Of a DNA stretch of 64,000 bases, positions 1 through 64,000 are shown piece by piece. The stretch comes from Candidatus Gastranaerophilales bacterium (GTDB taxonomy: Bacteria; Cyanobacteriota; Vampirovibrionia; Gastranaerophilales; Gastranaerophilaceae), in the NCBI GenBank assembly GCA_947624325.1, contig CANQJT010000001.1, forward strand, positions 248,001 through 312,000, written 5' to 3'. Every line of letters begins with the position of its first letter. Position 1 is the first letter of the stretch. The translations under genes and the position numbers were made by a program. The notes beneath the pieces were generated by a model. The model was not told where the DNA came from. It worked only from the letters and a program-made list of their open reading frames with translations, and did not search any database.

Positions 1-1880
1 AAGTCTTTTACATATTCATATGTGTATTGACTAATTAAAAAAGAGGTTTTAAGTACACTGTTATATGCTTCAATTCTTGAAGCCAGATTTACATTATCAC
101 CGATAACTGTATATTCAAATCTTTCTTCAGTGCCGACATTGCCTGCAAAAACTTCACCCGTATTTATACCTATACCGATTTCAATTCTGGGCTTTCCTTC
201 ATCAATAAGTTTGTCTCTTAGTATCTTTACTTTATCCGTCATTTCAAGACCGCATCTTATTGCGTTTAAAGCATGATTTTCATCTTTTATGGGTTCTCCG
301 AAAACAGCTAAGACACCATCTCCCATATACTTATTTATTATACCGTTGTATTTTGCAATAATAGGTTCAACTACAGAAAAATATTCATTTAATATTGAAG
401 TTACAACTTGAGGTGAAAGATTTTCTGACATTGGAGTAAAATTTCTTATATCAACAAACAAAACAGTGACAACAGTTCTGACTCCACCTAAATTTAGTTT
501 ATCGAGATTATTCAAAACAGTTTTCATAACATCTTTCGAAACATATTTACCCATTGCTTTTTTTATCATTTCTGCCGTTTTATCGGTTGTAATTACTGAA
601 TATAACTGTTTTAAAACAGATGCCGAACACATTGTAATAATTGGAGTAACAGGCGGTATATATGTATTTATAAAATATTCGATAATATAATATATAAAAT
701 ATACTCCTGATAAAATTAATGCAAAAATAAAATTATATTTAAGTCTTTTAAAGCCGAATAAAACAAACATGGTAAATATTGCCGTTATAACTAATGTTGC
801 ATCAAAATTTGCATCGGACTTATATACATTTTTAAGCATATTGCTTAACATTACAGCATGTACGTCAATATCTGCCTGCTTTTTTAATATGGGAGTTTCA
901 CTTAACTGCTCCCAAACATTTTTATCCGCATTCAATCCTATAATGACAATTTTATCTTTAAACTCATCAGGAGGAATTTTGGGTTCACTGCCTGATTTCA
1001 ATGCATAATAAGAGTCTAATATATCAATTGCCGAATATTTTTTATGAGAATAATATGTCCCTGTCGGGCTGTACCAATCAAGTCTGGTATATATTCCAAC
1101 AAGTGCGTTATCAAGGTTGTCAAATGCTTTTTTGTATGATACTGGAATTTTCAGGGTGGTACAATTATCGTTTGTACATAAATACCTGTCATATAAGATA
1201 TATTCATTATTACCCGTGTACATAGAATATGCACTAAGAGCAAGTGAGGGATATAATTTATCGCCCATTTGAACGACAGGCATATAGTTTCTTAAAATGG
1301 TATCTTTGTCTTCAACAAGAATTGATGAGGCTAAATTATTAACATTATAAAGAAATTCTCTGGGAAGATTTATAACAGCTTTATATTTTGTATTTTGAAA
1401 TTTTGTTCTTTTATCAATAATATTTAATTTTATTTTGCTGTCAAAAATCGGAATATAATCAGATGGAAGCACATCGCCTGCTGCATTTGAATTAACGAAA
1501 ATAAAACTGTTTATTAAATTCTTTTTATTTTTTATATCCTTATAAAATAAATAGTCTTTATCAGGATTATAAGAATCAGGGAAAATAACCAGATTTTGAA
1601 AAACTATGGCTTTAGCACCTGCAAAATTCTCTAAATAATTAAAAATATCCGCAAATAAATCTCTGGACCAAGGCCATTTAATTTTATCCGTAGACACATC
1701 ATCAACAGCAATTAAAACTACATTATCAGATGAATAGTTTTTGGATATTTTAGTAAATATTTTTGTACAAAAATCGTTTACTCTGTTATCTAAAAATCTC
1801 AATGAAAAAATATATATTAAAGATAATATAAAAAATAAAAGAATTACTGCCGTTATTTTAGATTTAATATTTTTATACAT
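1..1880 (-). CDS. CHASE2-domain adenylate/guanylate cyclase (3' end outside window)
   Basis: A class III nucleotide cyclase with an extracytoplasmic CHASE2 sensor. The reading frame is open from ATG at 1880 to the window edge, so the C-terminus is missing. An N-terminal membrane helix (about residues 8-25) precedes a CHASE2 region with the typical DDVSTDKIKWPWSRDLF stretch. Three closely spaced membrane helices follow near residues 365-435. The catalytic domain starts near residue 460 and shows FVDIRNFTPMSE, NKYMGDGVLAVFG and GDNVNLASR, which hold the metal-binding Asp residues and the transition-state Asn/Arg. Whether the product is cAMP or cGMP cannot be read safely. The gene is divergent from pheT. 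Confidence 0.93.
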   Translation of the reverse strand, partial: MYKNIKSKITAVILLFFILSLIYIFSLRFLDNRVNDFCTKIFTKISKNYSSDNVVLIAVDDVSTDKIKWPWSRDLFADIFNYLENFAGAKAIVFQNLVIFPDSYNPDKDYLFYKDIKNKKNLINSFIFVNSNAAGDVLPSDYIPIFDSKIKLNIIDKRTKFQNTKYKAVINLPREFLYNVNNLASSILVEDKDTILRNYMPVVQMGDKLYPSLALSAYSMYTGNNEYILYDRYLCTNDNCTTLKIPVSYKKAFDNLDNALVGIYTRLDWYSPTGTYYSHKKYSAIDILDSYYALKSGSEPKIPPDEFKDKIVIIGLNADKNVWEQLSETPILKKQADIDVHAVMLSNMLKNVYKSDANFDATLVITAIFTMFVLFGFKRLKYNFIFALILSGVYFIYYIIEYFINTYIPPVTPIITMCSASVLKQLYSVITTDKTAEMIKKAMGKYVSKDVMKTVLNNLDKLNLGGVRTVVTVLFVDIRNFTPMSENLSPQVVTSILNEYFSVVEPIIAKYNGIINKYMGDGVLAVFGEPIKDENHALNAIRCGLEMTDKVKILRDKLIDEGKPRIEIGIGINTGEVFAGNVGTEERFEYTVIGDNVNLASRIEAYNSVLKTSFLISQYTYEYVKD

Positions 1881-1990
1881 ATTACTAATTTAATCTTTTC
1901 CGTGTCATATTGCAAAATTGTAAATATTCTCATGTGACATTAGATTGTCTTTATAATAGAATAAACATATATATTAAAGAGGTAATTAAG
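1881..1990. promoter_or_regulatory. Divergent cyclase/pheT intergenic region
   Basis: This 110-bp spacer must hold both divergent promoters. A good -10 hexamer (TATAAT, 1952-1957) faces pheT, but no convincing -35 lies 16-18 bp upstream. The pheT ribosome-binding site AGAGGT ends about 8 nt before ATG 1991. I see no T-box or attenuator structure of the kind that regulates some tRNA synthetase genes. Confidence 0.4.
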
Positions 1991-4450
1991 ATGAAAATAT
2001 CATTAGAATGGTTAAATGAATTTGTTGATATAACAGATTTAACAGTGGAACAAATTGTACATGAACTTACAATGAGCGGACTTGAAGTTGAAGATATAGA
2101 AAAAACGGGAGCTAAATTTACAAATATTATTACCGCACAAATTACTTCAATAAAAAATCACCCGAATGCAGATAAATTACATCTTGTAGATGTTAATTTA
2201 GGTAATAATATAACTAAAACAGTTGTATGCGGTGCACAAAATATAAAAGAAGGTCAAATAATTCCGTATGCATCAGTAGGTTCAAGGGTACTTTCCAGAA
2301 AAACGGGTGAAGCATATGAACTTACTCCTGCTGTTATAAGAGGCATAGAATCCCAAGGTATGCTGTGTTCTCAAGATGAATTGGGATTGGAAAATATGCA
2401 GGACGAAGATGGGATACTCATTTTAAATAAAATATTTTCTGAAGATATTAAACTTGGAACTAATCTTGAAAAACTTTTAAATATAAAAGAAGATACTGTT
2501 ATTGATGTATCACCGACTCCAAACAGAGGTGATGAAATGTCTGTAATTGGTGTTGCAAGAGAAATTGCATCACTGTTTAACAAGAAGCTTAATTTTAAGC
2601 ATACTGACCTAAATATACAAGATGCTAAAGGAAAATTTGATATTGAAATTATAGATAAAGATACTTGTTGTTATTATTCTGCAGGTCTGATAAATGATGT
2701 AGTAATTAAGCCTTCTCCTGATTGGATGAAAAGAAGACTTGAAGTATCAGGTATCAGATCAATAAATAATGTAGTTGATATAACAAATTATGTTCTTTTG
2801 GAATACGGACAGCCCCTGCATGCTTTTGACAGAGATAAACTTAACGGTTATATTTGCGTAAGAAGAGCAAAAGAAGGTGAAACTATTGTTACACTTGACG
2901 GTATTGAAAGAACTTTAACAAATGATACAGTTCTTTGTGCAACAAAGGAAAAAGGAGTTTGTATCGCAGGTGTATTTGGCGGTGAAAATTCAGAAATAGA
3001 TGAGAATACAAAAAATATAGTGCTTGAATCCGCATATTTTGTACCTCATACAAACAGAAAAAGTTCACGAAGTGTGGGCTACAGAAGTGAGGCTTGTGCA
3101 AGATTTGAAAGAGGTGTAGATATTGAAACTGTAAAACCTGCACTTTTAAGAGCAATAGAACTTTTAAATAAATATGCCGATGCAAAAATTGAAGGTATAG
3201 TAGAAACAGGTAATAATAAGCTTGACGACGTTATTATAACTTTGAGATTTGCTCAAGTTAAAAGGATATTAGGCTGTGAAATTGACTCTGACAAATGTAT
3301 CTCAATCCTGCAAAATTTAGGTTTTGAGATGCTTGGCAAAAATGATTCGGCAGCAAGGTTTAAAGTACCAAGCTTTAGAATTAATGATGTTCAACAGGAA
3401 GTTGATTTAATTGAGGAAATTGCAAGAATATACGGCTATGATAAAATTGAGCCGTCACTCCCCGATAAAACACAATCACCTGATATATTAAAAGAAGCTA
3501 AATTACTTAAAAAAGTAAATAATATGTTTTTAGGATACGGATTTAATGAAGCAATGACTTCATCATTAATTGGTGAGCCATTGTTAAATCAGTTTGGACT
3601 TACATACAACAAAGATAAGGCAGTGTTTGTTCAAAATCCTCAATCTGATGAGCATACAATGCTTAGACAAACAACAATTGCTAATATTCTGTCCGCATTA
3701 AAATATAATTTTGATAACGGTCAAAAAGATATCTGGCTTTATGAATTAGGCAAAACATATTTTATTAATTCACCAGCAACACAAAAAGACAGTGGTGTTG
3801 AAGAAAATCAAATGATTTCAGGTGTAATTACGGGCGAAACAAATAATAATTTATGGAAAAAATCACCAAGAGCAGATTTTTATACTTTAAAAGGAGTTAT
3901 GGAAAGTTTATTTGATTTGTTAAACTTGTCCTCCAGAATAAAACTTTCGCCTGCTGATGACTGCGAATACTTACACCCCGGCAGAAGCGCTAAAGTTGTT
4001 ATGCTGGATAAAAATCCGGAAGTAATAGGTTATTTCGGAGAAATCTATCCTTTATTAAAAGATAAGTTAAAAATCAATCAAAGCATATATTTATTTGAAC
4101 TTAATCTTGGTAAATTAATCAAAGCATGTCAAATTAATACAGTGAAGTATAAACCGCTGGCACAATATCCTGAAGTTCAAAGAGATATTTCATTTGCTAT
4201 TGAAAAAGATGTAACAAATGAACAGATTGTTCTGGCGATAAAAAAATCTGCCGATTCAAAATTATTTAAAAAGGCAAATTTATTTGATATATATGAAGGT
4301 GAGCATGTTCAAGACGGATTTAAGAGCATGGCATACAGAATTACATTGCAGGATACGGAAAAAACTCTGACTGATGAGGTTATTGATTCGCAGATTAATG
4401 CAATAAAATCAGGATTAATGAAAAAGTTTCCTGCTATTAGTTACAGATAA
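1991..4450 (+). CDS. pheT: Phenylalanyl-tRNA synthetase beta subunit
   Basis: Beta subunit of the (alpha-beta)2 enzyme that charges tRNA-Phe; 819 residues, normal for bacteria. The N-terminal EMAP/tRNA-binding domain (about 40-150) contains NHPNADKLHLVDV. The B3/B4 editing region follows with TPNRGDEMSVIGVAREIAS and GQPLHAFD. The B5 domain, the synthetase core-like fold (IYGYDKIEPSLP) and the C-terminal anticodon-binding domain (AQYPEVQRDISFAI) come after. ATG 1991 is chosen because AGAGGT sits just upstream; the frame is open 27 codons further back but without a ribosome-binding site. pheS is not adjacent, so the two subunits are encoded apart here. A terminator follows. Confidence 0.98.
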   Translation: MKISLEWLNEFVDITDLTVEQIVHELTMSGLEVEDIEKTGAKFTNIITAQITSIKNHPNADKLHLVDVNLGNNITKTVVCGAQNIKEGQIIPYASVGSRVLSRKTGEAYELTPAVIRGIESQGMLCSQDELGLENMQDEDGILILNKIFSEDIKLGTNLEKLLNIKEDTVIDVSPTPNRGDEMSVIGVAREIASLFNKKLNFKHTDLNIQDAKGKFDIEIIDKDTCCYYSAGLINDVVIKPSPDWMKRRLEVSGIRSINNVVDITNYVLLEYGQPLHAFDRDKLNGYICVRRAKEGETIVTLDGIERTLTNDTVLCATKEKGVCIAGVFGGENSEIDENTKNIVLESAYFVPHTNRKSSRSVGYRSEACARFERGVDIETVKPALLRAIELLNKYADAKIEGIVETGNNKLDDVIITLRFAQVKRILGCEIDSDKCISILQNLGFEMLGKNDSAARFKVPSFRINDVQQEVDLIEEIARIYGYDKIEPSLPDKTQSPDILKEAKLLKKVNNMFLGYGFNEAMTSSLIGEPLLNQFGLTYNKDKAVFVQNPQSDEHTMLRQTTIANILSALKYNFDNGQKDIWLYELGKTYFINSPATQKDSGVEENQMISGVITGETNNNLWKKSPRADFYTLKGVMESLFDLLNLSSRIKLSPADDCEYLHPGRSAKVVMLDKNPEVIGYFGEIYPLLKDKLKINQSIYLFELNLGKLIKACQINTVKYKPLAQYPEVQRDISFAIEKDVTNEQIVLAIKKSADSKLFKKANLFDIYEGEHVQDGFKSMAYRITLQDTEKTLTDEVIDSQINAIKSGLMKKFPAISYR

Positions 4451-4456
4451 TATAAG

Positions 4457-4478
4457 ACGGGATTATTCCCGTTTTTTT
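4457..4478 (+). terminator. Rho-independent terminator of pheT
   Basis: ACGGG-ATTATT-CCCGT stem-loop followed by a run of seven T, six bases after the pheT stop codon. Confidence 0.85.
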
Positions 4479-4566
4479 ATAAATATATACTCAACAAATA
4501 AATATAGCATACAAAATAAATTATTAATAAAAATTGTATCATAACGTAATAATTGAATAAAAATTC

Positions 4567-4594
4567 TTGAAATCGAAAAGTAAAAGAATATAAT
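4567..4594 (+). promoter_or_regulatory. Sigma70-type promoter for the small Cys-rich gene
   Basis: TTGAAA (4567-4572), 16-bp spacer, TATAAT (4589-4594). This predicts a leader of about 75 nt before the GTG at 4677. The leader is AT-rich with partial inverted repeats around 4612-4650. Confidence 0.65.
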
Positions 4595-4676
4595 TATATA
4601 TATATTAGGGAATATACATGCGAAATATATGTACATTAATTAATATATTTGGGGATAAATCAAGGAGGAAATTCTA

Positions 4677-4895
4677 GTGCTTAGAAGCAGAGATATGGGC
4701 AGATCCATTGCAGTAAGAAGGTGGACAAATACCGCTTTAGAATGCTACAAAAGAGGATGTGTCTGTGATGGGTGTTTTTATACGGACTTTTTCAACGGGA
4801 CATCGCAAAAATGTCAAATGAAAGCATCCGTATTAGAATTGGTGAGAGTGTTGGGTAAACCGAATGTAGAAATACAGCAGGTTTTGGTAGATTAG
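4677..4895 (+). CDS. Small Cys-rich protein of unknown function (72 aa)
   Basis: A 72-residue protein starting at GTG 4677, with a strong AAGGAGGA ribosome-binding site 8 nt upstream, a consensus promoter and its own terminator, so it is very probably real and well expressed. Five cysteines cluster in the first half (C23, C28, C30, C33, C46; core CVCDGC), which suggests a zinc or iron-sulfur site. The C-terminal half (MKASVLELVRVLGKP) looks like an amphipathic helix or small DNA-binding helix. I do not recognise the family and assign no function. It stands alone between pheT and a convergent transporter gene. Confidence 0.8.
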   Translation: MLRSRDMGRSIAVRRWTNTALECYKRGCVCDGCFYTDFFNGTSQKCQMKASVLELVRVLGKPNVEIQQVLVD

Positions 4896-4914
4896 TTTAG
4901 TTTTTACTAATATT

Positions 4915-4944
4915 AAAAAACTCCCGAATCGGGAGTTTTCTTTT
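4915..4944. terminator. Bidirectional terminator
   Basis: CTCCCG-AAT-CGGGAG with an A-run on the left and a T-rich tail on the right. It can end the small Cys-rich gene on the plus strand and the convergent symporter gene on the minus strand. Confidence 0.85.
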
Positions 4945-4966
4945 ATTATCAACATTTTATAAATTA

Positions 4967-6298
4967 TTAAATAATTTCTTTATATTGCTCAGTATTATTT
5001 AACAAATCATAATTAATTTCATTTTCATTATCTGCAATAACTGCAGCAACAACAGCATCACTTGCAACGTTAACAGTTGTTCTAATCATATCAACGACTC
5101 TGTCAATTGCAAACAGGAATGCAAAACCTTCAACAAGTTGCTGCGGAGTTAAACCTAATCCGTTTAATACAAGTGCTATTGTAATTAAACCGGCCCCCGG
5201 GATACCTGCTGAAGTTGATGATGCAATTATTGCTAATACCATAATTTGAATAATTTGAATAGGGTCTAAAGCAACACCGTAAGCTTGCGTTAAAAATATA
5301 ACAGCAACGGTTTGAAACAATGCTGTTCCATCCATATTCAATGTAGCACCTAACGGAAGAACAAAACTGCAAACTTTATGAGATATTCCTCTTTTTTCAC
5401 AGCATGCAATAGTTAAAGGCAATGTAGCACTGCTGCTTGCCGTTCCGAATGCAACAAGCAATGCTTCAATAATAGCCGTATAAAAATTACCGATAGGAAC
5501 TTTACTAAAGAATTTAAGTATAAGCGGATATATAACAAAGAATTGTATGCAAAAACCAATAAACACAACACCTAAGAACTTTGATATTGTATTAAATATG
5601 CTTAACCCGAATGATGAAACAGCAACAGTTGTTAAAGCAAAAATACCCGGTGCTGCAAATATCATAATCCAGTCTGTAACTTTCATTGTTGCAGCAAATA
5701 TTGATTCAAAGAATGAAACAATTGGTCTGTTGATTTCACCTACTTTAGACAAAGCAAGCGAGAAAATTAAAGCAAAGAATATAATAGGAATCATTTCACC
5801 TTTTGCTAAAGATTCCAAAGGATTTTGAGGTATCATATTTAAAAACAGGTTGCCAAGCTGACCTCTTTGTTCTGATAGAACGGTATCAACCTGATGTTGA
5901 ATTTCAAGAGCCGATGTTTGGCTGATAAATTCCTGAACACCTATACCCGGTTTAATACTTAATACTAAAAAGCATCCGATTAAAACAGCCGCTACAGTAA
6001 TAAGTGCATAATAGAAAATCATCTTTTTACCGAATTTACCGATTTGTTTACTGTCACCGATGCTGGAAATACCAACAACAATTGCCGAGCAAACAAGAGG
6101 AATAACAATCATTTGTATAACTCTTATAAATGCCTGGCCTACAATATTCAGTACTTTAACAAACGGAACAAAAATCCCCGGATTTTCATGAATATAATTA
6201 CCGAATATAATACCGGCAATTATTGCAATAAATATATGCCAGTTGCGCTTAATCCCAAGCCCCACGGCAACAAATAATGTTTGTAAGTGTAATTTCAT
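4967..6298 (-). CDS. Dicarboxylate/amino acid:cation symporter (DAACS, GltP/DctA type)
   Basis: Inner-membrane secondary transporter of the glutamate/aspartate/C4-dicarboxylate family; 443 aa, the usual length. The family signatures are present: the Ser-rich reentrant loop (TASSSATLPLT), the NMDGTA motif that binds Na+ and substrate, the second reentrant loop SSTSAGIPGAG, and RTTVNVASDAVVAAVIA in the last helix, where the Arg recognises the side-chain carboxylate. That Arg favours an acidic amino acid or dicarboxylate, but the exact substrate is unresolved. The start is supported by AGAGG 7 nt upstream. Divergent from murC. Confidence 0.94.
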   Translation of the reverse strand: MKLHLQTLFVAVGLGIKRNWHIFIAIIAGIIFGNYIHENPGIFVPFVKVLNIVGQAFIRVIQMIVIPLVCSAIVVGISSIGDSKQIGKFGKKMIFYYALITVAAVLIGCFLVLSIKPGIGVQEFISQTSALEIQHQVDTVLSEQRGQLGNLFLNMIPQNPLESLAKGEMIPIIFFALIFSLALSKVGEINRPIVSFFESIFAATMKVTDWIMIFAAPGIFALTTVAVSSFGLSIFNTISKFLGVVFIGFCIQFFVIYPLILKFFSKVPIGNFYTAIIEALLVAFGTASSSATLPLTIACCEKRGISHKVCSFVLPLGATLNMDGTALFQTVAVIFLTQAYGVALDPIQIIQIMVLAIIASSTSAGIPGAGLITIALVLNGLGLTPQQLVEGFAFLFAIDRVVDMIRTTVNVASDAVVAAVIADNENEINYDLLNNTEQYKEII

Positions 6299-6319
6299 AA
6301 TAACCTCTTATATATATTG

Positions 6320-6340
6320 AATTGTACTAATTGTACAATT
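6320..6340. promoter_or_regulatory. Inverted repeat between symporter gene and murC
   Basis: AATTGTAC-TAATT-GTACAATT: perfect 8-bp arms around a 5-bp centre, also readable as a tandem AATTGTACT/AATTGTACA. It lies in the divergent intergenic region just upstream of the symporter start, where a repressor could act. A -10-like TATAAT facing murC is at 6372-6377. The binding protein is unknown. Confidence 0.4.
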
Positions 6341-6411
6341 ATTTATTAAATAATTCAACAGTTTATATTTTTATAATAAAATGTAAATATATATATTACA
6401 TGGTGGATTTT

Positions 6412-7818
6412 ATGGAGATTAGGGATAAAAAATTTCATTTTATAGCAATCGGTGGAGTTGGAATGAGCGCACTGGCTAAATATCTGGTCGAATGCGGTGC
6501 AACTGTTACGGGTTCTGATATACAAGAGAGTAAATACACTCACTTGCTTGAAAAATTAGGAATAAAAGTTTCAATCGGACATAATGCCGATTTAATTGAA
6601 AAAGATATGATTATTACAGCCAGCAGCGCAATAAAAAACAATAACCCTGAAATTATAAGAGCAAATGAACTCGGACTGAAAATATATCACCGTTCTGATA
6701 TATTAAAAATGATATCGGATGAATTTTCCAAAAGAGATAACTCTTTCTTTATCGGATTTTCAGGTACACACGGAAAAACGACTACAAGCGGTCTGGCTTC
6801 ATATGTGTTATATAAAGCAGGTTTAAATCCGTCTTTTGTTACGGGAGGAATTATTCCTGATATTAATACAAACGGTAATTTTAATGCAGATAAATATTTT
6901 ATAGCTGAGCTTGATGAATCTGACGGCACAATACAAAAATATTCAACTGATATTGCCGTAATTAATAATATGGATGAAGACCATCTTGATTATTATAAAA
7001 AAGGCTTTGACGATATTGCTGATACTTTTAATAGATATCTTTCAAATAAGCCAAATCAAAAGGTAATAATTAATATTGATAACGAAGGCAATCAAAAATT
7101 TATAAATAAATACCCTAATTATAATTATATAAAATTCGGTTTAAATAATGCGGATTATACTGCCGAAAATATTAAATTTGAAGGATTTGGCTCAGAGTTT
7201 GATGTATATTTTAAAGGCAAATTTGAGACAAAAATAAAGCTTTCAATTATTGGTGAACATAATATATATAATGTACTTGCAGTTTATTGCGCTTTAAAAG
7301 AATCAGGTGTTAATGTAAATGAGATGACAAAATATTTTGAAATGTTCAGCGGAATGGGCAGAAGATTTCAAAAAGTCGGTGAATTTGAGGGCATAAAAAT
7401 TTTTGATGACTATGCACATCATCCTCATGAAATTATGACTACACTTGAAGGGGTAAAAGGGTCTGCAGAAGGACACAGAATTGTAGCTGTATTTCAGCCT
7501 CACAGATATACAAGATTAAATGCGTTATGGGATGAATTTAAAATTGCATTTAATAATGCCGATTTATTAATAACTACAAATGTATTTCCTGCCGGTGAAA
7601 GCGAAATAGAAGGTATAAATTCCGAAAACTTTATAAAAGAAGTTAATCATTCAAATGCAATATACGTATCGGGTGATATGATTGAATGTGCAAAAAAAAT
7701 ATATCCTATGTTAAAAAATAATGATATAGTTATAACATTAGGAGCTGGGGATATAACAAAATTAGGCAGTTCAATACTGGAAGAACATAAAAGGGTTTGT
7801 CTTGACGCAAATATTTGA
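6412..7818 (+). CDS. murC: UDP-N-acetylmuramate--L-alanine ligase
   Basis: Cytoplasmic ATP-dependent ligase that adds L-Ala to UDP-MurNAc, the first amino acid of the peptidoglycan stem. 468 aa from ATG 6412, which has GGTGG just upstream; earlier in-frame starts lack a ribosome-binding site. The N-terminal Rossmann domain has IAIGGVGMSALA. The P-loop GTHGKTTT is near residue 118. NMDEDHLDYY and FDDYAHHPHEI in the ligase core and FQPHRYTR in the C-terminal domain are MurC signatures. First gene of a murC-murB-ddl-ftsQ operon; its 3' end overlaps murB by 17 nt. Confidence 0.98.
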   Translation: MEIRDKKFHFIAIGGVGMSALAKYLVECGATVTGSDIQESKYTHLLEKLGIKVSIGHNADLIEKDMIITASSAIKNNNPEIIRANELGLKIYHRSDILKMISDEFSKRDNSFFIGFSGTHGKTTTSGLASYVLYKAGLNPSFVTGGIIPDINTNGNFNADKYFIAELDESDGTIQKYSTDIAVINNMDEDHLDYYKKGFDDIADTFNRYLSNKPNQKVIINIDNEGNQKFINKYPNYNYIKFGLNNADYTAENIKFEGFGSEFDVYFKGKFETKIKLSIIGEHNIYNVLAVYCALKESGVNVNEMTKYFEMFSGMGRRFQKVGEFEGIKIFDDYAHHPHEIMTTLEGVKGSAEGHRIVAVFQPHRYTRLNALWDEFKIAFNNADLLITTNVFPAGESEIEGINSENFIKEVNHSNAIYVSGDMIECAKKIYPMLKNNDIVITLGAGDITKLGSSILEEHKRVCLDANI

Positions 7819-8713
7819 AAAATATAATGTTAAAAATGATACGACATTTAAAATCGGCGGATGTATAAAAAAAGCGGCATTCCCTGAAAATGTTGAGGAA
7901 TTTATACAGCTTTTACAATCAGGCGAATATGATATTGTTTTAGGAGGCTGTTCAAATGTTTTATTTTCCTCACAAGATATTGATAAAAAAATTATTTTTA
8001 CAAAAAATTTAAAGAAATACAGTTTTGAAGGAAATATTTTGAAAACCGAGTGCGGAGTAAAGGGGCCTTTAATTTCAAAGGAATGCCAGAAACTTGGTTT
8101 ATCAGGATTTGAATTTTTAATCGGATTTCCGGGTAGTTTCGGCGGTATGATATGTATGAATGCTTCAGCACATAATCAGTCAATATCGGATAAATTTATA
8201 AAATGCCGAGTTTTTGATACACTTACCAAACAAGTAATTTCATTAAATAAAGATGAAATGCAATTTTCGTACAGAAATTCAGCCGTTTCAAAAAATAAAT
8301 ACATTGTACTTGATGCCGAATTTGAATTAGATAACGGAAATCAAGAAAATATTGATGAAATTGTGAGAAGGAACATTGAATTCAGACAGCAAAGACAACC
8401 CTCATTAACATTCGGTAATGCAGGAAGTATTTTTAAAAATCCTGTTAACGATTCAGCCGGAAGACTCCTTGATTTGTGCGAAATGAAAGGAGTTAAAGAG
8501 GGCGGTGCCATGGTTTTTGAAAAGCACGCAAACTTTATATTAAATTACGATAACGCAACATCACTTGATGTTATAACATTAATGTATAAAATGTTTTCAA
8601 AAGTAAGAGAAAAATATACAATAAAATTAACACCCGAAATTATTTTTATAGGTAATAAAGAAACGGAAGAACAGAAATTATGGGATATAATGACGGAAGA
8701 AAATATTCATTAG
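7802..8713 (+). CDS. murB: UDP-N-acetylenolpyruvoylglucosamine reductase
   Basis: FAD-dependent reductase that completes UDP-MurNAc by reducing the enolpyruvyl ether with NADPH. 303 aa. It starts at TTG 7802 inside the murC end, behind AAAAGGG, so the two genes are translationally coupled. Visible are the FAD-binding stretch GFPGSFGGMICMNASAH, the SYRNS substrate-binding motif and the catalytic-Ser loop GNAGSIFKNP of the C-terminal domain. Overlaps ddl by 34 nt. Confidence 0.96.
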   Translation: MTQIFEKYNVKNDTTFKIGGCIKKAAFPENVEEFIQLLQSGEYDIVLGGCSNVLFSSQDIDKKIIFTKNLKKYSFEGNILKTECGVKGPLISKECQKLGLSGFEFLIGFPGSFGGMICMNASAHNQSISDKFIKCRVFDTLTKQVISLNKDEMQFSYRNSAVSKNKYIVLDAEFELDNGNQENIDEIVRRNIEFRQQRQPSLTFGNAGSIFKNPVNDSAGRLLDLCEMKGVKEGGAMVFEKHANFILNYDNATSLDVITLMYKMFSKVREKYTIKLTPEIIFIGNKETEEQKLWDIMTEENIH

Positions 8714-9633
8714 ATACAAAAATAGCGGTATTGTGTGCAGGACTTTCAAGTGAAAGAGAAGTTTCAATCAGGTCAGGGAAAAATGTCTTTGAAGCATTAA
8801 AGAGACTCGGATATAAAAACAGTGAGCTTATATATGTTGATGAAAATATTGCTGAAACATTAAAAGAAAAGAAGCCTGATGTTGTTTATAATGCTCTTCA
8901 CGGTAAATACGGTGAAGACGGGTGTGTGCAGGGAATACTTGAAATTTTAAAAATCGAATACACAGGCTGCGGAGTAATGTCAAGCGGCATAACAATGAAT
9001 AAAGAGTATACAAAAAGGATTTTATCGACAAATAAAAAAATTATAATGGCTAAATCAGCCTTTATTCAAAAAGGTGAAGATATATACGAAAAAACAAAAG
9101 ATTTAACATATCCTTTATTTATAAAACCCGTCAGTGAAGGCTCCAGCTTCGGAATGACAAAAGTTAATACAAAAGATGAATTAAAATCGGCATATGAAAC
9201 AGCACTTAAATATAATGATGATGTACTTGCGGAAGAGTTTATCGACGGATTTTTTGTAACTGTCGGAGTTTTAGAAAAAGACAATAAGCCGTTTGCTACG
9301 GAAATTCTTGAAATAAGACCAAAAACTGAATGGTACGATTTTGAAGCAAAATATACAAGCGGAATGTCTGATTTTATACTTCCTGCAAATTTACCAAATG
9401 ACTTGACAAAACTTGTTAAAGAAATATCTGTTGAAGCATTTAATACTGCAGGCTGCAGAGGGGTATCAAGAATTGACTTTATGATAAAAGACAATGTTCC
9501 GTATTTACTTGAAATAAATACTAGCCCCGGAATGACGGATATAAGCGATCTGCCTGCACAGGCAAAAGCTTGCGGAATAAGTTATGATGAACTTGTATTA
9601 CTGATATTAAACAGTGCAGGGTTAAATAAATAA
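8680..9633 (+). CDS. ddl: D-alanine--D-alanine ligase
   Basis: ATP-grasp ligase producing D-Ala-D-Ala for the peptidoglycan stem; 317 aa. The N-terminal domain has SSEREVSIRSG and the conserved LHGKYGEDG. The central domain has IKPVSEGSSFGM and EEFIDG. The C-terminal metal site shows EINTSPGMT. The start overlaps murB by 34 nt; no better start is seen downstream. The conserved Tyr of normal D-Ala-D-Ala ligases cannot be assigned safely without an alignment, so D-lactate specificity is not excluded, although the dcw context favours D-Ala-D-Ala. Confidence 0.96.
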   Translation: MGYNDGRKYSLDTKIAVLCAGLSSEREVSIRSGKNVFEALKRLGYKNSELIYVDENIAETLKEKKPDVVYNALHGKYGEDGCVQGILEILKIEYTGCGVMSSGITMNKEYTKRILSTNKKIIMAKSAFIQKGEDIYEKTKDLTYPLFIKPVSEGSSFGMTKVNTKDELKSAYETALKYNDDVLAEEFIDGFFVTVGVLEKDNKPFATEILEIRPKTEWYDFEAKYTSGMSDFILPANLPNDLTKLVKEISVEAFNTAGCRGVSRIDFMIKDNVPYLLEINTSPGMTDISDLPAQAKACGISYDELVLLILNSAGLNK

Positions 9634-10472
9634 TGTCATATGATTATACGGTAGAAAGAGCATTAAAACAACAAAAGCTTCGCAGAAAAGCGAGGAGAGG
9701 TGAAATTGCTCTAAAACGGCTGTATAAATTTATCAGATTTTTAATAATATTATTTATATTTTATTCTGTATTTAAAATTTTAAATTGCCATTATTGGTAT
9801 CTGCCGACAGATTTATACAAACAAAAAAACACTTCCCGTATTGAGATATTAGGTAATAATATTGTTTCAGCCGAAAAAATATTAAATCAAATGAAAAAGG
9901 TTCCAACTGAAAAAAAACCTATATATATGATTAATCCCGAAAAAATGACTAAGGAAATTGAAAAACTTACTCCTGTCAAACGGGCATATATAAGACGATT
10001 TTGGTTTCCTGCAAGATATGTTGTAATGACGGATGAAGTAATACCTGCGATTACTGTTTCGCCGTCTGAAGATGCACCTGCAGTTGCTGCTTTTGCACAC
10101 TCGGGAGAATTAATAAGCAGAGACTACCTGCCCCTTGATAAGAAATTTGAAGCTGCAAATATATTAACATACGGTACAAACGGTGATGATTATGAAAAAT
10201 GGGATAAAGAAAAAATATCCGATTTATACAGACTGTCAAAGTTAATTGAAGAATATTCGGGAGAAAAAGTTAAATACATTGATTTAAGGGCTCCGCATAA
10301 TACATTTGTTCAATTAGAAACAATAAGAATAAGGCTTGGCGAAATTGATAATTCCGTATTTGAAAAAATAAAACAACTTCCTGCACTTTTACCTGAAGTA
10401 AAAAAGCTTAGTGATCAGGTTAAATATATTGACTTATCATGGCAGGAATCAACATATATAAAAATGAAATAG
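9633..10472 (+). CDS. ftsQ: Cell division protein FtsQ/DivIB
   Basis: Bitopic divisome protein. 279 aa: a basic cytoplasmic tail of about 35 residues (RRKARRGEIALKRLYKF), one membrane helix (about 34-52), a POTRA domain (SRIEILGNNIVSAEKIL) and a beta-rich FtsQ domain ending in YIDLSWQESTYIKMK. Its ATG overlaps the ddl stop (TAATG). The usual next genes ftsA and ftsZ are not here; the gene downstream is a convergent, unrelated protease gene, so the dcw cluster is truncated in this genome. Confidence 0.9.
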   Translation: MSYDYTVERALKQQKLRRKARRGEIALKRLYKFIRFLIILFIFYSVFKILNCHYWYLPTDLYKQKNTSRIEILGNNIVSAEKILNQMKKVPTEKKPIYMINPEKMTKEIEKLTPVKRAYIRRFWFPARYVVMTDEVIPAITVSPSEDAPAVAAFAHSGELISRDYLPLDKKFEAANILTYGTNGDDYEKWDKEKISDLYRLSKLIEEYSGEKVKYIDLRAPHNTFVQLETIRIRLGEIDNSVFEKIKQLPALLPEVKKLSDQVKYIDLSWQESTYIKMK

Positions 10473-10481
10473 TTTGATATT

Positions 10482-11393
10482 TTATTTAAAGTAATAATAT
10501 TCAAAACCGTCAATATTGTTTAAAAAATCTTCCTTTGAAATGGTTATTTCTTCAGACGAATTTCCAGGGTTAATAATAACAACAGTATCTGAGTTTATTT
10601 CTTTAACACTCCACATATGAGAGCCGCCGTTATTTAATTTAACAGGATTTCCGTTAATATCATTAATGACTGTCGGAAGATGATTTTTGGAGGTAAATCC
10701 GACAGCAATGCAAACGAAATCATTTTTTAAATCTCGTGCAAAATTATCGTATATATAACTATTATTTAATAAAGTATTCCTTGATAAAAAGCTTCCTTCA
10801 TTTCCTGTTAATACATAAACAACATCATCAAAATTTCCATAATCAAGTAAATAATCTTTATCATCTAAAATGTTATCTTTTAAGCACTCCGGTGTTTCAA
10901 TTTTGCCGTCTCTCATTTGTTGCAGTACAGTTTTAAATGCGATTTCCATGAGAAGTATATCATCATCACCATTTGAATAATATGGATTTTGTCGAGCATT
11001 ATCAAGAGTGTTTTCGCTGATTTTAATTTTGAGATTTATACCGTCAAATTTAACAATATAATTTCCATCTTCATCACAAGAAACAGCATCTTTAATTATT
11101 TGTGCTCCCTTTTCACTGTTGGAAAAAGATTCAAGACCGCCAAGCAACCAGCAGTCTAAATAGTGTCCTTGTGAATAATCATCAATTTCACCGTTAATAC
11201 TATATTTGCTTGACGGATTTAAAGTATCTTCATCATTTACATATTCAGATTCAATTTCATCATAATCAATATCGCCATAGCTGAAATCGATATAATCATT
11301 ATCATTAACATTATTTAAATTGCTATTCATTGAAATATTATTATCAGAATTAACAAAGTTAATTTGAAAATTAGAATTATCGGGTACTCTCAT
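10482..11393 (-). CDS. Calpain-like (family C2) cysteine protease domain protein
   Basis: 303 aa with a calpain-type catalytic layout. The segment SQGHYLDCWLLGGLES (about 74-89) matches the calpain QGxxGDCWLLAA block, giving oxyanion Gln75 and nucleophile Cys81. GGSHMWSV supplies His259, and VVIINPGN supplies Asn275, followed by an acidic ITISKEDF strand-helix as in calpains. The first 70 residues are Asn/Asp-rich, probably disordered, with no signal peptide, so the substrate and location are unknown. The start has AAGGA 7 nt upstream. Convergent with ftsQ (9-bp gap). Assignment is from motif spacing only; a catalytically dead homologue is possible because the Gly before DCW is replaced. Confidence 0.72.
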   Translation of the reverse strand: MRVPDNSNFQINFVNSDNNISMNSNLNNVNDNDYIDFSYGDIDYDEIESEYVNDEDTLNPSSKYSINGEIDDYSQGHYLDCWLLGGLESFSNSEKGAQIIKDAVSCDEDGNYIVKFDGINLKIKISENTLDNARQNPYYSNGDDDILLMEIAFKTVLQQMRDGKIETPECLKDNILDDKDYLLDYGNFDDVVYVLTGNEGSFLSRNTLLNNSYIYDNFARDLKNDFVCIAVGFTSKNHLPTVINDINGNPVKLNNGGSHMWSVKEINSDTVVIINPGNSSEEITISKEDFLNNIDGFEYYYFK

Positions 11394-11637
11394 TTATATA
11401 TCCTTATATTTTTTCTATATATATAAAAAAATTTCCGAATGAAATATTGATTGAAAAAGCATTAAATATTAAATTTTTTAAGATATATAAAAAGATTATT
11501 GAAAAAAATTTTTTTTATTATATGATTATTAAGTCAGAAAATTAAAATCCAACCCTCAACATATCAGGACTTATAAAATAAGTCATTTGTTATGTTTTTT
11601 TATTTTAGGATTAAATAATAAGAGAAAGGCAATCACA
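11394..11637 (+). promoter_or_regulatory. Leader of the rpsE operon with hairpin
   Basis: This 244-bp, very AT-rich region separates the divergent protease gene from rpsE. A hairpin GACTTAT-AAA-ATAAGTC (11568-11584) followed by a T-rich stretch could be an attenuator or a terminator remnant. There is no trace of rplR or other spc genes upstream, so the rpsE promoter must lie here; I cannot place it with confidence. Confidence 0.35.
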
Positions 11638-12180
11638 GTGGAAGAAACTAAGACAAAGTCTAAGAAAAAAAAGATTGAAACAACGCAAGAACAACCGGTA
11701 CAATCCGAATGGAAAGAACAAGTAATTCAAGTAAGAAGAGTTACTAAGGTTGTAAAAGGCGGTAAGAAATTAAGTTTCAGAGCAATAGTAGTAGTTGGAA
11801 ACAAAAACGGACAAGTTGGTGTAGGTTGTGCAAAAGCAGCTGAAGTTATAATAGCAATACAAAAAGCTGTTGCAGACGGAAGAAAGAATTTAATTAATGT
11901 TCCTATATACAGAACAACTATACCTCACCCAATAACAGGCCGCAGCGGTGCAGGCAGTGTAATGTTAAAACCCGCATCACAAGGTACCGGAGTTATTGCA
12001 GGCGGTGCAGTTCGTGCAGTATTAGAACTTGCAGGTATTGAAAATATATTAAGTAAATCATTAGGTTCAAAATCTCCGCTAAATGCAGCTAATGCGACAT
12101 TAGCAGCTTTGCAATCATTAAAATCATTTGATATCGTTGCAAAAAGACGCGGATTATCATTAAAAGATATGCTAAATTAA
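11638..12180 (+). CDS. rpsE: 30S ribosomal protein uS5
   Basis: 180 aa from GTG 11638, preceded by AGAAAGG. A Lys/Glu-rich N-terminal extension (about 30 residues) precedes the S5 double-stranded-RNA-binding fold ([20 protein letters not shown]) and the C-terminal domain ([26 protein letters not shown]). It is the first gene of a five-gene block rpsE-rpmD-rplO-secY-adk. The frame is open 17 codons upstream, but those would give a hydrophobic extension not found in S5. Confidence 0.98.
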
Positions 12181-12193
12181 GAGGTAAATAAAA

Positions 12194-12388
12194 ATGGCAG
12201 CAAAAACTAAATCAAAAAAAATAAAAATAACATTAGTTAAAAGTTTAATCGGTTCAAATGATAAACAAATAAGAGTTGCTAAAGCTCTCGGTTTAACTAA
12301 AAAAGATCAAACAGTTGAACACGAAAATACACCGACAATAATGGGTATGGTTAATACAATACCTCATTTATTAAAAGTAACCGAATAG
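12194..12388 (+). CDS. rpmD: 50S ribosomal protein uL30
   Basis: 64 aa; [26 protein letters not shown] and the following [18 protein letters not shown] are typical of bacterial L30. The usual spc-operon position between rpsE and rplO supports it. AGAGGT ribosome-binding site upstream. Confidence 0.97.
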
Positions 12389-12407
12389 AAGAAAGGTAAT
12401 TAATAAA

Positions 12408-12860
12408 ATGACAGATAGAATAAAATTAGAAGATTTAAGACCTGCTGAAGGCTCAACAGGCAAAATCAAAAGAGTAGGCAGAGGAAGATCGTCAGGAATG
12501 GGCAAAACCTCTTGCAGAGGAAATAACGGTGAAGGTCAAAGATCAGGCCGTGCATCAAAAAGAGGATTTGAAGGCGGTCAAATGCCGGGCTACAGACAAA
12601 TGCCAAAATTAAAAGGATTTACTAATTTTAATGCAATAAAATACGGTTCTGTTAACGTTAGTGAATTCTCAAGTATAAATGCTGATGAAATTACATTAGA
12701 ATTATTAAAATCACTCGGTAAAGTATCTTCAAAAGCAGAAGAATTAAGAGTTTTAGGAAATGGCGAATTAACAAAAGCCGTTACCGTAAACGCAAGATAT
12801 TTTACTGCATCAGCTAAAGAAAAAATTGAAAAAGCAGGCGGAAAGGCACAGATAGTATAA
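12408..12860 (+). CDS. rplO: 50S ribosomal protein uL15
   Basis: 150 aa; starts LEDLRPAEGSTGKIKRVGRGRSSGMGKTS with the Gly/Arg-rich N-terminal tail that penetrates the 23S rRNA, followed by FEGGQMPGYRQMPKLKGF and a C-terminal domain ending in KAGGKAQIV. Its stop overlaps the secY start (TAATG), implying coupled translation. Confidence 0.98.
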   Translation: MTDRIKLEDLRPAEGSTGKIKRVGRGRSSGMGKTSCRGNNGEGQRSGRASKRGFEGGQMPGYRQMPKLKGFTNFNAIKYGSVNVSEFSSINADEITLELLKSLGKVSSKAEELRVLGNGELTKAVTVNARYFTASAKEKIEKAGGKAQIV

Positions 12861-14203
12861 TGCAGCAGTATACACCAAGCCAGCAAAATTTGCAGACAAT
12901 GCTGTCTAATTTAAATATTGCAGGATTAAAAAACAAAATACTTTTTACACTTGCAATGATATTAATATTCAGATTTTGTGCACAACTACCGCTATTTGGT
13001 ATTAATGCGGAAAACTTTGCAAATTTGGCGGCTACAAATAATTTAATCGGATTTTTGGATATGTTTTCGGGCGGTGCGCTTGGAAATGTTTCCATTATTG
13101 CTTTAGGTATCGGGCCATATATTACGGCATCAATTATAATGCAGTTATTGGCAGTTGTTATACCTCATTTAGAACAATTGCAAAAAGAAGAAGGTGAAGC
13201 AGGCAGAAGAAAATTGTCACAATATACAAGAATATTTACTATTGTAATTGCGGCAGTTCAATCTGTTGTATTTGTTTTATATTTGCTAAAAACCGCAAGA
13301 GGTGCAATATTACCCGATGTTAATATATTTACTTTTGCAGTAGGTTCTGTCTTAATTCTTACGGCTGGTTCGGCATTTACAATGTGGATGGCCGAATTAA
13401 TGACAGAAAGAGGTATAGGTAATGGTGCATCAATGCTGATTTTTTGCGGTATTATTTCTAAAATTCCTTTTTACGGAGGTAAAACCGCTGAATTAGTAAG
13501 CAAAAATACTTCATTACAACCGGGGCTTCTGTTATTATTATTAATCTTTTTTGCGACAATGATTTTTATTGTAATTATGCAGGAATCAGCCAGAAAAGTT
13601 ATAATAGTAAATCCAAGAAGACAGGTAGGAAATAAAGTATATGGCGGAACAAATACATATATTCCTTTTAAACTCAATCCCGGCGGTGTAATGCCAATTA
13701 TCTTTGCAATAGCAATTTTATTATTTCCTACAACAGTTCTGGGACTTGTAGGTCAAGCTAACATCCCTAATGAAGCATTAAGGAATATAATAATTGCACT
13801 TTCTAATTTCTTAAGTCCGTCAAGTATTACATATAATGTTGTATACTTCTTGTTAATTGTTGCATTAACCTTCTTTTATGCATCAATTATTCCGAACTTA
13901 CAGCCGAAAGAAATTGCAAATAATTTAAAGAAATACGGCTCATCAATACCGGGTATAAAACCAGGTAAACCAACAGCAGAAGCACTTGATAAAATATTAA
14001 GCAAAACAACATTTATTGGTGCTTTCGGATTGGGTATAATTGCTTTAATTCCGTCAATGGCATGCCATATTACAGGCATAACTACACTTCAGGGAATCGG
14101 AGCTACATCGCTTATAATTATGGTCGGTGTTGCACTTGATTTTATTAATCAGGTAAGAACAAATTTATTGCCAAAAAATTACGAAAGTTTCTTGAAAGAG
14201 TAA
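12860..14203 (+). CDS. secY: Protein translocase subunit SecY
   Basis: Channel-forming subunit of the SecYEG translocon; 447 aa with ten predicted membrane helices. Signatures: FRFCAQLPLFGI in TM1, the plug/TM2 region LDMFSGGALGNVSIIALGIGPYITASIIMQ, the SecY signature TERGIGNGASMLIF, the cytoplasmic-loop PRRQVGNKVYGGTNTYIPFKLN and the C-terminal LLPKNYESFLKE. Translationally coupled to rplO. Followed by a terminator and then adk. Confidence 0.98.
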   Translation: MQQYTPSQQNLQTMLSNLNIAGLKNKILFTLAMILIFRFCAQLPLFGINAENFANLAATNNLIGFLDMFSGGALGNVSIIALGIGPYITASIIMQLLAVVIPHLEQLQKEEGEAGRRKLSQYTRIFTIVIAAVQSVVFVLYLLKTARGAILPDVNIFTFAVGSVLILTAGSAFTMWMAELMTERGIGNGASMLIFCGIISKIPFYGGKTAELVSKNTSLQPGLLLLLLIFFATMIFIVIMQESARKVIIVNPRRQVGNKVYGGTNTYIPFKLNPGGVMPIIFAIAILLFPTTVLGLVGQANIPNEALRNIIIALSNFLSPSSITYNVVYFLLIVALTFFYASIIPNLQPKEIANNLKKYGSSIPGIKPGKPTAEALDKILSKTTFIGAFGLGIIALIPSMACHITGITTLQGIGATSLIIMVGVALDFINQVRTNLLPKNYESFLKE

Positions 14204-14216
14204 TAAAATATTAATC

Positions 14217-14250
14217 AAAAAAAGTGAACCTTTCGGGGTTCATTTTTTTA
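14217..14250 (+). terminator. Terminator after secY
   Basis: Stem GAACC/GGTTC around a TTTCGG loop with a T-run. It lies between secY and adk, so adk-map are probably transcribed partly or wholly from a separate promoter. Confidence 0.75.
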
Positions 14251-14308
14251 TTCAAAAATTTATATTATGTTATAATTGTTATGTTACAGATAAGTTCAGG
14301 ATTTTAAA

Positions 14309-14980
14309 ATGAAAAAAGAATATATATTTATAGGCCCTCCGGGTAGCGGAAAAGGTACTCAAACAAAAAAACTCTCGGCAGAATATAAACTTCCGCATAT
14401 TGATACGGGTTCATTACTTCGTGAAGAAGTTGCTTCAAACAGCGAGGAAGGTAAACTTGCAAATACTTTTATGGAAAAAGGGAACCTTGTACCAATAGAA
14501 TTAGTATCCAAAATAATAAAAAACAGATTATTAAAAGATGACTGCAAAGAAGGATTTATTTTGGACGGATATCCGAGAAGCATTGAACAGGCTGATGCAC
14601 TTGATAAAATACTAAATGAAATTGACGGCAATATGACTGTATCGCACAAAGTTTTTTATTTTAATGTATCTCAAGATAAATTAATTGAAAGACTTGTTAA
14701 CAGAAGAACCTGTTCAAAATGCGGAGCAATTTACAATTTAAAAACAATGCAATTAAAAAATAATGAAGTATGCGAAAAGTGCGGAGGAAAACTCACTAAA
14801 AGAGACGATGATACAGAAGAAGTCGCATTGAAAAGATTTAAAACATATTTTAGCCAAACTGAGCCATTAATTGAATTATATAAAAATAGAGGCTGGCTGG
14901 TTGAAATTGATGCATCAATGAGCATTGATGAAATATACAAGGAATTAACGGGAGCTATAAAGGAAAATGTCCATTCATAA
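14309..14980 (+). CDS. adk: Adenylate kinase (zinc LID type)
   Basis: Interconverts ATP + AMP and 2 ADP. 223 aa. P-loop GPPGSGKGTQTKKL at the N-terminus; DTGSLLREEVA binds AMP; LDGYPRSIEQADAL is the kinase signature. The LID carries four cysteines (CSKCGAIY...CEKCGG) as in zinc-binding adenylate kinases of Gram-positives and many others. The 3' end overlaps map by 14 nt. The secY-adk-map order is the classical one. Confidence 0.98.
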   Translation: MKKEYIFIGPPGSGKGTQTKKLSAEYKLPHIDTGSLLREEVASNSEEGKLANTFMEKGNLVPIELVSKIIKNRLLKDDCKEGFILDGYPRSIEQADALDKILNEIDGNMTVSHKVFYFNVSQDKLIERLVNRRTCSKCGAIYNLKTMQLKNNEVCEKCGGKLTKRDDDTEEVALKRFKTYFSQTEPLIELYKNRGWLVEIDASMSIDEIYKELTGAIKENVHS

Positions 14981-15719
14981 GAAATCAAAACATGATATAA
15001 GTTTAATGCGGCAGGCAGGTAATATTGTAGCACTGGTACATGCCGCAATGAAAGATGCCGTAAAAGAAGGTGTCACCACAAAAGAACTTGATGAACTGGC
15101 CTTTAAAATAATAAAATCAAATAAAGCAGATCCGACTTTTCTCGGCTATAACGGATTTCCGGCAACTATATGTACTTCTGTCAATGAACAGGTCGTACAC
15201 GGAATTCCTTCTAACGATGTTATACTAAAAAACGGTGATATAATTAGTATTGATATTGGAGCAACTTATAAAGGTTTTGTCGGTGATAGCGCTTGGACAT
15301 ATCCTGTTGGCGAGATATCAGATGAAAAGAAAATGCTTCTAAAAGCAACTGAGGAATCTTTGTTTGCAGGCTTAGAACATATGAAAAGCAATGACAGACT
15401 TGAAAATGTAGCAGGTGCTATAGAAGATGTTGCAAAAAAATACAATTTGGGAATAGTAAGACAATACGGCGGTCACGGTGTCGGCAGACAAATGCACGAA
15501 GATCCCTTTGTTTTCAACTACAGAACAAATAATAAATTAATACTGGAAAAAGGGATGACAATTGCAATAGAACCAATGTTAAATCTTGGCTGCGATGATG
15601 TAATTGTTCTTGAAGATGACTGGACTGTTGTTACTACAGATAAAAAACCGTCAGGACATTTTGAGCATACTGTTCACGTTACTGATGACGGACCAGATAT
15701 ATTAACAAAACTACTGTAA
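14967..15719 (+). CDS. map: Methionine aminopeptidase type I
   Basis: Removes the initiator Met from nascent proteins. 250 aa. The dinuclear metal ligands can be read in order: Asp in SIDIGATYKGFVGDSAWT (two Asp), His in GGHGVGRQMHEDPFVFNY, Glu in IEPMLNLG and Glu in SGHFEHTVHVT. CTSVNEQVVHGIP is the substrate-binding block. No N-terminal zinc-finger extension. Starts inside the adk end. Confidence 0.98.
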   Translation: MSIHKKSKHDISLMRQAGNIVALVHAAMKDAVKEGVTTKELDELAFKIIKSNKADPTFLGYNGFPATICTSVNEQVVHGIPSNDVILKNGDIISIDIGATYKGFVGDSAWTYPVGEISDEKKMLLKATEESLFAGLEHMKSNDRLENVAGAIEDVAKKYNLGIVRQYGGHGVGRQMHEDPFVFNYRTNNKLILEKGMTIAIEPMLNLGCDDVIVLEDDWTVVTTDKKPSGHFEHTVHVTDDGPDILTKLL

Positions 15720-15729
15720 AGGAAATAAA

Positions 15730-16239
15730 ATGATTGAAATGAAGGTAATGGGTATCGCAATAGATACGGCAAGCGGTTCACCTATAATAGTATTGAATGA
15801 TAAGGAAAACAGAAAAGCTCTTCCTATATGGATTGGTTCAGCCGAAGCCAGTGCGATTATAAGAAAGATTGAAAATATAAAAGTTTTAAGACCTATGACT
15901 CACGACTTGATTATTGATGTCATTGAAAAAACGGGTTATAAAGTTGACCGTGTCGAAATAAATGATGTTGAGCAAGATACATACTATTCCACAATATATC
16001 TTATCAATGATAAAAATAATGAAATAACAATTGATTCAAGACCATCAGATGCCATAGCTGTTGCAATAAGAGTTGAAGCACCGATATTTGTATCGGCAAA
16101 AGTTCTGGCGGATGGAAGTGTGTCTTGTGACAGCGAAAAAGATGAAGCAGAATCGGAAGAATTTAAAAACTTTATACAAAATATAAAACCGTCAGATTTT
16201 GAAAAACTTCTTAGAGATGACAAGCAATCGGATCAGTAA
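15730..16239 (+). CDS. Bifunctional nuclease family protein (DUF151)
   Basis: 169 aa. The BFN/DUF151 core covers most of the protein: KVMGIAIDTASGSPIIVLND, LPIWIGSAEASAI, RPMTHDLIIDVIEKTGYKVDRVEI and IDSRPSDAIAVAIRVEAPIFVS. Members in plants and some bacteria have RNase/DNase activity; the role in this clade is not established. The acidic Ser/Glu-rich tail (about 135-169) is variable. Follows map by 10 nt, so same operon. Confidence 0.9.
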   Translation: MIEMKVMGIAIDTASGSPIIVLNDKENRKALPIWIGSAEASAIIRKIENIKVLRPMTHDLIIDVIEKTGYKVDRVEINDVEQDTYYSTIYLINDKNNEITIDSRPSDAIAVAIRVEAPIFVSAKVLADGSVSCDSEKDEAESEEFKNFIQNIKPSDFEKLLRDDKQSDQ

Positions 16240-16384
16240 AATTAAATTTTGAAACCTTCTTATTCTGTTTCGTAAACAAGCATTCAAGCTTCTTTTTACG
16301 GGTAATATCGGCTTTTATATCACTAAAGTCTGATAATCCGATTATAGTATCAGCACAAAATACATCTACTAAAAACTTAATCAT
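16211..16384 (-). CDS. Possible small protein, unknown function (57 aa)
   Basis: A minus-strand frame with an AAAGG-type ribosome-binding site 8 nt before ATG 16384; the 57 residues start MIKFLVDVFCADTIIGLSDF and then become Lys-rich (RKKKLECLFTKQ). The 3' end overlaps the end of the BFN gene by 29 nt. It fills the otherwise empty 220-bp gap before the DUF1858 gene. No family recognised; it could be spurious. Confidence 0.35.
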   Translation of the reverse strand: MIKFLVDVFCADTIIGLSDFSDIKADITRKKKLECLFTKQNKKVSKFNFTDPIACHL

Positions 16385-16460
16385 TTGTATACCTTTCATT
16401 TTTCTTGATGTATAATTTTTAATAATTTATAAATAAAAATCAAGGAAAGGAAAATTTAAA

Positions 16461-16658
16461 ATGAGCAAAATTACTAAAGATATGGGATTATTGGAAATAG
16501 TTCAATCATATCCAGAAACTATAGAAGTATTTCAAAGATATGGTCTTGGCTGCATTGGCTGTGCTGCCGCAAGATTTGAAAATCTTGAAGCAGGAGCTAA
16601 AGTTCACGGCATAGACATTGATAAAATGGTTGAAGATTTAAATTCAGCTATTGTATAA
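16461..16658 (+). CDS. DUF1858 (hybrid-cluster-protein-associated redox disulfide) protein
   Basis: 65 aa. The whole protein is a DUF1858 domain: ITKDMGLLEIVQSYPETIEVFQRYGLGCIGC, with the typical CxxC (CIGC, about residues 32-35) after a GLG turn. Such proteins are thought to act as small redox or metal-binding modules, often fused or adjacent to hybrid cluster proteins; none is seen here. GGAAAGG ribosome-binding site. Monocistronic-looking, upstream of rplI. Confidence 0.92.
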   Translation: MSKITKDMGLLEIVQSYPETIEVFQRYGLGCIGCAAARFENLEAGAKVHGIDIDKMVEDLNSAIV

Positions 16659-16718
16659 ACTGTATTTTTTTATTATGATTGATTTACTAAGATTGAATAC
16701 AGTTAAGGAGACATAAAA

Positions 16719-17222
16719 ATGGAAGTTATTCTTAAAAAAGACGTACAAAACATAGGTGAAGCAGGCGATATAGTTACCGTTAAAGATGGTTATGCAAGAA
16801 ATTTTCTGCTTCCGCAGAATTTTGCAGAGCTAGCTACAAAGGGTGCAAAGGAAAACAGAGAAAAAAATCTTGCAAGAATTAAAGCTAAACAAGAAAAACT
16901 TCACGCAGAAGCTCTTGAAGTTGCAAAGAAAATTGAAGAGCTCGGTGAACTTGAATTTTCTGCAAAAGCAGGTGAAAGCGGTAAATTATTTGGTGCTATA
17001 ACTACAAAGAAGCTTGCTGAAGAAATAAAAGCAAAAACTGGTGTTGAAGTAGACAGAAAAACAATTTCTCTTGATTCTCCGATTAATAAAATCGGTAAAT
17101 TTAATATGACTATTAAATTAACATCAAAAGTAAAAGCAGCATTAGGTGTTAATGTAACAGCATCTGAAGTATTAAAAGAAGAAATTGAAGAAACTCCTGC
17201 ATCTGAAGAACAAGCAGAATAG
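16719..17222 (+). CDS. rplI: 50S ribosomal protein bL9
   Basis: 167 aa. N-terminal rRNA-binding domain with VILKKDVQNIGEAGDIVTVKDGYARNFLLPQ, a long charged connecting helix (about 40-75), and the C-terminal domain (GESGKLFGAITTKKLAEEI). An acidic tail of about 18 residues extends past the usual end. AAGGAG ribosome-binding site. Neighbours are not the usual rpsF/rpsR/dnaB set. Confidence 0.97.
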   Translation: MEVILKKDVQNIGEAGDIVTVKDGYARNFLLPQNFAELATKGAKENREKNLARIKAKQEKLHAEALEVAKKIEELGELEFSAKAGESGKLFGAITTKKLAEEIKAKTGVEVDRKTISLDSPINKIGKFNMTIKLTSKVKAALGVNVTASEVLKEEIEETPASEEQAE

Positions 17223-17240
17223 TTAAATGATTTAATAAAT

Positions 17241-17270
17241 AAAATCCCTCTTAATTTAAGAGGGATTTTT
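17241..17270 (+). terminator. Terminator of rplI
   Basis: ATCCCTCTTAA/TTAAGAGGGAT perfect hairpin with flanking A- and T-runs; it can also act on the convergent XRE gene. Confidence 0.88.
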
Positions 17271-17291
17271 ATTATAATTTTTATGTTTAAT

Positions 17292-17549
17292 TTATTTATA
17301 TATTTCTTCAATATCAAATTTGTATTTGTCTAAATTATCAAATTCAAACAACTTGTCCATTGTTATTTTAAGTGCTCTTGAAATTTTAAATAACATGCTG
17401 ACTGTTATATCTCTTTTTCCCAATTCAATCATGGCAATATGTGAACGGGAAATCCCTGACTCAAGCGCCAGTATTTCCTGAGTCATCTTTGCTTTATTTC
17501 TCAGCAATTTTATGTTTTTTCCGAGCTCTTCTTTAAAAATATTGCACAT
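17292..17549 (-). CDS. XRE-family HTH transcriptional regulator
   Basis: 85 aa. A Cro/C1-type helix-turn-helix occupies residues 8-62 (LGKNIKLLRNKAKMTQEILALESGISRSHIAMIELGKRDITVSM is read in sections), with the recognition helix near SRSHIAMIE. No effector or protease domain. Divergent from a prepilin-like gene with a perfect 10-bp-arm palindrome between them, so auto- and pilin regulation is plausible. No strong ribosome-binding site. Confidence 0.88.
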   Translation of the reverse strand: MCNIFKEELGKNIKLLRNKAKMTQEILALESGISRSHIAMIELGKRDITVSMLFKISRALKITMDKLFEFDNLDKYKFDIEEIYK

Positions 17550-17579
17550 ATTTATATTTTATGCTACGTTATAAACATT

Positions 17580-17602
17580 AATTGTCGCCCATGGCGACAA
17601 TT
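17580..17602. promoter_or_regulatory. Candidate operator between XRE and prepilin genes
   Basis: AATTGTCGCC-CAT-GGCGACAATT: perfect 10-bp arms with a 3-bp centre, GC-richer than its surroundings, 20 bp before the prepilin ATG. The position and symmetry suit a dimeric HTH repressor, most simply the adjacent XRE protein. Confidence 0.6.
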
Positions 17603-17622
17603 GTATAAGGATAATAATTTTT

Positions 17623-18270
17623 ATGAAAAAAAGCGGATTTACTCTATCAGAAGTGTTAATAACACTGGTAATAATAGGAGTGATATCAACAATAGGGATA
17701 TCAATAATATCTGTAAATGCCGAATTCAAAAGAACAAGGGCTGCAATTGCAAAATCATTCAGTGTGCTTACACAGGCAAATACAAATATAAAAAGAGATT
17801 TAGGTTTATATCCTGCAGAATGCTGCGCATTAAACGATTCAAAGTGTTTTGGTGAGCTTTTTACACAACGAATGAATGTTATGAAAAGCAAATTATACAC
17901 ACCGAATAGTGAAAAAAAAGATGATTGCTGGGGGAATGAAACAGAAGGTCTCTCAAATATGAGCGAAAAACACTATTGTGTAATAGCTGCAGACGGTATA
18001 ATATATGATTTTGATTATGAATATTCGGAAGACACTTTTAATTCAAATCCGGATGATCGCATTTACGGATATATACATATTGATATTAACGGTCCCAAAA
18101 AACCAAATCGATGGGGAAAGGACAGATTTACATTTTTTGTTGTTTATAGCAAAATTTATCCTTATGATCCAAGAATGACTTCATCTCATGCATGCAGTTA
18201 TGGAAAAATAAATGACTTTTTTAATAACAGTTCTTGCGTACAAGAGTATCTGCAAAATAATGATAATTAA
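17623..18270 (+). CDS. Prepilin-like protein with N-methylation motif
   Basis: 215 aa. The N-terminus MKKSGFTLSEVLITLVIIGV is a textbook type IV pilin/pseudopilin leader: cleavage after Gly5, Phe at +1, Glu at +5 and a hydrophobic helix. The remaining domain has eight or more cysteines in the secreted part (CCALNDSKC and later) and an NGPKKPNRWGKDRF stretch that recurs in the second prepilin-like protein at 47639. Exported via the type IV pilus/type II machinery; no assembly genes are nearby. Role (minor pilin, pseudopilin or adhesin) unknown. Confidence 0.88.
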   Translation: MKKSGFTLSEVLITLVIIGVISTIGISIISVNAEFKRTRAAIAKSFSVLTQANTNIKRDLGLYPAECCALNDSKCFGELFTQRMNVMKSKLYTPNSEKKDDCWGNETEGLSNMSEKHYCVIAADGIIYDFDYEYSEDTFNSNPDDRIYGYIHIDINGPKKPNRWGKDRFTFFVVYSKIYPYDPRMTSSHACSYGKINDFFNNSSCVQEYLQNNDN

Positions 18271-18300
18271 AATATATTTATAAACAAATATTAATAAAAC

Positions 18301-18320
18301 AAAAGTAATATATTACTTTT
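18301..18320. promoter_or_regulatory. Perfect 20-bp palindrome before radical SAM operon
   Basis: AAAAGTAATATATTACTTTT, self-complementary without a loop, 50 bp upstream of the first radical SAM start. A weak terminator for the prepilin gene or an operator for the downstream operon are both possible; no clear promoter hexamers were placed. Confidence 0.4.
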
Positions 18321-18369
18321 ACTTTTAAAAATGCTCGTGATAAAATTTTTATAGTGAGAGGTATAAAAG

Positions 18370-19347
18370 TTGAAATATAAGAGCTGTCACTGGATTGAAT
18401 CAGGAATAAATTTTGATATAGACTCGTATAAAGTATGCTGTCTTTATAGTGCAAAAGGCGGCGGAAATACTATAGTTCAGGATAATTATAAAGGTGAACC
18501 TGTCGATTGGAATAAGTTGTTTGAATTTAAAGAAATGATGCGTGAAATGCATAAACGTGGCGAAACTTATCCGAAATGCGAAGGCTGTATTTACTTAGTT
18601 GAACAGGATTGGCCCGATGAACATAATAAAATCAATATGATTAATCTTGATTATTGGACAAAATGTAATTCAAGATGTTCATATTGCCATACAATGCTTG
18701 ATAAAGAAAGATATAATAAATTTAAAAATTATAATTTTTTACCTATTTTAAAAGATATGATTAGAAGAGATATCTTAAGACCAAACGGACACGTTAGTTT
18801 TGGCGGAGGCGAGGTAACACTTTTAAAAGAGTTTGATACACTGCTTCATATGTTTATGGATGCAGGTTTTCCGTTGACAAGAGTGCATTCTTCCTGCATC
18901 AAATACTCAAAAGCCGTTGAAAGAGGATTAAAAGAAGGTTTAGTTGATTTAATTGTATCTGTTGATTCAGGTTCAAAAGAAATGCACAAAAAAATTAAAC
19001 AGGTCAATTCTTATAATAAAGTTTGGAATAATTTAAAAAGATATGCTTCCCATCAAAAAGATCCGTATGCAGTTAAATCCAAATACATTGTTATTCCCGG
19101 TGTAAATGACAATAAAGAAGAATTAGTTCTTTGGTTAAAGAAATCAAAAGAATGCGGAATAAATTGCGTATATCACGAAATTGAGTCCAAATGGTTTTAT
19201 GCAAGAAGAGACAATGTTCCTGATGAAATTATTGATTTGTTTAATTACACAAAGGAAAAAGCCGAGGAAATGGGTTTAAAATATGTTTTGTATGAAAGAG
19301 CTGAACATATGATGGAATACAAACATGAGAAAGAGGTAAGTGTATAA
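18370..19347 (+). CDS. Radical SAM protein, paralogue 1 of 3
   Basis: 325 aa, starting at TTG 18370 behind GAGAGG. The SAM-cluster motif is CNSRCSYC (Cys 99, 103, 106), followed by the GGGE motif (FGGGEVTLL) that binds SAM. Unusually, an extra set of cysteines precedes the barrel (C6, C23/C24, C70, C73; CHW, KVCCLY, KCEGC), which could bind an auxiliary iron-sulfur cluster as SPASM domains do at the other end. Conserved with the next two genes: SCHWI, KGGG, VDW and the WxxCN block. Substrate unknown. Coupled to the next gene by TAATG. Confidence 0.88.
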   Translation: MKYKSCHWIESGINFDIDSYKVCCLYSAKGGGNTIVQDNYKGEPVDWNKLFEFKEMMREMHKRGETYPKCEGCIYLVEQDWPDEHNKINMINLDYWTKCNSRCSYCHTMLDKERYNKFKNYNFLPILKDMIRRDILRPNGHVSFGGGEVTLLKEFDTLLHMFMDAGFPLTRVHSSCIKYSKAVERGLKEGLVDLIVSVDSGSKEMHKKIKQVNSYNKVWNNLKRYASHQKDPYAVKSKYIVIPGVNDNKEELVLWLKKSKECGINCVYHEIESKWFYARRDNVPDEIIDLFNYTKEKAEEMGLKYVLYERAEHMMEYKHEKEVSV

Positions 19348-20330
19348 TGAGGGAATACACAAGCTGTCATTGGATTCAACATGGACTTAGCTTTGAAAAT
19401 GACCATATAGAAATGTGTTGTCTTTGCTGTCATAAAGGCGGCGGAAGAGTGTATATAAAAGAAAATTATAACGGTAAAGGTGTAAACTGGGACGATATAT
19501 TTAAATTAAAACAAAAATTTATTGAAGATAATCAAAACGGAATTATAGACCCCAGATGTGAAGGATGCTTTAATCTTGTTCATAAAGGCTGGGATGATGA
19601 TGAAAAATATATAAATTACATTCATTTTAATCATTGGACACACTGTAATTGCAATTGCATTTACTGCTATACAAAATATGATAAAGTTAATTATAATAAA
19701 AGACCGCACTACAAAGCACTTCCGATGGTTAAGGAATTATTTAAAAAGAAATTATTCAAACCTGACGGTGAAATTACTTTTGCAGGCGGTGAACCGACAA
19801 TATTAGATGAGTTTGAGGATATTATAAACTTCTTATTAAAAAATGAAGTTAAAAGAATTACAGTACATTCATCCGGAATAAAATATTCAAAAGCAATTGA
19901 AGCAGGTATAAAAGCGCAAAAACTCAATGTATGTTTATCTGCCGATGCCGGCTCAAGAGATACATTTTATGCCGCAAAAAAAGTAGATAAATTTGATAAA
20001 TTCTGGCAGAATGTTGAAAAATATGCAAATGCACAGCCTGATGATAATAAAACACTTGTTGAAACAAAATTTATTATTATTCCCGAAATAAATGACAACA
20101 AAGAAGAAATTGAAAAATGGTTCAGCCTAAATATGGCCTGCGGTGTAAAATCTATTGTTGTGGATATTGAAAATGAATTTTGTATGGCATTAAGAAAAGA
20201 GAATAAAGAACGGCCTCAATACCTTGTTGATTTATGTAAATACATTGTACAAAGGGCAAAGGAGCTTGATTTTAATTTGATTGATTATAATAATTTCAGA
20301 TATTTAACAACAGAATATAATTTATTATAG
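19347..20330 (+). CDS. Radical SAM protein, paralogue 2 of 3
   Basis: 327 aa, clearly paralogous to the preceding protein along its whole length: SCHWIQHGLSF, MCCLCCHKGGG, GVNWDD, CEGCFNLVHKGW, then CNCNCIYC for the SAM cluster and FAGGEPTIL for the GGE motif. The N-terminal cysteine set is kept and enlarged (CCLCC). Start ATG overlaps the preceding stop. Same operon, substrate unknown. Confidence 0.88.
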   Translation: MREYTSCHWIQHGLSFENDHIEMCCLCCHKGGGRVYIKENYNGKGVNWDDIFKLKQKFIEDNQNGIIDPRCEGCFNLVHKGWDDDEKYINYIHFNHWTHCNCNCIYCYTKYDKVNYNKRPHYKALPMVKELFKKKLFKPDGEITFAGGEPTILDEFEDIINFLLKNEVKRITVHSSGIKYSKAIEAGIKAQKLNVCLSADAGSRDTFYAAKKVDKFDKFWQNVEKYANAQPDDNKTLVETKFIIIPEINDNKEEIEKWFSLNMACGVKSIVVDIENEFCMALRKENKERPQYLVDLCKYIVQRAKELDFNLIDYNNFRYLTTEYNLL

Positions 20331-20338
20331 GAGCATAT

Positions 20339-21358
20339 ATGGAAGAAGGCTTTGAAAGCTGTTATTATATAGAGCACGGAATGGTTTTAGACCATTGCAA
20401 CAGAATAAGAGTGTGCAATAATTTTAATCCCAGACACGGCGGAAGACCTGTAATATATGAAAATTACCACGGTGAAAAAATCGACTGGGATGATTTTTTT
20501 AAACGGAAATGGGAGCTCAGAAAAATTTTCAGGGAAAATAAAAGTCCTGAATTATGTGTTGACTGCGTTAATAAATCCTTTAAAAATTGGGATGACGACA
20601 ATTATATAGATTATTTATTGTTAACTCCTTGGGTTCCTTGCAATTCAAATTGTATATACTGCAGCGCCCCAAGAGATAAAGATGTGCTTGACAATACAAA
20701 AGTATATAAAGTTCTTCCTTTGATAAAAGATATGATAAAAAACAATATTTTAAAAAAGGATGGCATTATTGATTTTGCAGGTGGTGAGCCTACTATTTAC
20801 AGAGAATTTGAAGCACTTCTAAGTGAATTTATAAAAAATGATTTTAAAAAAATTATTCTTCACACTAATGCCATTAAAAAAAGCCGTTCTGTTATAAAAG
20901 GAATTAAAAAAGGTGTCATAAGGGTTCTTGTTTCTATTGATGCAGGTTCAAAGCAAGTACATGAAAAAGTAAAACAAGTTAAATCTTATGATAAAGTATG
21001 GAAAAATTTAGCAGAATATGCAAAGCACCAACCGGAAGGCTCTGACCATGTTAAAGCAAAATATATAATTGTTCCAGGGCTGAATGATTGTGAAGAAGAA
21101 ATTAATTTATGGCTTGAAAAATGTAAATCAATAAATATTCATTCTGTTGTATTAAATCTTGATTTTAATTGGATTATGGATAATGTCGATACAGATTTAA
21201 TGCCGTTATACAATCTAATGAAATATACACAAAATAGAGCCTTTGAGCTTGGTATGAACTGCGAACTTTACGGACAGATTTTCCAGGTTAAATGTGAAGT
21301 TGAAAAAAATAGAGAAGAAAATATAGCAGGTTTTTTTGATGAAAATAGCAATTTATGA
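20339..21358 (+). CDS. Radical SAM protein, paralogue 3 of 3
   Basis: 339 aa, third paralogue. SAM-cluster motif CNSNCIYC and FAGGEPTIYREFE are intact. The N-terminal cysteine region is the most divergent (SCYYIEHG, RVCNNFNPRHGGRP, CVDC), lacking the CC pair of the other two, so it may have changed function. AGGAG ribosome-binding site. Its 3' end overlaps the dehydrogenase start by 20 nt. Confidence 0.87.
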   Translation: MEEGFESCYYIEHGMVLDHCNRIRVCNNFNPRHGGRPVIYENYHGEKIDWDDFFKRKWELRKIFRENKSPELCVDCVNKSFKNWDDDNYIDYLLLTPWVPCNSNCIYCSAPRDKDVLDNTKVYKVLPLIKDMIKNNILKKDGIIDFAGGEPTIYREFEALLSEFIKNDFKKIILHTNAIKKSRSVIKGIKKGVIRVLVSIDAGSKQVHEKVKQVKSYDKVWKNLAEYAKHQPEGSDHVKAKYIIVPGLNDCEEEINLWLEKCKSINIHSVVLNLDFNWIMDNVDTDLMPLYNLMKYTQNRAFELGMNCELYGQIFQVKCEVEKNREENIAGFFDENSNL

Positions 21359-22319
21359 GAAAAGAACATACGAAAATAATATAATTGAAGAATTTAAAAG
21401 AAGAAATGACATTGAAATAGTTGAAACTGATGAAATTCTTAATGACAGCACATTACATTTATGTAAGGATGCTGATGCTGTCACGACTTTGGGATTTAGC
21501 AATTTAGATGCAAAACTGCTTGATAAAATAAAAGAATATGGCGTTAAATACATATCAACAAGAACGATAGGCTATAATCATTATGATGTAAAATATGCAA
21601 AGAAAATAGGTTTAAAAGTAGGCAACGTCAGTTATTCGCCAAACGGAGTCGCTGATTTTACTGTTATGCTTATGCTTGTTGCACTAAGAAAATATAAACC
21701 GGCTATGTGGAGGCAAAATGTAAATGATTATACACTAAACGGCTTAATGGGCAGAGAATTAAGGAATATGACGGTTGGTGTAATCGGTACGGGTAGAATA
21801 GGATATACCGTTATAAAAAATCTCTCGGGTTTTGGCTGCAAAATAATTGCATATGATAAAATTAAAAATGAAAAAGTTAAAGATTATGCCGAATATGTTG
21901 CATTTGATGAACTTCTTAAAAACTCTGACATTATTACAATTCATGTTCCTCTAACTGAGGAAAATAAAGAATTAATAAATAAATGCACAATAAATATGAT
22001 GAAAGACGGTGTTGTATTAATAAATACGGCAAGGAGTGAATTAACCTGCATAAAAGATTTAATTGATGCTGTTGAATCAGAAAAATTAGGCGCTTTGGCA
22101 ATGGATGTATTTGCAAATGAAGATGAAATATATCATCATCATTTTTCAACAGACATTATAAAAAACAGAGATATGGCATATTTAAGACAATTCCCGAATG
22201 TTATTCTTACCCAGCATATGGCATTTTTTACTGATTCTGCAGTGGAAGAGATGATACGAAACAGCTTGAACAGTTTAGTTGATTTTTATAAAACAGGGAC
22301 AAGTAAATATGAATTATAA
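21339..22319 (+). CDS. D-2-hydroxyacid dehydrogenase (D-lactate dehydrogenase/VanH-like)
   Basis: 326 aa from ATG 21339 (a TTG lies one codon earlier). Rossmann motif GVIGTGRIGYTVIKNL near 150-165; catalytic Arg in NTARSELT, Glu in the DVFANEDEIYHHH loop and His in LTQHMAFFTDSAVEEM, the layout of NAD-dependent D-lactate/2-ketoacid reductases. STRTIGYNHYDVKYAKKIGLKVGNVSYSPNGVADF is typical of the LdhA/VanH branch and is read in sections. Last gene of the three-radical-SAM operon. Substrate could be a small 2-ketoacid or something made by that pathway. Confidence 0.9.
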   Translation: MKIAIYEKRTYENNIIEEFKRRNDIEIVETDEILNDSTLHLCKDADAVTTLGFSNLDAKLLDKIKEYGVKYISTRTIGYNHYDVKYAKKIGLKVGNVSYSPNGVADFTVMLMLVALRKYKPAMWRQNVNDYTLNGLMGRELRNMTVGVIGTGRIGYTVIKNLSGFGCKIIAYDKIKNEKVKDYAEYVAFDELLKNSDIITIHVPLTEENKELINKCTINMMKDGVVLINTARSELTCIKDLIDAVESEKLGALAMDVFANEDEIYHHHFSTDIIKNRDMAYLRQFPNVILTQHMAFFTDSAVEEMIRNSLNSLVDFYKTGTSKYEL

Positions 22320-22320
22320 A

Positions 22321-22346
22321 AAAAGGAGGATTTAATCCTCCTTTTT
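22321..22346. terminator. Bidirectional terminator
   Basis: AAAAGGAGGA-TTTAA-TCCTCCTTTT between the convergent dehydrogenase and Bax inhibitor genes; symmetrical with A/T runs on both sides. Confidence 0.85.
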
Positions 22347-23079
22347 ATTTACTTCTTAATCTTGAAAGTACTCTCAGTATTTCAATATATAACCAAACTA
22401 TTGTTACCATAAGCCCGAAAGCTCCGTACCATTCATATAAAGAAGGGAGCATTCTTCTTGCACCGTTTTCAATAAAATCAAAATCAATAATTAAGTTAAG
22501 TGCTGCGACCCCTGCAATTAAAATATTAATTCCTAACATCATAGGGGAGTTGCTTGTAAAATACGGAATATTAATATGGAAAAACATTAATGCAAGTGAT
22601 ATTAAGTAAAATATACCGATTGCCAATGTTACTGATAATATAATTGCCTTGAATTTTTCCGTAGCTTTTATAATTCCGAGCTTATACAATACTGCCATTG
22701 CGAATACAACAATAAATGTCATAGATATAGCCTGAATAACGATACCCGGATAAGCCGCTTCAAAAAAGCATGAAATACCTGACAATGCAGCGCCTTCAGC
22801 AAATGCATAAACAGGAGAAAGATAAGGTGTAGTTTTATGAACAAAAGACATAACTAATGCTAAAATAAAGCCGACAATAACACCGCCCCACATTAATATG
22901 TTTACATAATCATAATGTTGAAGCGAAAATTGGTAATAAACTGCACCTGCTGCGGCCATTAAAATCAAACCAAGCAGCATCAATTTATTAACAGTACCCG
23001 AAACAGTCATTGGTCTATCTGTTAATGCGTATGTATTTTCTATTACATCATCTCTTAATATAGGATTTGAACTTTTCAT
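22345..23079 (-). CDS. Bax inhibitor-1/YccA family membrane protein
   Basis: 244 aa, seven predicted membrane helices. The pattern (YLSPVYAFAEGAALSGIS in the third helix region, DFDFIENG between helices and a final YEWYGAFGLMVTIVWLYIEILRVLS) fits the bacterial Bax1-I branch (PF12811 type). Related BsYetJ is a pH-gated calcium leak channel; the role here is not known. N-terminal cytoplasmic part of about 30 residues. Good ribosome-binding site (GGAGGT). Confidence 0.9.
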   Translation of the reverse strand: MKSSNPILRDDVIENTYALTDRPMTVSGTVNKLMLLGLILMAAAGAVYYQFSLQHYDYVNILMWGGVIVGFILALVMSFVHKTTPYLSPVYAFAEGAALSGISCFFEAAYPGIVIQAISMTFIVVFAMAVLYKLGIIKATEKFKAIILSVTLAIGIFYLISLALMFFHINIPYFTSNSPMMLGINILIAGVAALNLIIDFDFIENGARRMLPSLYEWYGAFGLMVTIVWLYIEILRVLSRLRSK

Positions 23080-23191
23080 ATTACCTCCAAATTATACAAC
23101 AAGATTATAGCATATTTTAATAAAACATGAGATACTCACAAGGTTAAAATAAGATGATTTATAAATGAATTATTGATTGCAGAATACTAAT

Positions 23192-23218
23192 TTGAAAAAA
23201 AAATAATTTTAGTATAAA
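23192..23218 (+). promoter_or_regulatory. Promoter of SRP RNA
   Basis: TTGAAA (23192-23197) and TATAAA (23213-23218), spacer 15 bp. The -10 ends about 8 nt before the first base of the RNA helix at 23227, fitting a start site there. Confidence 0.6.
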
Positions 23219-23226
23219 ATAATAAA

Positions 23227-23493
23227 GCCGTGCTCCACGGGGACTTAGCGAATCTCTTGACCCGAGCGCTAAAAACAAATGCGGGGTGCAGAGCCTGTTG
23301 TGAGGTCTATAATAATACGGCGGACAATATTTTTATTGTTGATATAAACACTGATTATGGCGGAACCCGTCGAACCGTGTCAGGATGGGAACATAGCAGC
23401 ACTAAGACGCAAGTTTCGGGTGTAATTATTGTTTAAGGAGGTAAAAATATTGAAAACCATATTTTTATGGTTCGATAGACAGTGGCACGGCTT
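23227..23493 (+). ncRNA. ffs: Signal recognition particle RNA (large type)
   Basis: About 267 nt. The universally conserved Ffh-binding helix 8 is visible near 23378-23412 (GTGTCAGGATGGGAACATAG, then CAGCACTAAG). The 5' and 3' ends close perfectly (GCCGTGC with GCACGGC). The length and the 5' region imply an Alu domain, as in Bacillus-type and some cyanobacterial SRP RNAs, rather than the 4.5S form. A T-rich stretch directly after the closing helix ends transcription and overlaps the tail of the convergent TPR gene. Confidence 0.93.
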
Positions 23494-24414
23494 TTATTTA
23501 TTTTCTGCTTCTTGTATTTCTTCCCTAAGCAATTCTATATTTCCCGTAAATGAAACAGCCTTTTTTTCTGTTAATTTTAAATATTTTAGGTAATTTATAT
23601 CACTTTTCAAAGTATGATATATTTTTGCAAGCAGATACAAAATATCGGCTTCCATCGGCATTGCCTGCATAGCTTGCTTTAATAGTTTTTCCGCCTGAAC
23701 ATATTTATTATGTTTGCAAAGTAATTTTGTCAAAAGTTTTACGGCTTGTACATCAGTTTGATTTGCTTTAATAGTTTTTTCCAAATATTTTATTGCACTT
23801 TCATCATCACCCTTGTCTAAATATATTGATGCCAGATTAAAATAAGCCCAGCTATATTCAGGGTTCATGTCAATAACTTTATTATACAATCTGACAGATT
23901 CTTCTATATTCCCGGTTTGATTATATTCATACGCAAGGCAGAATGTCGCTATAATATCACTTTCATTAATTTCAAGTGCTTTTTTAAAATATTTAACAGC
24001 ATTATCATGCAAATTTTTCTTTGAATATATTTCACCAAGGTGAAAATACGAGTTTTCATCATCTTTATCAATTTCAATTATTTTTAAAAAAAGAGCTTCA
24101 GCCTTATCAAACTCATTTTTCTTCATATAAGACTTTGCAAGATTATACATAATATCAACATTATCTTCTTCAAGCTTGTTCGCTTTTTCATATGCAAAAA
24201 GAGCCTCGTCAAAATATTTTAATTTTTCAAGAATAATACCAATATTAAAAAGTATTTGTGAATTATCAGGGTAATTATCGTTTAAAAACTTAAGCAGTTT
24301 TAAAGCATCTTCATTTTCACCAATATCACAAAGTGCAATCGCATAATCAAACATAATATCAGGATTGTTAGGATTATTTTCAAATTGAGCTTTTAATTCA
24401 TTAATATCTGTCAT
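23494..24414 (-). CDS. Tetratricopeptide repeat protein
   Basis: 306 aa made almost entirely of about eight TPR units; clear ones are YDFAIALCDIGENEDALKLL-like near the N-terminus, FDEALFAYEKANKLEEDN, AVKYFKKALEINESD, SVRLYNKVIDMNPEYSWAYF and AIKYLEKTIKANQTD. No signal peptide, so a cytoplasmic protein-protein scaffold. Lies 3 nt after nnrD in a minus-strand operon. Partner unknown. Confidence 0.92.
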   Translation of the reverse strand: MTDINELKAQFENNPNNPDIMFDYAIALCDIGENEDALKLLKFLNDNYPDNSQILFNIGIILEKLKYFDEALFAYEKANKLEEDNVDIMYNLAKSYMKKNEFDKAEALFLKIIEIDKDDENSYFHLGEIYSKKNLHDNAVKYFKKALEINESDIIATFCLAYEYNQTGNIEESVRLYNKVIDMNPEYSWAYFNLASIYLDKGDDESAIKYLEKTIKANQTDVQAVKLLTKLLCKHNKYVQAEKLLKQAMQAMPMEADILYLLAKIYHTLKSDINYLKYLKLTEKKAVSFTGNIELLREEIQEAENK

Positions 24415-24417
24415 TTT

Positions 24418-25284
24418 TTAATCTTCCGTTAATATGTAATCGTATGCTAATGGAATATAATCAATTACGTCTGATGCCAGAACAGAATATACGGTCAAGT
24501 CCTCAGATGCAATATCACCAGAAAGTCCATGGATATATACACCAAGTTTGGCAGCATCAAACAATGATAAATGCTGAGACAATAAACCTGAAATAATTCC
24601 CGTCAAAACATCACCCGAGCCTGCCTTAGCCAATGCGCAATTACCGGACTTATTTATAAATATTTCATCACCGTTTGTTACAATTGTATTTTTACCTTTT
24701 AAAACAGTAATACAGTCATATGTCTGCGAAGCAATTCTTGCATATTTTTCTCTGTTATCAAGTATCTCATCAATACTTACTTTAAGCAGTCTGGAAAGCT
24801 CTTTTGGATGAGGTGTTATAATTGCATTTTTTAATGAAACTTTATTGTCATAGTTTGCTAAAATATTTATCCCGTCTGCATCAATTACTAATTTGGACGA
24901 AACAGAATTATTAAGAACTGAAAATATAAAATTCTTTGTACAATCTTTTGTACCTATTCCGCATCCGACTGATATAATTCCATAATCACTTAAATTAATT
25001 ATATTATTTTCATCGGAAATAAAACCGTCATTTGATGAATTAAGAGGAATAAATGTTACTTCCGGCATTAAAGAAGAAATTCTCTGAATAATCAACTCGG
25101 GGCAAGCTAAAGTTATAAAGCCTCCGCCTGCTTTTAAAGCAGAAATACTTGATAAATATGCGGCGCCAGAATAATTTGATGAACCGGCAATATTTAATAT
25201 TTTTATAAAACTTCCTTTATTTGCATCATCTTTTCTTTCGGGAATTAATGAAAGTGCATACTTTTTGTCAATATAATTAACCAT
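24418..25284 (-). CDS. nnrD: ADP-dependent NAD(P)H-hydrate dehydratase
   Basis: 288 aa, the YjeF C-terminal (ribokinase-like) domain alone. It repairs hydrated NAD(P)H using ADP or ATP. Motifs: GSSNYSGAAYLSSISALKAGGGF at the N-terminus (read in sections), VIDADGINIL, ITPHPKELSRLL, and the nucleotide/catalytic loop AKAGSGDVLTGIISGLL. The epimerase partner domain (NnrE), fused in E. coli, is absent and not adjacent. Overlaps trmL by 8 nt. Confidence 0.95.
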   Translation of the reverse strand: MVNYIDKKYALSLIPERKDDANKGSFIKILNIAGSSNYSGAAYLSSISALKAGGGFITLACPELIIQRISSLMPEVTFIPLNSSNDGFISDENNIINLSDYGIISVGCGIGTKDCTKNFIFSVLNNSVSSKLVIDADGINILANYDNKVSLKNAIITPHPKELSRLLKVSIDEILDNREKYARIASQTYDCITVLKGKNTIVTNGDEIFINKSGNCALAKAGSGDVLTGIISGLLSQHLSLFDAAKLGVYIHGLSGDIASEDLTVYSVLASDVIDYIPLAYDYILTED

Positions 25285-25735
25285 TTTGTCTTATTGCCTC
25301 ATATAAAACTATTGCAGCCGAATTAGATAAATTTAAACTTCTTTGTCCATCAGCCATTGGAATTGTTATGGCATTATCAGAATATTTTTTCAATAAGCTT
25401 TCAGGCAGGCCTCTTGTTTCAGGTCCAAAAACAAAAAAATCACCTTCTTTAAAATTTCTGTCAGTGTATAGCTTCTTAGATTTAGTTGTTAAATAGTAAA
25501 AAACAGAATTAGAAAATTCAGATAATAAATCATCTAAATTATCATATTTTTTAATATTAACACTATTCCAATAATCAAGCCCAGCTCTTTTTAAGTATTT
25601 ATCGGATAAAGAAAATCCCAGTTTGCCGACCAAATACAAATTAGCACCGGTACAAGCGCATAATCTGGCTATATTCCCTGTATTATGAGGGATTTCAGGT
25701 TCATATAATACAATATTAAACTTAGTTTTTATCAT
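25277..25735 (-). CDS. trmL: tRNA (cytidine/uridine-34-2'-O)-methyltransferase
   Basis: 152 aa SPOUT enzyme, normal TrmL length. VLYEPEIPHNTGNIARLCACTGANLYLV, FGPETRGLP and the knot motif IPMADGQRSLNLSNSAAIVLYE (in sections) are diagnostic. It methylates the wobble ribose in tRNA-Leu isoacceptors. Overlaps its neighbours on both sides (8 and 14 nt), so co-translated. Confidence 0.95.
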   Translation of the reverse strand: MIKTKFNIVLYEPEIPHNTGNIARLCACTGANLYLVGKLGFSLSDKYLKRAGLDYWNSVNIKKYDNLDDLLSEFSNSVFYYLTTKSKKLYTDRNFKEGDFFVFGPETRGLPESLLKKYSDNAITIPMADGQRSLNLSNSAAIVLYEAIRQNG

Positions 25736-26363
25736 TAGTTAAAAATCTTTTACTTTCGATAATTACGGGAATACCTCTAATTATACACATAGCTACCGTA
25801 ATATATACAAGAATATCGGCAGAAATAATTAAATAAGGTTTAATAAATAAATAATATGAAAATGCTTCAACACTAATAGGGTTATAATAAGCAAGATTAG
25901 GAAGATAAGCGGCTATTAATACCAAGAATACCAAAGTTTTAGCTAAACCGTACACAGCTCTGGAAAATCTTGAGGCAGTAAGAAAATGGCAGAATTTATT
26001 CTTCATCATCGTGGAAGAACCAAATGCCGTATAGCCTTGAGAAAGTGCAATGCTTCTTAGTCCGTCTGTAATTATACCTCTTGAAACAACTACCATAGGA
26101 ACCCACACGGGAACTGTTCCTATAACAGCGAATGCAATCCAATATAAATTTTCTACTACTCTGTCACCCAATATATCAAATACCGAACCAAATTTAGATT
26201 CTTCCTTCATCATTCGTGCAACAACACCGTCGAGTCCGTCCAAAACTATTACAAATAAAGTTAATACCAGTGCAGTAATATTTAAACCGGGATTACCCGT
26301 AAATAGAAATTCTATAGCCACAACAGCCAAAAGCATTCTTAATATTGTCAATAAATTAGCCAT
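25722..26363 (-). CDS. CDP-alcohol phosphatidyltransferase (PgsA-like)
   Basis: 213 aa integral membrane enzyme. The CDP-alcohol signature is complete: DGLDGVVARMMKEESKFG followed by SVFDILGDR, giving all four metal-binding Asp residues. Six membrane helices. The most likely product is phosphatidylglycerophosphate, but another head group (inositol phosphate, serine) cannot be excluded by eye. Followed 13 nt from the Gfo/Idh gene on the same strand. Confidence 0.88.
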   Translation of the reverse strand: MANLLTILRMLLAVVAIEFLFTGNPGLNITALVLTLFVIVLDGLDGVVARMMKEESKFGSVFDILGDRVVENLYWIAFAVIGTVPVWVPMVVVSRGIITDGLRSIALSQGYTAFGSSTMMKNKFCHFLTASRFSRAVYGLAKTLVFLVLIAAYLPNLAYYNPISVEAFSYYLFIKPYLIISADILVYITVAMCIIRGIPVIIESKRFLTNDKN

Positions 26364-26376
26364 TATCTACCTCTCA

Positions 26377-27375
26377 CTATTTTTTGCTTCTTGATAATAA
26401 AAAGCTTACATTATCTAATTTTTTAACTCGTTCCCCAAGCATAATTTTTTCAGCTTCTTCCAAAACTTTAACTACATTAAATCCGTTATGTCCGTCGCTT
26501 CTTGCCTGTTTTCCCTGTTCTATACAATTAAGGAAATGCTGGCATTCCAGTTTTAAAGGTTCTATTTCTATATAATCAAGAACTTCCGTTTTAGAAACTT
26601 TTGGTGAAGTACTTTCAAAAATCTGCAATTTATTTTCGGCAAGTGTATCATCAAATATTGCCGTAGCCTTTGTTCCTCTAACCAAAAGATTAACTCTTTT
26701 TTGAGGATGAATCCAGCTGTCTGAAATATGAGCTATAATATTTCCTTCATACTCAATTGTTACATGAGTTATGTCCATAATATCATTATTATCGGATGAT
26801 GCACCAACGGCACTAATTACACGAACAGGCTCTTTGCCTAAAATATAGCTTGTCATTGAAACATCATGGGGGGCTAAATCCCACATAACACTTCTGTCGT
26901 TTTTGAAGTGGTTAATATTTAATCTGTCACTTTGAACATATCTTATTTCACCCAGTACACCTTCTTCTATGAGCATTTTTAACCTGTTAACCGCAGGATG
27001 ATACATTAATAAATGTCCGACCATAAGAACCATATTATTCTTTTCAGCTAATTCGGTTAAATCTTTTGCCTCCGATGAAACTGTAGATAGCGGTTTTTCA
27101 ACATAAGCATGTTTACCTGATTCAATTGCTTTTTTTACTATTTTATAGTGGGTATGACTGGGTGTTACAACTGCAACAGCATCAATTTCAGGATTAGAAA
27201 AAATTTCATTTGAATCGGAAATAATATTTACATCAGGATACTGCTCTTTAAGTGCCTTTCTGTTTTCAGCATCTAAATCGCATATTGTATGCAAAGCATT
27301 CAAATTATAAAAATTCCTTACAACATTTTTTCCCCATATACCGCATCCAATAACGGCTACATTATGTAATCTCAT
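26377..27375 (-). CDS. Gfo/Idh/MocA family oxidoreductase (WlbA-like)
   Basis: 332 aa. N-terminal NAD-binding motif VAVIGCGIWGKNVVRNF; EKPLSTVSSEAKDLTELAEKNNMVLMVGH carries the EKP signature (read in sections); C-terminal domain with WDLAPHDVSMTSYILG and CQHFLNCIEQGKQARSDG. Closest in style to UDP-sugar 3-dehydrogenases (WlbA/WbpB). ATG 27375 is chosen because GGAG precedes it; a TTG four codons upstream lacks one. No other sugar genes are in this operon. Confidence 0.88.
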   Translation of the reverse strand: MRLHNVAVIGCGIWGKNVVRNFYNLNALHTICDLDAENRKALKEQYPDVNIISDSNEIFSNPEIDAVAVVTPSHTHYKIVKKAIESGKHAYVEKPLSTVSSEAKDLTELAEKNNMVLMVGHLLMYHPAVNRLKMLIEEGVLGEIRYVQSDRLNINHFKNDRSVMWDLAPHDVSMTSYILGKEPVRVISAVGASSDNNDIMDITHVTIEYEGNIIAHISDSWIHPQKRVNLLVRGTKATAIFDDTLAENKLQIFESTSPKVSKTEVLDYIEIEPLKLECQHFLNCIEQGKQARSDGHNGFNVVKVLEEAEKIMLGERVKKLDNVSFLLSRSKK

Positions 27376-27460
27376 TTTATACTCCAAAATATCTTATTAA
27401 TTATAATAATATTTTAAAAAATAAGCATTTAAAGGTCAAATTAAATATTTATTAAGATTA

Positions 27461-29017
27461 TCATTTAAGTATTTGTATTCTGCCGTCTTTTCTGACATCA
27501 AAAGGTTGAGGAAGAGATTTAATATAATCTATAGTCGGTTTATCTTTATCAAAAGTATATCTTTCCAATATTTCATCATCAGTTCTTTTAAGAACATCCA
27601 TATTATCTCCGCCTTTAAGCATAAATTCATCATATATTGCACATATATATCTGTTTGGATTTGGGTTATTTACATCTATGGCTGTTTTTTTACCCTGTTT
27701 ATCAACAAGATATAAATCAACCAAATTACCCTGAGCATCCAAAGTATAAGTTAATCCCGAAACCTGAATTATTCCCGGTTTTTTGTTCTCGCTTAATAGA
27801 GTTTTTCCGCCGAGTTTTAATGCTTCAACCAAGTCTTTTTCATTAATTTTAACCTTGAAAAGTTTATTATTAAAAGGGAATATACTTGAAATATCCAGTT
27901 CCGTAACCGTACCGAGGTCAACACTGCCTCTGAAATTTGCGGAATTAATAAGAACTATATCAGAGTCAAGCTGATGCCTTACAGCATCCGACACAAAATC
28001 CGCCCAAGGATTTTCTTCAATAGTATTATTTACCGGCAATGGATCAACATACCTCAGGTTTCCTATTTTTTCAGATTCTCCTAGAATATTGTCAACCGCC
28101 TTTGAAATGATCATATTTGGCGAATGAGTATTAGTTTCTATAACATTATTCTGAACATATGTTATTTGTCCTTTATCATTAAATTCAAGATTTAAAACAC
28201 CGAAATGATTTCCGTCTCTGCCTGCCTGAGTAATAACAACAGGCTCACCTTCAGGTGAATAAAATAAGTTTTCGCCTTGTTTTACATCAAATATTAAGTC
28301 ATGAGAGTGTCCGCCCAAAATAACGTCAATACCTGATATAGTTTGTGCTATTTCTTTCTCAAATTTATTTCCGGTATGAGATAACAATATAATTTTATTT
28401 AACCCTTGAGCTCTTAGTTTATTTACTTCCTGTTGAAGTTCAACTTTTGTTTGTTCATAATCATCAATTGTAATGCCTTCCAGATGTTTTTTATCCTTAA
28501 TTCTTGAATTCATGTCAGGAGGTTGAAGACCGATCAGACCGTATTTTTCACCGTGTTCACCCTCAACTATGGTTGATCTTAAAACCTTTTTAGATAAATC
28601 TGAAGGCAATTCAGGGAAATTTAAATTCATACCTAAGACTTTAACTTTTGAATCTTTTAAAAGTTTACCGCAAACTGAAACAGTGATATCAAACTCGTGA
28701 TTACCCAATGCTTGAGCATTAAAATCGGCTAAATCCAAGAACTTAGCCGCAACAGAATCTCTTTTTTCATCTGAACCTATAAATGTATCACCTGAACATA
28801 ATCTTAATACATCTGCCCCTTCATTTTTTGAATTAACGGCATGCTGAAGGCTGGCTGCATATATTCTTTGCATTTTGGGTATTTGCCCGTGTATATCGTT
28901 TGTATAAAAAATCGATGTTTTTAATGATGAATTCGGATTTTTACATTTTAGTGCCGAACCCTTGTTATCAGGAATTTTTATACCTCTTGTATTATTCATT
29001 TCGGCAAGTATGTTCAT
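27461..29017 (-). CDS. 5'-nucleotidase/UshA-type metallophosphatase
   Basis: About 518 aa. N-terminal calcineurin-like domain with IFYTNDIHGQ, LCSGDTFIGS, ALGNHEFDI, LLSHTGNKF and LGGHSHD metal-binding motifs; C-terminal nucleotidase domain with INSANFRGSVDLG and FPFNNKLFKVKI. Hydrolyses nucleotides or related phosphates. No signal peptide is visible: the N-terminus is a polar tail (ILAEMNNTRGIKIPDNKG). Start uncertain: ATG 29017, or TTG 29059 for 532 aa. Confidence 0.88.
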   Translation of the reverse strand: MNILAEMNNTRGIKIPDNKGSALKCKNPNSSLKTSIFYTNDIHGQIPKMQRIYAASLQHAVNSKNEGADVLRLCSGDTFIGSDEKRDSVAAKFLDLADFNAQALGNHEFDITVSVCGKLLKDSKVKVLGMNLNFPELPSDLSKKVLRSTIVEGEHGEKYGLIGLQPPDMNSRIKDKKHLEGITIDDYEQTKVELQQEVNKLRAQGLNKIILLSHTGNKFEKEIAQTISGIDVILGGHSHDLIFDVKQGENLFYSPEGEPVVITQAGRDGNHFGVLNLEFNDKGQITYVQNNVIETNTHSPNMIISKAVDNILGESEKIGNLRYVDPLPVNNTIEENPWADFVSDAVRHQLDSDIVLINSANFRGSVDLGTVTELDISSIFPFNNKLFKVKINEKDLVEALKLGGKTLLSENKKPGIIQVSGLTYTLDAQGNLVDLYLVDKQGKKTAIDVNNPNPNRYICAIYDEFMLKGGDNMDVLKRTDDEILERYTFDKDKPTIDYIKSLPQPFDVRKDGRIQILK

Positions 29018-29091
29018 GTTATTCAACCCATAAATCTCTACACTAATTTCAAAATTCAAAAATATTTTTTTTGCTTATTTTAAAAAAAACT

Positions 29092-29736
29092 TTAAAGATT
29101 ATTTACAATTACATCGCTTAAAGTCGTAATTTTATAATTTGAGTATTCACTTTCCGAGACATATACAGGCAATCCTTCTTTTTCAAACAGGAGTGCATCA
29201 TCCGTAAAATTTTCCCCTTGATATTTTTTATGTAATTCAAAAATTAAATTGTACTTAAATATTTGCGGAGTTTGAGCATTCCACAAGGTTTTCCTGTCAG
29301 GGGTATTAATAATTTTACCCTGCTCATCAACAACTTTTACTGTATCAATTGACCTTACGGCAGCAATCGCTGCATTTGTTTCAAATGCCTTATTAAGACA
29401 TTTTGTTATCGTTTCTTTTGTAATAAATGGTCTTGCGCCGTCATGAATAATAACAAAATCAGGACTATTGCATGATTTGAGTCCGTTAAATACAGATTGC
29501 TGTCGAGTCTCACCGCCTTCAACTATTTTAATTTTTTTATAATTTTTAAATAATTCATTTAATTCATTAATGATGGATTTATTAGCGGAAATTATTATTT
29601 CTCTGACAAAATCTAAAGAAGAAAACAAATCGGCGCTATATTTTATGACAGGTTTGCCGTTTATTTCAAACAAAAGTTTATTTTTACCTTTAAATCTTGT
29701 AGAACTGCCTCCTGCCGTAATAATAACATCTATCAT
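29092..29736 (-). CDS. ispD: 2-C-methyl-D-erythritol 4-phosphate cytidylyltransferase
   Basis: 214 aa. Third enzyme of the MEP isoprenoid pathway. ITAGGSSTRFKGKNKLLFEINGKP is the CTP-binding loop (Arg and Lys present), IHDGARPFIT and DTVKVVD are family signatures, and NAQTPQIFKYNLI with FTDDALLFE completes the active site. Its start overlaps the thiL stop by 4 nt. Confidence 0.97.
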   Translation of the reverse strand: MIDVIITAGGSSTRFKGKNKLLFEINGKPVIKYSADLFSSLDFVREIIISANKSIINELNELFKNYKKIKIVEGGETRQQSVFNGLKSCNSPDFVIIHDGARPFITKETITKCLNKAFETNAAIAAVRSIDTVKVVDEQGKIINTPDRKTLWNAQTPQIFKYNLIFELHKKYQGENFTDDALLFEKEGLPVYVSESEYSNYKITTLSDVIVNNL

Positions 29737-30695
29737 AATTTATCCTTAAAATGGTTATATGTGTATTTTTCAAATATATCTTTTGTAATTTTTTCTGTTT
29801 TATCATTGTCTTTGACGATAACACAAGGGGAAATGTCTTTATTTAAAACTCTGCCGATTGGTCTGAAAATATTTTCATCTAAATTTAAATATATATTTTC
29901 AGGTACAGCAACAATCAGTTCAAAATCCTCACCGCCCCACTTAACAAAGTTTTTATAATCAAGCTTATTTACATCAGAAAAGTTAACTAATTTATTATCA
30001 ACATTTACTTTATTAATATCAATTTCAATAGAATGTCTGCTTGCCAATGCAATTTTATATAAAGCATCAATCAGCCCGTCTGATGTATCCATAACCGCTA
30101 TATCTGAATTAATGGCATCTGCAAGAATCAACCCCTCTTTAATTCTTGGTCGAGGATTAATTTGCGAATTTATTAAAAAGTCATCGGCATATAAAAAATT
30201 TTGGAGTGCATATAATCCTGCCGAGCTTGCACCAAACGAACCTGTTGCCAGAATATAATCACCCTTTCGAGCATTACTTCTCGATGAAATATACTTTGAA
30301 ATTTTCTTTCCGATGGCACAGACAGAAATAACAATTTTTTCACTTCCCGTAATATCTCCGCCTGTTACTTTGATATTATATTCTTTGCAAACATCATTAA
30401 TTCCTCTGTACAATTCGCTTACGAAAGAGTCTTTTATTGTATTCGGAACGGATAATGAAACAGAAATATACACAGGTTTTGAAAGAGCAGCAGCCAAATC
30501 ACTTAAATTTACACTAACAGCTTTTCTTCCGAGATTATATGCGGAGGTTGTATACATGGTAAAATGAACATCTTCAACTAAAGTATCTTGTGTGATAAAT
30601 ATTCCCAAATCTTTTAAATAAGCACAATCATCACCAAGTAACGAAGAATCATCCAAGCTGTTTTTCAGAATATTAATAAAATCCAATTCTTTCAT
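29733..30695 (-). CDS. thiL: Thiamine-monophosphate kinase
   Basis: 320 aa from ATG 30695. Phosphorylates thiamine monophosphate to the diphosphate cofactor. Motifs: LLGDDCAYL and TQDTLVEDVHFTM at the N-terminus, VNLSDLAAALSKP, TGGDITGS and MDTSDGLIDALYKIA. The reading frame extends 26 codons upstream, but that part is hydrophobic and unlike ThiL. Divergent from pgi. Confidence 0.96.
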   Translation of the reverse strand: MKELDFINILKNSLDDSSLLGDDCAYLKDLGIFITQDTLVEDVHFTMYTTSAYNLGRKAVSVNLSDLAAALSKPVYISVSLSVPNTIKDSFVSELYRGINDVCKEYNIKVTGGDITGSEKIVISVCAIGKKISKYISSRSNARKGDYILATGSFGASSAGLYALQNFLYADDFLINSQINPRPRIKEGLILADAINSDIAVMDTSDGLIDALYKIALASRHSIEIDINKVNVDNKLVNFSDVNKLDYKNFVKWGGEDFELIVAVPENIYLNLDENIFRPIGRVLNKDISPCVIVKDNDKTEKITKDIFEKYTYNHFKDKL

Positions 30696-30814
30696 AAAAA
30701 AATTGTAACCGAAAAATTTTAATATGTTAAATATAATTACAAAATATTCAAAATTTTGCTTTAGCATGTACAATATTTATTGGAATTTTGGGAAAATTAA
30801 ACAGCGAGGCATTA

Positions 30815-32200
30815 ATGATAGAATTAAACTATCGTAATATTAGTGAAGAAGTAATCGGCAGTGAAAACGGGCTGAATGTTGAAAAAGAATTTGAAGAATA
30901 TAACGAAACAATACATAAAATAATAACAGACTTAAATTCAAACAAAGATAAACCTGGTCAGAAACTTCAATGGATGAATTTAGGCTATAACGAAGAAACC
31001 ATATGGTATGTTAAAGAATATGCCGCTATGGTTGAAAATCGATTTGATAATGTGTTAATTATAGGAATGGGCGGAAGTGCGTTAGGCGGTAAAGCTGTTT
31101 GTGAAGCAATATTGCCTCCTTATTGGAATTTCCTTTCAAAAGAACAAAGAAATAATTATCCCAGAATATTTTTCCTTGATAATATAGACCCCGACCAGAT
31201 GAATTCATTATTAAAAATTTTGGATTTAAAGAAAACACTTGTAAATGTTGTAACAAAATCAGGTTCTACAGCAGAAGTAATGGCTCAGTATATGGTTTTA
31301 AAAGACCTTATGGAAAAAGAGCTTGGGGATGACTACAGAAAAAATGTTATAGCAACTACAGATAGAAATGTAGGTATATTAAAACAGCTGTCTGATCAGG
31401 AAGGGTATAAAACTTTTTATATTCCTGATGATGTTGAGGGAAGATTTTCAGTTTTTTCCGCTGTCGGATTGCTCCCTTTTGCACTTGTAGGAATTGACAT
31501 TGAAGAACTCACGCAAGGTGTTAAAGATATGGATTTAGCACTTAAAAATACTGATATTAATTATAATATTGCAGCTCAAAATGCATTAATCCACTATCTG
31601 CTCGAGCAGAAAAAAGGTAAAAATATTTCTGTTATGATGCCATATTCCAACAGATTAAGATATGTTGCAGATTGGTACTGTCAATTATGGGCAGAATCAT
31701 TAGGAAAAGAAAGAGATAAAAATAATAACATTGTAAATGTAGGACAAACCCCCGTAAAAGCACTTGGAGTTACTGACCAGCATTCACAAATCCAGCTTTA
31801 TAACGAAGGTCCAAATGATAAAATAATAAACTTTTTAAGGGTAAAAGAATTTGATACAAATCTTGAAATTCCTAATATATTTGAATATACAGGGATTAGC
31901 TACCTTGGCGGCAAGACAATGAATCAATTATTTAATGCGGAAGCTGATTCAACTATGGCATCATTAATTGACTATAACAGACCGAATGTTACAATAACAA
32001 TTCCCAAAATAACACCATACTATTTAGGACAGCTCTTATATATGCTTGAAGTACAGACGGCAATTACAGGCGCATTATATAATATAGATGCATTTAATCA
32101 ACCGGGTGTTGAACAATCAAAAAATTATACTTATGCACTAATGGGAAGAGTTGGTTATGAAGATAGCGCAAATGAATTAAAGGAAAAATTATTAATATAA
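30815..32200 (+). CDS. pgi: Glucose-6-phosphate isomerase
   Basis: 461 aa from ATG 30815, behind GCGAGG; upstream TTG 30788 is less likely. Interconverts glucose-6-P and fructose-6-P. IIGMGGSALGGKAVCEA, VVTKSGSTAEVMAQ, the catalytic Glu region DVEGRFSVFSAVGLLPFAL and the QHSQIQLY-type segment (TDQHSQIQLYNEGPNDK) mark the PGI fold of the shorter bacterial type. Three bases before the next gene. Confidence 0.95.
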   Translation: MIELNYRNISEEVIGSENGLNVEKEFEEYNETIHKIITDLNSNKDKPGQKLQWMNLGYNEETIWYVKEYAAMVENRFDNVLIIGMGGSALGGKAVCEAILPPYWNFLSKEQRNNYPRIFFLDNIDPDQMNSLLKILDLKKTLVNVVTKSGSTAEVMAQYMVLKDLMEKELGDDYRKNVIATTDRNVGILKQLSDQEGYKTFYIPDDVEGRFSVFSAVGLLPFALVGIDIEELTQGVKDMDLALKNTDINYNIAAQNALIHYLLEQKKGKNISVMMPYSNRLRYVADWYCQLWAESLGKERDKNNNIVNVGQTPVKALGVTDQHSQIQLYNEGPNDKIINFLRVKEFDTNLEIPNIFEYTGISYLGGKTMNQLFNAEADSTMASLIDYNRPNVTITIPKITPYYLGQLLYMLEVQTAITGALYNIDAFNQPGVEQSKNYTYALMGRVGYEDSANELKEKLLI

Positions 32201-32202
32201 TA

Positions 32203-32937
32203 ATGGACAGAAAAACAGCGAAAATACAGGGCTTTAATATAGATTTACTGTCTTTTAAAGATGCCTTAAATTATATAACAGACAATATTATTAATAACAA
32301 AGGGATGCATATAGTTACAGTCAATCCCGAAATGATTGAACTGGCACATAAAGATAAATTTTTCAGCGAAATACTAAAAAATGCGGATTTAGTTGTTCCT
32401 GACGGAGTCGGAATAAAAATAGCATTAAAGCTTAAAAAAATTGCTCAGGAGCAAGTCCCCGGAGTTGATTTAGCAAAAGAATTAATGGTTAACTGTGCTA
32501 AAAACGGAAAAAATATCGCTTTAATCGGTGCGAAAGAAGATATTATAAAAAAGGCTGAAGAAAATTTAAAAAAAGATATAATCAATTTAAATATTATATA
32601 TACACATAACGGATATTTTTCAGAAGAAGAAGAGAGCGAAATTATAAATAAATTAGCAGAATTAAATCCTGCCGTTGCTCTTATTGCTCTTGGAGCACCA
32701 AAACAAGAGATATTTATTAATAAATGCAAAGAAAAATTAAAACAAACAGTATTTATAGGTGTTGGCGGTGCTTTTGATGTCTGGGCAGGAGTCGTTGAAA
32801 GAGCACCCGAAATATACAGAAAATTGGGACTTGAATGGCTGTACAGAACAATTAAACAACCTCAAAGATTTAAGAGAATTTACAAAACTTTGCCGTTATT
32901 TTTATTTAAGGCTATAATAGAATCAGTAAAAAAATAA
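32203..32937 (+). CDS. WecG/TagA/CpsF family glycosyltransferase
   Basis: 244 aa. Family GT26: N-acetylmannosaminuronyl- or N-acetylmannosaminyl-transferase acting on lipid-linked sugars. Motifs: IVTVNPEMIELA, ADLVVPDGVGIKIA, LIGAKEDIIKKAEE, ALGAPKQEIFI, GVGGAFDVWAGVVERAP and GLEWLYRTIKQPQRFKR. Acceptor cannot be predicted from the sequence. Sits between pgi and transketolase genes in a plus-strand run. Confidence 0.93.
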   Translation: MDRKTAKIQGFNIDLLSFKDALNYITDNIINNKGMHIVTVNPEMIELAHKDKFFSEILKNADLVVPDGVGIKIALKLKKIAQEQVPGVDLAKELMVNCAKNGKNIALIGAKEDIIKKAEENLKKDIINLNIIYTHNGYFSEEEESEIINKLAELNPAVALIALGAPKQEIFINKCKEKLKQTVFIGVGGAFDVWAGVVERAPEIYRKLGLEWLYRTIKQPQRFKRIYKTLPLFLFKAIIESVKK

Positions 32938-32962
32938 GTAATTAGTGTTTAAAGGGGATAAA

Positions 32963-33799
32963 ATGGCAAATCAGCTTTCAGCTTTAGATGTAGAAAATTT
33001 AAAGTCTGTCTCTAAAAAAATCAGAAAAGAAATACTAATGATGATTCATAAGGCACAATCCGGGCATCCCGGAGGTTCATTATCCGCTGTTGACATTTTA
33101 ACCGTACTTTTCACAAAATGCATGAAACATTATCCCGAATGCGAAAAGAATTCTGATTACAAAAACAGAGATAGATTTGTCCTGTCAAAAGGACACGCAT
33201 CCGCAGCATTATATGCGGTTATGGCACATTGCGGATATTTTAATGAGGAAGAATTACTCACCTTCAGACAGCTAGGTTCTAAACTTCAAGGTCATCCCTG
33301 CTCAAATTTATTAAAGGGTATAGAAATATCAACAGGTTCTCTCGGTCAGGGGTTATCTATTGCCTGCGGAATGGCTTTAGGCTTAAAACTTGATAAAATT
33401 AACAGCAAAGTATATGTATTTATGGGTGACGGAGAAATCCAAGAGGGAAGTATTTGGGAAGCTGTTATGAATGCAGCACATAATAATTTAAATAACATTA
33501 TTGCATTTGTTGACAGAAATAAATTACAAATTGACGGCTCAACGGAAACAGTTAAATCCGTTGGCGATATTGCCGTAAAATTTAAGGCATTCGGCTGGAA
33601 TACCATAGAAATTGAAGGTCATAATTATAATCAAATTTATGAAGCAATAGAGAATGCAAAGAAAAGTGATAAGCCGATAGTTATAATAGCAAATACAATT
33701 AAAGGAAAAGGTGTATCATTTATGGAAAATAATTCGGGCTGGCACGGGAAAGCACCGAATGATGAACAATTAAAACAAGCACTGGAAGAGCTTAAATAG
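32963..33799 (+). CDS. Transketolase, N-terminal (thiamine-diphosphate-binding) subunit
   Basis: 278 aa from ATG 32963, behind AAAGGGG. Corresponds to the PP domain of full-length transketolase: [50 protein letters not shown] and the ThDP motif [26 protein letters not shown] (in sections). The pyrimidine domain is on the next gene, 8 nt away, so the enzyme is a two-gene split transketolase of the pentose phosphate pathway. Confidence 0.95.
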
Positions 33800-33807
33800 G
33801 TGATTTT

Positions 33808-34743
33808 ATGGTAAGAGAATGTAAATCGGTAAGAAGTGCATACGGCAAGACTCTTGTAGAATTAGGGAAAATTAATCCTAATATTGTTGTATTGGATGCG
33901 GATTTATCATGTTCAACACAAACACAGCTGTTTGCGAAAGAATTTCCCGAGAGATTTTTTGATATGGGTATTGCGGAACAAGATATGATGACAACGGCGG
34001 CAGGGCTTGCCTGCACGGGTAAAATACCTTTTGTATCAACATTTGCAATGTTCGCAACAGGAAGAGCTTGGGAACAAATCAGAAATACAATATGCTATTC
34101 CAATTTAAATGTAAAAATAGCTGCAACGCATGGCGGTATAACAGTCGGCGAAGACGGTGCAAGCCATCAGTCGCTGGAGGATATTTCTTTAATGCGAAGC
34201 ATTCCGAATATGACGGTTATTGTTCCTGCTGACGAAAAAGAAACAATTGAAGCTGTTAAATATGCAGCTAATCATTACGGCCCTTTTTATATAAGAATTG
34301 CAAGAACAAATCTTCCCGATGTTTATGATACTTCATATAAATTTAATATTTCAAAAGCACTAATAATGCAGGAAGGTAACGATGTTACTCTTATTTCAAA
34401 CGGAGAAACATTGGTTGAAACTCTTGATTGTGCTAAAATGTTAAATGACAAAGGGATAAGTGCAGAGGTAATAAGTATACCTGTTGTAAAACCAATTGAT
34501 AAAGACACAATTATAAATTCAGCTAAAAAAACAAAAAGAATTTTTACTGTTGAAAATCATTCAATCATAGGCGGTCTCGGCAGCAGTGTATGCGAAGTAT
34601 TATCTGAAAATTATCCTGTTCCTGTTACCAGAATAGGGATTAACGATGTATTCGGACAAAGCGGAAAAGCAAAAGAATTAATGAACTATTACGGACTTAC
34701 AAGTCAAAAACTAACTGAAAAAATCATAGGACAACTTAAATGA
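33808..34743 (+). CDS. Transketolase, C-terminal subunit
   Basis: 311 aa: pyrimidine-binding domain (FDMGIAEQDMMTTAAGLA with the catalytic Glu; THGGITVGEDGASHQSLEDI) plus the C-terminal transketolase domain (FTVENHSIIGGLGSSVCEVL). Partner of the preceding subunit. Its last codons overlap the ftsE start (ATGA). Confidence 0.95.
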   Translation: MVRECKSVRSAYGKTLVELGKINPNIVVLDADLSCSTQTQLFAKEFPERFFDMGIAEQDMMTTAAGLACTGKIPFVSTFAMFATGRAWEQIRNTICYSNLNVKIAATHGGITVGEDGASHQSLEDISLMRSIPNMTVIVPADEKETIEAVKYAANHYGPFYIRIARTNLPDVYDTSYKFNISKALIMQEGNDVTLISNGETLVETLDCAKMLNDKGISAEVISIPVVKPIDKDTIINSAKKTKRIFTVENHSIIGGLGSSVCEVLSENYPVPVTRIGINDVFGQSGKAKELMNYYGLTSQKLTEKIIGQLK

Positions 34744-35414
34744 TACAACTTAGAAATGTTTATAAAAAATATAAAGACACATATGCACTTCAAAATATAA
34801 ATTTGGATATTATGTCAAGTGAATTTGTATTTTTAACAGGACCCTCAGGTGCGGGAAAATCAACACTAATGAAGCTGTTATACAGAGAAGAAATTCCGAC
34901 CTCGGGAACTGTTATGATAGGTAATATTAATATAGCAAAACTGCCAAATGACAGAGTTCCTAATATAAGAAGGTGCATGGGTATTGTTTTTCAAGACTAT
35001 AAACTTTTACCAAATATAAGTGTATATGATAACATAGCATATGTAATAAGAACTCTGGGCATGAGAACGAAAGAAATTCAAGACAGAGTTACCGGTGCAT
35101 TAAAAGTTGTCGGGCTATTAAATAAGATGAATGCAAAACCTACGGAATTATCCGGCGGTGAACAGCAAAGAGTAAGCATAGCAAGAGCAATAGTAAACGG
35201 ACCTCCGCTTTTAATTGCAGATGAACCTACAGGAAATTTAGACCCTAAAACTTCTTTGGAAATTATGCAGATATTGGAACAAATTAATGAAAAAGGTATA
35301 ACAGTAATTGTTTCAACGCATGACAGAGATATTGTTGATTATTTTAGAAAAAGAGTAATTACTATGGAACAGGGTCAAATTGTAAGAGATGTTCAGGCAG
35401 GTACATATGAATAA
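34740..35414 (+). CDS. ftsE: Cell division ATP-binding protein FtsE
   Basis: 224 aa ABC ATPase. Walker A GPSGAGKSTLMKLLYREE (the YREE after Walker A is typical of FtsE), Q-loop FQDYKLLPN, signature LSGGEQQRVSIARAIV, Walker B LLIADEPTGNLDP and H-loop STHDRDIVD. With FtsX it controls peptidoglycan hydrolases at the septum. Coupled to the transketolase gene by ATGA. Confidence 0.96.
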   Translation: MIQLRNVYKKYKDTYALQNINLDIMSSEFVFLTGPSGAGKSTLMKLLYREEIPTSGTVMIGNINIAKLPNDRVPNIRRCMGIVFQDYKLLPNISVYDNIAYVIRTLGMRTKEIQDRVTGALKVVGLLNKMNAKPTELSGGEQQRVSIARAIVNGPPLLIADEPTGNLDPKTSLEIMQILEQINEKGITVIVSTHDRDIVDYFRKRVITMEQGQIVRDVQAGTYE

Positions 35415-36312
35415 AAAAAGAATTTTAAAAGAAACAGTAAAAAAACATATACCTCAAAGACATTTATCTTCTTTAAGGATAATGTACAGAATTGGAATGG
35501 AAACAATATACGGAATAAAAAGAACCGGCTTAATAAATATAGCAATAATAGCTGCAATGGCAGCAATCTTAACTATATTCGGAGCTCTTTTCAGAACAAG
35601 TTTTTCTTTGAGTTCTTATGTTGATAAGCTTGGCAATGAATTTGAAATTTCTGTCTACATTAAAGATAATGTTGATCCTGTTTATATGTCTTCAAGAATA
35701 AGAGAAATAGAACATGTGAAAAATATTTCTATTATAACAAAAGAAGAAGCTTGGGCTCAAATGAACAGGGAAATGGATATTTCAGGGCTTGATAATCCTC
35801 TGCCTGATACACTTCATGTTACGGTTGATGACCCTAAAAATATTGTGGCTGTTTGCGACCAGCTAAAAAAAGTTTCAGGTATTCAAGATATGTCTTATGC
35901 TCAAGATATAGCAAAAAGACTCCAGACAATGACGACTGTTTTTAATACTGTTACGGCTTTTGTTCTTATAGCGGTTGCAATATTAACTATAATTATTATA
36001 AATTGTACAATTCAACTTGTAATTCAATCAAGAAAAGATGAAATTGAAATAATGAGATTAATGGGTGTCAGCAATTGGTATATAAAAATTCCGCTTATTC
36101 TTCAAGGGGCTTTTTATGGGTTTGTGGGAGCCGTAATTTCATTAATTCCGTTGAATACAGTTCAAAACGGATTAATAAAACTGCATACATTCTTTAATGT
36201 TGAACCATCAACATTCGCAATGAATATTGTAGTATTTTGCCTTTTTATTATGGCAATATTTTTCAGTGCAGGCGGAAGTATGCTTTCTATAAAAAAACAT
36301 CTTCAAGTTTAA
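35407..36312 (+). CDS. ftsX: Cell division protein FtsX
   Basis: 301 aa from ATG 35407 behind AGGTA, overlapping ftsE by 8 nt. One helix near residue 45-68, an extracytoplasmic domain (EFEISVYIKDNVDP, ISIITKEEAWAQM, LPDTLHVTVDDP), and three C-terminal helices with QLVIQSRKDEIEIMRLMGVSNWYIKIPLILQG, the conserved cytoplasmic loop (read in sections). The N-terminal cytoplasmic tail is basic. Ends directly against the convergent AAA+ gene with no intergenic bases. Confidence 0.95.
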   Translation: MNKKRILKETVKKHIPQRHLSSLRIMYRIGMETIYGIKRTGLINIAIIAAMAAILTIFGALFRTSFSLSSYVDKLGNEFEISVYIKDNVDPVYMSSRIREIEHVKNISIITKEEAWAQMNREMDISGLDNPLPDTLHVTVDDPKNIVAVCDQLKKVSGIQDMSYAQDIAKRLQTMTTVFNTVTAFVLIAVAILTIIIINCTIQLVIQSRKDEIEIMRLMGVSNWYIKIPLILQGAFYGFVGAVISLIPLNTVQNGLIKLHTFFNVEPSTFAMNIVVFCLFIMAIFFSAGGSMLSIKKHLQV

Positions 36313-37695
36313 TTATTTAAACCCTATGTTTTTTTTCGAGAATAAATCATCAATAGCATATTCTTTTGTATCAGGCTTAATTTCTGATGTTTCTTCAATA
36401 GCTTTTTTATAATCATCAATTGTAATATCATCTCTGTCTCTGTGCATGGCATTTCTTGCCGCAGATACGGATATTTTACATATTGAATCGTTTGAAAATC
36501 CCTCTAATAATTTTGCAATTTTACATATTGCATCTTTATCAGAAAGTAATTTTTGCCCTTTGGTAAAAGAAGCTAAATTTAGTTCAACCAAAGCTTTTCG
36601 TGCTTCAATATCAGGTACCCCGACAAATATCTTAGATTCATATCTTCTAACCACGGCAGGGTCAAGAAATTTAAATTTATTTGTTGCACCTATAACAAAT
36701 ATACCGCTATCTTCTGCTTTGTCCATTGCTTGAAGAAGTGTTGTAACCTGTTTTAAATCTTCATGTGAAATTTTTTCATCTCTTTTAAATCCGATTGAAT
36801 CAATTTCATCTATAAACAGTAAGCATGGTTTACCTGACTTTTGAGAAAAATTAATTGCCTCTTCAAATGCAGCTTCAATATTTTTTGATGTCATATTAAT
36901 ATAATGAGAACCTGCTTTACTTAATTTAAGCATAAACAATGGCAATTGTGCCTCGCCTGATAAAGCTTTTGCAATAAACGTTTTTCCGCACCCGGGAGGC
37001 CCATATAGTAATACCGTTTTAGGAGGAAGTATTCCGTATTCCGAATAATCCAAAACAGCCTTATCAGGTGATTTAATTAATTGTAAAAGTCCCTCATTAA
37101 ATTCTCTTTTTACCTTATCCATTCCTGCGACAGAATCGAAATTCTTAGGGGAATTCGCTGTTGGAGTATATAACTCCAGCAAACCGGAGTTTGGAAGCTG
37201 TACGGTTGATGACAATATTTCACCTGCTTTTTTTGCCAATTCAGATTTACTTGCTTCTGACATGCCAGCATCTTTTTTATCGATTACACCTTTTGACCAA
37301 TATTTAAGTCTGTCCATCATGTCATATCGCCAATCATTTTCTTTATCTGCACCATTTCTATAAAATTCGTCCTGATAATGTTTATATTCTCTATCAGAAT
37401 ATTTAAATTCTTCCCCAAACAAAATATCAACATACATTGCAAGCTGTTCTTTAGCCTGCAATAACATATCAACAAAATCTGAAGAAGATTTTTTAAAATT
37501 AGATTTTTTTTCAAGCCGTCTTATTTTATCTTCTGTAGAATTACAAAATTCATTTAAACTCAGAAGTGTATTAGCATAATCTTTATCTTTAAATACTGAT
37601 AGTTTTTCTTTTAATTCATTGTTAAGGTGTTTGTTATATCCAAAATTTATATTATTATTACTGACTCTTGATATTCTCAAAATTTTACTCCTCAA
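36313..37695 (-). CDS. AAA+ ATPase with unique N-terminal domain
   Basis: 460 aa. A single classical AAA module occupies about residues 185-420: Walker A YGPPGCGKTFIAKAL, pore loop near KLSKAGSHYIN, Walker B LLFIDEIDSIGF, sensor 1 FVIGATNKF and arginine finger in VVRRYESKIF; then a lid helix bundle. The N-terminal 180 residues are charged and helical (LNEFCNSTEDKIRRLEKKSN) and match no domain I know. Looks like a FtsH/p97-type unfoldase without protease or membrane anchor. Starts SKILRISRVSNNNINFGYNK, a tail style shared by other cryptic proteins of this genome. Confidence 0.85.
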   Translation of the reverse strand: MRSKILRISRVSNNNINFGYNKHLNNELKEKLSVFKDKDYANTLLSLNEFCNSTEDKIRRLEKKSNFKKSSSDFVDMLLQAKEQLAMYVDILFGEEFKYSDREYKHYQDEFYRNGADKENDWRYDMMDRLKYWSKGVIDKKDAGMSEASKSELAKKAGEILSSTVQLPNSGLLELYTPTANSPKNFDSVAGMDKVKREFNEGLLQLIKSPDKAVLDYSEYGILPPKTVLLYGPPGCGKTFIAKALSGEAQLPLFMLKLSKAGSHYINMTSKNIEAAFEEAINFSQKSGKPCLLFIDEIDSIGFKRDEKISHEDLKQVTTLLQAMDKAEDSGIFVIGATNKFKFLDPAVVRRYESKIFVGVPDIEARKALVELNLASFTKGQKLLSDKDAICKIAKLLEGFSNDSICKISVSAARNAMHRDRDDITIDDYKKAIEETSEIKPDTKEYAIDDLFSKKNIGFK

Positions 37696-37710
37696 ATTTA
37701 ATCTGGTGTC

Positions 37711-37815
37711 GCAACATTACGCTTGCTCCTCGCAACCGTAAAGTTGCTAACCTTTTCAATAAGCCACTCGAAATTTTTACTCTCACTTTTGGCTTATCGT
37801 AAAAATTTACTCGGA
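37711..37815. repeat. Dispersed structured repeat, copy 1 (left of tRNA-Ser)
   Basis: Two nested inverted repeats: GCAAC-TTACG against CGTAA-GTTGC (37711-37747) and AAATTTTTAC against GTAAAAATTT (about 37770-37806). It also contains ACCTTTTCAATAAGCCACTC and ends CTCGGAC. The second hairpin recurs right of tRNA-Ser (copy 2), and both ends recur in reverse orientation at 50097-50392. No protein coding. Confidence 0.6.
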
Positions 37816-37928
37816 CAAACTATACTGAATTAAAAAGCAAACAAAAATTTATTTGCCAATCTTAAATAATTTGATGATAATTACTTGAATTACAAAATAT
37901 ATTTATGTTAATATTTATATAATGCTTT

Positions 37929-38018
37929 GGAGAAGTGGCCGAGTAGGTTTAAGGCGGCACCCTGCTAAGGTGTTGTATGGAGTAATCTGTACCGTGGGTT
38001 CGAATCCCACCTTCTCCG
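37929..38018 (+). tRNA. tRNA-Ser (GCT)
   Basis: 90 nt with a long variable arm. Acceptor GGAGAAG pairs with CTTCTCC; anticodon loop CTGCTAA gives GCT, reading AGC/AGU codons; T-loop GGTTCGAATCC. Discriminator G; CCA is not encoded. Flanked on both sides by copies of a hairpin repeat and followed by a sugar-modification island. Confidence 0.97.
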
Positions 38019-38062
38019 AATTTTACTCACACCTTTGACTTATAGTAAAAATTTACTCGGAC
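38019..38062. repeat. Dispersed structured repeat, copy 2 (right of tRNA-Ser)
   Basis: Begins at the tRNA 3' end: AATTTTAC-loop-GTAAAAATT, then TACTCGGAC. About 40 nt align with the second half of copy 1 with a handful of differences, in the same orientation. The two copies bracket the tRNA gene. Confidence 0.6.
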
Positions 38063-38095
38063 CATTTAAATTAATTTGAAAGAATTTAAAATTTC

Positions 38096-38494
38096 ATGAA
38101 TTATAAACTGCTAAATATCAAAACATTTGGGGATAATAGAGGTAAGTTATCAGTAGTTGAAGCATTACGAGATATTCCTTTTGAAATTAAAAGAGTTTAT
38201 TGGATATTTGACACTTTGCCTGATGAAAGCAGAGGTTTTCATGCACATAAAAATATGGAGCAAATTATTGTTGCGATGGATGGGGCTTGCCAATTTGTTT
38301 TAGATGACGGTAAAACCCGTGAACAAGTTTGGCTAAACAGACCTGACAAAGCATTATATATTGGTAAAAATATGTGGAGAGAAATGAAACATTTTTCTTA
38401 CGGATGTAAATTAATGATTTTGGCTTCCGATTATTATGATGAAAAAGAGTATATCAGAGATTATAATATATTTTTGAAAGAGGTAAATAAGTGA
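38096..38494 (+). CDS. dTDP-4-dehydro-6-deoxyglucose 3,4-ketoisomerase (FdtA/QdtA-like cupin)
   Basis: 132 aa WxcM-like cupin. [56 protein letters not shown] and [24 protein letters not shown] (in sections) match FdtA/QdtA ketoisomerases, which move the keto group of dTDP-4-keto-6-deoxyglucose from C4 to C3 before amination. The acetyltransferase and aminotransferase needed for dTDP-Fuc3NAc or dTDP-Qui3NAc follow. Whether the product is galacto- or gluco-configured cannot be told here. Overlaps the next gene by 4 nt. Confidence 0.9.
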
Positions 38495-38922
38495 TACACA
38501 CTCTTTCAGATGTTCAAAGTGAAAATATAGGAAAAGATACAAATATCTGGCAATTTTGTGTTGTTTTGAAAAATGCAATTATTGGAAACAATTGTAATAT
38601 ATGTTCTCATTGTTTTATAGAAAATGATGTAAAAATAGGAAATAACGTAACTATTAAATGCGGAGTTCAAATTTGGGACGGGATAACTATTGAAGATGAT
38701 GTTTTTATCGGACCAAATGTTACTTTCTGCAATGATAAATATCCAAAATCAAAAAATAAAAATTTTAAATTAGAACCGATAACCGTAAAAAAAGGAGCTA
38801 GTATCGGGGCTAATGCGACAATACTTCCGGGGGTTATTATCGGAGAAAATGCATTAATCGGAGCCGGTGCAATTATAACAAAAAATGTCCCTGCAAATTC
38901 AAAAATAATTGGCAAATTTTAA
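38491..38922 (+). CDS. Sugar-nucleotide N-acetyltransferase, left-handed beta-helix (FdtC/QdtC/WbpD-like)
   Basis: 143 aa of hexapeptide repeats ([25 protein letters not shown] and [26 protein letters not shown], each seen in part). Residues IWQF near the start and [14 protein letters not shown] before the central loop are typical of 3-amino-sugar N-acetyltransferases such as FdtC and WbpD. Acetyl-CoA would be the donor. Short C-terminus ending SKIIGKF. Confidence 0.88.
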
Positions 38923-38938
38923 ATAGGATGTATTAATT

Positions 38939-40096
38939 ATGAGAATTAAATTTATACAAAACATACTAAATGTATTTAAAAAACCAACTTTTAATAAAAT
39001 AAAAAGAAAATTAAAATTCTTACATGAAAATACGCAAAAACCAATTATACTTTTTGCTTCTAAATATTCAATGCTTACAAATATGAGACAAAGACCGGAA
39101 CATATACTTAACAAATTTATAGAAAAGGGTTTCATTGTTGCGGCAGCTGATGTTAATGTTTGCAATATGTTTGAACACACTAACAATTTATATTTTATTC
39201 CATATAAATTTTTAAAAAAATTAATTACAGATAAAACAGTTCCAAAGATTATTATATGTATAAGTACACATCCGACACTTAAACATATTTCAAAATACTT
39301 AAATAAGGCAATTAAAAACAAAAATAAAGTTGTTTATGAGCATTTAGACAGTTTTGATTTAATTCCAAATAACGGACAAGAATTAAAAAAAGAATTCCTA
39401 AAAGTTTGTGAAAATGACCAGATAATAATATCTGCGACCAGTGATTGTTTGTATAAAGAAGCTATTGAATACAGAGGTTCTGATAAAAATATCATTTTGT
39501 TAAAAAATGCTGTAAATATTGAAGATTTTAAAATTGAAAAACTTCAAAATTCACCCCCCCCTATCGCATTAGAAAAGATTTTAAAAAGAGGAAAACATAT
39601 TATAGGTTATTATGGTTGTATCATCGATTCATGGTTTGACTATGATTTACTAACCAAAACTGCTGAAATGCTTCCTGATTTTGAATTTGTTTGTATCGGA
39701 ATAAAAGATGGTGAAAAGGTTGAAATGATGTTTAAAACTGAGAACATAACATATATTCCTAAAATAAAATATACAGAAATACCAAAATATGCTTCATTTT
39801 TTGATATTACTATTATTCCATTTAAACGAAATGCTATTACCGATAATACTTCACCCGTAAAATTATTTGAGTATATGGCATTAGCAAAACCTATAATTAC
39901 TACTTCAATTGAAGAATGTAAAAAATATAAATCCTGCATTATTGCTGATACACCGGAAGAATTTGTAAATGCTATCAATAAAGCTCTTTCCTTAAAGACA
40001 GATATAAATTATCAAAATTTGTTAAGCACAGAGGCTCAAGCCAATACTTGGCAAGAACGTGTTGACAGACTATGTGAATTATTGGGTGTAATATAA
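38939..40096 (+). CDS. Glycosyltransferase (GT-B) with poly-C tract
   Basis: 385 aa. N-terminal half has [12 protein letters not shown], typical of a group of GT4-like enzymes; the C-terminal donor domain has [19 protein letters not shown] and [18 protein letters not shown] with the E-x7-E-like nucleotide-sugar region. A C8 tract (39554-39561) codes for Pro-Pro-Pro at the hinge between the two domains; slippage would switch the gene off. Acceptor and donor unknown; the donor may be the 3-acetamido sugar made by neighbours. Confidence 0.88.
39554..39561. repeat. C8 homopolymer inside glycosyltransferase gene
   Basis: Eight consecutive C in a genome where GC runs are rare. In frame in this copy (codons CCC CCC CCT after TCA). 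Confidence 0.85.
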
Positions 40097-40107
40097 AAAG
40101 AGGCAAT

Positions 40108-41193
40108 ATGATTAAATTTTTAGACTTACATAAGATAAATGAACGTTTTAGGAAAGAAATTGATGAGAGGATTAAACAAGTTCTTGATTCGGGTTGGTAT
40201 TTATTAGGTGAACAAAAAGAATTGTTTGAAAAACATTTTGCCAAATATTGCGGTGTAAAACACTGCATCGGTTGTGCAAACGGGCTTGATGCTCTTAATC
40301 TTATTATCAGAGGATATGGTTTCAAAAATGGAGATGAAATAATTGTTCCTGCAAATACTTATATTGCAACGATATTAGCAATTTCCGAAAACGGCTGTAC
40401 TCCGATTTTAGTTGAACCTGATATAAATACATACAATATTAATCCTGATTTGATAGAAGAAAAAATAACAAATAAAACAAAAGCGATAATGGTTGTTCAT
40501 TTGTATGGGCAAGCTGTTCAAATGGATAAAATATGGACAATAGCAAAAAAGTATAATTTAAAAGTTATAGAAGATTCTGCCCAAGCCCATGGTGCTTTAT
40601 ATAAGGGCAAAAGAGCAGGTAACTTATCAGATGCTTCCGGCTTTTCTTTCTATCCGGGTAAAAATTTAGGATGTATGGGTGATGGTGGCTGCGTTACAAC
40701 AAATGATGATGAACTTGCCGTAAAAATTCGTGCAATAGCAAATTATGGTTCTGACAGAAAATATCACCATATTTATAAAGGAATAAATTCAAGACTGGAT
40801 GAAATTCAAGCGGCAATTTTGGATGTAAAACTGCCGCATCTTGATAATGATAACAAAAAGAGAAGAAAAATTGCAAAATACTACAGAGAAAATATAAAAA
40901 ATCCCAAAATAATTTTACCTAAAGTTTATGATGAAAATGCACATGTATGGCATGTTTTTGCAATTAGGACAGAAGAACGAGATAAATTGCAAAAATATTT
41001 GGAAGAAAACGAAATACAAACAAATATTCATTATCCGACACCTCCTCATAAACAAGGAGCATATAAAGAGTTTGTTAATATAAGCCTCCCTGTTTCGGAA
41101 GAAATTCACAGAACAGTAATAAGCTTACCGATTTCACCCGTTATGACGGAAGAGGAAGTTAAAAAAACTGTTGATATTATTAATAAATTTTAA
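40108..41193 (+). CDS. DegT/DnrJ/EryC1/StrS aminotransferase (FdtB/QdtB-like)
   Basis: 361 aa PLP enzyme that aminates the C3 keto sugar. PLP Lys lies in [56 protein letters not shown] and [23 protein letters not shown] (in sections) are family signatures. With the ketoisomerase and acetyltransferase it completes the 3-acetamido-3,6-dideoxyhexose set; the upstream RmlA/RmlB enzymes are not in this window. Confidence 0.93.
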
Positions 41194-41205
41194 TTGGAGC
41201 ATTTA

Positions 41206-42780
41206 ATGGGATTATATGATAAATATTATCCAAAATTATCTATATTAAAGACTAATTTTGAAAATATTTTGGAAAGATTACAGACTGAAAAAGATTTTGA
41301 TAAGAAATTAAGTCTTGCAATATGCGGAGCAAAATATTTTGTATACAATAACTCAGGATATTTTACCTCCTCAGTTCTTGAACAATTTTTTATCGATTTT
41401 GCAAAAAAAATAAAAGTTGATATAAAAAATATAAACTATACTAAAAATTCATTTTTACATGTAATGACACAAGGATACCAAACGGGAGGACATACAAGAG
41501 TTATTGAGAGATGGATAGAAAATGCTCAAAATGACCAAATACATAGTGTTGTTCTTACTAACAAAAATGATAGTGTATTAAACACATTACAAAATAATAT
41601 AAAAAATAAAAACGGGAAATATATAGAACTTAAAAACAGTCTTTCATTGGAGGAAAAAGCTATTGAATTACGAAAACTTGCAATGGAATATGAATATGTT
41701 ATACTGCATACTCACATGGAAGACCCCTTGCCTATCATTGCATTTGGAGTTGAAGAATTTACAAGACCCGTTCTTTTATATAATCACGCAAGCCATATGC
41801 CATGGTTAGGTAAAAGTATAGCCGATTTAGTATTGGATATTGAAAAAGATGATGAAGTAACCAAAATAAAAAGAGGAATAATTGATACTTATTTTCTGGG
41901 AGTTCCTGCAAAAAAAATTAATTTAACTACTACAAATAAAACAGAATCAAGGAAAAAACTAAATTTGCCTTTAGACAAAAAAATTATTATAACAAGCGGT
42001 GCTGAAAGCCGTTTTCGAGTTATAAGCGGTAATAGTTTTACTGATTATTTAAAAAACATTACAGATGAAAATACTTTTTGCTATGCTATTGGTATTAAAA
42101 GAAAAAATAAGGAATGGGGGAGGGTAAAAAAAGAAACAAATAACAGAATCATCCCCTTAGGATTTATACCTTTTGATAAAGGATATCTTGACTATATAAG
42201 ATCTGCTGATTTGTATTTAGACTCCTATCCGTTATGCGGAGGAACTGCAACCATTGATGCGATTTCACAAGGCATTCCTGTATTATCATTAAAATCCGTA
42301 TATCCTCAATTTGATTACATTACCAGAACAAACGCATATTGCCAAACAAAAGAAGAATTTATTGAAAAATCAAAAAGAATATTAAATGATAAGCAATACG
42401 CAAATGAAATTTTAGAAGAAACAAGAGACTCCCTTCTTAAATACCAATCAATTGATGCTTGGAATAAAAATATTGAAAAACTTTTAGAAATTGCACCAAA
42501 GAAACATAAAGTCAGAGATTTATCTAATGTAAAAGATTACTCTGAAAATAATGATTTATCGGTTCTTTGTAATGTTATTATTGACAATAAATTTTTAAAT
42601 AAAAAATTAAATTTGTACTCAAACAAAGATATAGATAATATTATTCAGTATGGTTTATTATATCGGACACAAGGAATTCCATATATTTTTCAAATTTTTT
42701 CGTATTTAAAATACAATAAAAAAACTAAAATATTTAAATTGTTTAATATAAAAGTATTTACCAAATGCTTAAAATCCTAA
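41206..42780 (+). CDS. Glycosyltransferase with OGT/SPINDLY-like catalytic half
   Basis: 524 aa from ATG 41206, behind GGAG; TTG 41194 would overlap that site. The C-terminal half has DLYLDSYPLCGGTATIDAISQGIPVLSL (seen in part), similar to the donor-binding GGTTT..DAL..GVPVV block of O-GlcNAc transferases, and TSGAESRFRVIS. The N-terminal half has TQGYQTGGHTRVIERW and HTHMEDPLPI. No TPR repeats. Probably glycosylates a protein or lipid-linked glycan. Confidence 0.8.
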   Translation: MGLYDKYYPKLSILKTNFENILERLQTEKDFDKKLSLAICGAKYFVYNNSGYFTSSVLEQFFIDFAKKIKVDIKNINYTKNSFLHVMTQGYQTGGHTRVIERWIENAQNDQIHSVVLTNKNDSVLNTLQNNIKNKNGKYIELKNSLSLEEKAIELRKLAMEYEYVILHTHMEDPLPIIAFGVEEFTRPVLLYNHASHMPWLGKSIADLVLDIEKDDEVTKIKRGIIDTYFLGVPAKKINLTTTNKTESRKKLNLPLDKKIIITSGAESRFRVISGNSFTDYLKNITDENTFCYAIGIKRKNKEWGRVKKETNNRIIPLGFIPFDKGYLDYIRSADLYLDSYPLCGGTATIDAISQGIPVLSLKSVYPQFDYITRTNAYCQTKEEFIEKSKRILNDKQYANEILEETRDSLLKYQSIDAWNKNIEKLLEIAPKKHKVRDLSNVKDYSENNDLSVLCNVIIDNKFLNKKLNLYSNKDIDNIIQYGLLYRTQGIPYIFQIFSYLKYNKKTKIFKLFNIKVFTKCLKS

Positions 42781-42809
42781 ATTATATAAATTAAAACAAA
42801 AATAAAGTT

Positions 42810-43874
42810 TTATGCTATCGAACTAAATATATCAATTAATTTTTGGACACTTGCTTTATCCGATAAGTTTTTTTCCGTCCAAATATAGGGTTCAAATCTG
42901 TCTAAAAATGCTTTTTGATTTTTATGATATTCGTTAATAAGATTTTTTAAATCTTCTTTTGTATGCCAATAAAGTCCTGTTTTATCTGTTAAATACGGGG
43001 ATGTGGTTCTGTTGTAAATATTTTTGTTATATTTTATTAAGGTGGGCTTATTATGTGCCCAGGCTTCTGCCATTGCTATCCCTTGCGTTTCACAACAATC
43101 TTGAATAAATATTACAAAATCAACTTTATTTAAAATATTTATCCAATAGTTAAATTCATACTGACTATATTCAATGTTTATACATTTAATCCCGAGGCTT
43201 TTAATATAACCGGTTAAATCATTATCAACAGGCAAAAATTTATAAAAACAAATACAAGAATTCAATATATGAGTATTATTCAAAATGTTATTGGGGGGGG
43301 GGAATTCCACTCCTGAATGCCATGCAAGGACTTTATTCCAATATTTTTCTTTTATAATTGTTTTTGCATAATCCGCAACTTCCTGTGAAGCATAAAGTAC
43401 TCTATCTATACAATTATACTTTGCAAATCCGTACATTAAGCCATTGTAATCATATTTACATGCAGTAGGTACAGTTACAACTTTTTTTATTTTTTTATTT
43501 CTTTTTAATTTATCTATTATTTTAATATCGGTTTTATCTGCCCATAGGACAATAATATTATCGGCGAGTTCATTATGTTTTAGCTCGATATTTAAATCGC
43601 TAAAACCTCGAATAAGACTTTCCGTAAGTGTTTTGTGTCCTTTTATAATATATTTTTTTGAATTAACCGTTATTTCATAGGGTAAATCTTTGAGCTGATT
43701 TAATTTTAATTCATAGTCTTTAACTTTTGTCTTTTTATTTAATAATTTATAGTAATTAAGTTCTAAAAAATATTTTAGATACAAAAAAACAAACTTTAAT
43801 CTGAATAATTTATAAAACCCTTCCCATTTTTCAAAAGAGGATATAATCGAATATGTATTTTCTTTATTTTCCAT
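42810..43874 (-). CDS. Glycosyltransferase (GT-B-like) with poly-G/C tract
   Basis: 354 aa. A helical, basic N-terminal region (about 1-60) precedes a GT-B-like fold; the C-terminal part has QDCCETQGIAMAEAWAHNKPTLIKYNKN, the donor-site pattern (seen in part). A tract of ten C on the coding strand (43293-43302) encodes Phe-Pro-Pro-Pro in VEFPPPNN between domains, the same place as the tract in the gene at 38939. Convergent with the preceding gene. Specificity unknown. Confidence 0.75.
   Translation of the reverse strand: MENKENTYSIISSFEKWEGFYKLFRLKFVFLYLKYFLELNYYKLLNKKTKVKDYELKLNQLKDLPYEITVNSKKYIIKGHKTLTESLIRGFSDLNIELKHNELADNIIVLWADKTDIKIIDKLKRNKKIKKVVTVPTACKYDYNGLMYGFAKYNCIDRVLYASQEVADYAKTIIKEKYWNKVLAWHSGVEFPPPNNILNNTHILNSCICFYKFLPVDNDLTGYIKSLGIKCINIEYSQYEFNYWINILNKVDFVIFIQDCCETQGIAMAEAWAHNKPTLIKYNKNIYNRTTSPYLTDKTGLYWHTKEDLKNLINEYHKNQKAFLDRFEPYIWTEKNLSDKASVQKLIDIFSSIA
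43293..43302. repeat. G10 homopolymer inside glycosyltransferase gene
   Basis: Ten consecutive G on the plus strand (C10 in the coding sense). The frame is open at this length; gain or loss of one or two bases would truncate the protein after about 190 residues. Confidence 0.9.
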
Positions 43875-44261
43875 AAATTACTTTAATTATATTCAGCAAA
43901 ACAAGTACAACATAAAACGGGGTAATTGTCAAATAATAGACTAGCAGAACATAATATTGATATTATATCCAAAATAAATTAACAAATAACAAAGCAACAA
44001 AAAGATAACAAAATTTATTTGTGCTAAAATAGTTATATTAATATTTTTAATCCATTATATCCTTATTTTTCTTAAATATGTTGAGTTTAAGGCAAGTATA
44101 TACAAAACAGTAAATCAAGTATACATATATAATATATATATAATATATACTAATTGTATATTTTTTGTAACGATTTCTTAACATTTTGATTAAAAAAAGC
44201 AATTAATGAAAATCAAAATTTTTTATATTAATACAAGTAGTATAAAACAGAGGATTAAAAA
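43875..44261. other. 387-bp AT-rich intergenic region
   Basis: Divergent region between a glycosyltransferase gene and the coiled-coil gene. Holds an AT-dinucleotide-rich stretch (about 44120-44165) and an AGAGG ribosome-binding site for ATG 44262. No gene, RNA or clear promoter pair recognised. Confidence 0.5.
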
Positions 44262-44705
44262 ATGGGATACGCATTATTCGCACAAAGAAAAGTTGTATTA
44301 GACGGACAGTTAAACAACTTACAATTACAACAAACACAAAGAACAAATGAACAAAATGCATTAGCAACACAATCATCAGGTTTACAACAACAGATGTCAA
44401 GTATGCAGGCATCACAATCAACACAATTAGCCGCAGCATACAGTGCATTATCAGGCAGCACGACAGCAGATGCAAGATCAAGCATAAGCGCACAAATAAG
44501 TGCATTAGAAGCTGCATTTGAATTTGAATTAGATGCAATCAACAGACAAGTTTATCAAGTTTCAATAAAAGAAAATACTATTGAAATGGCAGTTAAAAGA
44601 TTAGATACGGAAGTTACTGAAGTAGAAAAACAAATGGAAGCCGTAGAAGAAGCCGAAGGCGACGGCATCGAAAAAGCTACACCGAAATTTAACGGTATCG
44701 GTTAA
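44262..44705 (+). CDS. Coiled-coil protein of unknown function (147 aa)
   Basis: 147 aa, Gln/Ala/Ser-rich, free of cysteine. Residues 15-55 (LNNLQLQQTQRTNEQNALA) and 60-135 (ISALEAAFEFELDAINRQ, VKRLDTEVTEVEKQMEAVEEAEG) are predicted long helices with heptad patterns. Starts MGYALFAQRKVVL; no signal peptide. Ends PKFNGIG. A long leader and strong terminator suggest solid expression. Family not recognised; the shape recalls structural filament or secretion-apparatus proteins, without further support. Confidence 0.8.
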   Translation: MGYALFAQRKVVLDGQLNNLQLQQTQRTNEQNALATQSSGLQQQMSSMQASQSTQLAAAYSALSGSTTADARSSISAQISALEAAFEFELDAINRQVYQVSIKENTIEMAVKRLDTEVTEVEKQMEAVEEAEGDGIEKATPKFNGIG

Positions 44706-44734
44706 TTTTAAAATCCTAATCCTATGTTTTATAC

Positions 44735-44768
44735 AAAAAGAGAGGAATTATTTTCCTCTCTTTTTATT
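44735..44768. terminator. Bidirectional terminator
   Basis: AAAGAGAGGAA-TTATT-TTCCTCTCTTT with A- and T-runs on both sides, serving the coiled-coil gene (plus) and tRNA-Val (minus). Confidence 0.88.
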
Positions 44769-44769
44769 A

Positions 44770-44845
44770 TGGTGGGCGGTACTGGACTCGAACCAGCGAC
44801 CTCCACAATGTCAATGTGATGCGCTACCATCTGCGCCAACCGCCC
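44770..44845 (-). tRNA. tRNA-Val (GAC)
   Basis: 76 nt with encoded CCA. Acceptor GGGCGGT, D-arm GCGCAGATGGTAGCGC, anticodon loop TTGACAT giving GAC, T-arm GGTTCGAGTCC. The 5' end borders a tandem array of partial copies of this same tRNA. Confidence 0.97.
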
Positions 44846-45200
44846 ATATTAAGTTTTCAATGTAATGCTACCTCTCAAAAAACGATACTTAATCGTTTTT
44901 TTCGGCAGAGTCATCTGCGCCAACCGCCCATATTAAGTTTTCAATGTGATGCTACCTCTCAAAAAACGATACTTAATCGTTTTTTTCGGCAGAGTCATCT
45001 GCGCCAACCGCCCATATTAAGTTTTCAATGTGATGCTACCTCTCAAAAAACGATACTTAATCGTTTTTTTCGGCAGAGTCATCTGCGCCAACCGCCCATA
45101 TAAAATTTTCAATGTGATGCTACCTCTCAAAAAACGATACTTAATCGTTTTTTTCGGCAGAGTCATCTGCGCCAACCGCCCGTATTAAATTTTCAATGTG
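44846..45200 (-). repeat. Tandem 84-bp array of tRNA-Val 5' halves with hairpins (4 units)
   Basis: The string CTGCGCCAACCGCCC recurs at 44831 (in the tRNA), 44915, 44999, 45083 and 45167, an exact 84-bp period. Read on the minus strand, each unit holds the tRNA 5' part (GGGCGGTTGGCGCAGATG), then about 40 nt with a perfect hairpin (AAAAAACGAT/ATCGTTTTTT), then GGTAGC-ATCACATTGA, matching the tRNA D-arm to anticodon stem with a 2-nt deletion. The 3' half of the tRNA is absent. Units differ at only a few positions. 45201-45338 holds nothing further that I recognise. Confidence 0.92.
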
Positions 45201-45338
45201 TTGTTATTTTACTATGTTAAAACTTTTTATTCAAGTTTAATATTTTAAGAAATATTAAATTAAAAAATTTTTTAAGCACTTTTTTACTTAGCTTTTTGTT
45301 ATTTAGCATATAAAAAATAGAAAAAGTAAGGATAAAAA

Positions 45339-47516
45339 ATGAATATTACAAATTCTCACATTAATCACGAAAACACTTATATTAAAATGCAGCCTTTTTG
45401 TGGCAAAATATTTAGCAAAAGCAATAATATTGACGATACTTTTGAGAACAAGAATAAAACAAATCCCAAACAACATAAAGTAAGAAGTTTTTTTAATAAA
45501 TTTAAAGGTGTTATTATAGCAGGAATTTCATCTGTAATTACTGCATTATCAGTCATTTTTATTATGGATAAAAAAAATAAGCAAATAGTTGAAGCTAATA
45601 AAAATTTAAAAAATGAACTAAACAATACTTTATTAATTAATGAAAATTTAAAAAAAGAATTAAATAATATAGTATTACCTAAAGATTTTGAAAGTACAAT
45701 TGATGAGAAAGCAGAAGAAATTTTTGCTAAAAGTTTGGAATATGACCCATTAACACCTTATGAAAGTACATCAATATCTGATATAGAAAGCAAAAAAATA
45801 AAACCCGTAACAGTTGAAATGTCAAAAGAGCCGGAACATACATCAAATAGAGCCGATGCTCATAAATTAGATTATCCTAAATTCAAACCTAATACATATT
45901 ATAAATTTGAATTCCCCGACAGCAAAGAAATAAAAATCACTAAAACAGAACCCGTTGGATTTGAAGAACAGAGCCAGCTTACAAATATATCAGAAAATTA
46001 TGCAAACTCATTACAATGGAATAATGATAAAATTGCAAGAGATATACTTCAAAATTTCTTTGACGGTCACGGTCAAACACTCGACGGAGTAAAAATAGAA
46101 ATTATACCTGAAAAGAACGGAAAACATAAAGTAAAAATATCTGGCAAATCAACTTATAATTTTGATAAAGCAATAATGCTCGGTGAAACAACCAAAAAAG
46201 ATAATGTTCATGCGGCAGGCAACTATGGTGAAGGACTAAAAATGGTTGTGCTTAAACTTTTAAAAGAAAAAGGTGCCGAAAATGTTAATATTGCCTCAAA
46301 TAATTGGAATGTAAAATGGAATTTAGTTGATAACAATATTAATGACAACAAAGTTCTTAAGTACACACTTTCTAAATCTGACTTTATTGACGGAAATTAT
46401 TTAGAATTTGAAACAGATAATTTAGAGTTTATAAAGTCAATTTTAAATTCATATGACAGATTTTATCATTACAATAATCCTGCATTTAAAGAACCTGAGT
46501 TTGAAAATGATATAATTGGAATAAAATTTATGAAAAATCCAAAAGAAAAAGGAAAAATATTTATTGCAGGACAAGCATTTGAAGTCAGTCAAGATACTTT
46601 GGGTGGTAAAAATAGTTCAACATACGACGGAATAAACGGACTTAATATATTTATTAAAGAAAGACCGCCAAAAGAAAGCCATGGTTCAGTAATATTTGAT
46701 ACTTCAAGAGATCGTATTGCATTAAACTATAAAAATATTCAAACATTAGGTAAATGGCTTGCGGAAAATGATAATTTATCTGATGAAGATTTTACCAAGC
46801 TGCTTAATGCTCTTCACCCATGCTGGGAAAGCGGTAAAAATGCAATATGGAGTAACAATTATACTGAAGCGGTATTCTTTCTTAACGGATTATTAGATCA
46901 TTATTGTAATAGAAGCAGAAGATTAAATATCATTTTCCCAAATGAAAAAGAAATTGCATATTCGTATTTGTGTTCAAGCTGGAGCGATTTATATGAAAAT
47001 GCCGGCTATAAAATGTGCAATCCCGGTTTAAATCAATATGGGATGAACTCTATTGAAGAACTTATTGCTGAATCAAAAGCTCATAACGCAATAAAGCCAA
47101 GCATTAAAGAAGAAAAGAAAATTAAGATTTTGAAAGAAGCTATAAAAATTTTATCTCCCGTATTAAAAGAAAATAACTTCTTTACAGATGATGAACTTAA
47201 TGCCAAGATATATCTGTTTGATAATACGGCAACTAATGAAAACAGAGCATATAATACAGTTCAAGGGGAATCAATAACATCTAATGGTGAATGTAAAGGG
47301 TTCTGGATTGATACGAATACATTAGATGAAAAGAATTTTTCAGAACTGTTAAGTATATGTCTGCATGAATTAACTCATAAATACGGCTCTGATGACAGTG
47401 ATGTATTCTCATACAAATTAACTGATGTAATTGAAATGTTAACAAAGGCAATGACTAAAAATCCGAATTTAGCATTACAATTGAAAGCATTGGAAGAAAT
47501 TTGGAATAAAATATAA
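45339..47516 (+). CDS. Membrane-anchored GHKL-type ATPase/HExxH metallopeptidase fusion
   Basis: 725 aa, unknown family. Residues 1-56 are polar, 57-76 form one membrane helix, 80-125 a Lys/Asn-rich coiled coil. About 215-400 shows GHKL-ATPase features: N-box-like ARDILQNFFDGHG (Asn239, Asp235 where Glu is usual), LGETTK, and the ATP-lid AGNYGEGLKMVVLKLL (about 293-308). The C-terminus has a zinc-peptidase motif HELTH (676-680) in CLHELTHKYGSDDSDVFSY, with acidic residues downstream as possible third ligand. The ATPase is of the MutL/Hsp90 style rather than a histidine kinase; no DHp domain. Function unknown. Confidence 0.72.
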   Translation: MNITNSHINHENTYIKMQPFCGKIFSKSNNIDDTFENKNKTNPKQHKVRSFFNKFKGVIIAGISSVITALSVIFIMDKKNKQIVEANKNLKNELNNTLLINENLKKELNNIVLPKDFESTIDEKAEEIFAKSLEYDPLTPYESTSISDIESKKIKPVTVEMSKEPEHTSNRADAHKLDYPKFKPNTYYKFEFPDSKEIKITKTEPVGFEEQSQLTNISENYANSLQWNNDKIARDILQNFFDGHGQTLDGVKIEIIPEKNGKHKVKISGKSTYNFDKAIMLGETTKKDNVHAAGNYGEGLKMVVLKLLKEKGAENVNIASNNWNVKWNLVDNNINDNKVLKYTLSKSDFIDGNYLEFETDNLEFIKSILNSYDRFYHYNNPAFKEPEFENDIIGIKFMKNPKEKGKIFIAGQAFEVSQDTLGGKNSSTYDGINGLNIFIKERPPKESHGSVIFDTSRDRIALNYKNIQTLGKWLAENDNLSDEDFTKLLNALHPCWESGKNAIWSNNYTEAVFFLNGLLDHYCNRSRRLNIIFPNEKEIAYSYLCSSWSDLYENAGYKMCNPGLNQYGMNSIEELIAESKAHNAIKPSIKEEKKIKILKEAIKILSPVLKENNFFTDDELNAKIYLFDNTATNENRAYNTVQGESITSNGECKGFWIDTNTLDEKNFSELLSICLHELTHKYGSDDSDVFSYKLTDVIEMLTKAMTKNPNLALQLKALEEIWNKI

Positions 47517-47527
47517 AACATAACAAA

Positions 47528-47580
47528 CATGTTCAGCTATGATTGAAAAATGTCAGTCAAAGCTGAACACGTTTATTTAT
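47528..47580 (+). terminator. Long hairpin after the GHKL/peptidase gene
   Basis: GTTCAGCT (47531-47538) pairs with AGCTGAAC (47561-47568), with an inner imperfect TGATTG/CAGTCA stem; followed by a T-rich tail. Probable terminator. Confidence 0.65.
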
Positions 47581-47638
47581 TATAAATTTTTATTTTTTTT
47601 CTATTATTGTTGGTTAATTTACTAATATATGTATATAA

Positions 47639-48298
47639 TTATTCATCATGAGTTAAATAGTATGCACTGCACCCAAAACCGTGATCAATATTCTGACAAG
47701 TACCGTCACCATATTCTCTCGTCATCATTTGACTGTTTGCAGGTCCGTAGCCGCTTGTCCAGCCATTTGCCGGCATTATTATGAAGTCCGGAAAATTAAC
47801 TATTGCTTGAAATATATCATACCCTACTCGATTCGGACCTTTTTGCCCGTTTACATCAAACCATAAAGGAGCAGCTTTACCAAAAGAATCAAGACAAAGA
47901 GTAACACCGTTAAGTAATACTATGGAAGCACAGCCTCCGCCTGCTGAGTCAAGAGAACCATAAAGAACATTTCCTTTAAGGTCTTTAACAGGATCATCCG
48001 GATTTTTTCTGCATCCTTTTTCACTTGCCTGTAATGTATCACATATTTTTATTGCATTTAAATATTTTGCTAAAGTATCAACAGCATCTTTCTCTGATGT
48101 TACAACCACCGTATCCATTTTCATAAGTAAAAGGGCATTTGCCACCGCTGAGTATGCATGCCTCCAGGCAACAATTCTTGCCCTGTGCTGATATCTTTCA
48201 ACATATGACGGTATCATTATGGCAGAAATAATTCCGATTATACATATTGTTATTACTACTTCTGACAATGTGAAGCCTTGCTTTTTCTGTCTATTCAT
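47639..48298 (-). CDS. Prepilin-like protein with N-methylation motif (second copy)
   Basis: About 219 aa. MNRQKKQGFTLSEVVITICIIG is a type III-prepilin-like leader: cleavage after Gly8, Phe +1, Glu +5. The body has six or more cysteines and DVNGQKGPNRVGYDIF, the same motif as in the prepilin gene at 17623. Start ATG 48298, or ATG 48307 (MKFMNRQ); the promoter -10 lies so close that the message may be leaderless. Divergent from an XRE regulator, repeating the arrangement at 17.3-18.3 kb. Confidence 0.87.
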   Translation of the reverse strand: MNRQKKQGFTLSEVVITICIIGIISAIMIPSYVERYQHRARIVAWRHAYSAVANALLLMKMDTVVVTSEKDAVDTLAKYLNAIKICDTLQASEKGCRKNPDDPVKDLKGNVLYGSLDSAGGGCASIVLLNGVTLCLDSFGKAAPLWFDVNGQKGPNRVGYDIFQAIVNFPDFIIMPANGWTSGYGPANSQMMTREYGDGTCQNIDHGFGCSAYYLTHDE

Positions 48299-48307
48299 AA
48301 ATTTCAT

Positions 48308-48361
48308 CACACTATTATAATAGTATAGAATACACATTGTCAATAGTATAAAATCTCTAAT
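48308..48361. promoter_or_regulatory. Overlapping divergent promoters and palindrome of prepilin/XRE pair
   Basis: Minus-strand promoter TTGACA (48338-48343) and TATAAT (48314-48319), 18-bp spacer: near-perfect consensus. The -10 sits in a perfect 14-bp palindrome ACTATTATAATAGT (48311-48324). A plus-strand -10 (TATAAA, 48347-48352) lies 10 bp before the XRE start. AATAGTATA occurs twice. The layout suits repression of both genes by one bound dimer. Confidence 0.68.
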
Positions 48362-48589
48362 ATGAATGACTACAAAGAGGTTTTAAAACAAATCGGCTTA
48401 AATTTCAGGGTTGAACGTACAAAAAAACAACTCTCTCAGGAAAAATTTGCAGAGTTAGCGAATGTACACACTAATTATATAGGAAAAGTAGAACGAGGCG
48501 AGCAAAATTTGACTGTAAAAAAAATAGTAGATTTAACAAATTCACTTGAAATTCCACTTGAAAATATTTTAAAATTTCAGAAAAAGTAG
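48362..48589 (+). CDS. XRE-family HTH transcriptional regulator (second copy)
   Basis: 75 aa, one Cro/C1 HTH: LKQIGLNFRVERTKKQLSQEKFAELANVHTNYIGKVERGEQNLTV (in sections), recognition helix near HTNYIGKVE. It lacks any effector domain. No ribosome-binding site; -10 is about 10 nt from ATG, implying a very short or absent leader. Divergently paired with the prepilin gene. Confidence 0.9.
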   Translation: MNDYKEVLKQIGLNFRVERTKKQLSQEKFAELANVHTNYIGKVERGEQNLTVKKIVDLTNSLEIPLENILKFQKK

Positions 48590-48746
48590 TCGAACAAAAT
48601 CAATTAAATATATAAAAAAAATAAACTCTCCTCAATGTATTACATTGGAACTTTTTGTGCAGAAGTTATATGAGAAAATTACAGATATAAACAGCCTCTC
48701 AATATTCTCACTTATAGAAAATTATAAAAATATAGCATAATAAAAT
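48590..48746. other. Non-coding stretch with a 15-bp palindrome
   Basis: AT-rich, no gene. CAATGTA-T-TACATTG at 48633-48647 is a 7-1-7 perfect palindrome, a possible regulator site or terminator stem; nothing else recognised. Confidence 0.35.
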
Positions 48747-48774
48747 TACTTTTTCTTTTATAAAAGAAAAAGTA
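48747..48774. promoter_or_regulatory. 28-bp perfect palindrome abutting an AAA_14 promoter
   Basis: TACTTTTTCTTTTA followed by its exact reverse complement, with no spacer. It ends one base before the -35 of the next promoter, so it could be an operator, or a cruciform/terminator hairpin. Confidence 0.6.
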
Positions 48775-48803
48775 TTGAATAATTATAAGTTTTATTGTAT
48801 AAT
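48775..48803 (+). promoter_or_regulatory. Sigma70-type promoter of AAA_14 gene
   Basis: TTGAAT (48775-48780), 17-bp spacer, TATAAT (48798-48803), followed by AAAGGTG ribosome-binding site and ATG 48822. Confidence 0.75.
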
Positions 48804-48821
48804 ACATAAAAAGGTGTTTAT

Positions 48822-50030
48822 ATGATAAATCGTCCGATATTTTTAAATCAATTAATTAATTTCAAAGATAAAGACTTAATAAAAGTTATCACTGGTATAA
48901 GACGCTGCGGAAAATCTTCTTTGCTTGAACTTTTTGCCGATTATCTTAAATCTCAAAATATAAAGCAGGAAAATATAATTAAGATAAATTTTGAATCCTT
49001 ACAGTATGACGGATTAACCTATAAAGAGCTTTATGAGTTGGTTAAAACAAATGTGCAAAAGACCAAAGGCAAAATATATTTGTTATTTGATGAGATACAA
49101 AAGGTAAAAAGCTGGGAATTAGCTGTTAACTCGCTTCGTGTTGATTTTAATACGGATATTTATATTACAGGCTCAAATGCTTATTTATTATCTTCTCAAT
49201 TATCAACGTATCTTTCGGGCAGATATGTTGAAATAAAAATGCAGCCTCTTTCTTTTAAAGAATTTTTGACTTTCTATGATTTAGGGAATAAAACAAAGGA
49301 GGAAAAATTTAACTTATATCTGCAAATCGGCGGAATGCCGGGGCTTTCTGATTTGAATTTAAATGAACAAATGATAAATCAAGCATTAGACGGTATTTTT
49401 TCAACTGTTATTATAAAAGATGTTATAAATCAAGCAAGTGTTCGAGATGCAGCTCTTTTAAATAAAGTTGTGATGTTTTTAGCGGATAATATTGGAAATT
49501 CAACCTCAGTAAATAATATAAAAAACACCTTAGTTTCAAATAACTCTATTACCAAAGGTACAACAGTCGGGGTTATAGATAATTACATAAAATTTTTTGA
49601 AAATGCTTTTGTCTTTTATGGGGTAAAACGATATGACATTAAGGGCAAGGAACATCTTAAAACTCAAGGTAAATATTATATGGTTGATATGGGTTTGAGG
49701 AATCATCTGCTCGGTTTAAGAAACACAGACAGAGGACACATATTAGAAAACATAGTCTTTATGGAGCTTAGAAACAGAGGTTATGAAGTTTCTATCGGTA
49801 AAATCTCAGATAATGAAATTGACTTTATTGCAACTAAAGTAAATGAAAAAAAATACATTCAAGTAACCGAAAGCCTGACGGATGGTAAGGTTCGTTTAAG
49901 GGAACTTGCACCATTAAAGGCTATTAAAGATAATTATGAAAAAATAATCCTGACAACAGATACATTATTTTCTAATACAGATGAAGACGGCATAAAGATA
50001 ATTAATCTGATTGATTGGCTGTTAGAATAA
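48822..50030 (+). CDS. AAA_14/DUF4143 family ATPase
   Basis: 402 aa. N-terminal P-loop ITGIRRCGKSSLLELF, Walker B YLLFDEIQKVKSWE, sensor ITGSNAYLLSS and LSGRYVEIKMQPLSFKEFL are the AAA_14 set; the C-terminal DUF4143 part has YYMVDMGLRNHLLG and the nuclease-like NEIDFIATKVNEKKYIQVTESL. Such proteins are common accessory ATPases, often near mobile or defence loci; the actual role is unproven. Own consensus promoter and palindrome. Downstream is a GC-rich repeat element. Confidence 0.92.
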   Translation: MINRPIFLNQLINFKDKDLIKVITGIRRCGKSSLLELFADYLKSQNIKQENIIKINFESLQYDGLTYKELYELVKTNVQKTKGKIYLLFDEIQKVKSWELAVNSLRVDFNTDIYITGSNAYLLSSQLSTYLSGRYVEIKMQPLSFKEFLTFYDLGNKTKEEKFNLYLQIGGMPGLSDLNLNEQMINQALDGIFSTVIIKDVINQASVRDAALLNKVVMFLADNIGNSTSVNNIKNTLVSNNSITKGTTVGVIDNYIKFFENAFVFYGVKRYDIKGKEHLKTQGKYYMVDMGLRNHLLGLRNTDRGHILENIVFMELRNRGYEVSIGKISDNEIDFIATKVNEKKYIQVTESLTDGKVRLRELAPLKAIKDNYEKIILTTDTLFSNTDEDGIKIINLIDWLLE

Positions 50031-50096
50031 ATTAACGGTCTAAAGGATAGTTTGCAATTTGAGTTAGCAAAGCGTTACCCAACAATTCATTAATAT
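50031..50096. other. Short spacer before repeat element
   Basis: AT-rich, no feature recognised; it links the AAA_14 stop codon to the repeat at 50097. Confidence 0.4.
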
Positions 50097-50392
50097 GTCC
50101 GAACAAAATTTTACGATAAGTCACGAAGTGGTGTTACAAAGCGAAATTGCGGACGGACGAAGTCCGGTAAGCGAGGGCAATGTGAGCGACAGGGCAACGT
50201 CCGAGCGAACACCAAGCCGGAGCCGAAAAACAATTTCAAGACAGCGAAGCACCGCAACGGAGTGAGGATTACAAAGCGAACATCTAAGCAATGCGAAGAT
50301 TGTGAGCCTGTATCCGAAGCGAAGCGGAGTGTGACTGAGCCTGTATGCGTTAGCTGAGTAAAATTTTGAGAGTGGCATATTGAAAAGGTGAG
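50097..50392. repeat. GC-rich repeat element with terminal inverted repeats (copy 3, inverted)
   Basis: Bounded by CAAAATTTTAC (50104-50114) and GTAAAATTTTG (50358-50368), exact inverted 11-mers. Outside them lie GTCCGAAC on the left and AGAGTGGCATATTGAAAAGGT on the right (seen in part), which in reverse match the ends of copy 1 near tRNA-Ser. The interior of about 240 bp is far GC-richer than the rest of the window and full of AGCGAAG/CCGGAC-type short repeats and small palindromes. Open frames in it look like artefacts. Possibly a MITE-like element or structured RNA. Confidence 0.65.
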
Positions 50393-50600
50393 CACTCTTA
50401 CAGCGACTAGGAGTCGGTGGTAGAGTGCGAAACCAGATTAGATGTATTTATGTTTATTTTGTTATGGGGAAGCAAACATTTTGCAAAAATTTTAAATTTT
50501 GGCAAAAGTAGTCAAAATCAACCTGCTTGCTTTAAATAATTACAAAAAAAACAGATTATATTAAAAAATATACACAATCAGCTATAAAATATGCTATAGT
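50393..50600. other. Non-coding stretch after repeat element
   Basis: Includes GCACTCTTACAGCGACTAGG and GAGTCGGTGGTAGAGTGC, a pair of complementary arms (GCACTCT/AGAGTGC, 50391-50430) that form a stable hairpin; the rest is AT-rich. A -10-like TATAGT at 50595-50600 faces the next gene. Confidence 0.4.
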
Positions 50601-50619
50601 ACTTATTATCATAATAAGT
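50601..50619. promoter_or_regulatory. FUR-family-like operator
   Basis: ACTTATTAT-C-ATAATAAGT, a perfect palindrome whose core TTATTAT-C-ATAATAA has the 7-1-7 layout of Fur/PerR/Zur boxes. It begins right after a -10-like hexamer, so binding would block transcription of the BOF gene. Confidence 0.5.
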
Positions 50620-50644
50620 TATTTTCTTAACAAAGGAGAAATAT

Positions 50645-51028
50645 ATGAAAAAATTATTAGCATTGACTTCAATTATCTTTGTTATGACAGCATCAACAGT
50701 TTATGCGGATTATGCTGAAAATACGCAATATAACAATGCCGTTGGCGGATATACGGGTACTTCTCAAGATAAAGCAACAACAGTTGCTTCCGTTAAGACT
50801 TTTGCCGATAATTCTTATATCTCTTTACAGGGGAATATTGTTTCCAAAATCGGAAAAGAAAAATATCTTTTTAAAGACTCAACAGGTACTATAACTGTTG
50901 AAATAGATGATAAAGTATGGGCAGGAAAAACCGTCAATGCCAATGATACCGTTAAAATCACAGGCGAAGTTGATAAAGACTTTAATTCTTTATCTGTAGA
51001 AGTTGATACAATTTCTATTGTAAAATAA
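50645..51028 (+). CDS. YgiW/YdeI (BOF) family periplasmic stress protein
   Basis: 127 aa. Sec signal peptide (KKLLALTSIIFVMTASTVYA, cleavage after about residue 21), then one OB-fold BOF domain: NSYISLQGNIVSKIGKEKYLFKDSTGTITVEID (in sections), ending VKITGEVDKDFNSLSVEVDTISIV. E. coli relatives contribute to tolerance of peroxide, metals and peptides. AAAGGAG ribosome-binding site; a FUR-like palindrome overlaps the promoter. Monocistronic. Confidence 0.92.
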   Translation: MKKLLALTSIIFVMTASTVYADYAENTQYNNAVGGYTGTSQDKATTVASVKTFADNSYISLQGNIVSKIGKEKYLFKDSTGTITVEIDDKVWAGKTVNANDTVKITGEVDKDFNSLSVEVDTISIVK

Positions 51029-51102
51029 GCTTTTTAATACCCCAATTGAACTCATACTTAAGTTCTCATCTTACAGGAAAAATCAATTTAAAAAAAAATA
51101 AA

Positions 51103-51174
<72 letters not shown>

Positions 51175-51262
51175 ATATTACATATCTATACTAACATTAA
51201 AATTTGTGTTGTAAATACCTTTTGTTTAATACTATAATAATAATAAATTTTGGAGAAAATAA

Positions 51263-51970
51263 ATGTTATTAGGTGTAAATATTGACCATGTCGCAACACT
51301 TAGAAATGCAAGAGGCGAAAATGACCCTTGTGTTTTTGATGCCGCTCAAATCTGTATTAATTCAGGCGCAAACGGAATTACAATGCACTTGCGAGAAGAT
51401 AGAAGACATATTAAAGATGATGACGTTTTTTATGTCAAAAATAATCTTGACTGCAAATTAAATCTCGAGATGGCAGTAACAGAAGAAATGCAAAAAATAG
51501 CACTTAAACTGTTACCACACTCCTGCTGTATCGTACCAGAAAAAAGACAAGAAATTACTACAGAAGGCGGACTTGATGTCTGTTCTCAAAAAGATAAAAT
51601 TAAAAATTTTATTGCACCTTTAATTGATAATGGTATTAATGTTAGCCTTTTTATTGACCCGGAAGAAAACCAAATTGAAGCTGCAAATTATACGGGTGCA
51701 AAATTTATTGAACTTCATACGGGTTCATATTCAAGAGCTTTCTCTACTGCAAATGAAGAAACTGAATTCCAAAAATTATATAAATCCGCAAAATTAGCTC
51801 AATCACTTGGAATAACTGTTAATGCAGGACACGGACTTAATTACAAAAATGTTTTCAGAATGCACGAAATTACTAACCTTTATGAATTAAACATAGGTCA
51901 CAGTATTATATCAAGAGCTATATTTATCGGACTGGACAATGCAGTTAAAGAAATGCTACAATTAGTATAA
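51263..51970 (+). CDS. pdxJ: Pyridoxine 5'-phosphate synthase
   Basis: 235 aa TIM barrel that condenses 1-deoxyxylulose-5-P with 3-amino-2-oxopropyl phosphate in the DXP-dependent vitamin B6 route. GVNIDHVATLRNARG, ITMHLREDRRHIKDDDV, LNLEMAVTEEM, VPEKRQEITTEGGLD, ELHTGSYSRAF, VNAGHGLNYKN and NIGHSIISRAIFIGL are PdxJ blocks. DXS, also used by IspD's pathway, supplies its substrate. GGAG ribosome-binding site. Confidence 0.98.
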   Translation: MLLGVNIDHVATLRNARGENDPCVFDAAQICINSGANGITMHLREDRRHIKDDDVFYVKNNLDCKLNLEMAVTEEMQKIALKLLPHSCCIVPEKRQEITTEGGLDVCSQKDKIKNFIAPLIDNGINVSLFIDPEENQIEAANYTGAKFIELHTGSYSRAFSTANEETEFQKLYKSAKLAQSLGITVNAGHGLNYKNVFRMHEITNLYELNIGHSIISRAIFIGLDNAVKEMLQLV

Positions 51971-52066
51971 ATAATACAACTTTACAAAAGTTAAAATATT
52001 GTCAAAAATAGTCAAAAAATATTATTTACAAGTTTTCTATAGATACAAATTAAGTGTGAGGCAAGT

Positions 52067-52552
52067 ATGACAAATAATATTTTCAACGATATCACTCAAA
52101 CAAAACAAACGGCATCAAGTTATTCATCAACACAAAAGCCAATTAAAGTAACTGATGTTGTTCCTTCTATTCCGGCTGCAAGCGCAGTGGAAGAAGATTC
52201 GGTTAATTTGTCAACTGATAAACAAACAAAACAAAAAAAAGGACCTATAAAAGCATTTAAGTCTTTTATTGCTGTAATTGCTAAGTTTTTTGCATCTTTT
52301 GGTCAGTATTTTAAGGGATTTTTTAAAGGAATTAAAGATGCTGCTATTATCGGTTCCCTTGTATATACCGCAGGCAGTGTAATTAATCATTTCAAATCTA
52401 AAGCGGCAGAAGGTGCTAAAAAACTTCCAAATAAAGCACTTGCTATTGTTACAGCTGTTGCCGCAATGGGGATTAATCTCTGGAACGCATCACTAAATGC
52501 TTCAGAAAAACGTTCCGATGTTGAACACAGATGGACAGGACATCAAAAATAA
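52067..52552 (+). CDS. Hypothetical protein with hydrophobic helices (161 aa)
   Basis: 161 aa, unrecognised. A Ser/Thr-rich, probably disordered N-terminus (1-65) is followed by a basic patch (KQTKQKKGPIKAFKSF), an amphipathic Phe/Lys segment (AVIAKFFASFGQYFKGFFKG) and two moderately hydrophobic helices (AAIIGSLVYTAGSVINHF; LAIVTAVAAMGINLWNAS). Ends with a charged tail. GAGG ribosome-binding site; own terminator. Confidence 0.8.
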   Translation: MTNNIFNDITQTKQTASSYSSTQKPIKVTDVVPSIPAASAVEEDSVNLSTDKQTKQKKGPIKAFKSFIAVIAKFFASFGQYFKGFFKGIKDAAIIGSLVYTAGSVINHFKSKAAEGAKKLPNKALAIVTAVAAMGINLWNASLNASEKRSDVEHRWTGHQK

Positions 52553-52574
52553 ATAAATTTTAAAATAAAAAAAT

Positions 52575-52606
52575 AAAACAGGCGGATTAAAGCCTGTTTT
52601 ATTTTT
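52575..52606 (+). terminator. Terminator
   Basis: AAAACAGGC-GGATTAAA-GCCTGTTTT hairpin followed by T-rich tail, after the 161-aa gene. Confidence 0.85.
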
Positions 52607-52655
52607 AAAGAATGTGTTATAATTACACTCGTATTTTTATTTAACGGAGGATATT

Positions 52656-53414
52656 ATGAATAAAATTGAAAATTTTAAAAGACACCTTGAAGAAAGAAAC
52701 GCAATTAAAATTATTGCAGGTATTGATAATTTTAATAAAGAATCAGTAAAAAATGTTGTTTCTGCGGCTGAAATGGGCGGTGCTCATGCTGTAGATATCT
52801 GCTACAATGAAGAAATCATTTCTATGGTTAAAGATATGACAACTCTTCCCGTATTCGTTTCTTCTATTGTACCTTCAGAATTGGCTAATGCCGTAAAATT
52901 AGGTGCTGATGCTATTGAAGTAGGTAACTTTGATGCACTTTATAAAAAAGGTCAAAGAATTAGCGCAAATGATGTTTTAAATATAGTTAATGAAACTCTT
53001 TCACTTTTAAACGGTGAAAAAACTTTTATTTGTGTTACAGTTCCGGGACATATTGAAATTTCAGAACAAATTCAATTGGCTGAAAAATTGGAAGAAATGG
53101 GTGTTGATTTAATTCAAACAGAAGGTGCTGCAACAGTTACTCCCGATAAATCAGGTGCAAGAGGTCTTCTTCAAACAGCTGAAGTATCAATTTCAAATAC
53201 AATTGAGTTAACAAGAAATACTTCAATTCCTGTTATGACAGCATCGGGAATTACAACGACAACAGCCGCAATGGCATTCGCTGCAGGTGCAAGTGCAATT
53301 GGTGTCGGTTCTTGCGTTAATAAATTAAATTCTACAATAGCTATGATAGCTGTTGTTAAATCATTAGTTGAAGCTGTTTCAAAATCATCAAATAAACAAT
53401 TAACTAATGCATAA
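52656..53414 (+). CDS. ycf23: Ycf23/DUF561 protein (TIM-barrel-like)
   Basis: 252 aa. IKIIAGIDNFNKESVKNVVSAAEMGGAHAVDI, TTLPVFVSSIVPSELANAVKLGADAIEVGNFDALY and LAEKLEEMGVDLIQTEG (read in sections) follow the Ycf23 pattern of cyanobacteria and red-algal plastids. The C-terminal half (MTASGITTTTAAMAFAAGASAIGVGSCVNKL) is a phosphate-binding barrel end. Function unknown, even in photosynthetic relatives. GGAGG ribosome-binding site; own terminator. Confidence 0.9.
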   Translation: MNKIENFKRHLEERNAIKIIAGIDNFNKESVKNVVSAAEMGGAHAVDICYNEEIISMVKDMTTLPVFVSSIVPSELANAVKLGADAIEVGNFDALYKKGQRISANDVLNIVNETLSLLNGEKTFICVTVPGHIEISEQIQLAEKLEEMGVDLIQTEGAATVTPDKSGARGLLQTAEVSISNTIELTRNTSIPVMTASGITTTTAAMAFAAGASAIGVGSCVNKLNSTIAMIAVVKSLVEAVSKSSNKQLTNA

Positions 53415-53426
53415 TTTTTTTATTAA

Positions 53427-53455
53427 AGAAGGAGTGCTTCGGCACTCCTTTTTTA
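53427..53455 (+). terminator. Terminator of ycf23
   Basis: GGAGTGC-TTCG-GCACTCC, a perfect stem with UUCG tetraloop, then six T. Confidence 0.92.
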
Positions 53456-53518
53456 ATTTAATTGCGTCCGCAAACTTTTGCGTATCTTGATAATTCACTA
53501 GACCAATTTTTCTTTGAG

Positions 53519-54508
53519 GTGATTATTATAAAATTTAAATTTCTTACAAAAAATGAGCTATTTATTAATCTTGACAGGCTTTCAAGGTTTAAGCATCCTG
53601 AAGAATCTTATTTCAGAGTATTTTCAGGAATAATCCTTAAAAATTTAATCACCCCAAAATACTCTTTACATGATATTGAAAAAATGGATGAGAATGAATT
53701 ATGCCGTATTGTTTCTTTAATTTGGAATAAATCAGTTGAAAATATATATGGTAAAAATAATAAAGAAACTAACTTTAATATTCTTAAATGGCTCTGTGAA
53801 TACACTTTTAAAAATATTGATAAAAAAACAAAAAGATTTATAAATGCAAAATTAAATATTAATCAAATACTTGAAGATTTAAACTATAACGAACTTCCGA
53901 TTAATTTAAAATTTCTTAAAGCATCATATAAATTAAATAACGAAAATGAAATTATAAATGAAAGTAAAAAGCATTCATTACTTTTTCCAATAAGAAAGCT
54001 GCTAATTGTAGAAGGTATTACGGAAGAAATTCTTTTACCAGTTTTTGCATCTAAATTAAAATCCGATTTTAATAAAAACGGAATTTATATTCTGGGCGCA
54101 GGCGGTAAAAGCAAAAGTCCTAATTTATATATCAATTTAAAAGATAAATTAAAAATTCCCGTTATTTTGCTTTTTGATTCTGATGCAAAAGAAATATGCA
54201 ATATTTTAAAACAAAATATTTATCCTAAAGATAAAATTTTAATAATTGAAAAAGGCGAATTTGAAGATATCCTATCGGTTAATTTAATTAAAAGGGCATT
54301 AAATAATGAATATGAAACAGTTTTGCCTGTTATAAAAAAAGATTTATTATTATACCCTAAAATGTGCAGTAACCTTGAATACTTATATAGAACAAGGCAA
54401 TTAGGTGAATTTAAAAAAGCAAAATTTGCAAAAATCATTTCTCAAAATATTCGCTACAAAACAGATATTACAGATGAAATAAAAAACCTTATTTTCAATA
54501 TAAATTAA
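53519..54508 (+). CDS. TOPRIM-domain protein, OLD-nuclease-like C-terminal half
   Basis: About 329 aa; start uncertain. The frame is open from TTG 53462, but the region after the ycf23 terminator (53456-53518) is needed for a promoter, so GTG 53519 is preferred; GAGGTG at 53516 may instead be a ribosome-binding site for a rare ATT/ATA start. A helical N-terminal half (about 1-150) is followed by a TOPRIM fold: LLIVEGITEEILLPVFA (catalytic Glu), ILGAGGKSKSPN, and VILLFDSDAKEI (DxD). This resembles the nuclease half of OLD proteins without the ATPase. Partner not adjacent. Confidence 0.75.
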   Translation: MIIIKFKFLTKNELFINLDRLSRFKHPEESYFRVFSGIILKNLITPKYSLHDIEKMDENELCRIVSLIWNKSVENIYGKNNKETNFNILKWLCEYTFKNIDKKTKRFINAKLNINQILEDLNYNELPINLKFLKASYKLNNENEIINESKKHSLLFPIRKLLIVEGITEEILLPVFASKLKSDFNKNGIYILGAGGKSKSPNLYINLKDKLKIPVILLFDSDAKEICNILKQNIYPKDKILIIEKGEFEDILSVNLIKRALNNEYETVLPVIKKDLLLYPKMCSNLEYLYRTRQLGEFKKAKFAKIISQNIRYKTDITDEIKNLIFNIN

Positions 54509-54545
54509 CTATGATATTATAATCATAATTAAGAAAGGAAATAAT

Positions 54546-55727
54546 ATGAAAAAGATAATTTGTATTTTAGCAGTCTTCTTACTATTTACGGGGCTTAATT
54601 ATTCATATGCAAAAGAAACAAAAGCTTCTGATTATGAAATCATTCAAACTGATAATGATAGACAAGAAGAAATAATTGTAAGTGAAAATGCAAATGTAAT
54701 AATTATTAAAGTTAATGATAAATACGGACTTAAATATAAAGATTCCGATAAATTTATACTTAAACCGATATGGGATGAAATAACAGCTATTAATGATAAC
54801 GAATACAAATTAATAAAGGATAATAAAGCAGGTTATATTAATTTAGCTTTAAAATCAACTTTTTTAACCCCATATGAAGATATTACTCCTGTGGGTAAAT
54901 ATGTAAAAGTCAAAAATGACGGAAAATACGGACTTGTTGATAAAAGCGGAAATGTACTGCTTCCGCCTAATTTCCAAAGAGTAAATGTTTTTAATTCTGA
55001 CGGAAAAGAATATTTAACAGGAAAAATTGAAGGCAAATACAGATTTTTCCATAATACCGGCAGACTTATTCCTGAAGATGAACTATATACTATTACAACA
55101 ACAAAAGAAGCTCTTCTCGCAAATGACATTAAACCTATATTTAAAAGGAAGTATATTAACAATGAAACAACATATACAAAAGAAATAAATAATGACCTTG
55201 TATATGAAATCGAAGAAGTTAAATCAAGCGGTAAAATTAAAGCAGCATTCTTAAATAAAAACTCAAGACTTCCTATGAGAGGCGACAAACTTGTAAAACT
55301 TGAGAACAAGGAAAAGAACACTGTTTTTGTTGAAAACAAAGATTATTTAATAAGTAAGAACGGAAATAAAATCGGTTTAAAAAATAAAGCAGGTGTTGAA
55401 GTTTTGCCTGCAAACTTTGACTCAATATCAATACAAAAACCATGCTCACACTTTTTTAAACCCATTATAATTACTAAAAAAGACGGATATTATTATCTTT
55501 ATGATTTAAAAGGTAATTTAATAGCAATGCAGAATAGTAATAATATTACTGTTTATAACGGTAAAAAAGTATATGTATATTATGACGGAATAATAACACT
55601 GGACGAAAAACAAATAGGAACAATAACAAAAAATAATAATAAATTTGTTACACAAAATGAAAAATTTAAACGAGTTCCTCATAAAGTAAATGAATTAATA
55701 TTAACGATTTTGTCTAATCAAAAATAG
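54546..55727 (+). CDS. Secreted WG-repeat protein
   Basis: 393 aa. Signal peptide MKKIICILAVFLLFTGLNYSYA, then several WG (KWG-type) repeats: DKYGLKYKDSDKFILKPIWDEI, NKAGYINLALKSTFLTPYEDI, GKYGLVDKSGNVLLPPNFQRV and GNKIGLKNKAGVEVLPANFDSI (each in part), predicting a beta-propeller-like extracytoplasmic domain. Function unknown; such proteins are thought to mediate binding. AAAGGA ribosome-binding site. Confidence 0.9.
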   Translation: MKKIICILAVFLLFTGLNYSYAKETKASDYEIIQTDNDRQEEIIVSENANVIIIKVNDKYGLKYKDSDKFILKPIWDEITAINDNEYKLIKDNKAGYINLALKSTFLTPYEDITPVGKYVKVKNDGKYGLVDKSGNVLLPPNFQRVNVFNSDGKEYLTGKIEGKYRFFHNTGRLIPEDELYTITTTKEALLANDIKPIFKRKYINNETTYTKEINNDLVYEIEEVKSSGKIKAAFLNKNSRLPMRGDKLVKLENKEKNTVFVENKDYLISKNGNKIGLKNKAGVEVLPANFDSISIQKPCSHFFKPIIITKKDGYYYLYDLKGNLIAMQNSNNITVYNGKKVYVYYDGIITLDEKQIGTITKNNNKFVTQNEKFKRVPHKVNELILTILSNQK

Positions 55728-55750
55728 TAATTATAATTTATATAATAAAT

Positions 55751-55785
55751 AAAAAAAGATTATTATTAAGTAATAATCTTTTTTT
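55751..55785 (+). terminator. Terminator
   Basis: AAAGATTATTA-TTAAG-TAATAATCTTT with an A-run before and T-run after, following the WG-repeat gene. Confidence 0.85.
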
Positions 55786-55852
55786 ATAGCAAAAAATTTT
55801 TTGTGGGGTTTTTTAAAAATTTAAGACTATAATCTGCACGAAAGGAGTAAGA

Positions 55853-57850
55853 ATGATTCAGAGAGTAGAATTTAGGGGTATTAGCTCACAACCAAGGATT
55901 AGCCCAAGGAATAATGCACAAGCACAAAATTTCCAAGTCAATACAAATCCTATTAAGTACGACTATAGCAAATTAGCAGGTGCATACCAAGGTATATACG
56001 GTATTAAAACAGCTAATACAGTTAGTTTTGGAAAAAGTCTATCAGCAGCATTTAATGAATTACAAAGCGATATATATACATGCAGAGATAAATTAAATAA
56101 GGGTGAATGTGTAGGCTGGAATGTTCCCGTAAGTAAGTTTATTGATCAAATATCAGTTGACTTACCTTCAGTCTACGATGCAATAAAAACAAATATAGTA
56201 ATTGATGAAAAAGATGGTACTATTAAGGACGCAAGAACTCAACTTAAAAAAATGCCTCAAGGAATATTATATGAAATGGCAGTTAGACCTACAAGAACAT
56301 CAGGAACACTTCCTGATAAATACAAAATAGAGGAGCTTCCTCAAATAATAAGAATTGAACAAGATCCAAATTCGCCTGAAAAAGCATATGTTTTGAATAC
56401 AAAAGGCAATCTAATGACAGTACTTGAAGATAACGATGACGTATTAATGACAAATTATGGTGAAATTACAAAATTACCGGATAATAACCAATCCCATGTA
56501 AAAATAACCGCAATACAAAATAATGATGAATACTTTAAAAAATTTGTACCAAATCCTCAACCTGTTATAGAGAAAAAATGGCTGCCATCTCAAGGAGAAG
56601 GTACTGAAATTGTAATCGGTATGGAAGATGGTAGATTTGTAAATGAAGTAATAGACAGTATTATTACATTTATAGATAAAATCAACAGAGGTGAAATAGT
56701 CTTAGACCAATTTAAAGCAAAAGAGGGAGCAAAAAATACTCAATTAGCAATGCTTGCAGGGGGATTTGGTTCAAGAGCAGAATACACAAATGCATCTTCA
56801 TCAGGCATTTTTCATGGTAAAAAAGACGGGGCTCAATCTACAAAAGGTGTATTCAGAACCGCTACAGGCTTAACCCCAATGGAAACTACTTTTATTACAT
56901 TACACAATGCAGGCTTACTTGATTGTTCACCCGAAAAAATCGGTATTGGTAAAAATATTAAGTTATATTTAAACAAATCTGGTATTAATAAAGGTAATGG
57001 CGGATTTACTGTTGATTTATACAACAAAATGGATAGAGAAGGAAGAAAAAGTCTTTGTATATTCCCCAACGATTCAATGTCAAGAATGACAAATGCAACA
57101 ATAAAAATGAATGAACTAATGGATACAGGTAAAGTTGCAATTGCAATGATTGCGAAAGAAGTTAGTGCAAATAATGCTGCAAAGAAATTAGGCATTATGA
57201 AGTTAAACGAGGACAATGAAATCCTTGAGTTTGCCGAAAAACCGAAAATGGATGATATAATAAAATATGGATTTGAAAATAAAGGTAAATGCCTTGCAAA
57301 TACATTCCAATTTGCGGTTAGTAAAGAAGCTTTTAAAGCTCTGTCTATTATTGAAGAATACCTGCCAACAGGTGCAAATAAGGAATCCCGTGATTGGTCA
57401 AAAGTCTATGTTCCAATAGTAATGGGACTTTCTAAATTTGATAAATACGATGATATTATTAACTATTTAAAAGCAAACGTTAAAGATGTTGAAATAAATA
57501 TTCCTGAAAAGGCGATATTTGAAGCAAAAAATGCATTAAAAGGACAAAAAGTATATGCTGTTACAACAAGTGAACCTTGGGCTGACTGCGGTAATTTAGA
57601 TTCATTATATTATACAACAATGCAAATTGCTAACGGCGACTTTAAATTAGAAGATTTTGAATGCAAACATGTTCTTGACTGTATTAACTACGACACAGGT
57701 CTGATAACTTCCAGCCCCGAACAAAAAGAAAGAATTGAAAGTAAATACGATATTAAAGGAAAAGTAATGGTTGTTCCTCAGGCTAAAAAAGTTAATTCAA
57801 ATCTTGCTAATGAATATACAGCCAACGGTTTAATTACAGTTAATAAATAA
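55853..57850 (+). CDS. Nucleotidyltransferase-fold protein with long N-terminal extension
   Basis: 665 aa. The C-terminal two thirds resemble sugar-phosphate nucleotidyltransferases: LAMLAGGFGSRAEYT (GGxGSR nucleotide loop, about residue 300), FRTATGLTPMETTF, FPNDSMSRM, IMKLNEDNEILEFAEKPKMDD and LANTFQFAVSKEAFKAL. The first 250-290 residues (starting IQRVEFRGISSQPRISPRNN) have no clear relatives and may be regulatory or structural. The Lys normally following GGxGTR is absent, so activity is uncertain. Substrate unknown. AAAGGAG ribosome-binding site. Confidence 0.75.
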   Translation: MIQRVEFRGISSQPRISPRNNAQAQNFQVNTNPIKYDYSKLAGAYQGIYGIKTANTVSFGKSLSAAFNELQSDIYTCRDKLNKGECVGWNVPVSKFIDQISVDLPSVYDAIKTNIVIDEKDGTIKDARTQLKKMPQGILYEMAVRPTRTSGTLPDKYKIEELPQIIRIEQDPNSPEKAYVLNTKGNLMTVLEDNDDVLMTNYGEITKLPDNNQSHVKITAIQNNDEYFKKFVPNPQPVIEKKWLPSQGEGTEIVIGMEDGRFVNEVIDSIITFIDKINRGEIVLDQFKAKEGAKNTQLAMLAGGFGSRAEYTNASSSGIFHGKKDGAQSTKGVFRTATGLTPMETTFITLHNAGLLDCSPEKIGIGKNIKLYLNKSGINKGNGGFTVDLYNKMDREGRKSLCIFPNDSMSRMTNATIKMNELMDTGKVAIAMIAKEVSANNAAKKLGIMKLNEDNEILEFAEKPKMDDIIKYGFENKGKCLANTFQFAVSKEAFKALSIIEEYLPTGANKESRDWSKVYVPIVMGLSKFDKYDDIINYLKANVKDVEINIPEKAIFEAKNALKGQKVYAVTTSEPWADCGNLDSLYYTTMQIANGDFKLEDFECKHVLDCINYDTGLITSSPEQKERIESKYDIKGKVMVVPQAKKVNSNLANEYTANGLITVNK

Positions 57851-57855
57851 TTATC

Positions 57856-57886
57856 AAAAAAAGAGCCTTAAAGGCTCTTTTTTTTA
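57856..57886. terminator. Bidirectional terminator
   Basis: AAAGAGCCTT/AAGGCTCTTT hairpin with A- and T-runs between the convergent nucleotidyltransferase and proA genes. Confidence 0.9.
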
Positions 57887-59173
57887 TTTAAAAAATTTTC
57901 TTTTTCCCTTGACAAAATCATCAACAATATCACCATTGCCATACAATTTATATTTGTAGATAGTTAATCCGTCAAGTCCGACAGGGCCTCTTGCGTGGGT
58001 TTTATTTGTTGATATCCCGACTTCCGCACCAAAGCCGTATCTATATCCGTCTGCAAATCTTGTTGATATATTTTGATAAACACCTGCGGAATCAACCATT
58101 TGCATAAAATATTCAGCATTATCATTATTTTCCGTTATTATACAATCCGTATGACCTGAACCGTATTTATTTATGTGATTAACTGCTTCATTAATATTAT
58201 CAACAATTTTTAATGAAACCTTTTTATCGCTATACTCGGTTGACCAATCAGCTTCACAAGCAACAGTAACAGAAGGAAAAATATTTTTTATATTTTCATC
58301 AGCTAAAATTTCAACATTATTTTCAATAAGTTTAAAAATCAGCCTCGGAACAAACAAATTTAAAAGCGATTTATGAACAAGAACAGTTTCAACTGAGTTA
58401 CAAGCACTCGGGTACTGACATTTTGCATCTATACAAACATTAATTGCTTTTTCCAAATCTGCATATTCATCAATATAAATATGACAAACCCCGTCTGAAT
58501 GACCCAATACAGGGATTTTAGTGTTTTCTTTAATATATTTTACAAGTGAATTAGAACCCCTTGGGATAATTAAATCTATATACCTATCAAGTGATAAAAT
58601 TTCATTTATATCTTCTCTTGAAAAAACAAGATTAATAAGCCCCTCAGGTATTTGTGGAAAGTTTTTCAATGAATTCTTAATTATGTCAAAGATTGCTTTA
58701 TTTGTGTTAACTGCTTCACTTCCGCCCTTTAAAATAACTGCATTTGATGTTTTTAAACATAATGAAACAATCTGACTTATTACATCAGGTCTGGCTTCAA
58801 AGATTACTGCTATTACACCAATCGGGCATGATACTTTTTTAAGTGTAATACCAACCGCAATATTTTTTTCAAACAAAATTTTATTAACAGGCTCGGGTAG
58901 TTTAGCTACGTCTTTTATACCTTGAATCATATCTGTCAGCTTGTTTTCATCAAGCTTAAGCCTGTTAAACATGGAATTACTGATTTTACCTTCATTCAAA
59001 AGTATAGATGCACTTTGCAAATCCATATTATTTGAATTAAATATTAGTTCTTTATTATTTTCAATTTCTTCAGCAATTTTTATAAGAGCATTATTTTTAA
59101 GTTCTTCTGATAAAGAAAGAGCACTGATTGATGCATCTTTAGCTGATTTGGCAATAGAAATAATATCCTGCAT
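57884..59173 (-). CDS. proA: Glutamate-5-semialdehyde dehydrogenase
   Basis: 429 aa from ATG 59173 (GAGGTG upstream), 10 nt after proB. Reduces gamma-glutamyl phosphate in proline synthesis. The catalytic Cys is in CQYPSACNSVETVLVH; SCPIGVIAVIFEARPDV, LKGGSEA and ARGPVGLDGLTIYKYKLYG are ProA signatures. A longer frame from 59197 would overlap proB and lacks support. Confidence 0.97.
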   Translation of the reverse strand: MQDIISIAKSAKDASISALSLSEELKNNALIKIAEEIENNKELIFNSNNMDLQSASILLNEGKISNSMFNRLKLDENKLTDMIQGIKDVAKLPEPVNKILFEKNIAVGITLKKVSCPIGVIAVIFEARPDVISQIVSLCLKTSNAVILKGGSEAVNTNKAIFDIIKNSLKNFPQIPEGLINLVFSREDINEILSLDRYIDLIIPRGSNSLVKYIKENTKIPVLGHSDGVCHIYIDEYADLEKAINVCIDAKCQYPSACNSVETVLVHKSLLNLFVPRLIFKLIENNVEILADENIKNIFPSVTVACEADWSTEYSDKKVSLKIVDNINEAVNHINKYGSGHTDCIITENNDNAEYFMQMVDSAGVYQNISTRFADGYRYGFGAEVGISTNKTHARGPVGLDGLTIYKYKLYGNGDIVDDFVKGKRKFFK

Positions 59174-59183
59174 AATAACACCT

Positions 59184-60317
59184 CTAAACCAATGCAATAT
59201 TATCTTTTGTAATTATTGCATCATAATTTTTATGTCCTAAAATTTCATAAATATTATCTGAGTGTTTGCCTATAATTTTAGAACAATCAATTGACGAGTA
59301 GTTAGCAATGCCTCTTGCAAACTCGTCATTATTTTCATCAAGAATTGAAATAACATCTCCTCTTGAAAAAATTCCGTTTACTTTAATAACCCCAATAGCC
59401 AAAAGGCTGGTATTTTTTTCGGTTATTGCTTTTTTTGCACCTGCATTAACAACTATCTGTCCTGTTATATTAGTTGCATAAGCTATCCATCTGCGCTTTT
59501 GAGATAACTGCTCAACAGGATGGAAGGTTGTTCCGTATTTTCCGCCATCAAAGAGTTTTCTTATAATTTGAGGAGTTTTTCCGTTTGCAATAATAACACT
59601 TCCGCCCGAGTGAGTTACAACTTTTGCCGCCTGAAGTTTTGTAATCATACCGCCTCGACCGCCGTTTGAAGCGGATTTAGCATAATTTTCAATTTCGGGA
59701 GTAAGTTCTTTTACTTCACTTATAAGTTTTGCATTAGGATTATCTTTAGGGTTATCGTCATATAATCCTTCTATATCTGACAATATAACAAGTAAATCAG
59801 CATCAAGTTTACTTGCAACAAGTGCAGAAAGTTTATCATTATCTGAAAAACTGACTCCGTATAGCGGATTCCCTTCTTCTTCCAATTCAGATGTTGAAAC
59901 AGTATCATTTTGATTGATAATCGGAATAACTCTTAAATCAATTAAAGTGTTTAAAACATTATTTAAGCTTAAGTATTTAACCCTGTTTGTAAAATCATCT
60001 TCAGTTAATAGAACCTGAGCCGTATTTATTGAATATTTACCAAATCCGTCCTCATATATACACATCAACTGGCTTTGTCCGACTGCAGCACATGCCTGTT
60101 TTACGGATAAACTTTCTGATGAATTAACATTCAGCTTTTTTGCTCCGAGTCCGACAGCTCCTGAAGTAACTATAATAACTTCCATCCCTTGTTTATGAAG
60201 GTTTGAAATATCTTCTATAAAAGAATAAATTCTTGATAAAGAAATATCTTTATCATCATTTCTTAGGACATTTGTTCCGAATTTAAAAACAACTCTTTTA
60301 TAATCATTTATATTCAT
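59184..60317 (-). CDS. proB: Glutamate 5-kinase with PUA domain
   Basis: 377 aa. Amino acid kinase domain: VVFKFGTNVL, VTSGAVGLGAKKL, INQNDTVSTSE, FSDNDKLSALVASKLDADLLVILSDIEGLY (in sections) and GGRGGMITKLQAAK. C-terminal PUA domain: RRWIAYATNITGQIVVNAGAK. Proline normally feedback-inhibits this enzyme. Forms an operon with proA. Confidence 0.97.
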   Translation of the reverse strand: MNINDYKRVVFKFGTNVLRNDDKDISLSRIYSFIEDISNLHKQGMEVIIVTSGAVGLGAKKLNVNSSESLSVKQACAAVGQSQLMCIYEDGFGKYSINTAQVLLTEDDFTNRVKYLSLNNVLNTLIDLRVIPIINQNDTVSTSELEEEGNPLYGVSFSDNDKLSALVASKLDADLLVILSDIEGLYDDNPKDNPNAKLISEVKELTPEIENYAKSASNGGRGGMITKLQAAKVVTHSGGSVIIANGKTPQIIRKLFDGGKYGTTFHPVEQLSQKRRWIAYATNITGQIVVNAGAKKAITEKNTSLLAIGVIKVNGIFSRGDVISILDENNDEFARGIANYSSIDCSKIIGKHSDNIYEILGHKNYDAIITKDNIALV

Positions 60318-60332
60318 AAGATTAATTATATA

Positions 60333-61553
60333 TTAAATAGTGAGGTTTGCAATAAAATCGTTTATAAACTGCCTTGCAATTCTCGGGGTCATAATTCCTT
60401 TTTGGATAGAAAATGCCGATGCATCTTTAAGTAGTTTATCATTAACTTCAATACAGCAATCATTTGCAATTTGCTTAACGATATCAAGATATTCATTTTT
60501 ATTTAAGGATGAGAAGGTAAGCATTATGCCGAACCTGTCAGATAGCGAAACCATTTCGTCAATAGTATCGTTAAAATGAACTTCATTTCCCTCTCGGGCA
60601 GTAAAACTTTCTTTTACAAGGTGCATTCTGTTTGTTGTTGCATATATAATAAGGTTTTTGGGAATGTTATATAAAGAGCCTTCAAGTATTGCTTTTATTG
60701 AAGAAAAGTTTTCATCATTTTCATCAAATGAAATATCATCGGCAAAAATAATAAATTTTAAAGGCAAATTCCTTAATTTATCATATAAATCAGGCAGATT
60801 AATAAATCCTTTTTTAGAAACCTGAATAATTTTTAAATTATAATCAGCAAATTCATTTATCAGTGCTTTAACTGTTGATGATTTACCGCAACCTCTATCC
60901 CCGTATAATAAAACATTATTAGCAGGCTTACCCTGCAAAAATGCAAGTGTATTCTGTTTTATAATATTTTGCTGATATTCATAATTTTTTAAATCCGAGA
61001 ATGTAAGAGTATCAAAATATTCTACAGGCTTAATTTCCTTATTATCGAGATATTTAAATGCACTATAACACGAGAATATTCCGTAACCTTTTTGTGAATA
61101 TGATTTTATAATATCATTTAAATCAAACTCCCTAAGTCCTATAGTATTAAATATCGGCAAATGAGAAATTATATCACTACAATCAGGGTATTTATCATTA
61201 AACATTTGCCTAATTTCGTCATAATTAAATTTAACTAATTCATTTATGAGTGATAACTCATATCTTGCAGTATCAAGTAATTGATTATTTTCCCTTATAC
61301 AATCACTACATCCTTTAGAAATAATATTTTCATCTGTATAAATAAGTGATGAAAGATATTCAAATAAATTTTGATTTTGATTTTTTGAATATAGTGCCTC
61401 TACAAAATCAGAGTATAATTTTAAATCATACTCTATATTTTTTTCATCTTTTGTTAAATGCTTTAATAAATCAACAAAAAGTCTTACAACATTATCATTA
61501 ATAACATTTTTAAAAATTGATATTAAAATCAGAGAAGTAAATTTTAAAGTCAT
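60333..61553 (-). CDS. DUF815-family AAA+ ATPase
   Basis: 406 aa. The C-terminal 230 residues form a DUF815 ATPase: Walker A LYGDRGCGKSSTVKALI, Walker B FIIFADDISFDE, sensor 1 YATTNRMHLV, and sensor 2 in MTPRIARQF. The N-terminal 170 residues are helical with a CSDC motif. DUF815 proteins are widespread and poorly characterised. One nucleotide separates it from the radical SAM gene upstream; 15 nt from proB, so one operon is likely. Confidence 0.9.
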   Translation of the reverse strand: MTLKFTSLILISIFKNVINDNVVRLFVDLLKHLTKDEKNIEYDLKLYSDFVEALYSKNQNQNLFEYLSSLIYTDENIISKGCSDCIRENNQLLDTARYELSLINELVKFNYDEIRQMFNDKYPDCSDIISHLPIFNTIGLREFDLNDIIKSYSQKGYGIFSCYSAFKYLDNKEIKPVEYFDTLTFSDLKNYEYQQNIIKQNTLAFLQGKPANNVLLYGDRGCGKSSTVKALINEFADYNLKIIQVSKKGFINLPDLYDKLRNLPLKFIIFADDISFDENDENFSSIKAILEGSLYNIPKNLIIYATTNRMHLVKESFTAREGNEVHFNDTIDEMVSLSDRFGIMLTFSSLNKNEYLDIVKQIANDCCIEVNDKLLKDASAFSIQKGIMTPRIARQFINDFIANLTI

Positions 61554-61554
61554 A

Positions 61555-62646
61555 TTATTTAGTTCCGCAAAGTATTTTGTTTAATTTATTAAAACATCTT
61601 GTTAAAAATGATTTATTAAAGTTTGCAAAATTATGCTTAAAATTACAATTAAGCATTCTGCAATACATTTTGCAGGTTTTAGTCATTTGTCTGCATTCAG
61701 CGGATTTTGCATTATTCCATATTTCCTCCGCCGTATTTTCTTTAATATTTCCGACAGGAAGCATATTAAAACATAATCTTACATCACCATAAGGGTCAAT
61801 AGCAAAATTTGTAGATCCAACATCACAAATAATAGTCTTTAATATATCGTCAGGATTGTTAAAGAATATTTTCATTGCTTCTAACTGCTCATAAGAATTA
61901 TAAATTGAATGACCTGCTCTTTTCATTTCAATAAGTCTGTCAACAACTTCAATAGCTCTTTTTGCCATGGATTTATATTGAGCTCTAAGTTCTTTGGGCA
62001 TTTCATATGTTGCAGTCTTACATCCTTTTTGGAAATTATAGCCATGAAAAGATTCTTTATCATCCAGCAATTGGAACATAATTCCGTTAATTTTATTTCT
62101 TGTAACGAACTCAACAAGAGGAATAGCCTCCTCTATATTTTCAGGAAACAAAATCGTTGCAATATTTATTCCTAAACTTCCGTTTTTTGAGTCTCTTATT
62201 TTTTTAAGCTGTAATATTGAATCAAGCGCCTTTTCAAATGAACCGGTCCTGCCTCTTGATACATCATGAATAACAGGATTTGTAATTGCATTTAATGATA
62301 TATTTAAAGATTCAATAGGAGAATCAACGATTTTTTCGTACAAATTTTGAATACTAAAAGCATTTGTCATAGAAGCAACTTTAATGCCTAATGATTTTGC
62401 ATATTCGGCAAGTTCAAATATATCGGATCTTAAAAATGGTTCGCCGCCCGAAAAACAAAACCAAAAACCATCACCAAGCCAAGCTCTTAAATCTTTTAAA
62501 ACTTTTTTCCACTCATCTGTTGTCAATTCCTTAGGCATTACTTCAGAAGCAACAGTTTTCCATTTAGAGCAGGTGACACATTCCATCTGGCATCTGTCTG
62601 TTATATCAAAAGTGATTTGCATCGGTTTTTCAAGATTTTCACTCAT
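61555..62646 (-). CDS. Radical SAM/SPASM domain protein
   Basis: 363 aa. SAM cluster DRCQMECVTCSKW (Cys19, 23, 26), SGGEPFLRSDIFELAEY, and a C-terminal SPASM-like cysteine set starting TIICDVGSTNFAIDPYGDVRLCFN (in part), then CRQMTKTCKMYCRMLNC. This canonical C-terminal arrangement contrasts with the N-terminal cysteines of the three paralogues at 18.4-21.4 kb. No precursor peptide gene is evident beside it. Substrate unknown. GAGG ribosome-binding site. Confidence 0.9.
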   Translation of the reverse strand: MSENLEKPMQITFDITDRCQMECVTCSKWKTVASEVMPKELTTDEWKKVLKDLRAWLGDGFWFCFSGGEPFLRSDIFELAEYAKSLGIKVASMTNAFSIQNLYEKIVDSPIESLNISLNAITNPVIHDVSRGRTGSFEKALDSILQLKKIRDSKNGSLGINIATILFPENIEEAIPLVEFVTRNKINGIMFQLLDDKESFHGYNFQKGCKTATYEMPKELRAQYKSMAKRAIEVVDRLIEMKRAGHSIYNSYEQLEAMKIFFNNPDDILKTIICDVGSTNFAIDPYGDVRLCFNMLPVGNIKENTAEEIWNNAKSAECRQMTKTCKMYCRMLNCNFKHNFANFNKSFLTRCFNKLNKILCGTK

Positions 62647-62696
62647 AATTTATATCCTCACGTTTAATAAAATGTTATCAAAAGGGAATTTTACTT

Positions 62697-64000
62697 TCAA
62701 GACTTTGAAACCGTATGAAAATAATCATAAACAATTTGAGCCTGATTTTTTGATAACAGTAATAACAGTTCCTCTTTTGATAATTTAGAAATTTTAGCTA
62801 CACTTGAATATTTATCAAATAACAACTTTTTGTTTTTTGTATATAATCCTTTTATCTCATCAAGCTCAGAATGCAGAGCATCTTTATCTCTTAAATGGCG
62901 GTGAAAAGTAATTGCGAAGCGGTGTGCCTCATCTCTTATTCTTTGAAAGAAATACAATGCCTGTGAGGTAGAAGGGAAAATAACAGGTCTTGATTTATTT
63001 GGTATAAATACCTCTTCAATTCTTTTTGCCAGAGAAACAATATCCTGATTTTTTATCCCCAGTTCATTTAAAATTTCAACGGCACTTGAAAGCTGACCTT
63101 TTCCTCCGTCGATTATAATTAAATCGGGAAATTCAAGATTTTCTTTTAATAATCTTGAATACCTTCTTGTAACAACCTCTCGCATAGATTGGAAATCATC
63201 AGGCTTGCCTTCTTCCAGTGATTTAATCTTAAATCTTTTATACTCGCTTTTTTTGGGCATTCCGTTATAAAAACTAACCATTGAAGCAACAGTATGCGTA
63301 CCTTGTATATGAGAAATATCAAAGCACTCAACCCTGTGCGGAAATTTATTCAAGCCTAATTTTTCCTGAATATAAGAACCTGTTTCATTATAATTATTTT
63401 GAATATCCTGCAATGATTTAACCTTCATTTCTTCAAGATGATAATTTGAATTTTTGCAGGCAAGCTCTAATATTTCTTCATTCTTTTTATTTGTTTTAGG
63501 ATTAATTAGAACTTTTGACCCTTTTTTTGAAGTAAGCCACTTTTCAAGCAAGTCTTTATCCTCTGATGATATTTTATAAGAAAATACAATTTCAGAGGGG
63601 ATTTCTGTTTCTGCCGTCATTTGATAGTATTCTTTTATAAAATAAGTAATAATTTCATCTTCGCAGTCATAATCAGATTTAGTAATTTCAAAATCTTTCT
63701 TATTAGTAAGCCTGCCGTCTCTTATTTGAAGAAGCGAAATACCGCCCATATAGCTGTCCGTACTTACGGAAATAATATCCTGATTAATTTTAGTATTTTC
63801 ATAAACAACTTTTTGTTTTTCTATAGTCTTTAAAACATCAAAATAACTGTCACGATATTTAGCAGCTTTTTCATACTCTTCGTTAGCTGAATATTTTTCC
63901 ATCATGGACTTTAATTCTTCAACCAGCTGCATTTGTTTACCTGATAAAAAAAGTTCAACATTTTTAATCAGTTTTTTATATTCATCGGACGAAATCATTT
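62697..64000 (-). CDS. uvrC: Excinuclease ABC subunit C (N-terminus outside window)
   Basis: Nucleotide-excision repair endonuclease, C-terminal 433 or more residues. The UVR motif (VEELKSMMEKYSANEEYEKAAKYRD, in part) binds UvrB; the RNase H-like nuclease domain shows VECFDISHIQGTHTVASMV and IIIDGGKGQLSSAVEIL with catalytic Asp residues, and HRFAITFHRHLRDK. The C-terminal helix-hairpin-helix (LFDKYSSVAKISKLSKEELLLLL) completes it. The GIY-YIG domain lies beyond the right edge. Confidence 0.96.
   Translation of the reverse strand, partial: MISSDEYKKLIKNVELFLSGKQMQLVEELKSMMEKYSANEEYEKAAKYRDSYFDVLKTIEKQKVVYENTKINQDIISVSTDSYMGGISLLQIRDGRLTNKKDFEITKSDYDCEDEIITYFIKEYYQMTAETEIPSEIVFSYKISSEDKDLLEKWLTSKKGSKVLINPKTNKKNEEILELACKNSNYHLEEMKVKSLQDIQNNYNETGSYIQEKLGLNKFPHRVECFDISHIQGTHTVASMVSFYNGMPKKSEYKRFKIKSLEEGKPDDFQSMREVVTRRYSRLLKENLEFPDLIIIDGGKGQLSSAVEILNELGIKNQDIVSLAKRIEEVFIPNKSRPVIFPSTSQALYFFQRIRDEAHRFAITFHRHLRDKDALHSELDEIKGLYTKNKKLLFDKYSSVAKISKLSKEELLLLLSKNQAQIVYDYFHTVSKS

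Follow-up and report, generated by a model that had tools for sequence, protein, structure and literature searches.

Radical SAM enzymes carry out chemistry that few other enzymes manage. Among the described systems closest to the locus studied here, the twitch domain has one cysteine on either side of a β-hairpin and a further two behind the helix that follows, an order also found in BtrN (2-deoxy-scyllo-inosamine dehydrogenase, of the twitch subclass), with one auxiliary cluster (PMC6231123). SPASM enzymes, such as SuiB, SkfB and anSME, have seven auxiliary cysteines and two clusters, located C-terminally, whereas in Tes (GDGT-MAS, PDB 7tol) auxiliary clusters flank the barrel, with three [4Fe-4S] clusters and a rubredoxin-type iron in the protein (PMC9433317). 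Two-electron oxidation is the reaction type associated with fully ligated auxiliary clusters of low potential, as in BtrN, PqqE and SuiB (PMC9012708).

The locus lies in a window of 64,000 nucleotides, the whole stretch of DNA that was analysed, from a Gastranaerophilales genome. It holds three coupled radical SAM genes, R1, R2 and R3, all on the plus strand and in the order of their names, followed by a dehydrogenase gene, with these features:

18301-18320, no strand: perfect palindrome of 20 bp, AAAAGTAATATATTACTTTT, upstream of R1; exact, a candidate regulatory site in this genome only
18318-18346, plus strand: promoter-like match TTTACT-17-TAAAAT with TG before the second hexamer, 9/12 matches, overlapping the edge of the palindrome
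18370-19347, plus strand: R1, radical SAM protein of 325 aa that starts with TTG; cysteine domain at the N-terminus, then the barrel
18370-18624, plus strand: twitch-like N-terminal domain of R1, residues 1-85, carrying C6, C23, C70 and C73
18664-18687, plus strand: CxxxCxxC of R1 for the SAM-binding cluster (C99, C103, C106), kept in 238-239 of 239 homologues
19347-20330, plus strand: R2, radical SAM paralogue, 327 aa; its orthologue adjoins R1 in three genera
20339-21358, plus strand: R3, radical SAM paralogue of 339 aa, where other genomes usually have 331 aa; beside R1-R2 in its own genus only
21339-22319, plus strand: D-isomer 2-hydroxyacid dehydrogenase, 326 aa, ATG at 21339
22320-22346, no strand: bidirectional terminator-like hairpin, shared with a convergent Bax-inhibitor-1-like gene

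R1 and R2 overlap by 1 nt and R2 and R3 are separated by 8 nt; the TTG start of R1 is found at the corresponding position in 26 of 28 orthologues. All three proteins carry CxxxCxxC and belong to the radical SAM superfamily, with PF04055 matches (4.8e-16, 3.5e-15 and 1.3e-19 for R1, R2 and R3) of 57.0-71.4 bits against a curated cut-off of 29.5, and the GGE-type motif reads GGGE in R1 (residues 145-148) and AGGEP in R2 and R3. The initial annotation, which had described three coupled paralogues with these two motifs and a dehydrogenase overlapping the last of them by 20 nt, is confirmed in all these positions; in relatives the spacing between R3 and the dehydrogenase is usually 0 or +1 nt, and the overlap is not conserved. 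The genes have the GC content of the window, and all four are under purifying selection, which is strong for the radical SAM genes (dN/dS of 0.025-0.052 against two close relatives).

The palindrome had also been put forward as the control site. The window has just one other perfect palindrome of 18 bp or more, and when the 150 bp upstream were put through 2000 mononucleotide shuffles, a single shuffle reached 20 bp; the palindrome is rarer here than chance would give. Across 27 orthologous upstream regions, however, the longest palindrome is 12 bp, and a conserved operator was rejected, which leaves the proposal standing for this genome only. The overall number of promoter-like matches is not above chance.

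The four N-terminal cysteines are real markers of the family. C6, C23, C70 and C73 are invariant among R1, R2 and R3, and of the 239 homologues that were aligned, 236 keep all four, as do 14 of 14 distant relatives; C24, which the initial annotation had listed as an alternative to C23, is not invariant. In a set of 66 diverse family members the invariant positions are the N-terminal cysteines, C99, C103, Y105, C106, G147, D199 and K210. An AF2 model of R1 (pLDDT 95.4) places C6 before a hairpin (residues 12-21), C23 after it, and C70xxC73 after a helix (residues 47-62), with the four cysteines arranged around hairpin and helix as in the twitch definition (PMC6231123). The cysteines lie in a domain which, predicted alone, folds separately (mean pLDDT 92.5). 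They occupy residues 6-73, ahead of a barrel that begins at residue 88, and not the position C-terminal of the barrel that SPASM and twitch domains have. No match to PF13186 (SPASM) was found in R1-R3, and when a profile of this domain alone was run against the sequences in the PDB, it gave chance matches only. The twitch assignment rests on the number and order of the cysteines and on secondary structure, because the hhalign comparison with SPASM domains is weak (probability 3.6%, with the cysteines in register) and Foldseek gave no significant match of the isolated domain in the PDB, a result that says nothing on fold novelty. Both the AF2 model and the order of the cysteines are consistent with a twitch cluster site of the BtrN type at the N-terminus.

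This placement, which had been noted as differing from that in SPASM enzymes, is indeed before the barrel, but it is not unprecedented, as an NCBI subfamily model of twitch-containing radical SAM proteins, N_Twi_rSAM (NF033640), exists. R1-R3 share the radical SAM barrel with that model, but score 21.3-28.9 bits against its cut-off of 170, align with no part of it before position 97, and have a different spacing, C-x16-C-x46-CxxC. Three proteins of this genome match it from its N-terminus on, also below the cut-off; at their N-terminus they have the pattern C...CC...GN...C, which agrees well with SPASM when the two are compared. The family profile matches BtrN (4m7t/4m7s, 1e-5) through the barrel only, and although the four cysteines have the same order and one auxiliary cluster would be expected in both, the twitch domain follows the barrel in BtrN and precedes it here. 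SPASM enzymes resemble R1 in barrel fold (Z 12.7-16.3) and in having auxiliary cysteines, but not in their number or location. The barrel also matches the sugar-acting enzymes BlsE (Z 14.5) and DesII (Z 14.1), and the peptide-modifying SuiB and SkfB score equally or higher. Membership of the viperin, Tes and N_Twi families was rejected, all scores being below the cut-offs.

R1-R3 belong to a large and mostly dispersed family. This genome has 16 copies, R1-R3 among them, mostly solitary; relatives have up to 42 per genome, expanded copy numbers are seen in 3 of 41 genera, and a clade nested within this genus has no copy at all. In the genus 36 genomes carry the family; the non-carriers are G008, G017, G026, G033 and G034. 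More than 20 genomes share one locus with the order R1-R2-R3, and R1 adjoins R2 in three genera. R1-R2 is an ancestral pair, to which R3 appears to have been added in this genus. The three genes fall in different parts of the family tree and did not arise by recent tandem duplication. A search of a literature library returned nothing on the family, nor on expanded radical SAM families of Gastranaerophilales or Melainabacteria. This is an undescribed, uncharacterised radical SAM family with a putative auxiliary cluster domain before the barrel.

No recurring partner gene was seen for the dispersed copies. A MATE transporter gene is coupled to an operon resembling the trio in g136, and in L070 it is fused to a member of the family, with ORFs of 761-766 aa in G019, G020 and G035; it is not an exclusive partner, because it is a core gene that four of the five non-carrier genomes also have, the fifth (G008) being an incomplete assembly. 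A conserved protein of 448 aa without a Pfam match adjoins the OG0 paralogue. Distant, single-copy relatives occur in glycan loci: two are fused to GT2 glycosyltransferases (L099, L106), four have GT2 neighbours (L100, L103, L105, L109) and two are fused to a hexapeptide transferase (L098, L108).

In the mechanism that we propose, C99, C103 and C106 would hold the SAM-cleaving [4Fe-4S] cluster, and reductive cleavage of SAM would give a 5′-deoxyadenosyl radical that removes a hydrogen from a substrate C-H bond. The N-terminal domain would bind a second [4Fe-4S] cluster through C6, C23, C70 and C73 and take up the second electron, and the net reaction would therefore be a two-electron oxidation (a dehydrogenation, or the formation of a bond that such an oxidation drives), as it is in BtrN and in SPASM enzymes whose auxiliary clusters are fully ligated. 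Sugars or glycans would be the most likely substrate class, because the distant relatives are fused or adjacent to GT2, or fused to a hexapeptide transferase; sugars are possibly the substrate here, and the assignment is carried over from those relatives, since the 16 copies of this genome all lack a glycosyltransferase as a direct neighbour. That R1-R3 are C-H-oxidising radical enzymes with an N-terminal cluster domain, possibly acting on sugars or glycans, is a reading for which we see about as much reason to believe as to doubt. R1-R2 would then be an old co-expressed pair, R3 a later addition in the genus and the dehydrogenase a resident neighbour.

The initial annotation had instead seen a dedicated pathway, with three enzymes acting in successive or branched steps on one substrate class and the dehydrogenase last. 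Tight coupling, the order R1-R2-R3-dehydrogenase in most genomes that have the trio, and purifying selection on all four genes agree with it. The neighbourhood comparison upholds the R1-R2-R3 order but not the fourth gene: five trio loci (L016, L018, L024, L029, L081) have no remnant of the dehydrogenase, and in G017 it occupies the same slot without any radical SAM gene. R1-R2 occur without R3 and without the dehydrogenase in g134 and with the MATE gene in g136, and no dehydrogenase accompanies the remaining 13 family members of this genome. The dedicated pathway was rejected because all four combinations occur (radical SAM genes with or without the dehydrogenase, the dehydrogenase alone, neither). 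The origin of the three copies in different parts of the tree and the scatter of most homologues speak against successive steps; single, unlinked homologues had been named as the pattern that would count against the pathway, and most copies in this genome are of that kind, with the trio order kept at one locus. The dehydrogenase itself is a family member by PF00389 (87.7 bits) and PF02826 (161.7 bits), both over cut-off, domains that it shares with the VanH and LdhA-type D-lactate dehydrogenases. VanH (NF000492) is its best NCBIfam match, but at 305.2 bits, below the cut-off of 540, and there is no resistance gene context. The catalytic Arg (NTAR) and His (TQH) are present and the Glu position is Ala, so the full Arg-Glu-His set is not found in this copy; orthologues have E, D or Q there, a variation which also argues against the four-gene pathway. 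The dehydrogenase is probably an independent neighbour, co-transcribed by position and outside the radical chemistry, and the four-gene reading is improbable.

Other substrates have to be weighed against sugars. Maturases of peptides (RiPPs) or proteins, acting in trans on precursors encoded elsewhere, would agree with SuiB, SkfB, Mmp10 and anSME being among the best barrel matches, with the fully ligated auxiliary clusters common in such enzymes, and with the 448-aa protein mentioned above. Against them, no small-ORF family within 1 kb recurs with different paralogues and no adjoining precursor gene was found, 92% of the genes having less than 150 bp free on both sides; no RiPP family model is over its cut-off; and the R1 model begins at the cysteine domain, which therefore leaves no room for an N-terminal recognition domain. 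We regard this as unlikely, though less so than the four-gene pathway. A lipid-modifying activity related in mechanism to Tes is suggested in that Tes is the PDB sequence which the family profile matches best (7tol, 3e-11, extending into the CxxC region), matches in fold (Z 12.9) and gives a second, weak match, in which its C-terminal region pairs with the segment from C6 to C23. That second match by itself is at chance level (i-Evalue 75), the tetraether model NF045702 gives 24.8-43.4 bits against a cut-off of 450, and there is neither a hydrophobic-pocket domain nor a rubredoxin domain, so we judge this activity very unlikely. Viperin models (NF038283, PADLOC pVip) are the best NCBIfam/PADLOC matches of R1 and R2, yet the scores of 41.3-45.0 bits against 180 are a quarter of the cut-off and the matches are confined to the SAM-binding half of the barrel; a cysteine domain at the N-terminus is absent from viperins, and neither kinase nor defence genes were seen nearby, which makes nucleotide-modifying antiviral enzymes the least credible of these readings. 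Finally, the copies might belong to a dispersed, largely selfish family that spreads by duplication into core-gene operons with no common pathway. The many copies are indeed dispersed, at very short distances from core genes to which they are unrelated (leuS, recJ, MATE), with no recurring partner and one clade lacking the family. But dN/dS is very low, orthologous positions are stable across species and genera, the catalytic motifs are kept in nearly all copies, no mobile signature was seen and plasmid and viral collections held no relatives, so this too is very improbable.

The proposed C-H-oxidising enzymes with a putative N-terminal cluster domain take the place of a tempting but wrong pathway of three radical enzymes and a VanH-like dehydrogenase, and the position of the auxiliary domain raises the question of electron acceptance under a changed domain order. 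To our knowledge, a genome of about 2 Mb with up to about 40 genes of one family in one fixed architecture is unusual. More tentatively, the tens of diverged, vertically inherited enzymes may all serve one shared process, such as the modification of a surface glycan or of a family of small molecules, which would explain the joint loss of the whole set in one clade, although we consider this rather doubtful. The family-negative clade, nested among carriers and lacking the family completely, is a natural knockout that may point toward the substrate. If the shared process is real, these gut bacteria, with genomes of about 2 Mb, would possess, for example, a combinatorial repertoire of radical modifications.

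Three neighbouring radical SAM genes (R1, R2 and R3, together the trio) are followed by a D-2-hydroxyacid dehydrogenase gene in a Gastranaerophilales-type genome of 1.98 Mb. Their coupling, the overlap with the dehydrogenase and a palindrome upstream, all noted in the initial annotation, were confirmed in the sequence.

Layout of the trio operon
18370-19347, + strand: R1, radical SAM gene, consecutive with R2 and R3
19347-20330, + strand: R2, radical SAM gene, consecutive with R1 and R3
20339-21358, + strand: R3, radical SAM gene, consecutive with R1 and R2
21339-22319: D-2-hydroxyacid dehydrogenase, 20 nt overlap with R3
22320-22346: terminator-like hairpin, closing the unit

The start codon of R1 is TTG, as in 26 orthologues (GTG in 2). 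PF04055 is the sole Pfam domain detected in R1-R3, and no NCBIfam model reached its cut-off against them. The dN/dS values of 0.025-0.052, relative to the two closest relatives, show that all three are functional genes, as judged from codon substitutions. In most species, the stretch separating rplI from the trio contains a conserved protein of ~440 aa with no clear Pfam match (c3; e.g. L011:3786-5135, L157:6010-7338), which is retained in species where the radical SAM genes are missing; its position in the window is occupied by a type IV pilin-like gene (17623-18270).

The additional cysteine set proposed to precede the barrel is borne out, except for C24, which is conserved in only 80% and is therefore excluded as the fourth ligand. 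C6, C23, C70 and C73, in most members spaced C-x16/17-C-x46-C-x2-C, are invariant across R1-R3 and 66 diverse homologues, and are kept in 236 of 239 aligned homologues, the exceptions being one protein truncated by a contig end and two degenerate copies. Every one of the 16 paralogues found in this genome retains them too, as do 14/14 distant relatives from other genera. The confident AF2 model of R1 (mean pLDDT 95.4, pTM 0.91) places C6, a hairpin (12-21), C23, a strand (35-38), a helix (47-62), C70xxC73 and a strand (77-80) before the barrel, which starts at residue 88. This is the published element order of twitch domains (PMC6231123), and R1 resembles BtrN, whose cluster is held by four cysteines (PMC6231123; PMC9012708), both in cysteine/hairpin/helix order and in its four putative ligands. 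The N-terminal domain is predicted to fold in isolation (pLDDT 92.5); it had no significant match in the PDB, and its profile similarity to SPASM domains is weak, though with the cysteines in register. On the predicted structure, members of the family are putative twitch-type radical SAM enzymes whose auxiliary domain precedes the barrel, an assignment that does not extend to direct homology with SPASM domains. The modelled barrel matches SuiB, PFL activating enzyme, SkfB, Mmp10, BlsE, DesII, viperin, MoaA and Tes at Z 13-16, which identifies the fold, not the function. Three more radical SAM proteins of this genome, L110:5758-6744 (-), L111:5742-6809 (+) and L112:5580-6605 (+), carry an N-terminal SPASM-like domain of another type (hhalign probability 97% to SPASM; N_Twi_rSAM match below its cut-off).

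The dehydrogenase had been taken as the closing step of a four-gene pathway. This reading fails in its main point, since dehydrogenase and trio occur apart: five trio loci hold no trace of the dehydrogenase, and in G017, of the same genus, it stands alone at the trio locus (76% identity to its relative in a carrier). We conclude from this distribution that the dehydrogenase is probably an independent neighbour. It is VanH/LdhA-type by Pfam and NCBIfam, yet scores under the VanH cut-off, and its usual catalytic Glu (E, D or Q in orthologues) is Ala, so that its activity may be altered; a second dehydrogenase elsewhere in the genome, 42% identical, retains the Glu. The palindrome (18301-18320) exists as described and would rarely arise by chance, but a conserved role as control site is unsupported, since 27 orthologous upstream regions contain palindromes of at most 12 bp; the core of the one at 18301-18320 was found in no other fetched locus except overlapping copies of the same locus. 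A longer perfect palindrome of 28 bp (TACTTTTTCTTTTATAAAAGAAAAAGTA) lies at 48747-48774, upstream of an ATPase-like gene.

Nor is a dedicated three-step pathway supported, most of the 16 family copies being single genes wedged between unrelated core genes (e.g. leuS, recJ, a MATE gene); the grouped ones are the trio and a four-copy cluster near mnmG. The order R1-R2-R3 is kept at the rplI locus in >20 genomes, and the positions of the three in separate parts of the family tree show that they did not arise by recent tandem duplication. R1 orthologues of two other genera, g134 and g136, are each directly followed by an R2 relative (in g136 as OG9-R1-R2'-MATE), whereas R3 was observed next to R1-R2 in its own genus only; from this gene order, the R1-R2 pair is the ancestral unit.

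The finding is the radical SAM family itself, rather than the four-gene pathway. Within the genus, 36 of the 41 genomes carry it and five have no copy; carriers show between 5 and 42 matches at E <= 1e-25, counts to which fragmented assemblies may add split genes, but G019, an assembly of 30 contigs that is 99% complete, reaches the maximum of 42 by this E-value count. Across 383 genomes of the taxonomic family, 3/41 genera carry it (the own genus g1, g134 with 10 copies in one genome, g136 with 18-26 in two); in the rest of the order and phylum, some genomes have only one or two relatives, which are distant and mostly multi-domain. The expansion is lineage-specific and unusual. A single in-frame TAA or TAG is present in about twenty listed matches (e.g. 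G025:C5:34036-35013), which may be decayed copies or matches extending past the C-terminal stop.

Beside the four-copy cluster, a predicted surface protein (L090:13466-17056, -) contains a very long PSIE repeat array, which also occurs in several related species. The paralogue of group OG0 near mnmG always adjoins a conserved 448-aa protein without a Pfam match (L090:12020-13366, +, and 28 orthologous loci), whose Cys/His pattern is reminiscent of cysteine peptidases. Numerous proteins encoded by these genomes (e.g. L090:13466-17056, L091, L102:1673-3304, L110:6812-7900) have in common a short N-terminal motif with FxG at its end (e.g. VNFKGHK, SFKGK), found also in genera without the expansion; it resembles a signal for sorting or processing.

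In the proposed mechanism, the C99/C103/C106 cluster would cleave SAM, a hydrogen would be abstracted from the substrate, and the N-terminal cluster would accept the electron, giving a net two-electron oxidation, as performed by enzymes with fully ligated auxiliary clusters (PMC9012708). Distant relatives give the sole hint at the substrate through their genetic context (GT2-radical SAM fusions, GT2 neighbours, hexapeptide-transferase fusions and TPP enzymes in glycan loci), which makes sugars or glycans the first, if tentative, candidates; peptides rank next. None of the 16 copies lies beside a glycosyltransferase, and no precursor peptides were found near family genes. Fusions to a GT2 or hexapeptide transferase domain in other genera (L099:5265-7382, L106:5595-7676, L098:4568-6466 and L108:4402-6264, all -) retain the N-terminal cysteine set. 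One member forms a single ORF of 758 aa with a MatE transporter (L070:6103-8379, +; PF04055 and PF01554), and further such ORFs of 761-766 aa occur in G019, G020 and G035; MATE is a core gene, occurring also in genomes without the family.

A tree of six flanking proteins, which covered the non-carriers other than G008, places the four family-less genomes in one clade (support 0.978, with moderate backbone support) nested among carriers. The trio locus of G033 is cleanly empty (rplI, c3, enolase, Bax-inhibitor-like). The simplest reading is that the entire family was lost on one branch, and such a common loss suggests a shared function of the copies. The non-carrier genomes are a natural comparison set for the family.

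What the first reader, a model, noticed from the sequence alone, without database searches (positions are those of the whole stretch)
44770..45200. Tandem array of tRNA-Val 5' halves, each carrying a terminator-like hairpin
Upstream of an intact tRNA-Val(GAC) lie four 84-bp units with an exact period. Each is a tRNA 5' half with a hairpin insertion (AAAAAACGAT/ATCGTTTTTT) in the D-arm region and no 3' half. If transcribed towards the tRNA, each unit could give a short RNA starting like the tRNA and ending at a U-rich hairpin: GGGCGGTTGGCGCAGATG plus a small stem-loop. This is not a tRNA duplication, a CRISPR or an ordinary satellite. It could be decoy RNAs, a transcription brake on the tRNA, or a recombination by-product.
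Basis: partly seen in the sequence, partly recalled or inferred. Interest (0 to 1): 0.8.

Follow-up and report, generated by a model that had tools for sequence, protein, structure and literature searches.

The report
Mobile hairpins nested in tRNA half-copies
The four repeats beside this valine tRNA gene are partial tRNA copies, each carrying one copy of a roughly 43-bp hairpin that is scattered through the genomes of nearly all its gut-bacterial relatives; it looks like an undescribed miniature mobile element that settles in tRNA and 5S rRNA genes, not a terminator or decoy RNA.

Summary
The array is real: four 84-bp units (44846-45181, minus strand) between the predicted promoter and intact tRNA-Val(GAC). 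The hairpin is not local. It is one copy of a dispersed element, here called E: ACTCTGCCGA + variable self-complementary stem-loop + GAGAGG(TA). The own genome holds 20 copies, nearly all in partial copies of tRNA genes (Val, Pro, Leu, Thr, fMet, Phe) or a duplicate 5S gene. E occurs in 346 of 383 genomes of the order Gastranaerophilales (reversed-pattern control 0), with up to 84 copies. Elsewhere in the phylum hits are at control level. The stem covaries strongly. E takes the place of about 5 nt starting with G-N-A (28 of 30 target types), and the intact gene lies downstream in E's reading direction in 81 of 83 cases. At tRNA-Val(GAC), relatives carry 0 to 4 exact units. Many E copies have no U-tract, and E stands antisense at gene 3' ends, so terminator and decoy readings do not fit the family. 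Best reading: a non-autonomous mobile palindrome (comparable to RPE, YPAL or REPIN) in partial tRNA copies, amplified locally as near-neutral satellites. The mobilising enzyme is unknown; Y1/RAYT transposases were not supported. New variant of a known kind.

The parts
44770..44845 (-). intact tRNA-Val(GAC)
   Evidence: ARAGORN; Rfam RF00005 65.7 bits
44846..44929 (-). unit 1 (nearest the intact gene): tRNA-Val 5' part (44912-44929), element E (44871-44911), TA, resumed tRNA piece and leader copy (44846-44868)
   Evidence: sequence
44930..45013 (-). unit 2: tRNA part 44996-45013, E 44955-44995, spacer 44930-44954
45014..45097 (-). unit 3: tRNA part 45080-45097, E 45039-45079, spacer 45014-45038
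45098..45181 (-). unit 4: tRNA part 45164-45181, E 45123-45163, spacer 45098-45122
44871..44911 (-). element E, copy 1: ACTCTGCCGA-AAAAAACGAT-TAAGT-ATCGTTTTTT-GAGAGG (the family's TA end adds two bases)
   Evidence: family; covariation
44955..44995 (-). element E, copy 2
45039..45079 (-). element E, copy 3
45123..45163 (-). element E, copy 4
45206..45234 (-). promoter-like TTGAAT-17-TAAAAT upstream of the array; the array would lie in the transcribed leader of tRNA-Val (inferred)
   Evidence: 4 promoter-like sites found, 3.1 expected, so weak on its own; a similar TTGAAT/TAAAAT site stands at the same place in L327 and promoter-like sites lie close upstream of the tRNA in loci without E
44735..44765 (-). 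perfect 13-bp inverted repeat with T-rich end downstream of tRNA-Val: likely terminator (not part of the element)
   Evidence: pair I7; not called by the scan

Best explanation
Each unit is a partial copy of the tRNA-Val gene (leader plus first 18 nt) into which a miniature palindromic element, E, has been inserted. E is a roughly 43-bp dispersed element of the order Gastranaerophilales with fixed ends (ACTCTGCCGA...GAGAGGTA) and a fast-evolving but always self-complementary stem-loop. Shown: its dispersal, its covarying stem, its strong preference for tRNA and 5S gene sequence in this genus, replacement of about 5 target nt beginning G-N-A, and the fixed polarity (intact gene downstream of E's 3' end). 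Inferred: E is non-autonomous and is moved in trans by an enzyme acting on hairpin DNA (or its RNA copy). The target's end is probably extended into E, and synthesis then jumps back upstream, so that leader and gene are copied again and an intact gene survives next to the element. Also inferred: the finished 84-bp unit later multiplied by slippage or unequal exchange. The array is best seen as a by-product, lying in the tRNA leader, with no demonstrated role.
For: Own genome: 20 E copies, reversed-pattern control 0; 17 of 19 testable contexts sit in tRNA or 5S gene sequence against 18% of control 12-mers, and by eye the other two resemble fMet and Arg genes. Genus: 77% against 16%; 38 of 41 genomes have E. 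Order: 346 of 383 genomes. Rest of phylum: sporadic hits without hairpins, about as many as in the control. Stem: 93.7% of cells paired against 75.7% shuffled, 8 of 10 pairs changed on both sides, covariation 0.499 against 0.150, 0 of 500 shuffles. Target: nt lost minus nt added is 3 in 36 of 47 resolvable junctions, typically 5 nt lost when E ends GAGAGGTA; 28 of 30 target types start G-N-A, at most 9 of 30 at shifted positions. Polarity: 81 of 83. Presence/absence and copy-number polymorphism at the same tRNA-Val locus: 0, 1, 2 or 4 exact units. E also replaces about 5 nt inside unrelated palindromic repeats of other genera and lies in frame in a gene resembling a DNA cytosine methyltransferase.
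Against: No mobilising enzyme identified. Y1 transposases (PF01797) are absent from the own genome at E<=1e-3 and are not commoner in E-rich genomes of the genus, and where present they are flanked by a different REP. No movement was observed, only site polymorphism between species. The polarity could partly reflect selection for an intact, expressed tRNA rather than mechanism; insertions outside tRNA genes show no local duplication, so duplication and insertion may be separate events. About half of the E copies have no nearby empty copy, so the target rule rests on the readable half.
Confidence: 0.8

Rival explanations
1. Functional leader: the units are transcribed before the tRNA and act as attenuator, decoy half-tRNAs or RNase P competitors that tune tRNA-Val supply.
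For: A promoter-like site lies upstream of the array, so units are probably transcribed; E stems are under structural constraint.
Against: The family lies antisense at 3' ends and inside unrelated repeats; most relatives have no array at this locus; U-tracts are not conserved and no terminator is called; no Rfam match other than the intact tRNA.
Confidence: 0.1
2. E is a structural DNA site (protein-binding, replication or transcription insulator) kept at tRNA genes by selection, not a mobile element.
For: Fixed ends and covarying stem across the order; concentration at tRNA and 5S genes in this genus.
Against: Sporadic by species at one locus; in other genera many copies lie in other repeats; placement in coding sequence; consistent 5-nt substitution signature.
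Confidence: 0.12
3. Scar of integrase-driven elements using the tRNA gene as attachment site.
For: tRNA fragments are a known by-product of integrative elements (PMC9897764).
Against: The same ~43-bp hairpin sits at many different genes with no cargo; no recombinase is evident among the ORFs read at 39-51.5 kb; the fragments here are mostly 5' pieces carrying one shared insert.
Confidence: 0.03
4. Assembly artefact in a repeat.
For: 84-bp repeats are hard for short reads; in relatives E arrays often sit at contig ends.
Against: Units carry substitutions, the array is internal to a 500-kb contig, and similar arrays occur independently in other species and at other tRNA genes.
Confidence: 0.02

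Closest known systems
Rickettsia palindromic elements (RPE)
   Same: Dispersed palindromes without genes, found in frame in protein genes and in RNA genes (tmRNA and M1 RNA; review PMC2229807); no target-site duplication established; mobiliser unknown.
   Different: RPE are 105-146 bp; E is about 43 bp with fixed ends and a free stem, replaces about 5 nt at G-N-A, and favours tRNA and 5S genes with a partial copy beside an intact one.
YPAL/RU-2 of Yersinia
   Same: Palindromic; targets span or adjoin dyad symmetry (PMC2229807).
   Different: 168 bp, makes target-site duplications of 3-26 bp; E shows target loss.
REP/REPIN with RAYT (Y1) transposases
   Same: Short hairpins at high copy, some in tandem arrays, thought to spread in trans (PMC3116915).
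   Different: RAYT genes in this order carry their own REP (GTAGGTTGGG...CCCAAC), not E; the own genome has 20 E but no Y1 hit.
tRNA gene fragments left by integrative elements
   Same: A partial copy next to an intact tRNA gene.
   Different: Known cases bracket about 9-23 kb of foreign DNA (PMC9897764); here there is no cargo and the shared hairpin lies inside the fragment.
Small dispersed repeats (SDR) of Nostoc
   Same: Very short dispersed repeats nested in other repeats, in the same phylum (recalled from memory; only a citation to SDRs was seen, in PMC3116915).
   Different: Not compared at sequence level here.

Membership tests
REP/REPIN (RAYT-mobilised) | cognate RAYT/Y1 gene flanked by the same repeat | tested here: not met
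   RAYT flanks carry a GTAG-type REP unlike E; no Y1 hit in the own genome; Y1 presence not linked to E number within the genus. 4 of 20 Y1 loci have an intact E nearby; at one of them the Y1 element itself sits inside a further E hairpin
REP/REPIN (RAYT-mobilised) | GTAG at the hairpin foot, inverted doublets | tested here: inconclusive
   GAGAGGTAG follows the hairpin in many copies, but copies occur singly or in direct tandem
RPE-like palindromic element | dispersed palindrome, tolerated in frame in coding sequence and in RNA genes | tested here: met
RPE proper | 105-146 bp element of Rickettsia, by sequence and size | tested here: not met
   E is about 43 bp and was found only in Gastranaerophilales among the genomes searched (Rickettsia not searched); size of RPE from PMC2229807
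Classical MITE | terminal inverted repeats and target-site duplication | tested here: not met
   junctions show net loss of target, typically 5 nt replaced, not duplication
Intrinsic terminator | GC-rich stem followed by a U-tract | tested here: not met
CRISPR array | conserved repeat with unique spacers | tested here: not met
   whole 84-bp unit is repeated
Known structured RNA (Rfam) | match to a covariance model | tested here: not met
   only the intact tRNA reaches its gathering score

The most novel reading that the evidence does not exclude
A previously unrecognised insertion process in Gastranaerophilales writes a short hairpin into G-N-A sites of structured RNA genes (possibly by target-primed synthesis) and in the same event re-copies the gene's end, so that an intact gene is left next to the inserted element.
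Probability: 0.35. Interest if true: 0.85.

Novelty: new variant of a known kind. Interest (0 to 1): 0.66.

Why it matters
Many gut Gastranaerophilales genomes appear to carry an abundant mini-element whose target rule (G-N-A, 5 nt replaced, fixed polarity towards an intact RNA gene) fits no insertion mechanism known to me. The large catalogue of filled and empty sites makes the mechanism testable, and it explains an oddity that would otherwise be read as tRNA regulation. The arrays also tend to break short-read assemblies and could mislead tRNA annotation.

Tried and rejected
Terminator/attenuator: rejected on family-wide sequence variation and orientation. RAYT/REP membership: Y1 genes sought in 383 genomes and 20 loci read; their flanks carry another REP. 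Integrase scar: no cargo, no recombinase evident nearby. Rfam: nothing beyond the tRNA. Viral contigs: the loose pattern is expected to give chance matches at that collection size; not used. Genome-contig scan: my pattern was one base too short, so only rare 39-nt variants could match; used solely for the organism name. A first tRNA-library classification was flawed by leader bases and line wrapping and was replaced. Literature searches found no description of this element, but subscription journals are mostly not covered.

Full report
Observation. On the minus strand the order is: promoter-like site TTGAAT-17-TAAAAT (45234-45206), four units of 84 bp (45181 down to 44846), intact tRNA-Val(GAC) 44845-44770, then a perfect inverted repeat with a T-rich end. 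Each unit reads GGGCGGTTGGCGCAGATG + ACTCTGCCGAAAAAAACGATTAAGTATCGTTTTTTGAGAGG + TA + GCATCACATTGA (GCATTACATTGA in one unit) + a leader of the type AAACTTAATAT. The first and fourth parts are the tRNA gene itself (GGGCGGTTGGCGCAGATG|GTAGC|GCATCACATTGACATTG...), so the middle replaces GTAGC. TRF scores 711; the element has 0 expected matches in the window against 4 found.

A dispersed element. The hairpin recurs elsewhere in the same genome: blastn and a gapped pattern give 20 copies, with none for the reversed pattern. They sit in partial copies of tRNA-Val, Phe, Leu(GAG), Leu(CAG), Pro(CGG), Pro(TGG), Pro(GGG), Thr(GGT), a broken fMet, an Arg-like fragment and a second 5S rRNA gene. In the genus 38 of 41 genomes have it, in the order 346 of 383, with up to 84 copies. 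Outside the order hits lack a hairpin and are about as frequent as in the control. The matching genome contigs record is titled Candidatus Gastranaerophilales.

Structure. Ends are fixed by the search pattern; the inside varies but stays complementary: in 27 distinct 40-mers 93.7% of cells pair against 75.7% in shuffles, 8 of 10 pairs show changes on both sides, covariation 0.499 against 0.150. Lengths are mostly 38, 40, 42 or 44, as if whole base pairs come and go; one subtype keeps tandem G-A/A-G mismatches. Stems such as CGAGGAGGTGACTAAATGTCACGTCCGAG have no U-run, so termination is not the conserved property.

Insertion signature. Comparing filled copies with the neighbouring empty copy, nt lost minus nt added after GAGAGG is 3 in 36 of 47 resolvable junctions, most often 5 lost and TA added. 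The replaced bases begin G-N-A in 28 of 30 target types, against at most 9 of 30 at shifted positions; one of the two exceptions is a diverged E rather than a true empty site. In genera g3 and g14 the element replaces about 5 nt inside unrelated palindromic repeats, and it can lie in frame in a coding sequence resembling a DNA cytosine methyltransferase.

Polarity and partial copies. In tRNA targets the intact gene lies downstream in E's reading direction in 81 of 83 cases (70 sense at the 5' side, 11 antisense at the 3' side; 2 exceptions). After E most units carry a short resumed piece of the gene, often followed by a small inverted copy closed by a GTA-type loop, then the leader. This is what synthesis running from the target into E and then jumping back upstream would leave; selection for an intact tRNA could add to the bias. 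Both are inference.

Dynamics. At the tRNA-Val(GAC) locus, of 29 relatives' loci fetched, most have no exact E; the others have 1 or 2 (a few with a mismatch), two show what look like decayed remnants (L305, L306), and the window's genome has 4. A further relative has at least 4 Val units at a contig end (L052). In loci without E a promoter-like sequence sits close upstream of the tRNA, so units extend the leader. Units within an array are near-identical, which points to local slippage or unequal exchange after insertion.

Mobiliser. Y1 transposases were tested because REP/RAYT is the best-known system of this type. They occur in 124 of 383 genomes but not in this one. Within the genus, genomes with Y1 average 3.9 E copies and those without 4.8 (my tally). 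Their flanks carry a different hairpin repeat. Four of 20 Y1 loci do have an intact E nearby; at one of them the Y1 element is inserted inside a further E stem-loop, so the association may reflect a shared taste for palindromes. No other enzyme class was tested.

Conclusion. Membership of RPE proper, MITE, REPIN or terminator fails on at least one tested feature each; it works most like an RPE-type palindrome with a new insertion rule.

Noticed in passing
L296 (G122:C7): A Y1/RAYT element with GTAGGTTGGG REPs is inserted inside the loop of an E hairpin in a tRNA-Phe 3' partial copy: palindrome nested in palindrome.
   Followed up: partly
L281-L300: RAYT genes of Gastranaerophilales are flanked by their own REP family (GTAGGTTGGGcatacctGCCCAAC and variants).
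   Followed up: partly
L002/L030 (G000:C19): A second, E-disrupted 5S rRNA gene lies next to the intact one; the same occurs in L055 and L215.
   Followed up: no
L003/L018 (G000:C2:224150-224290): Truncated initiator tRNA-fMet with two E units and no intact gene close by in the own genome.
   Followed up: no
L010 (G000:C7): Another palindromic repeat (acaaattttgcgtagg...) occupies a further tRNA-Pro(TGG) partial copy: more than one palindromic family seems to use tRNA 5' parts.
   Followed up: no
L186, L212: Long intergenic palindromic repeats (atttccgtag...gagaggaaat), some holding E.
   Followed up: no
window 45596-45677: 42-bp in-phase tandem repeat (2 copies) near the start of the ORF 45339-47516.
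   Followed up: no
L022 (G000:C6:13823-13988): Two Leu(CAG) units with nearly identical flanks carry different E stems, suggesting stem exchange between E copies.
   Followed up: no
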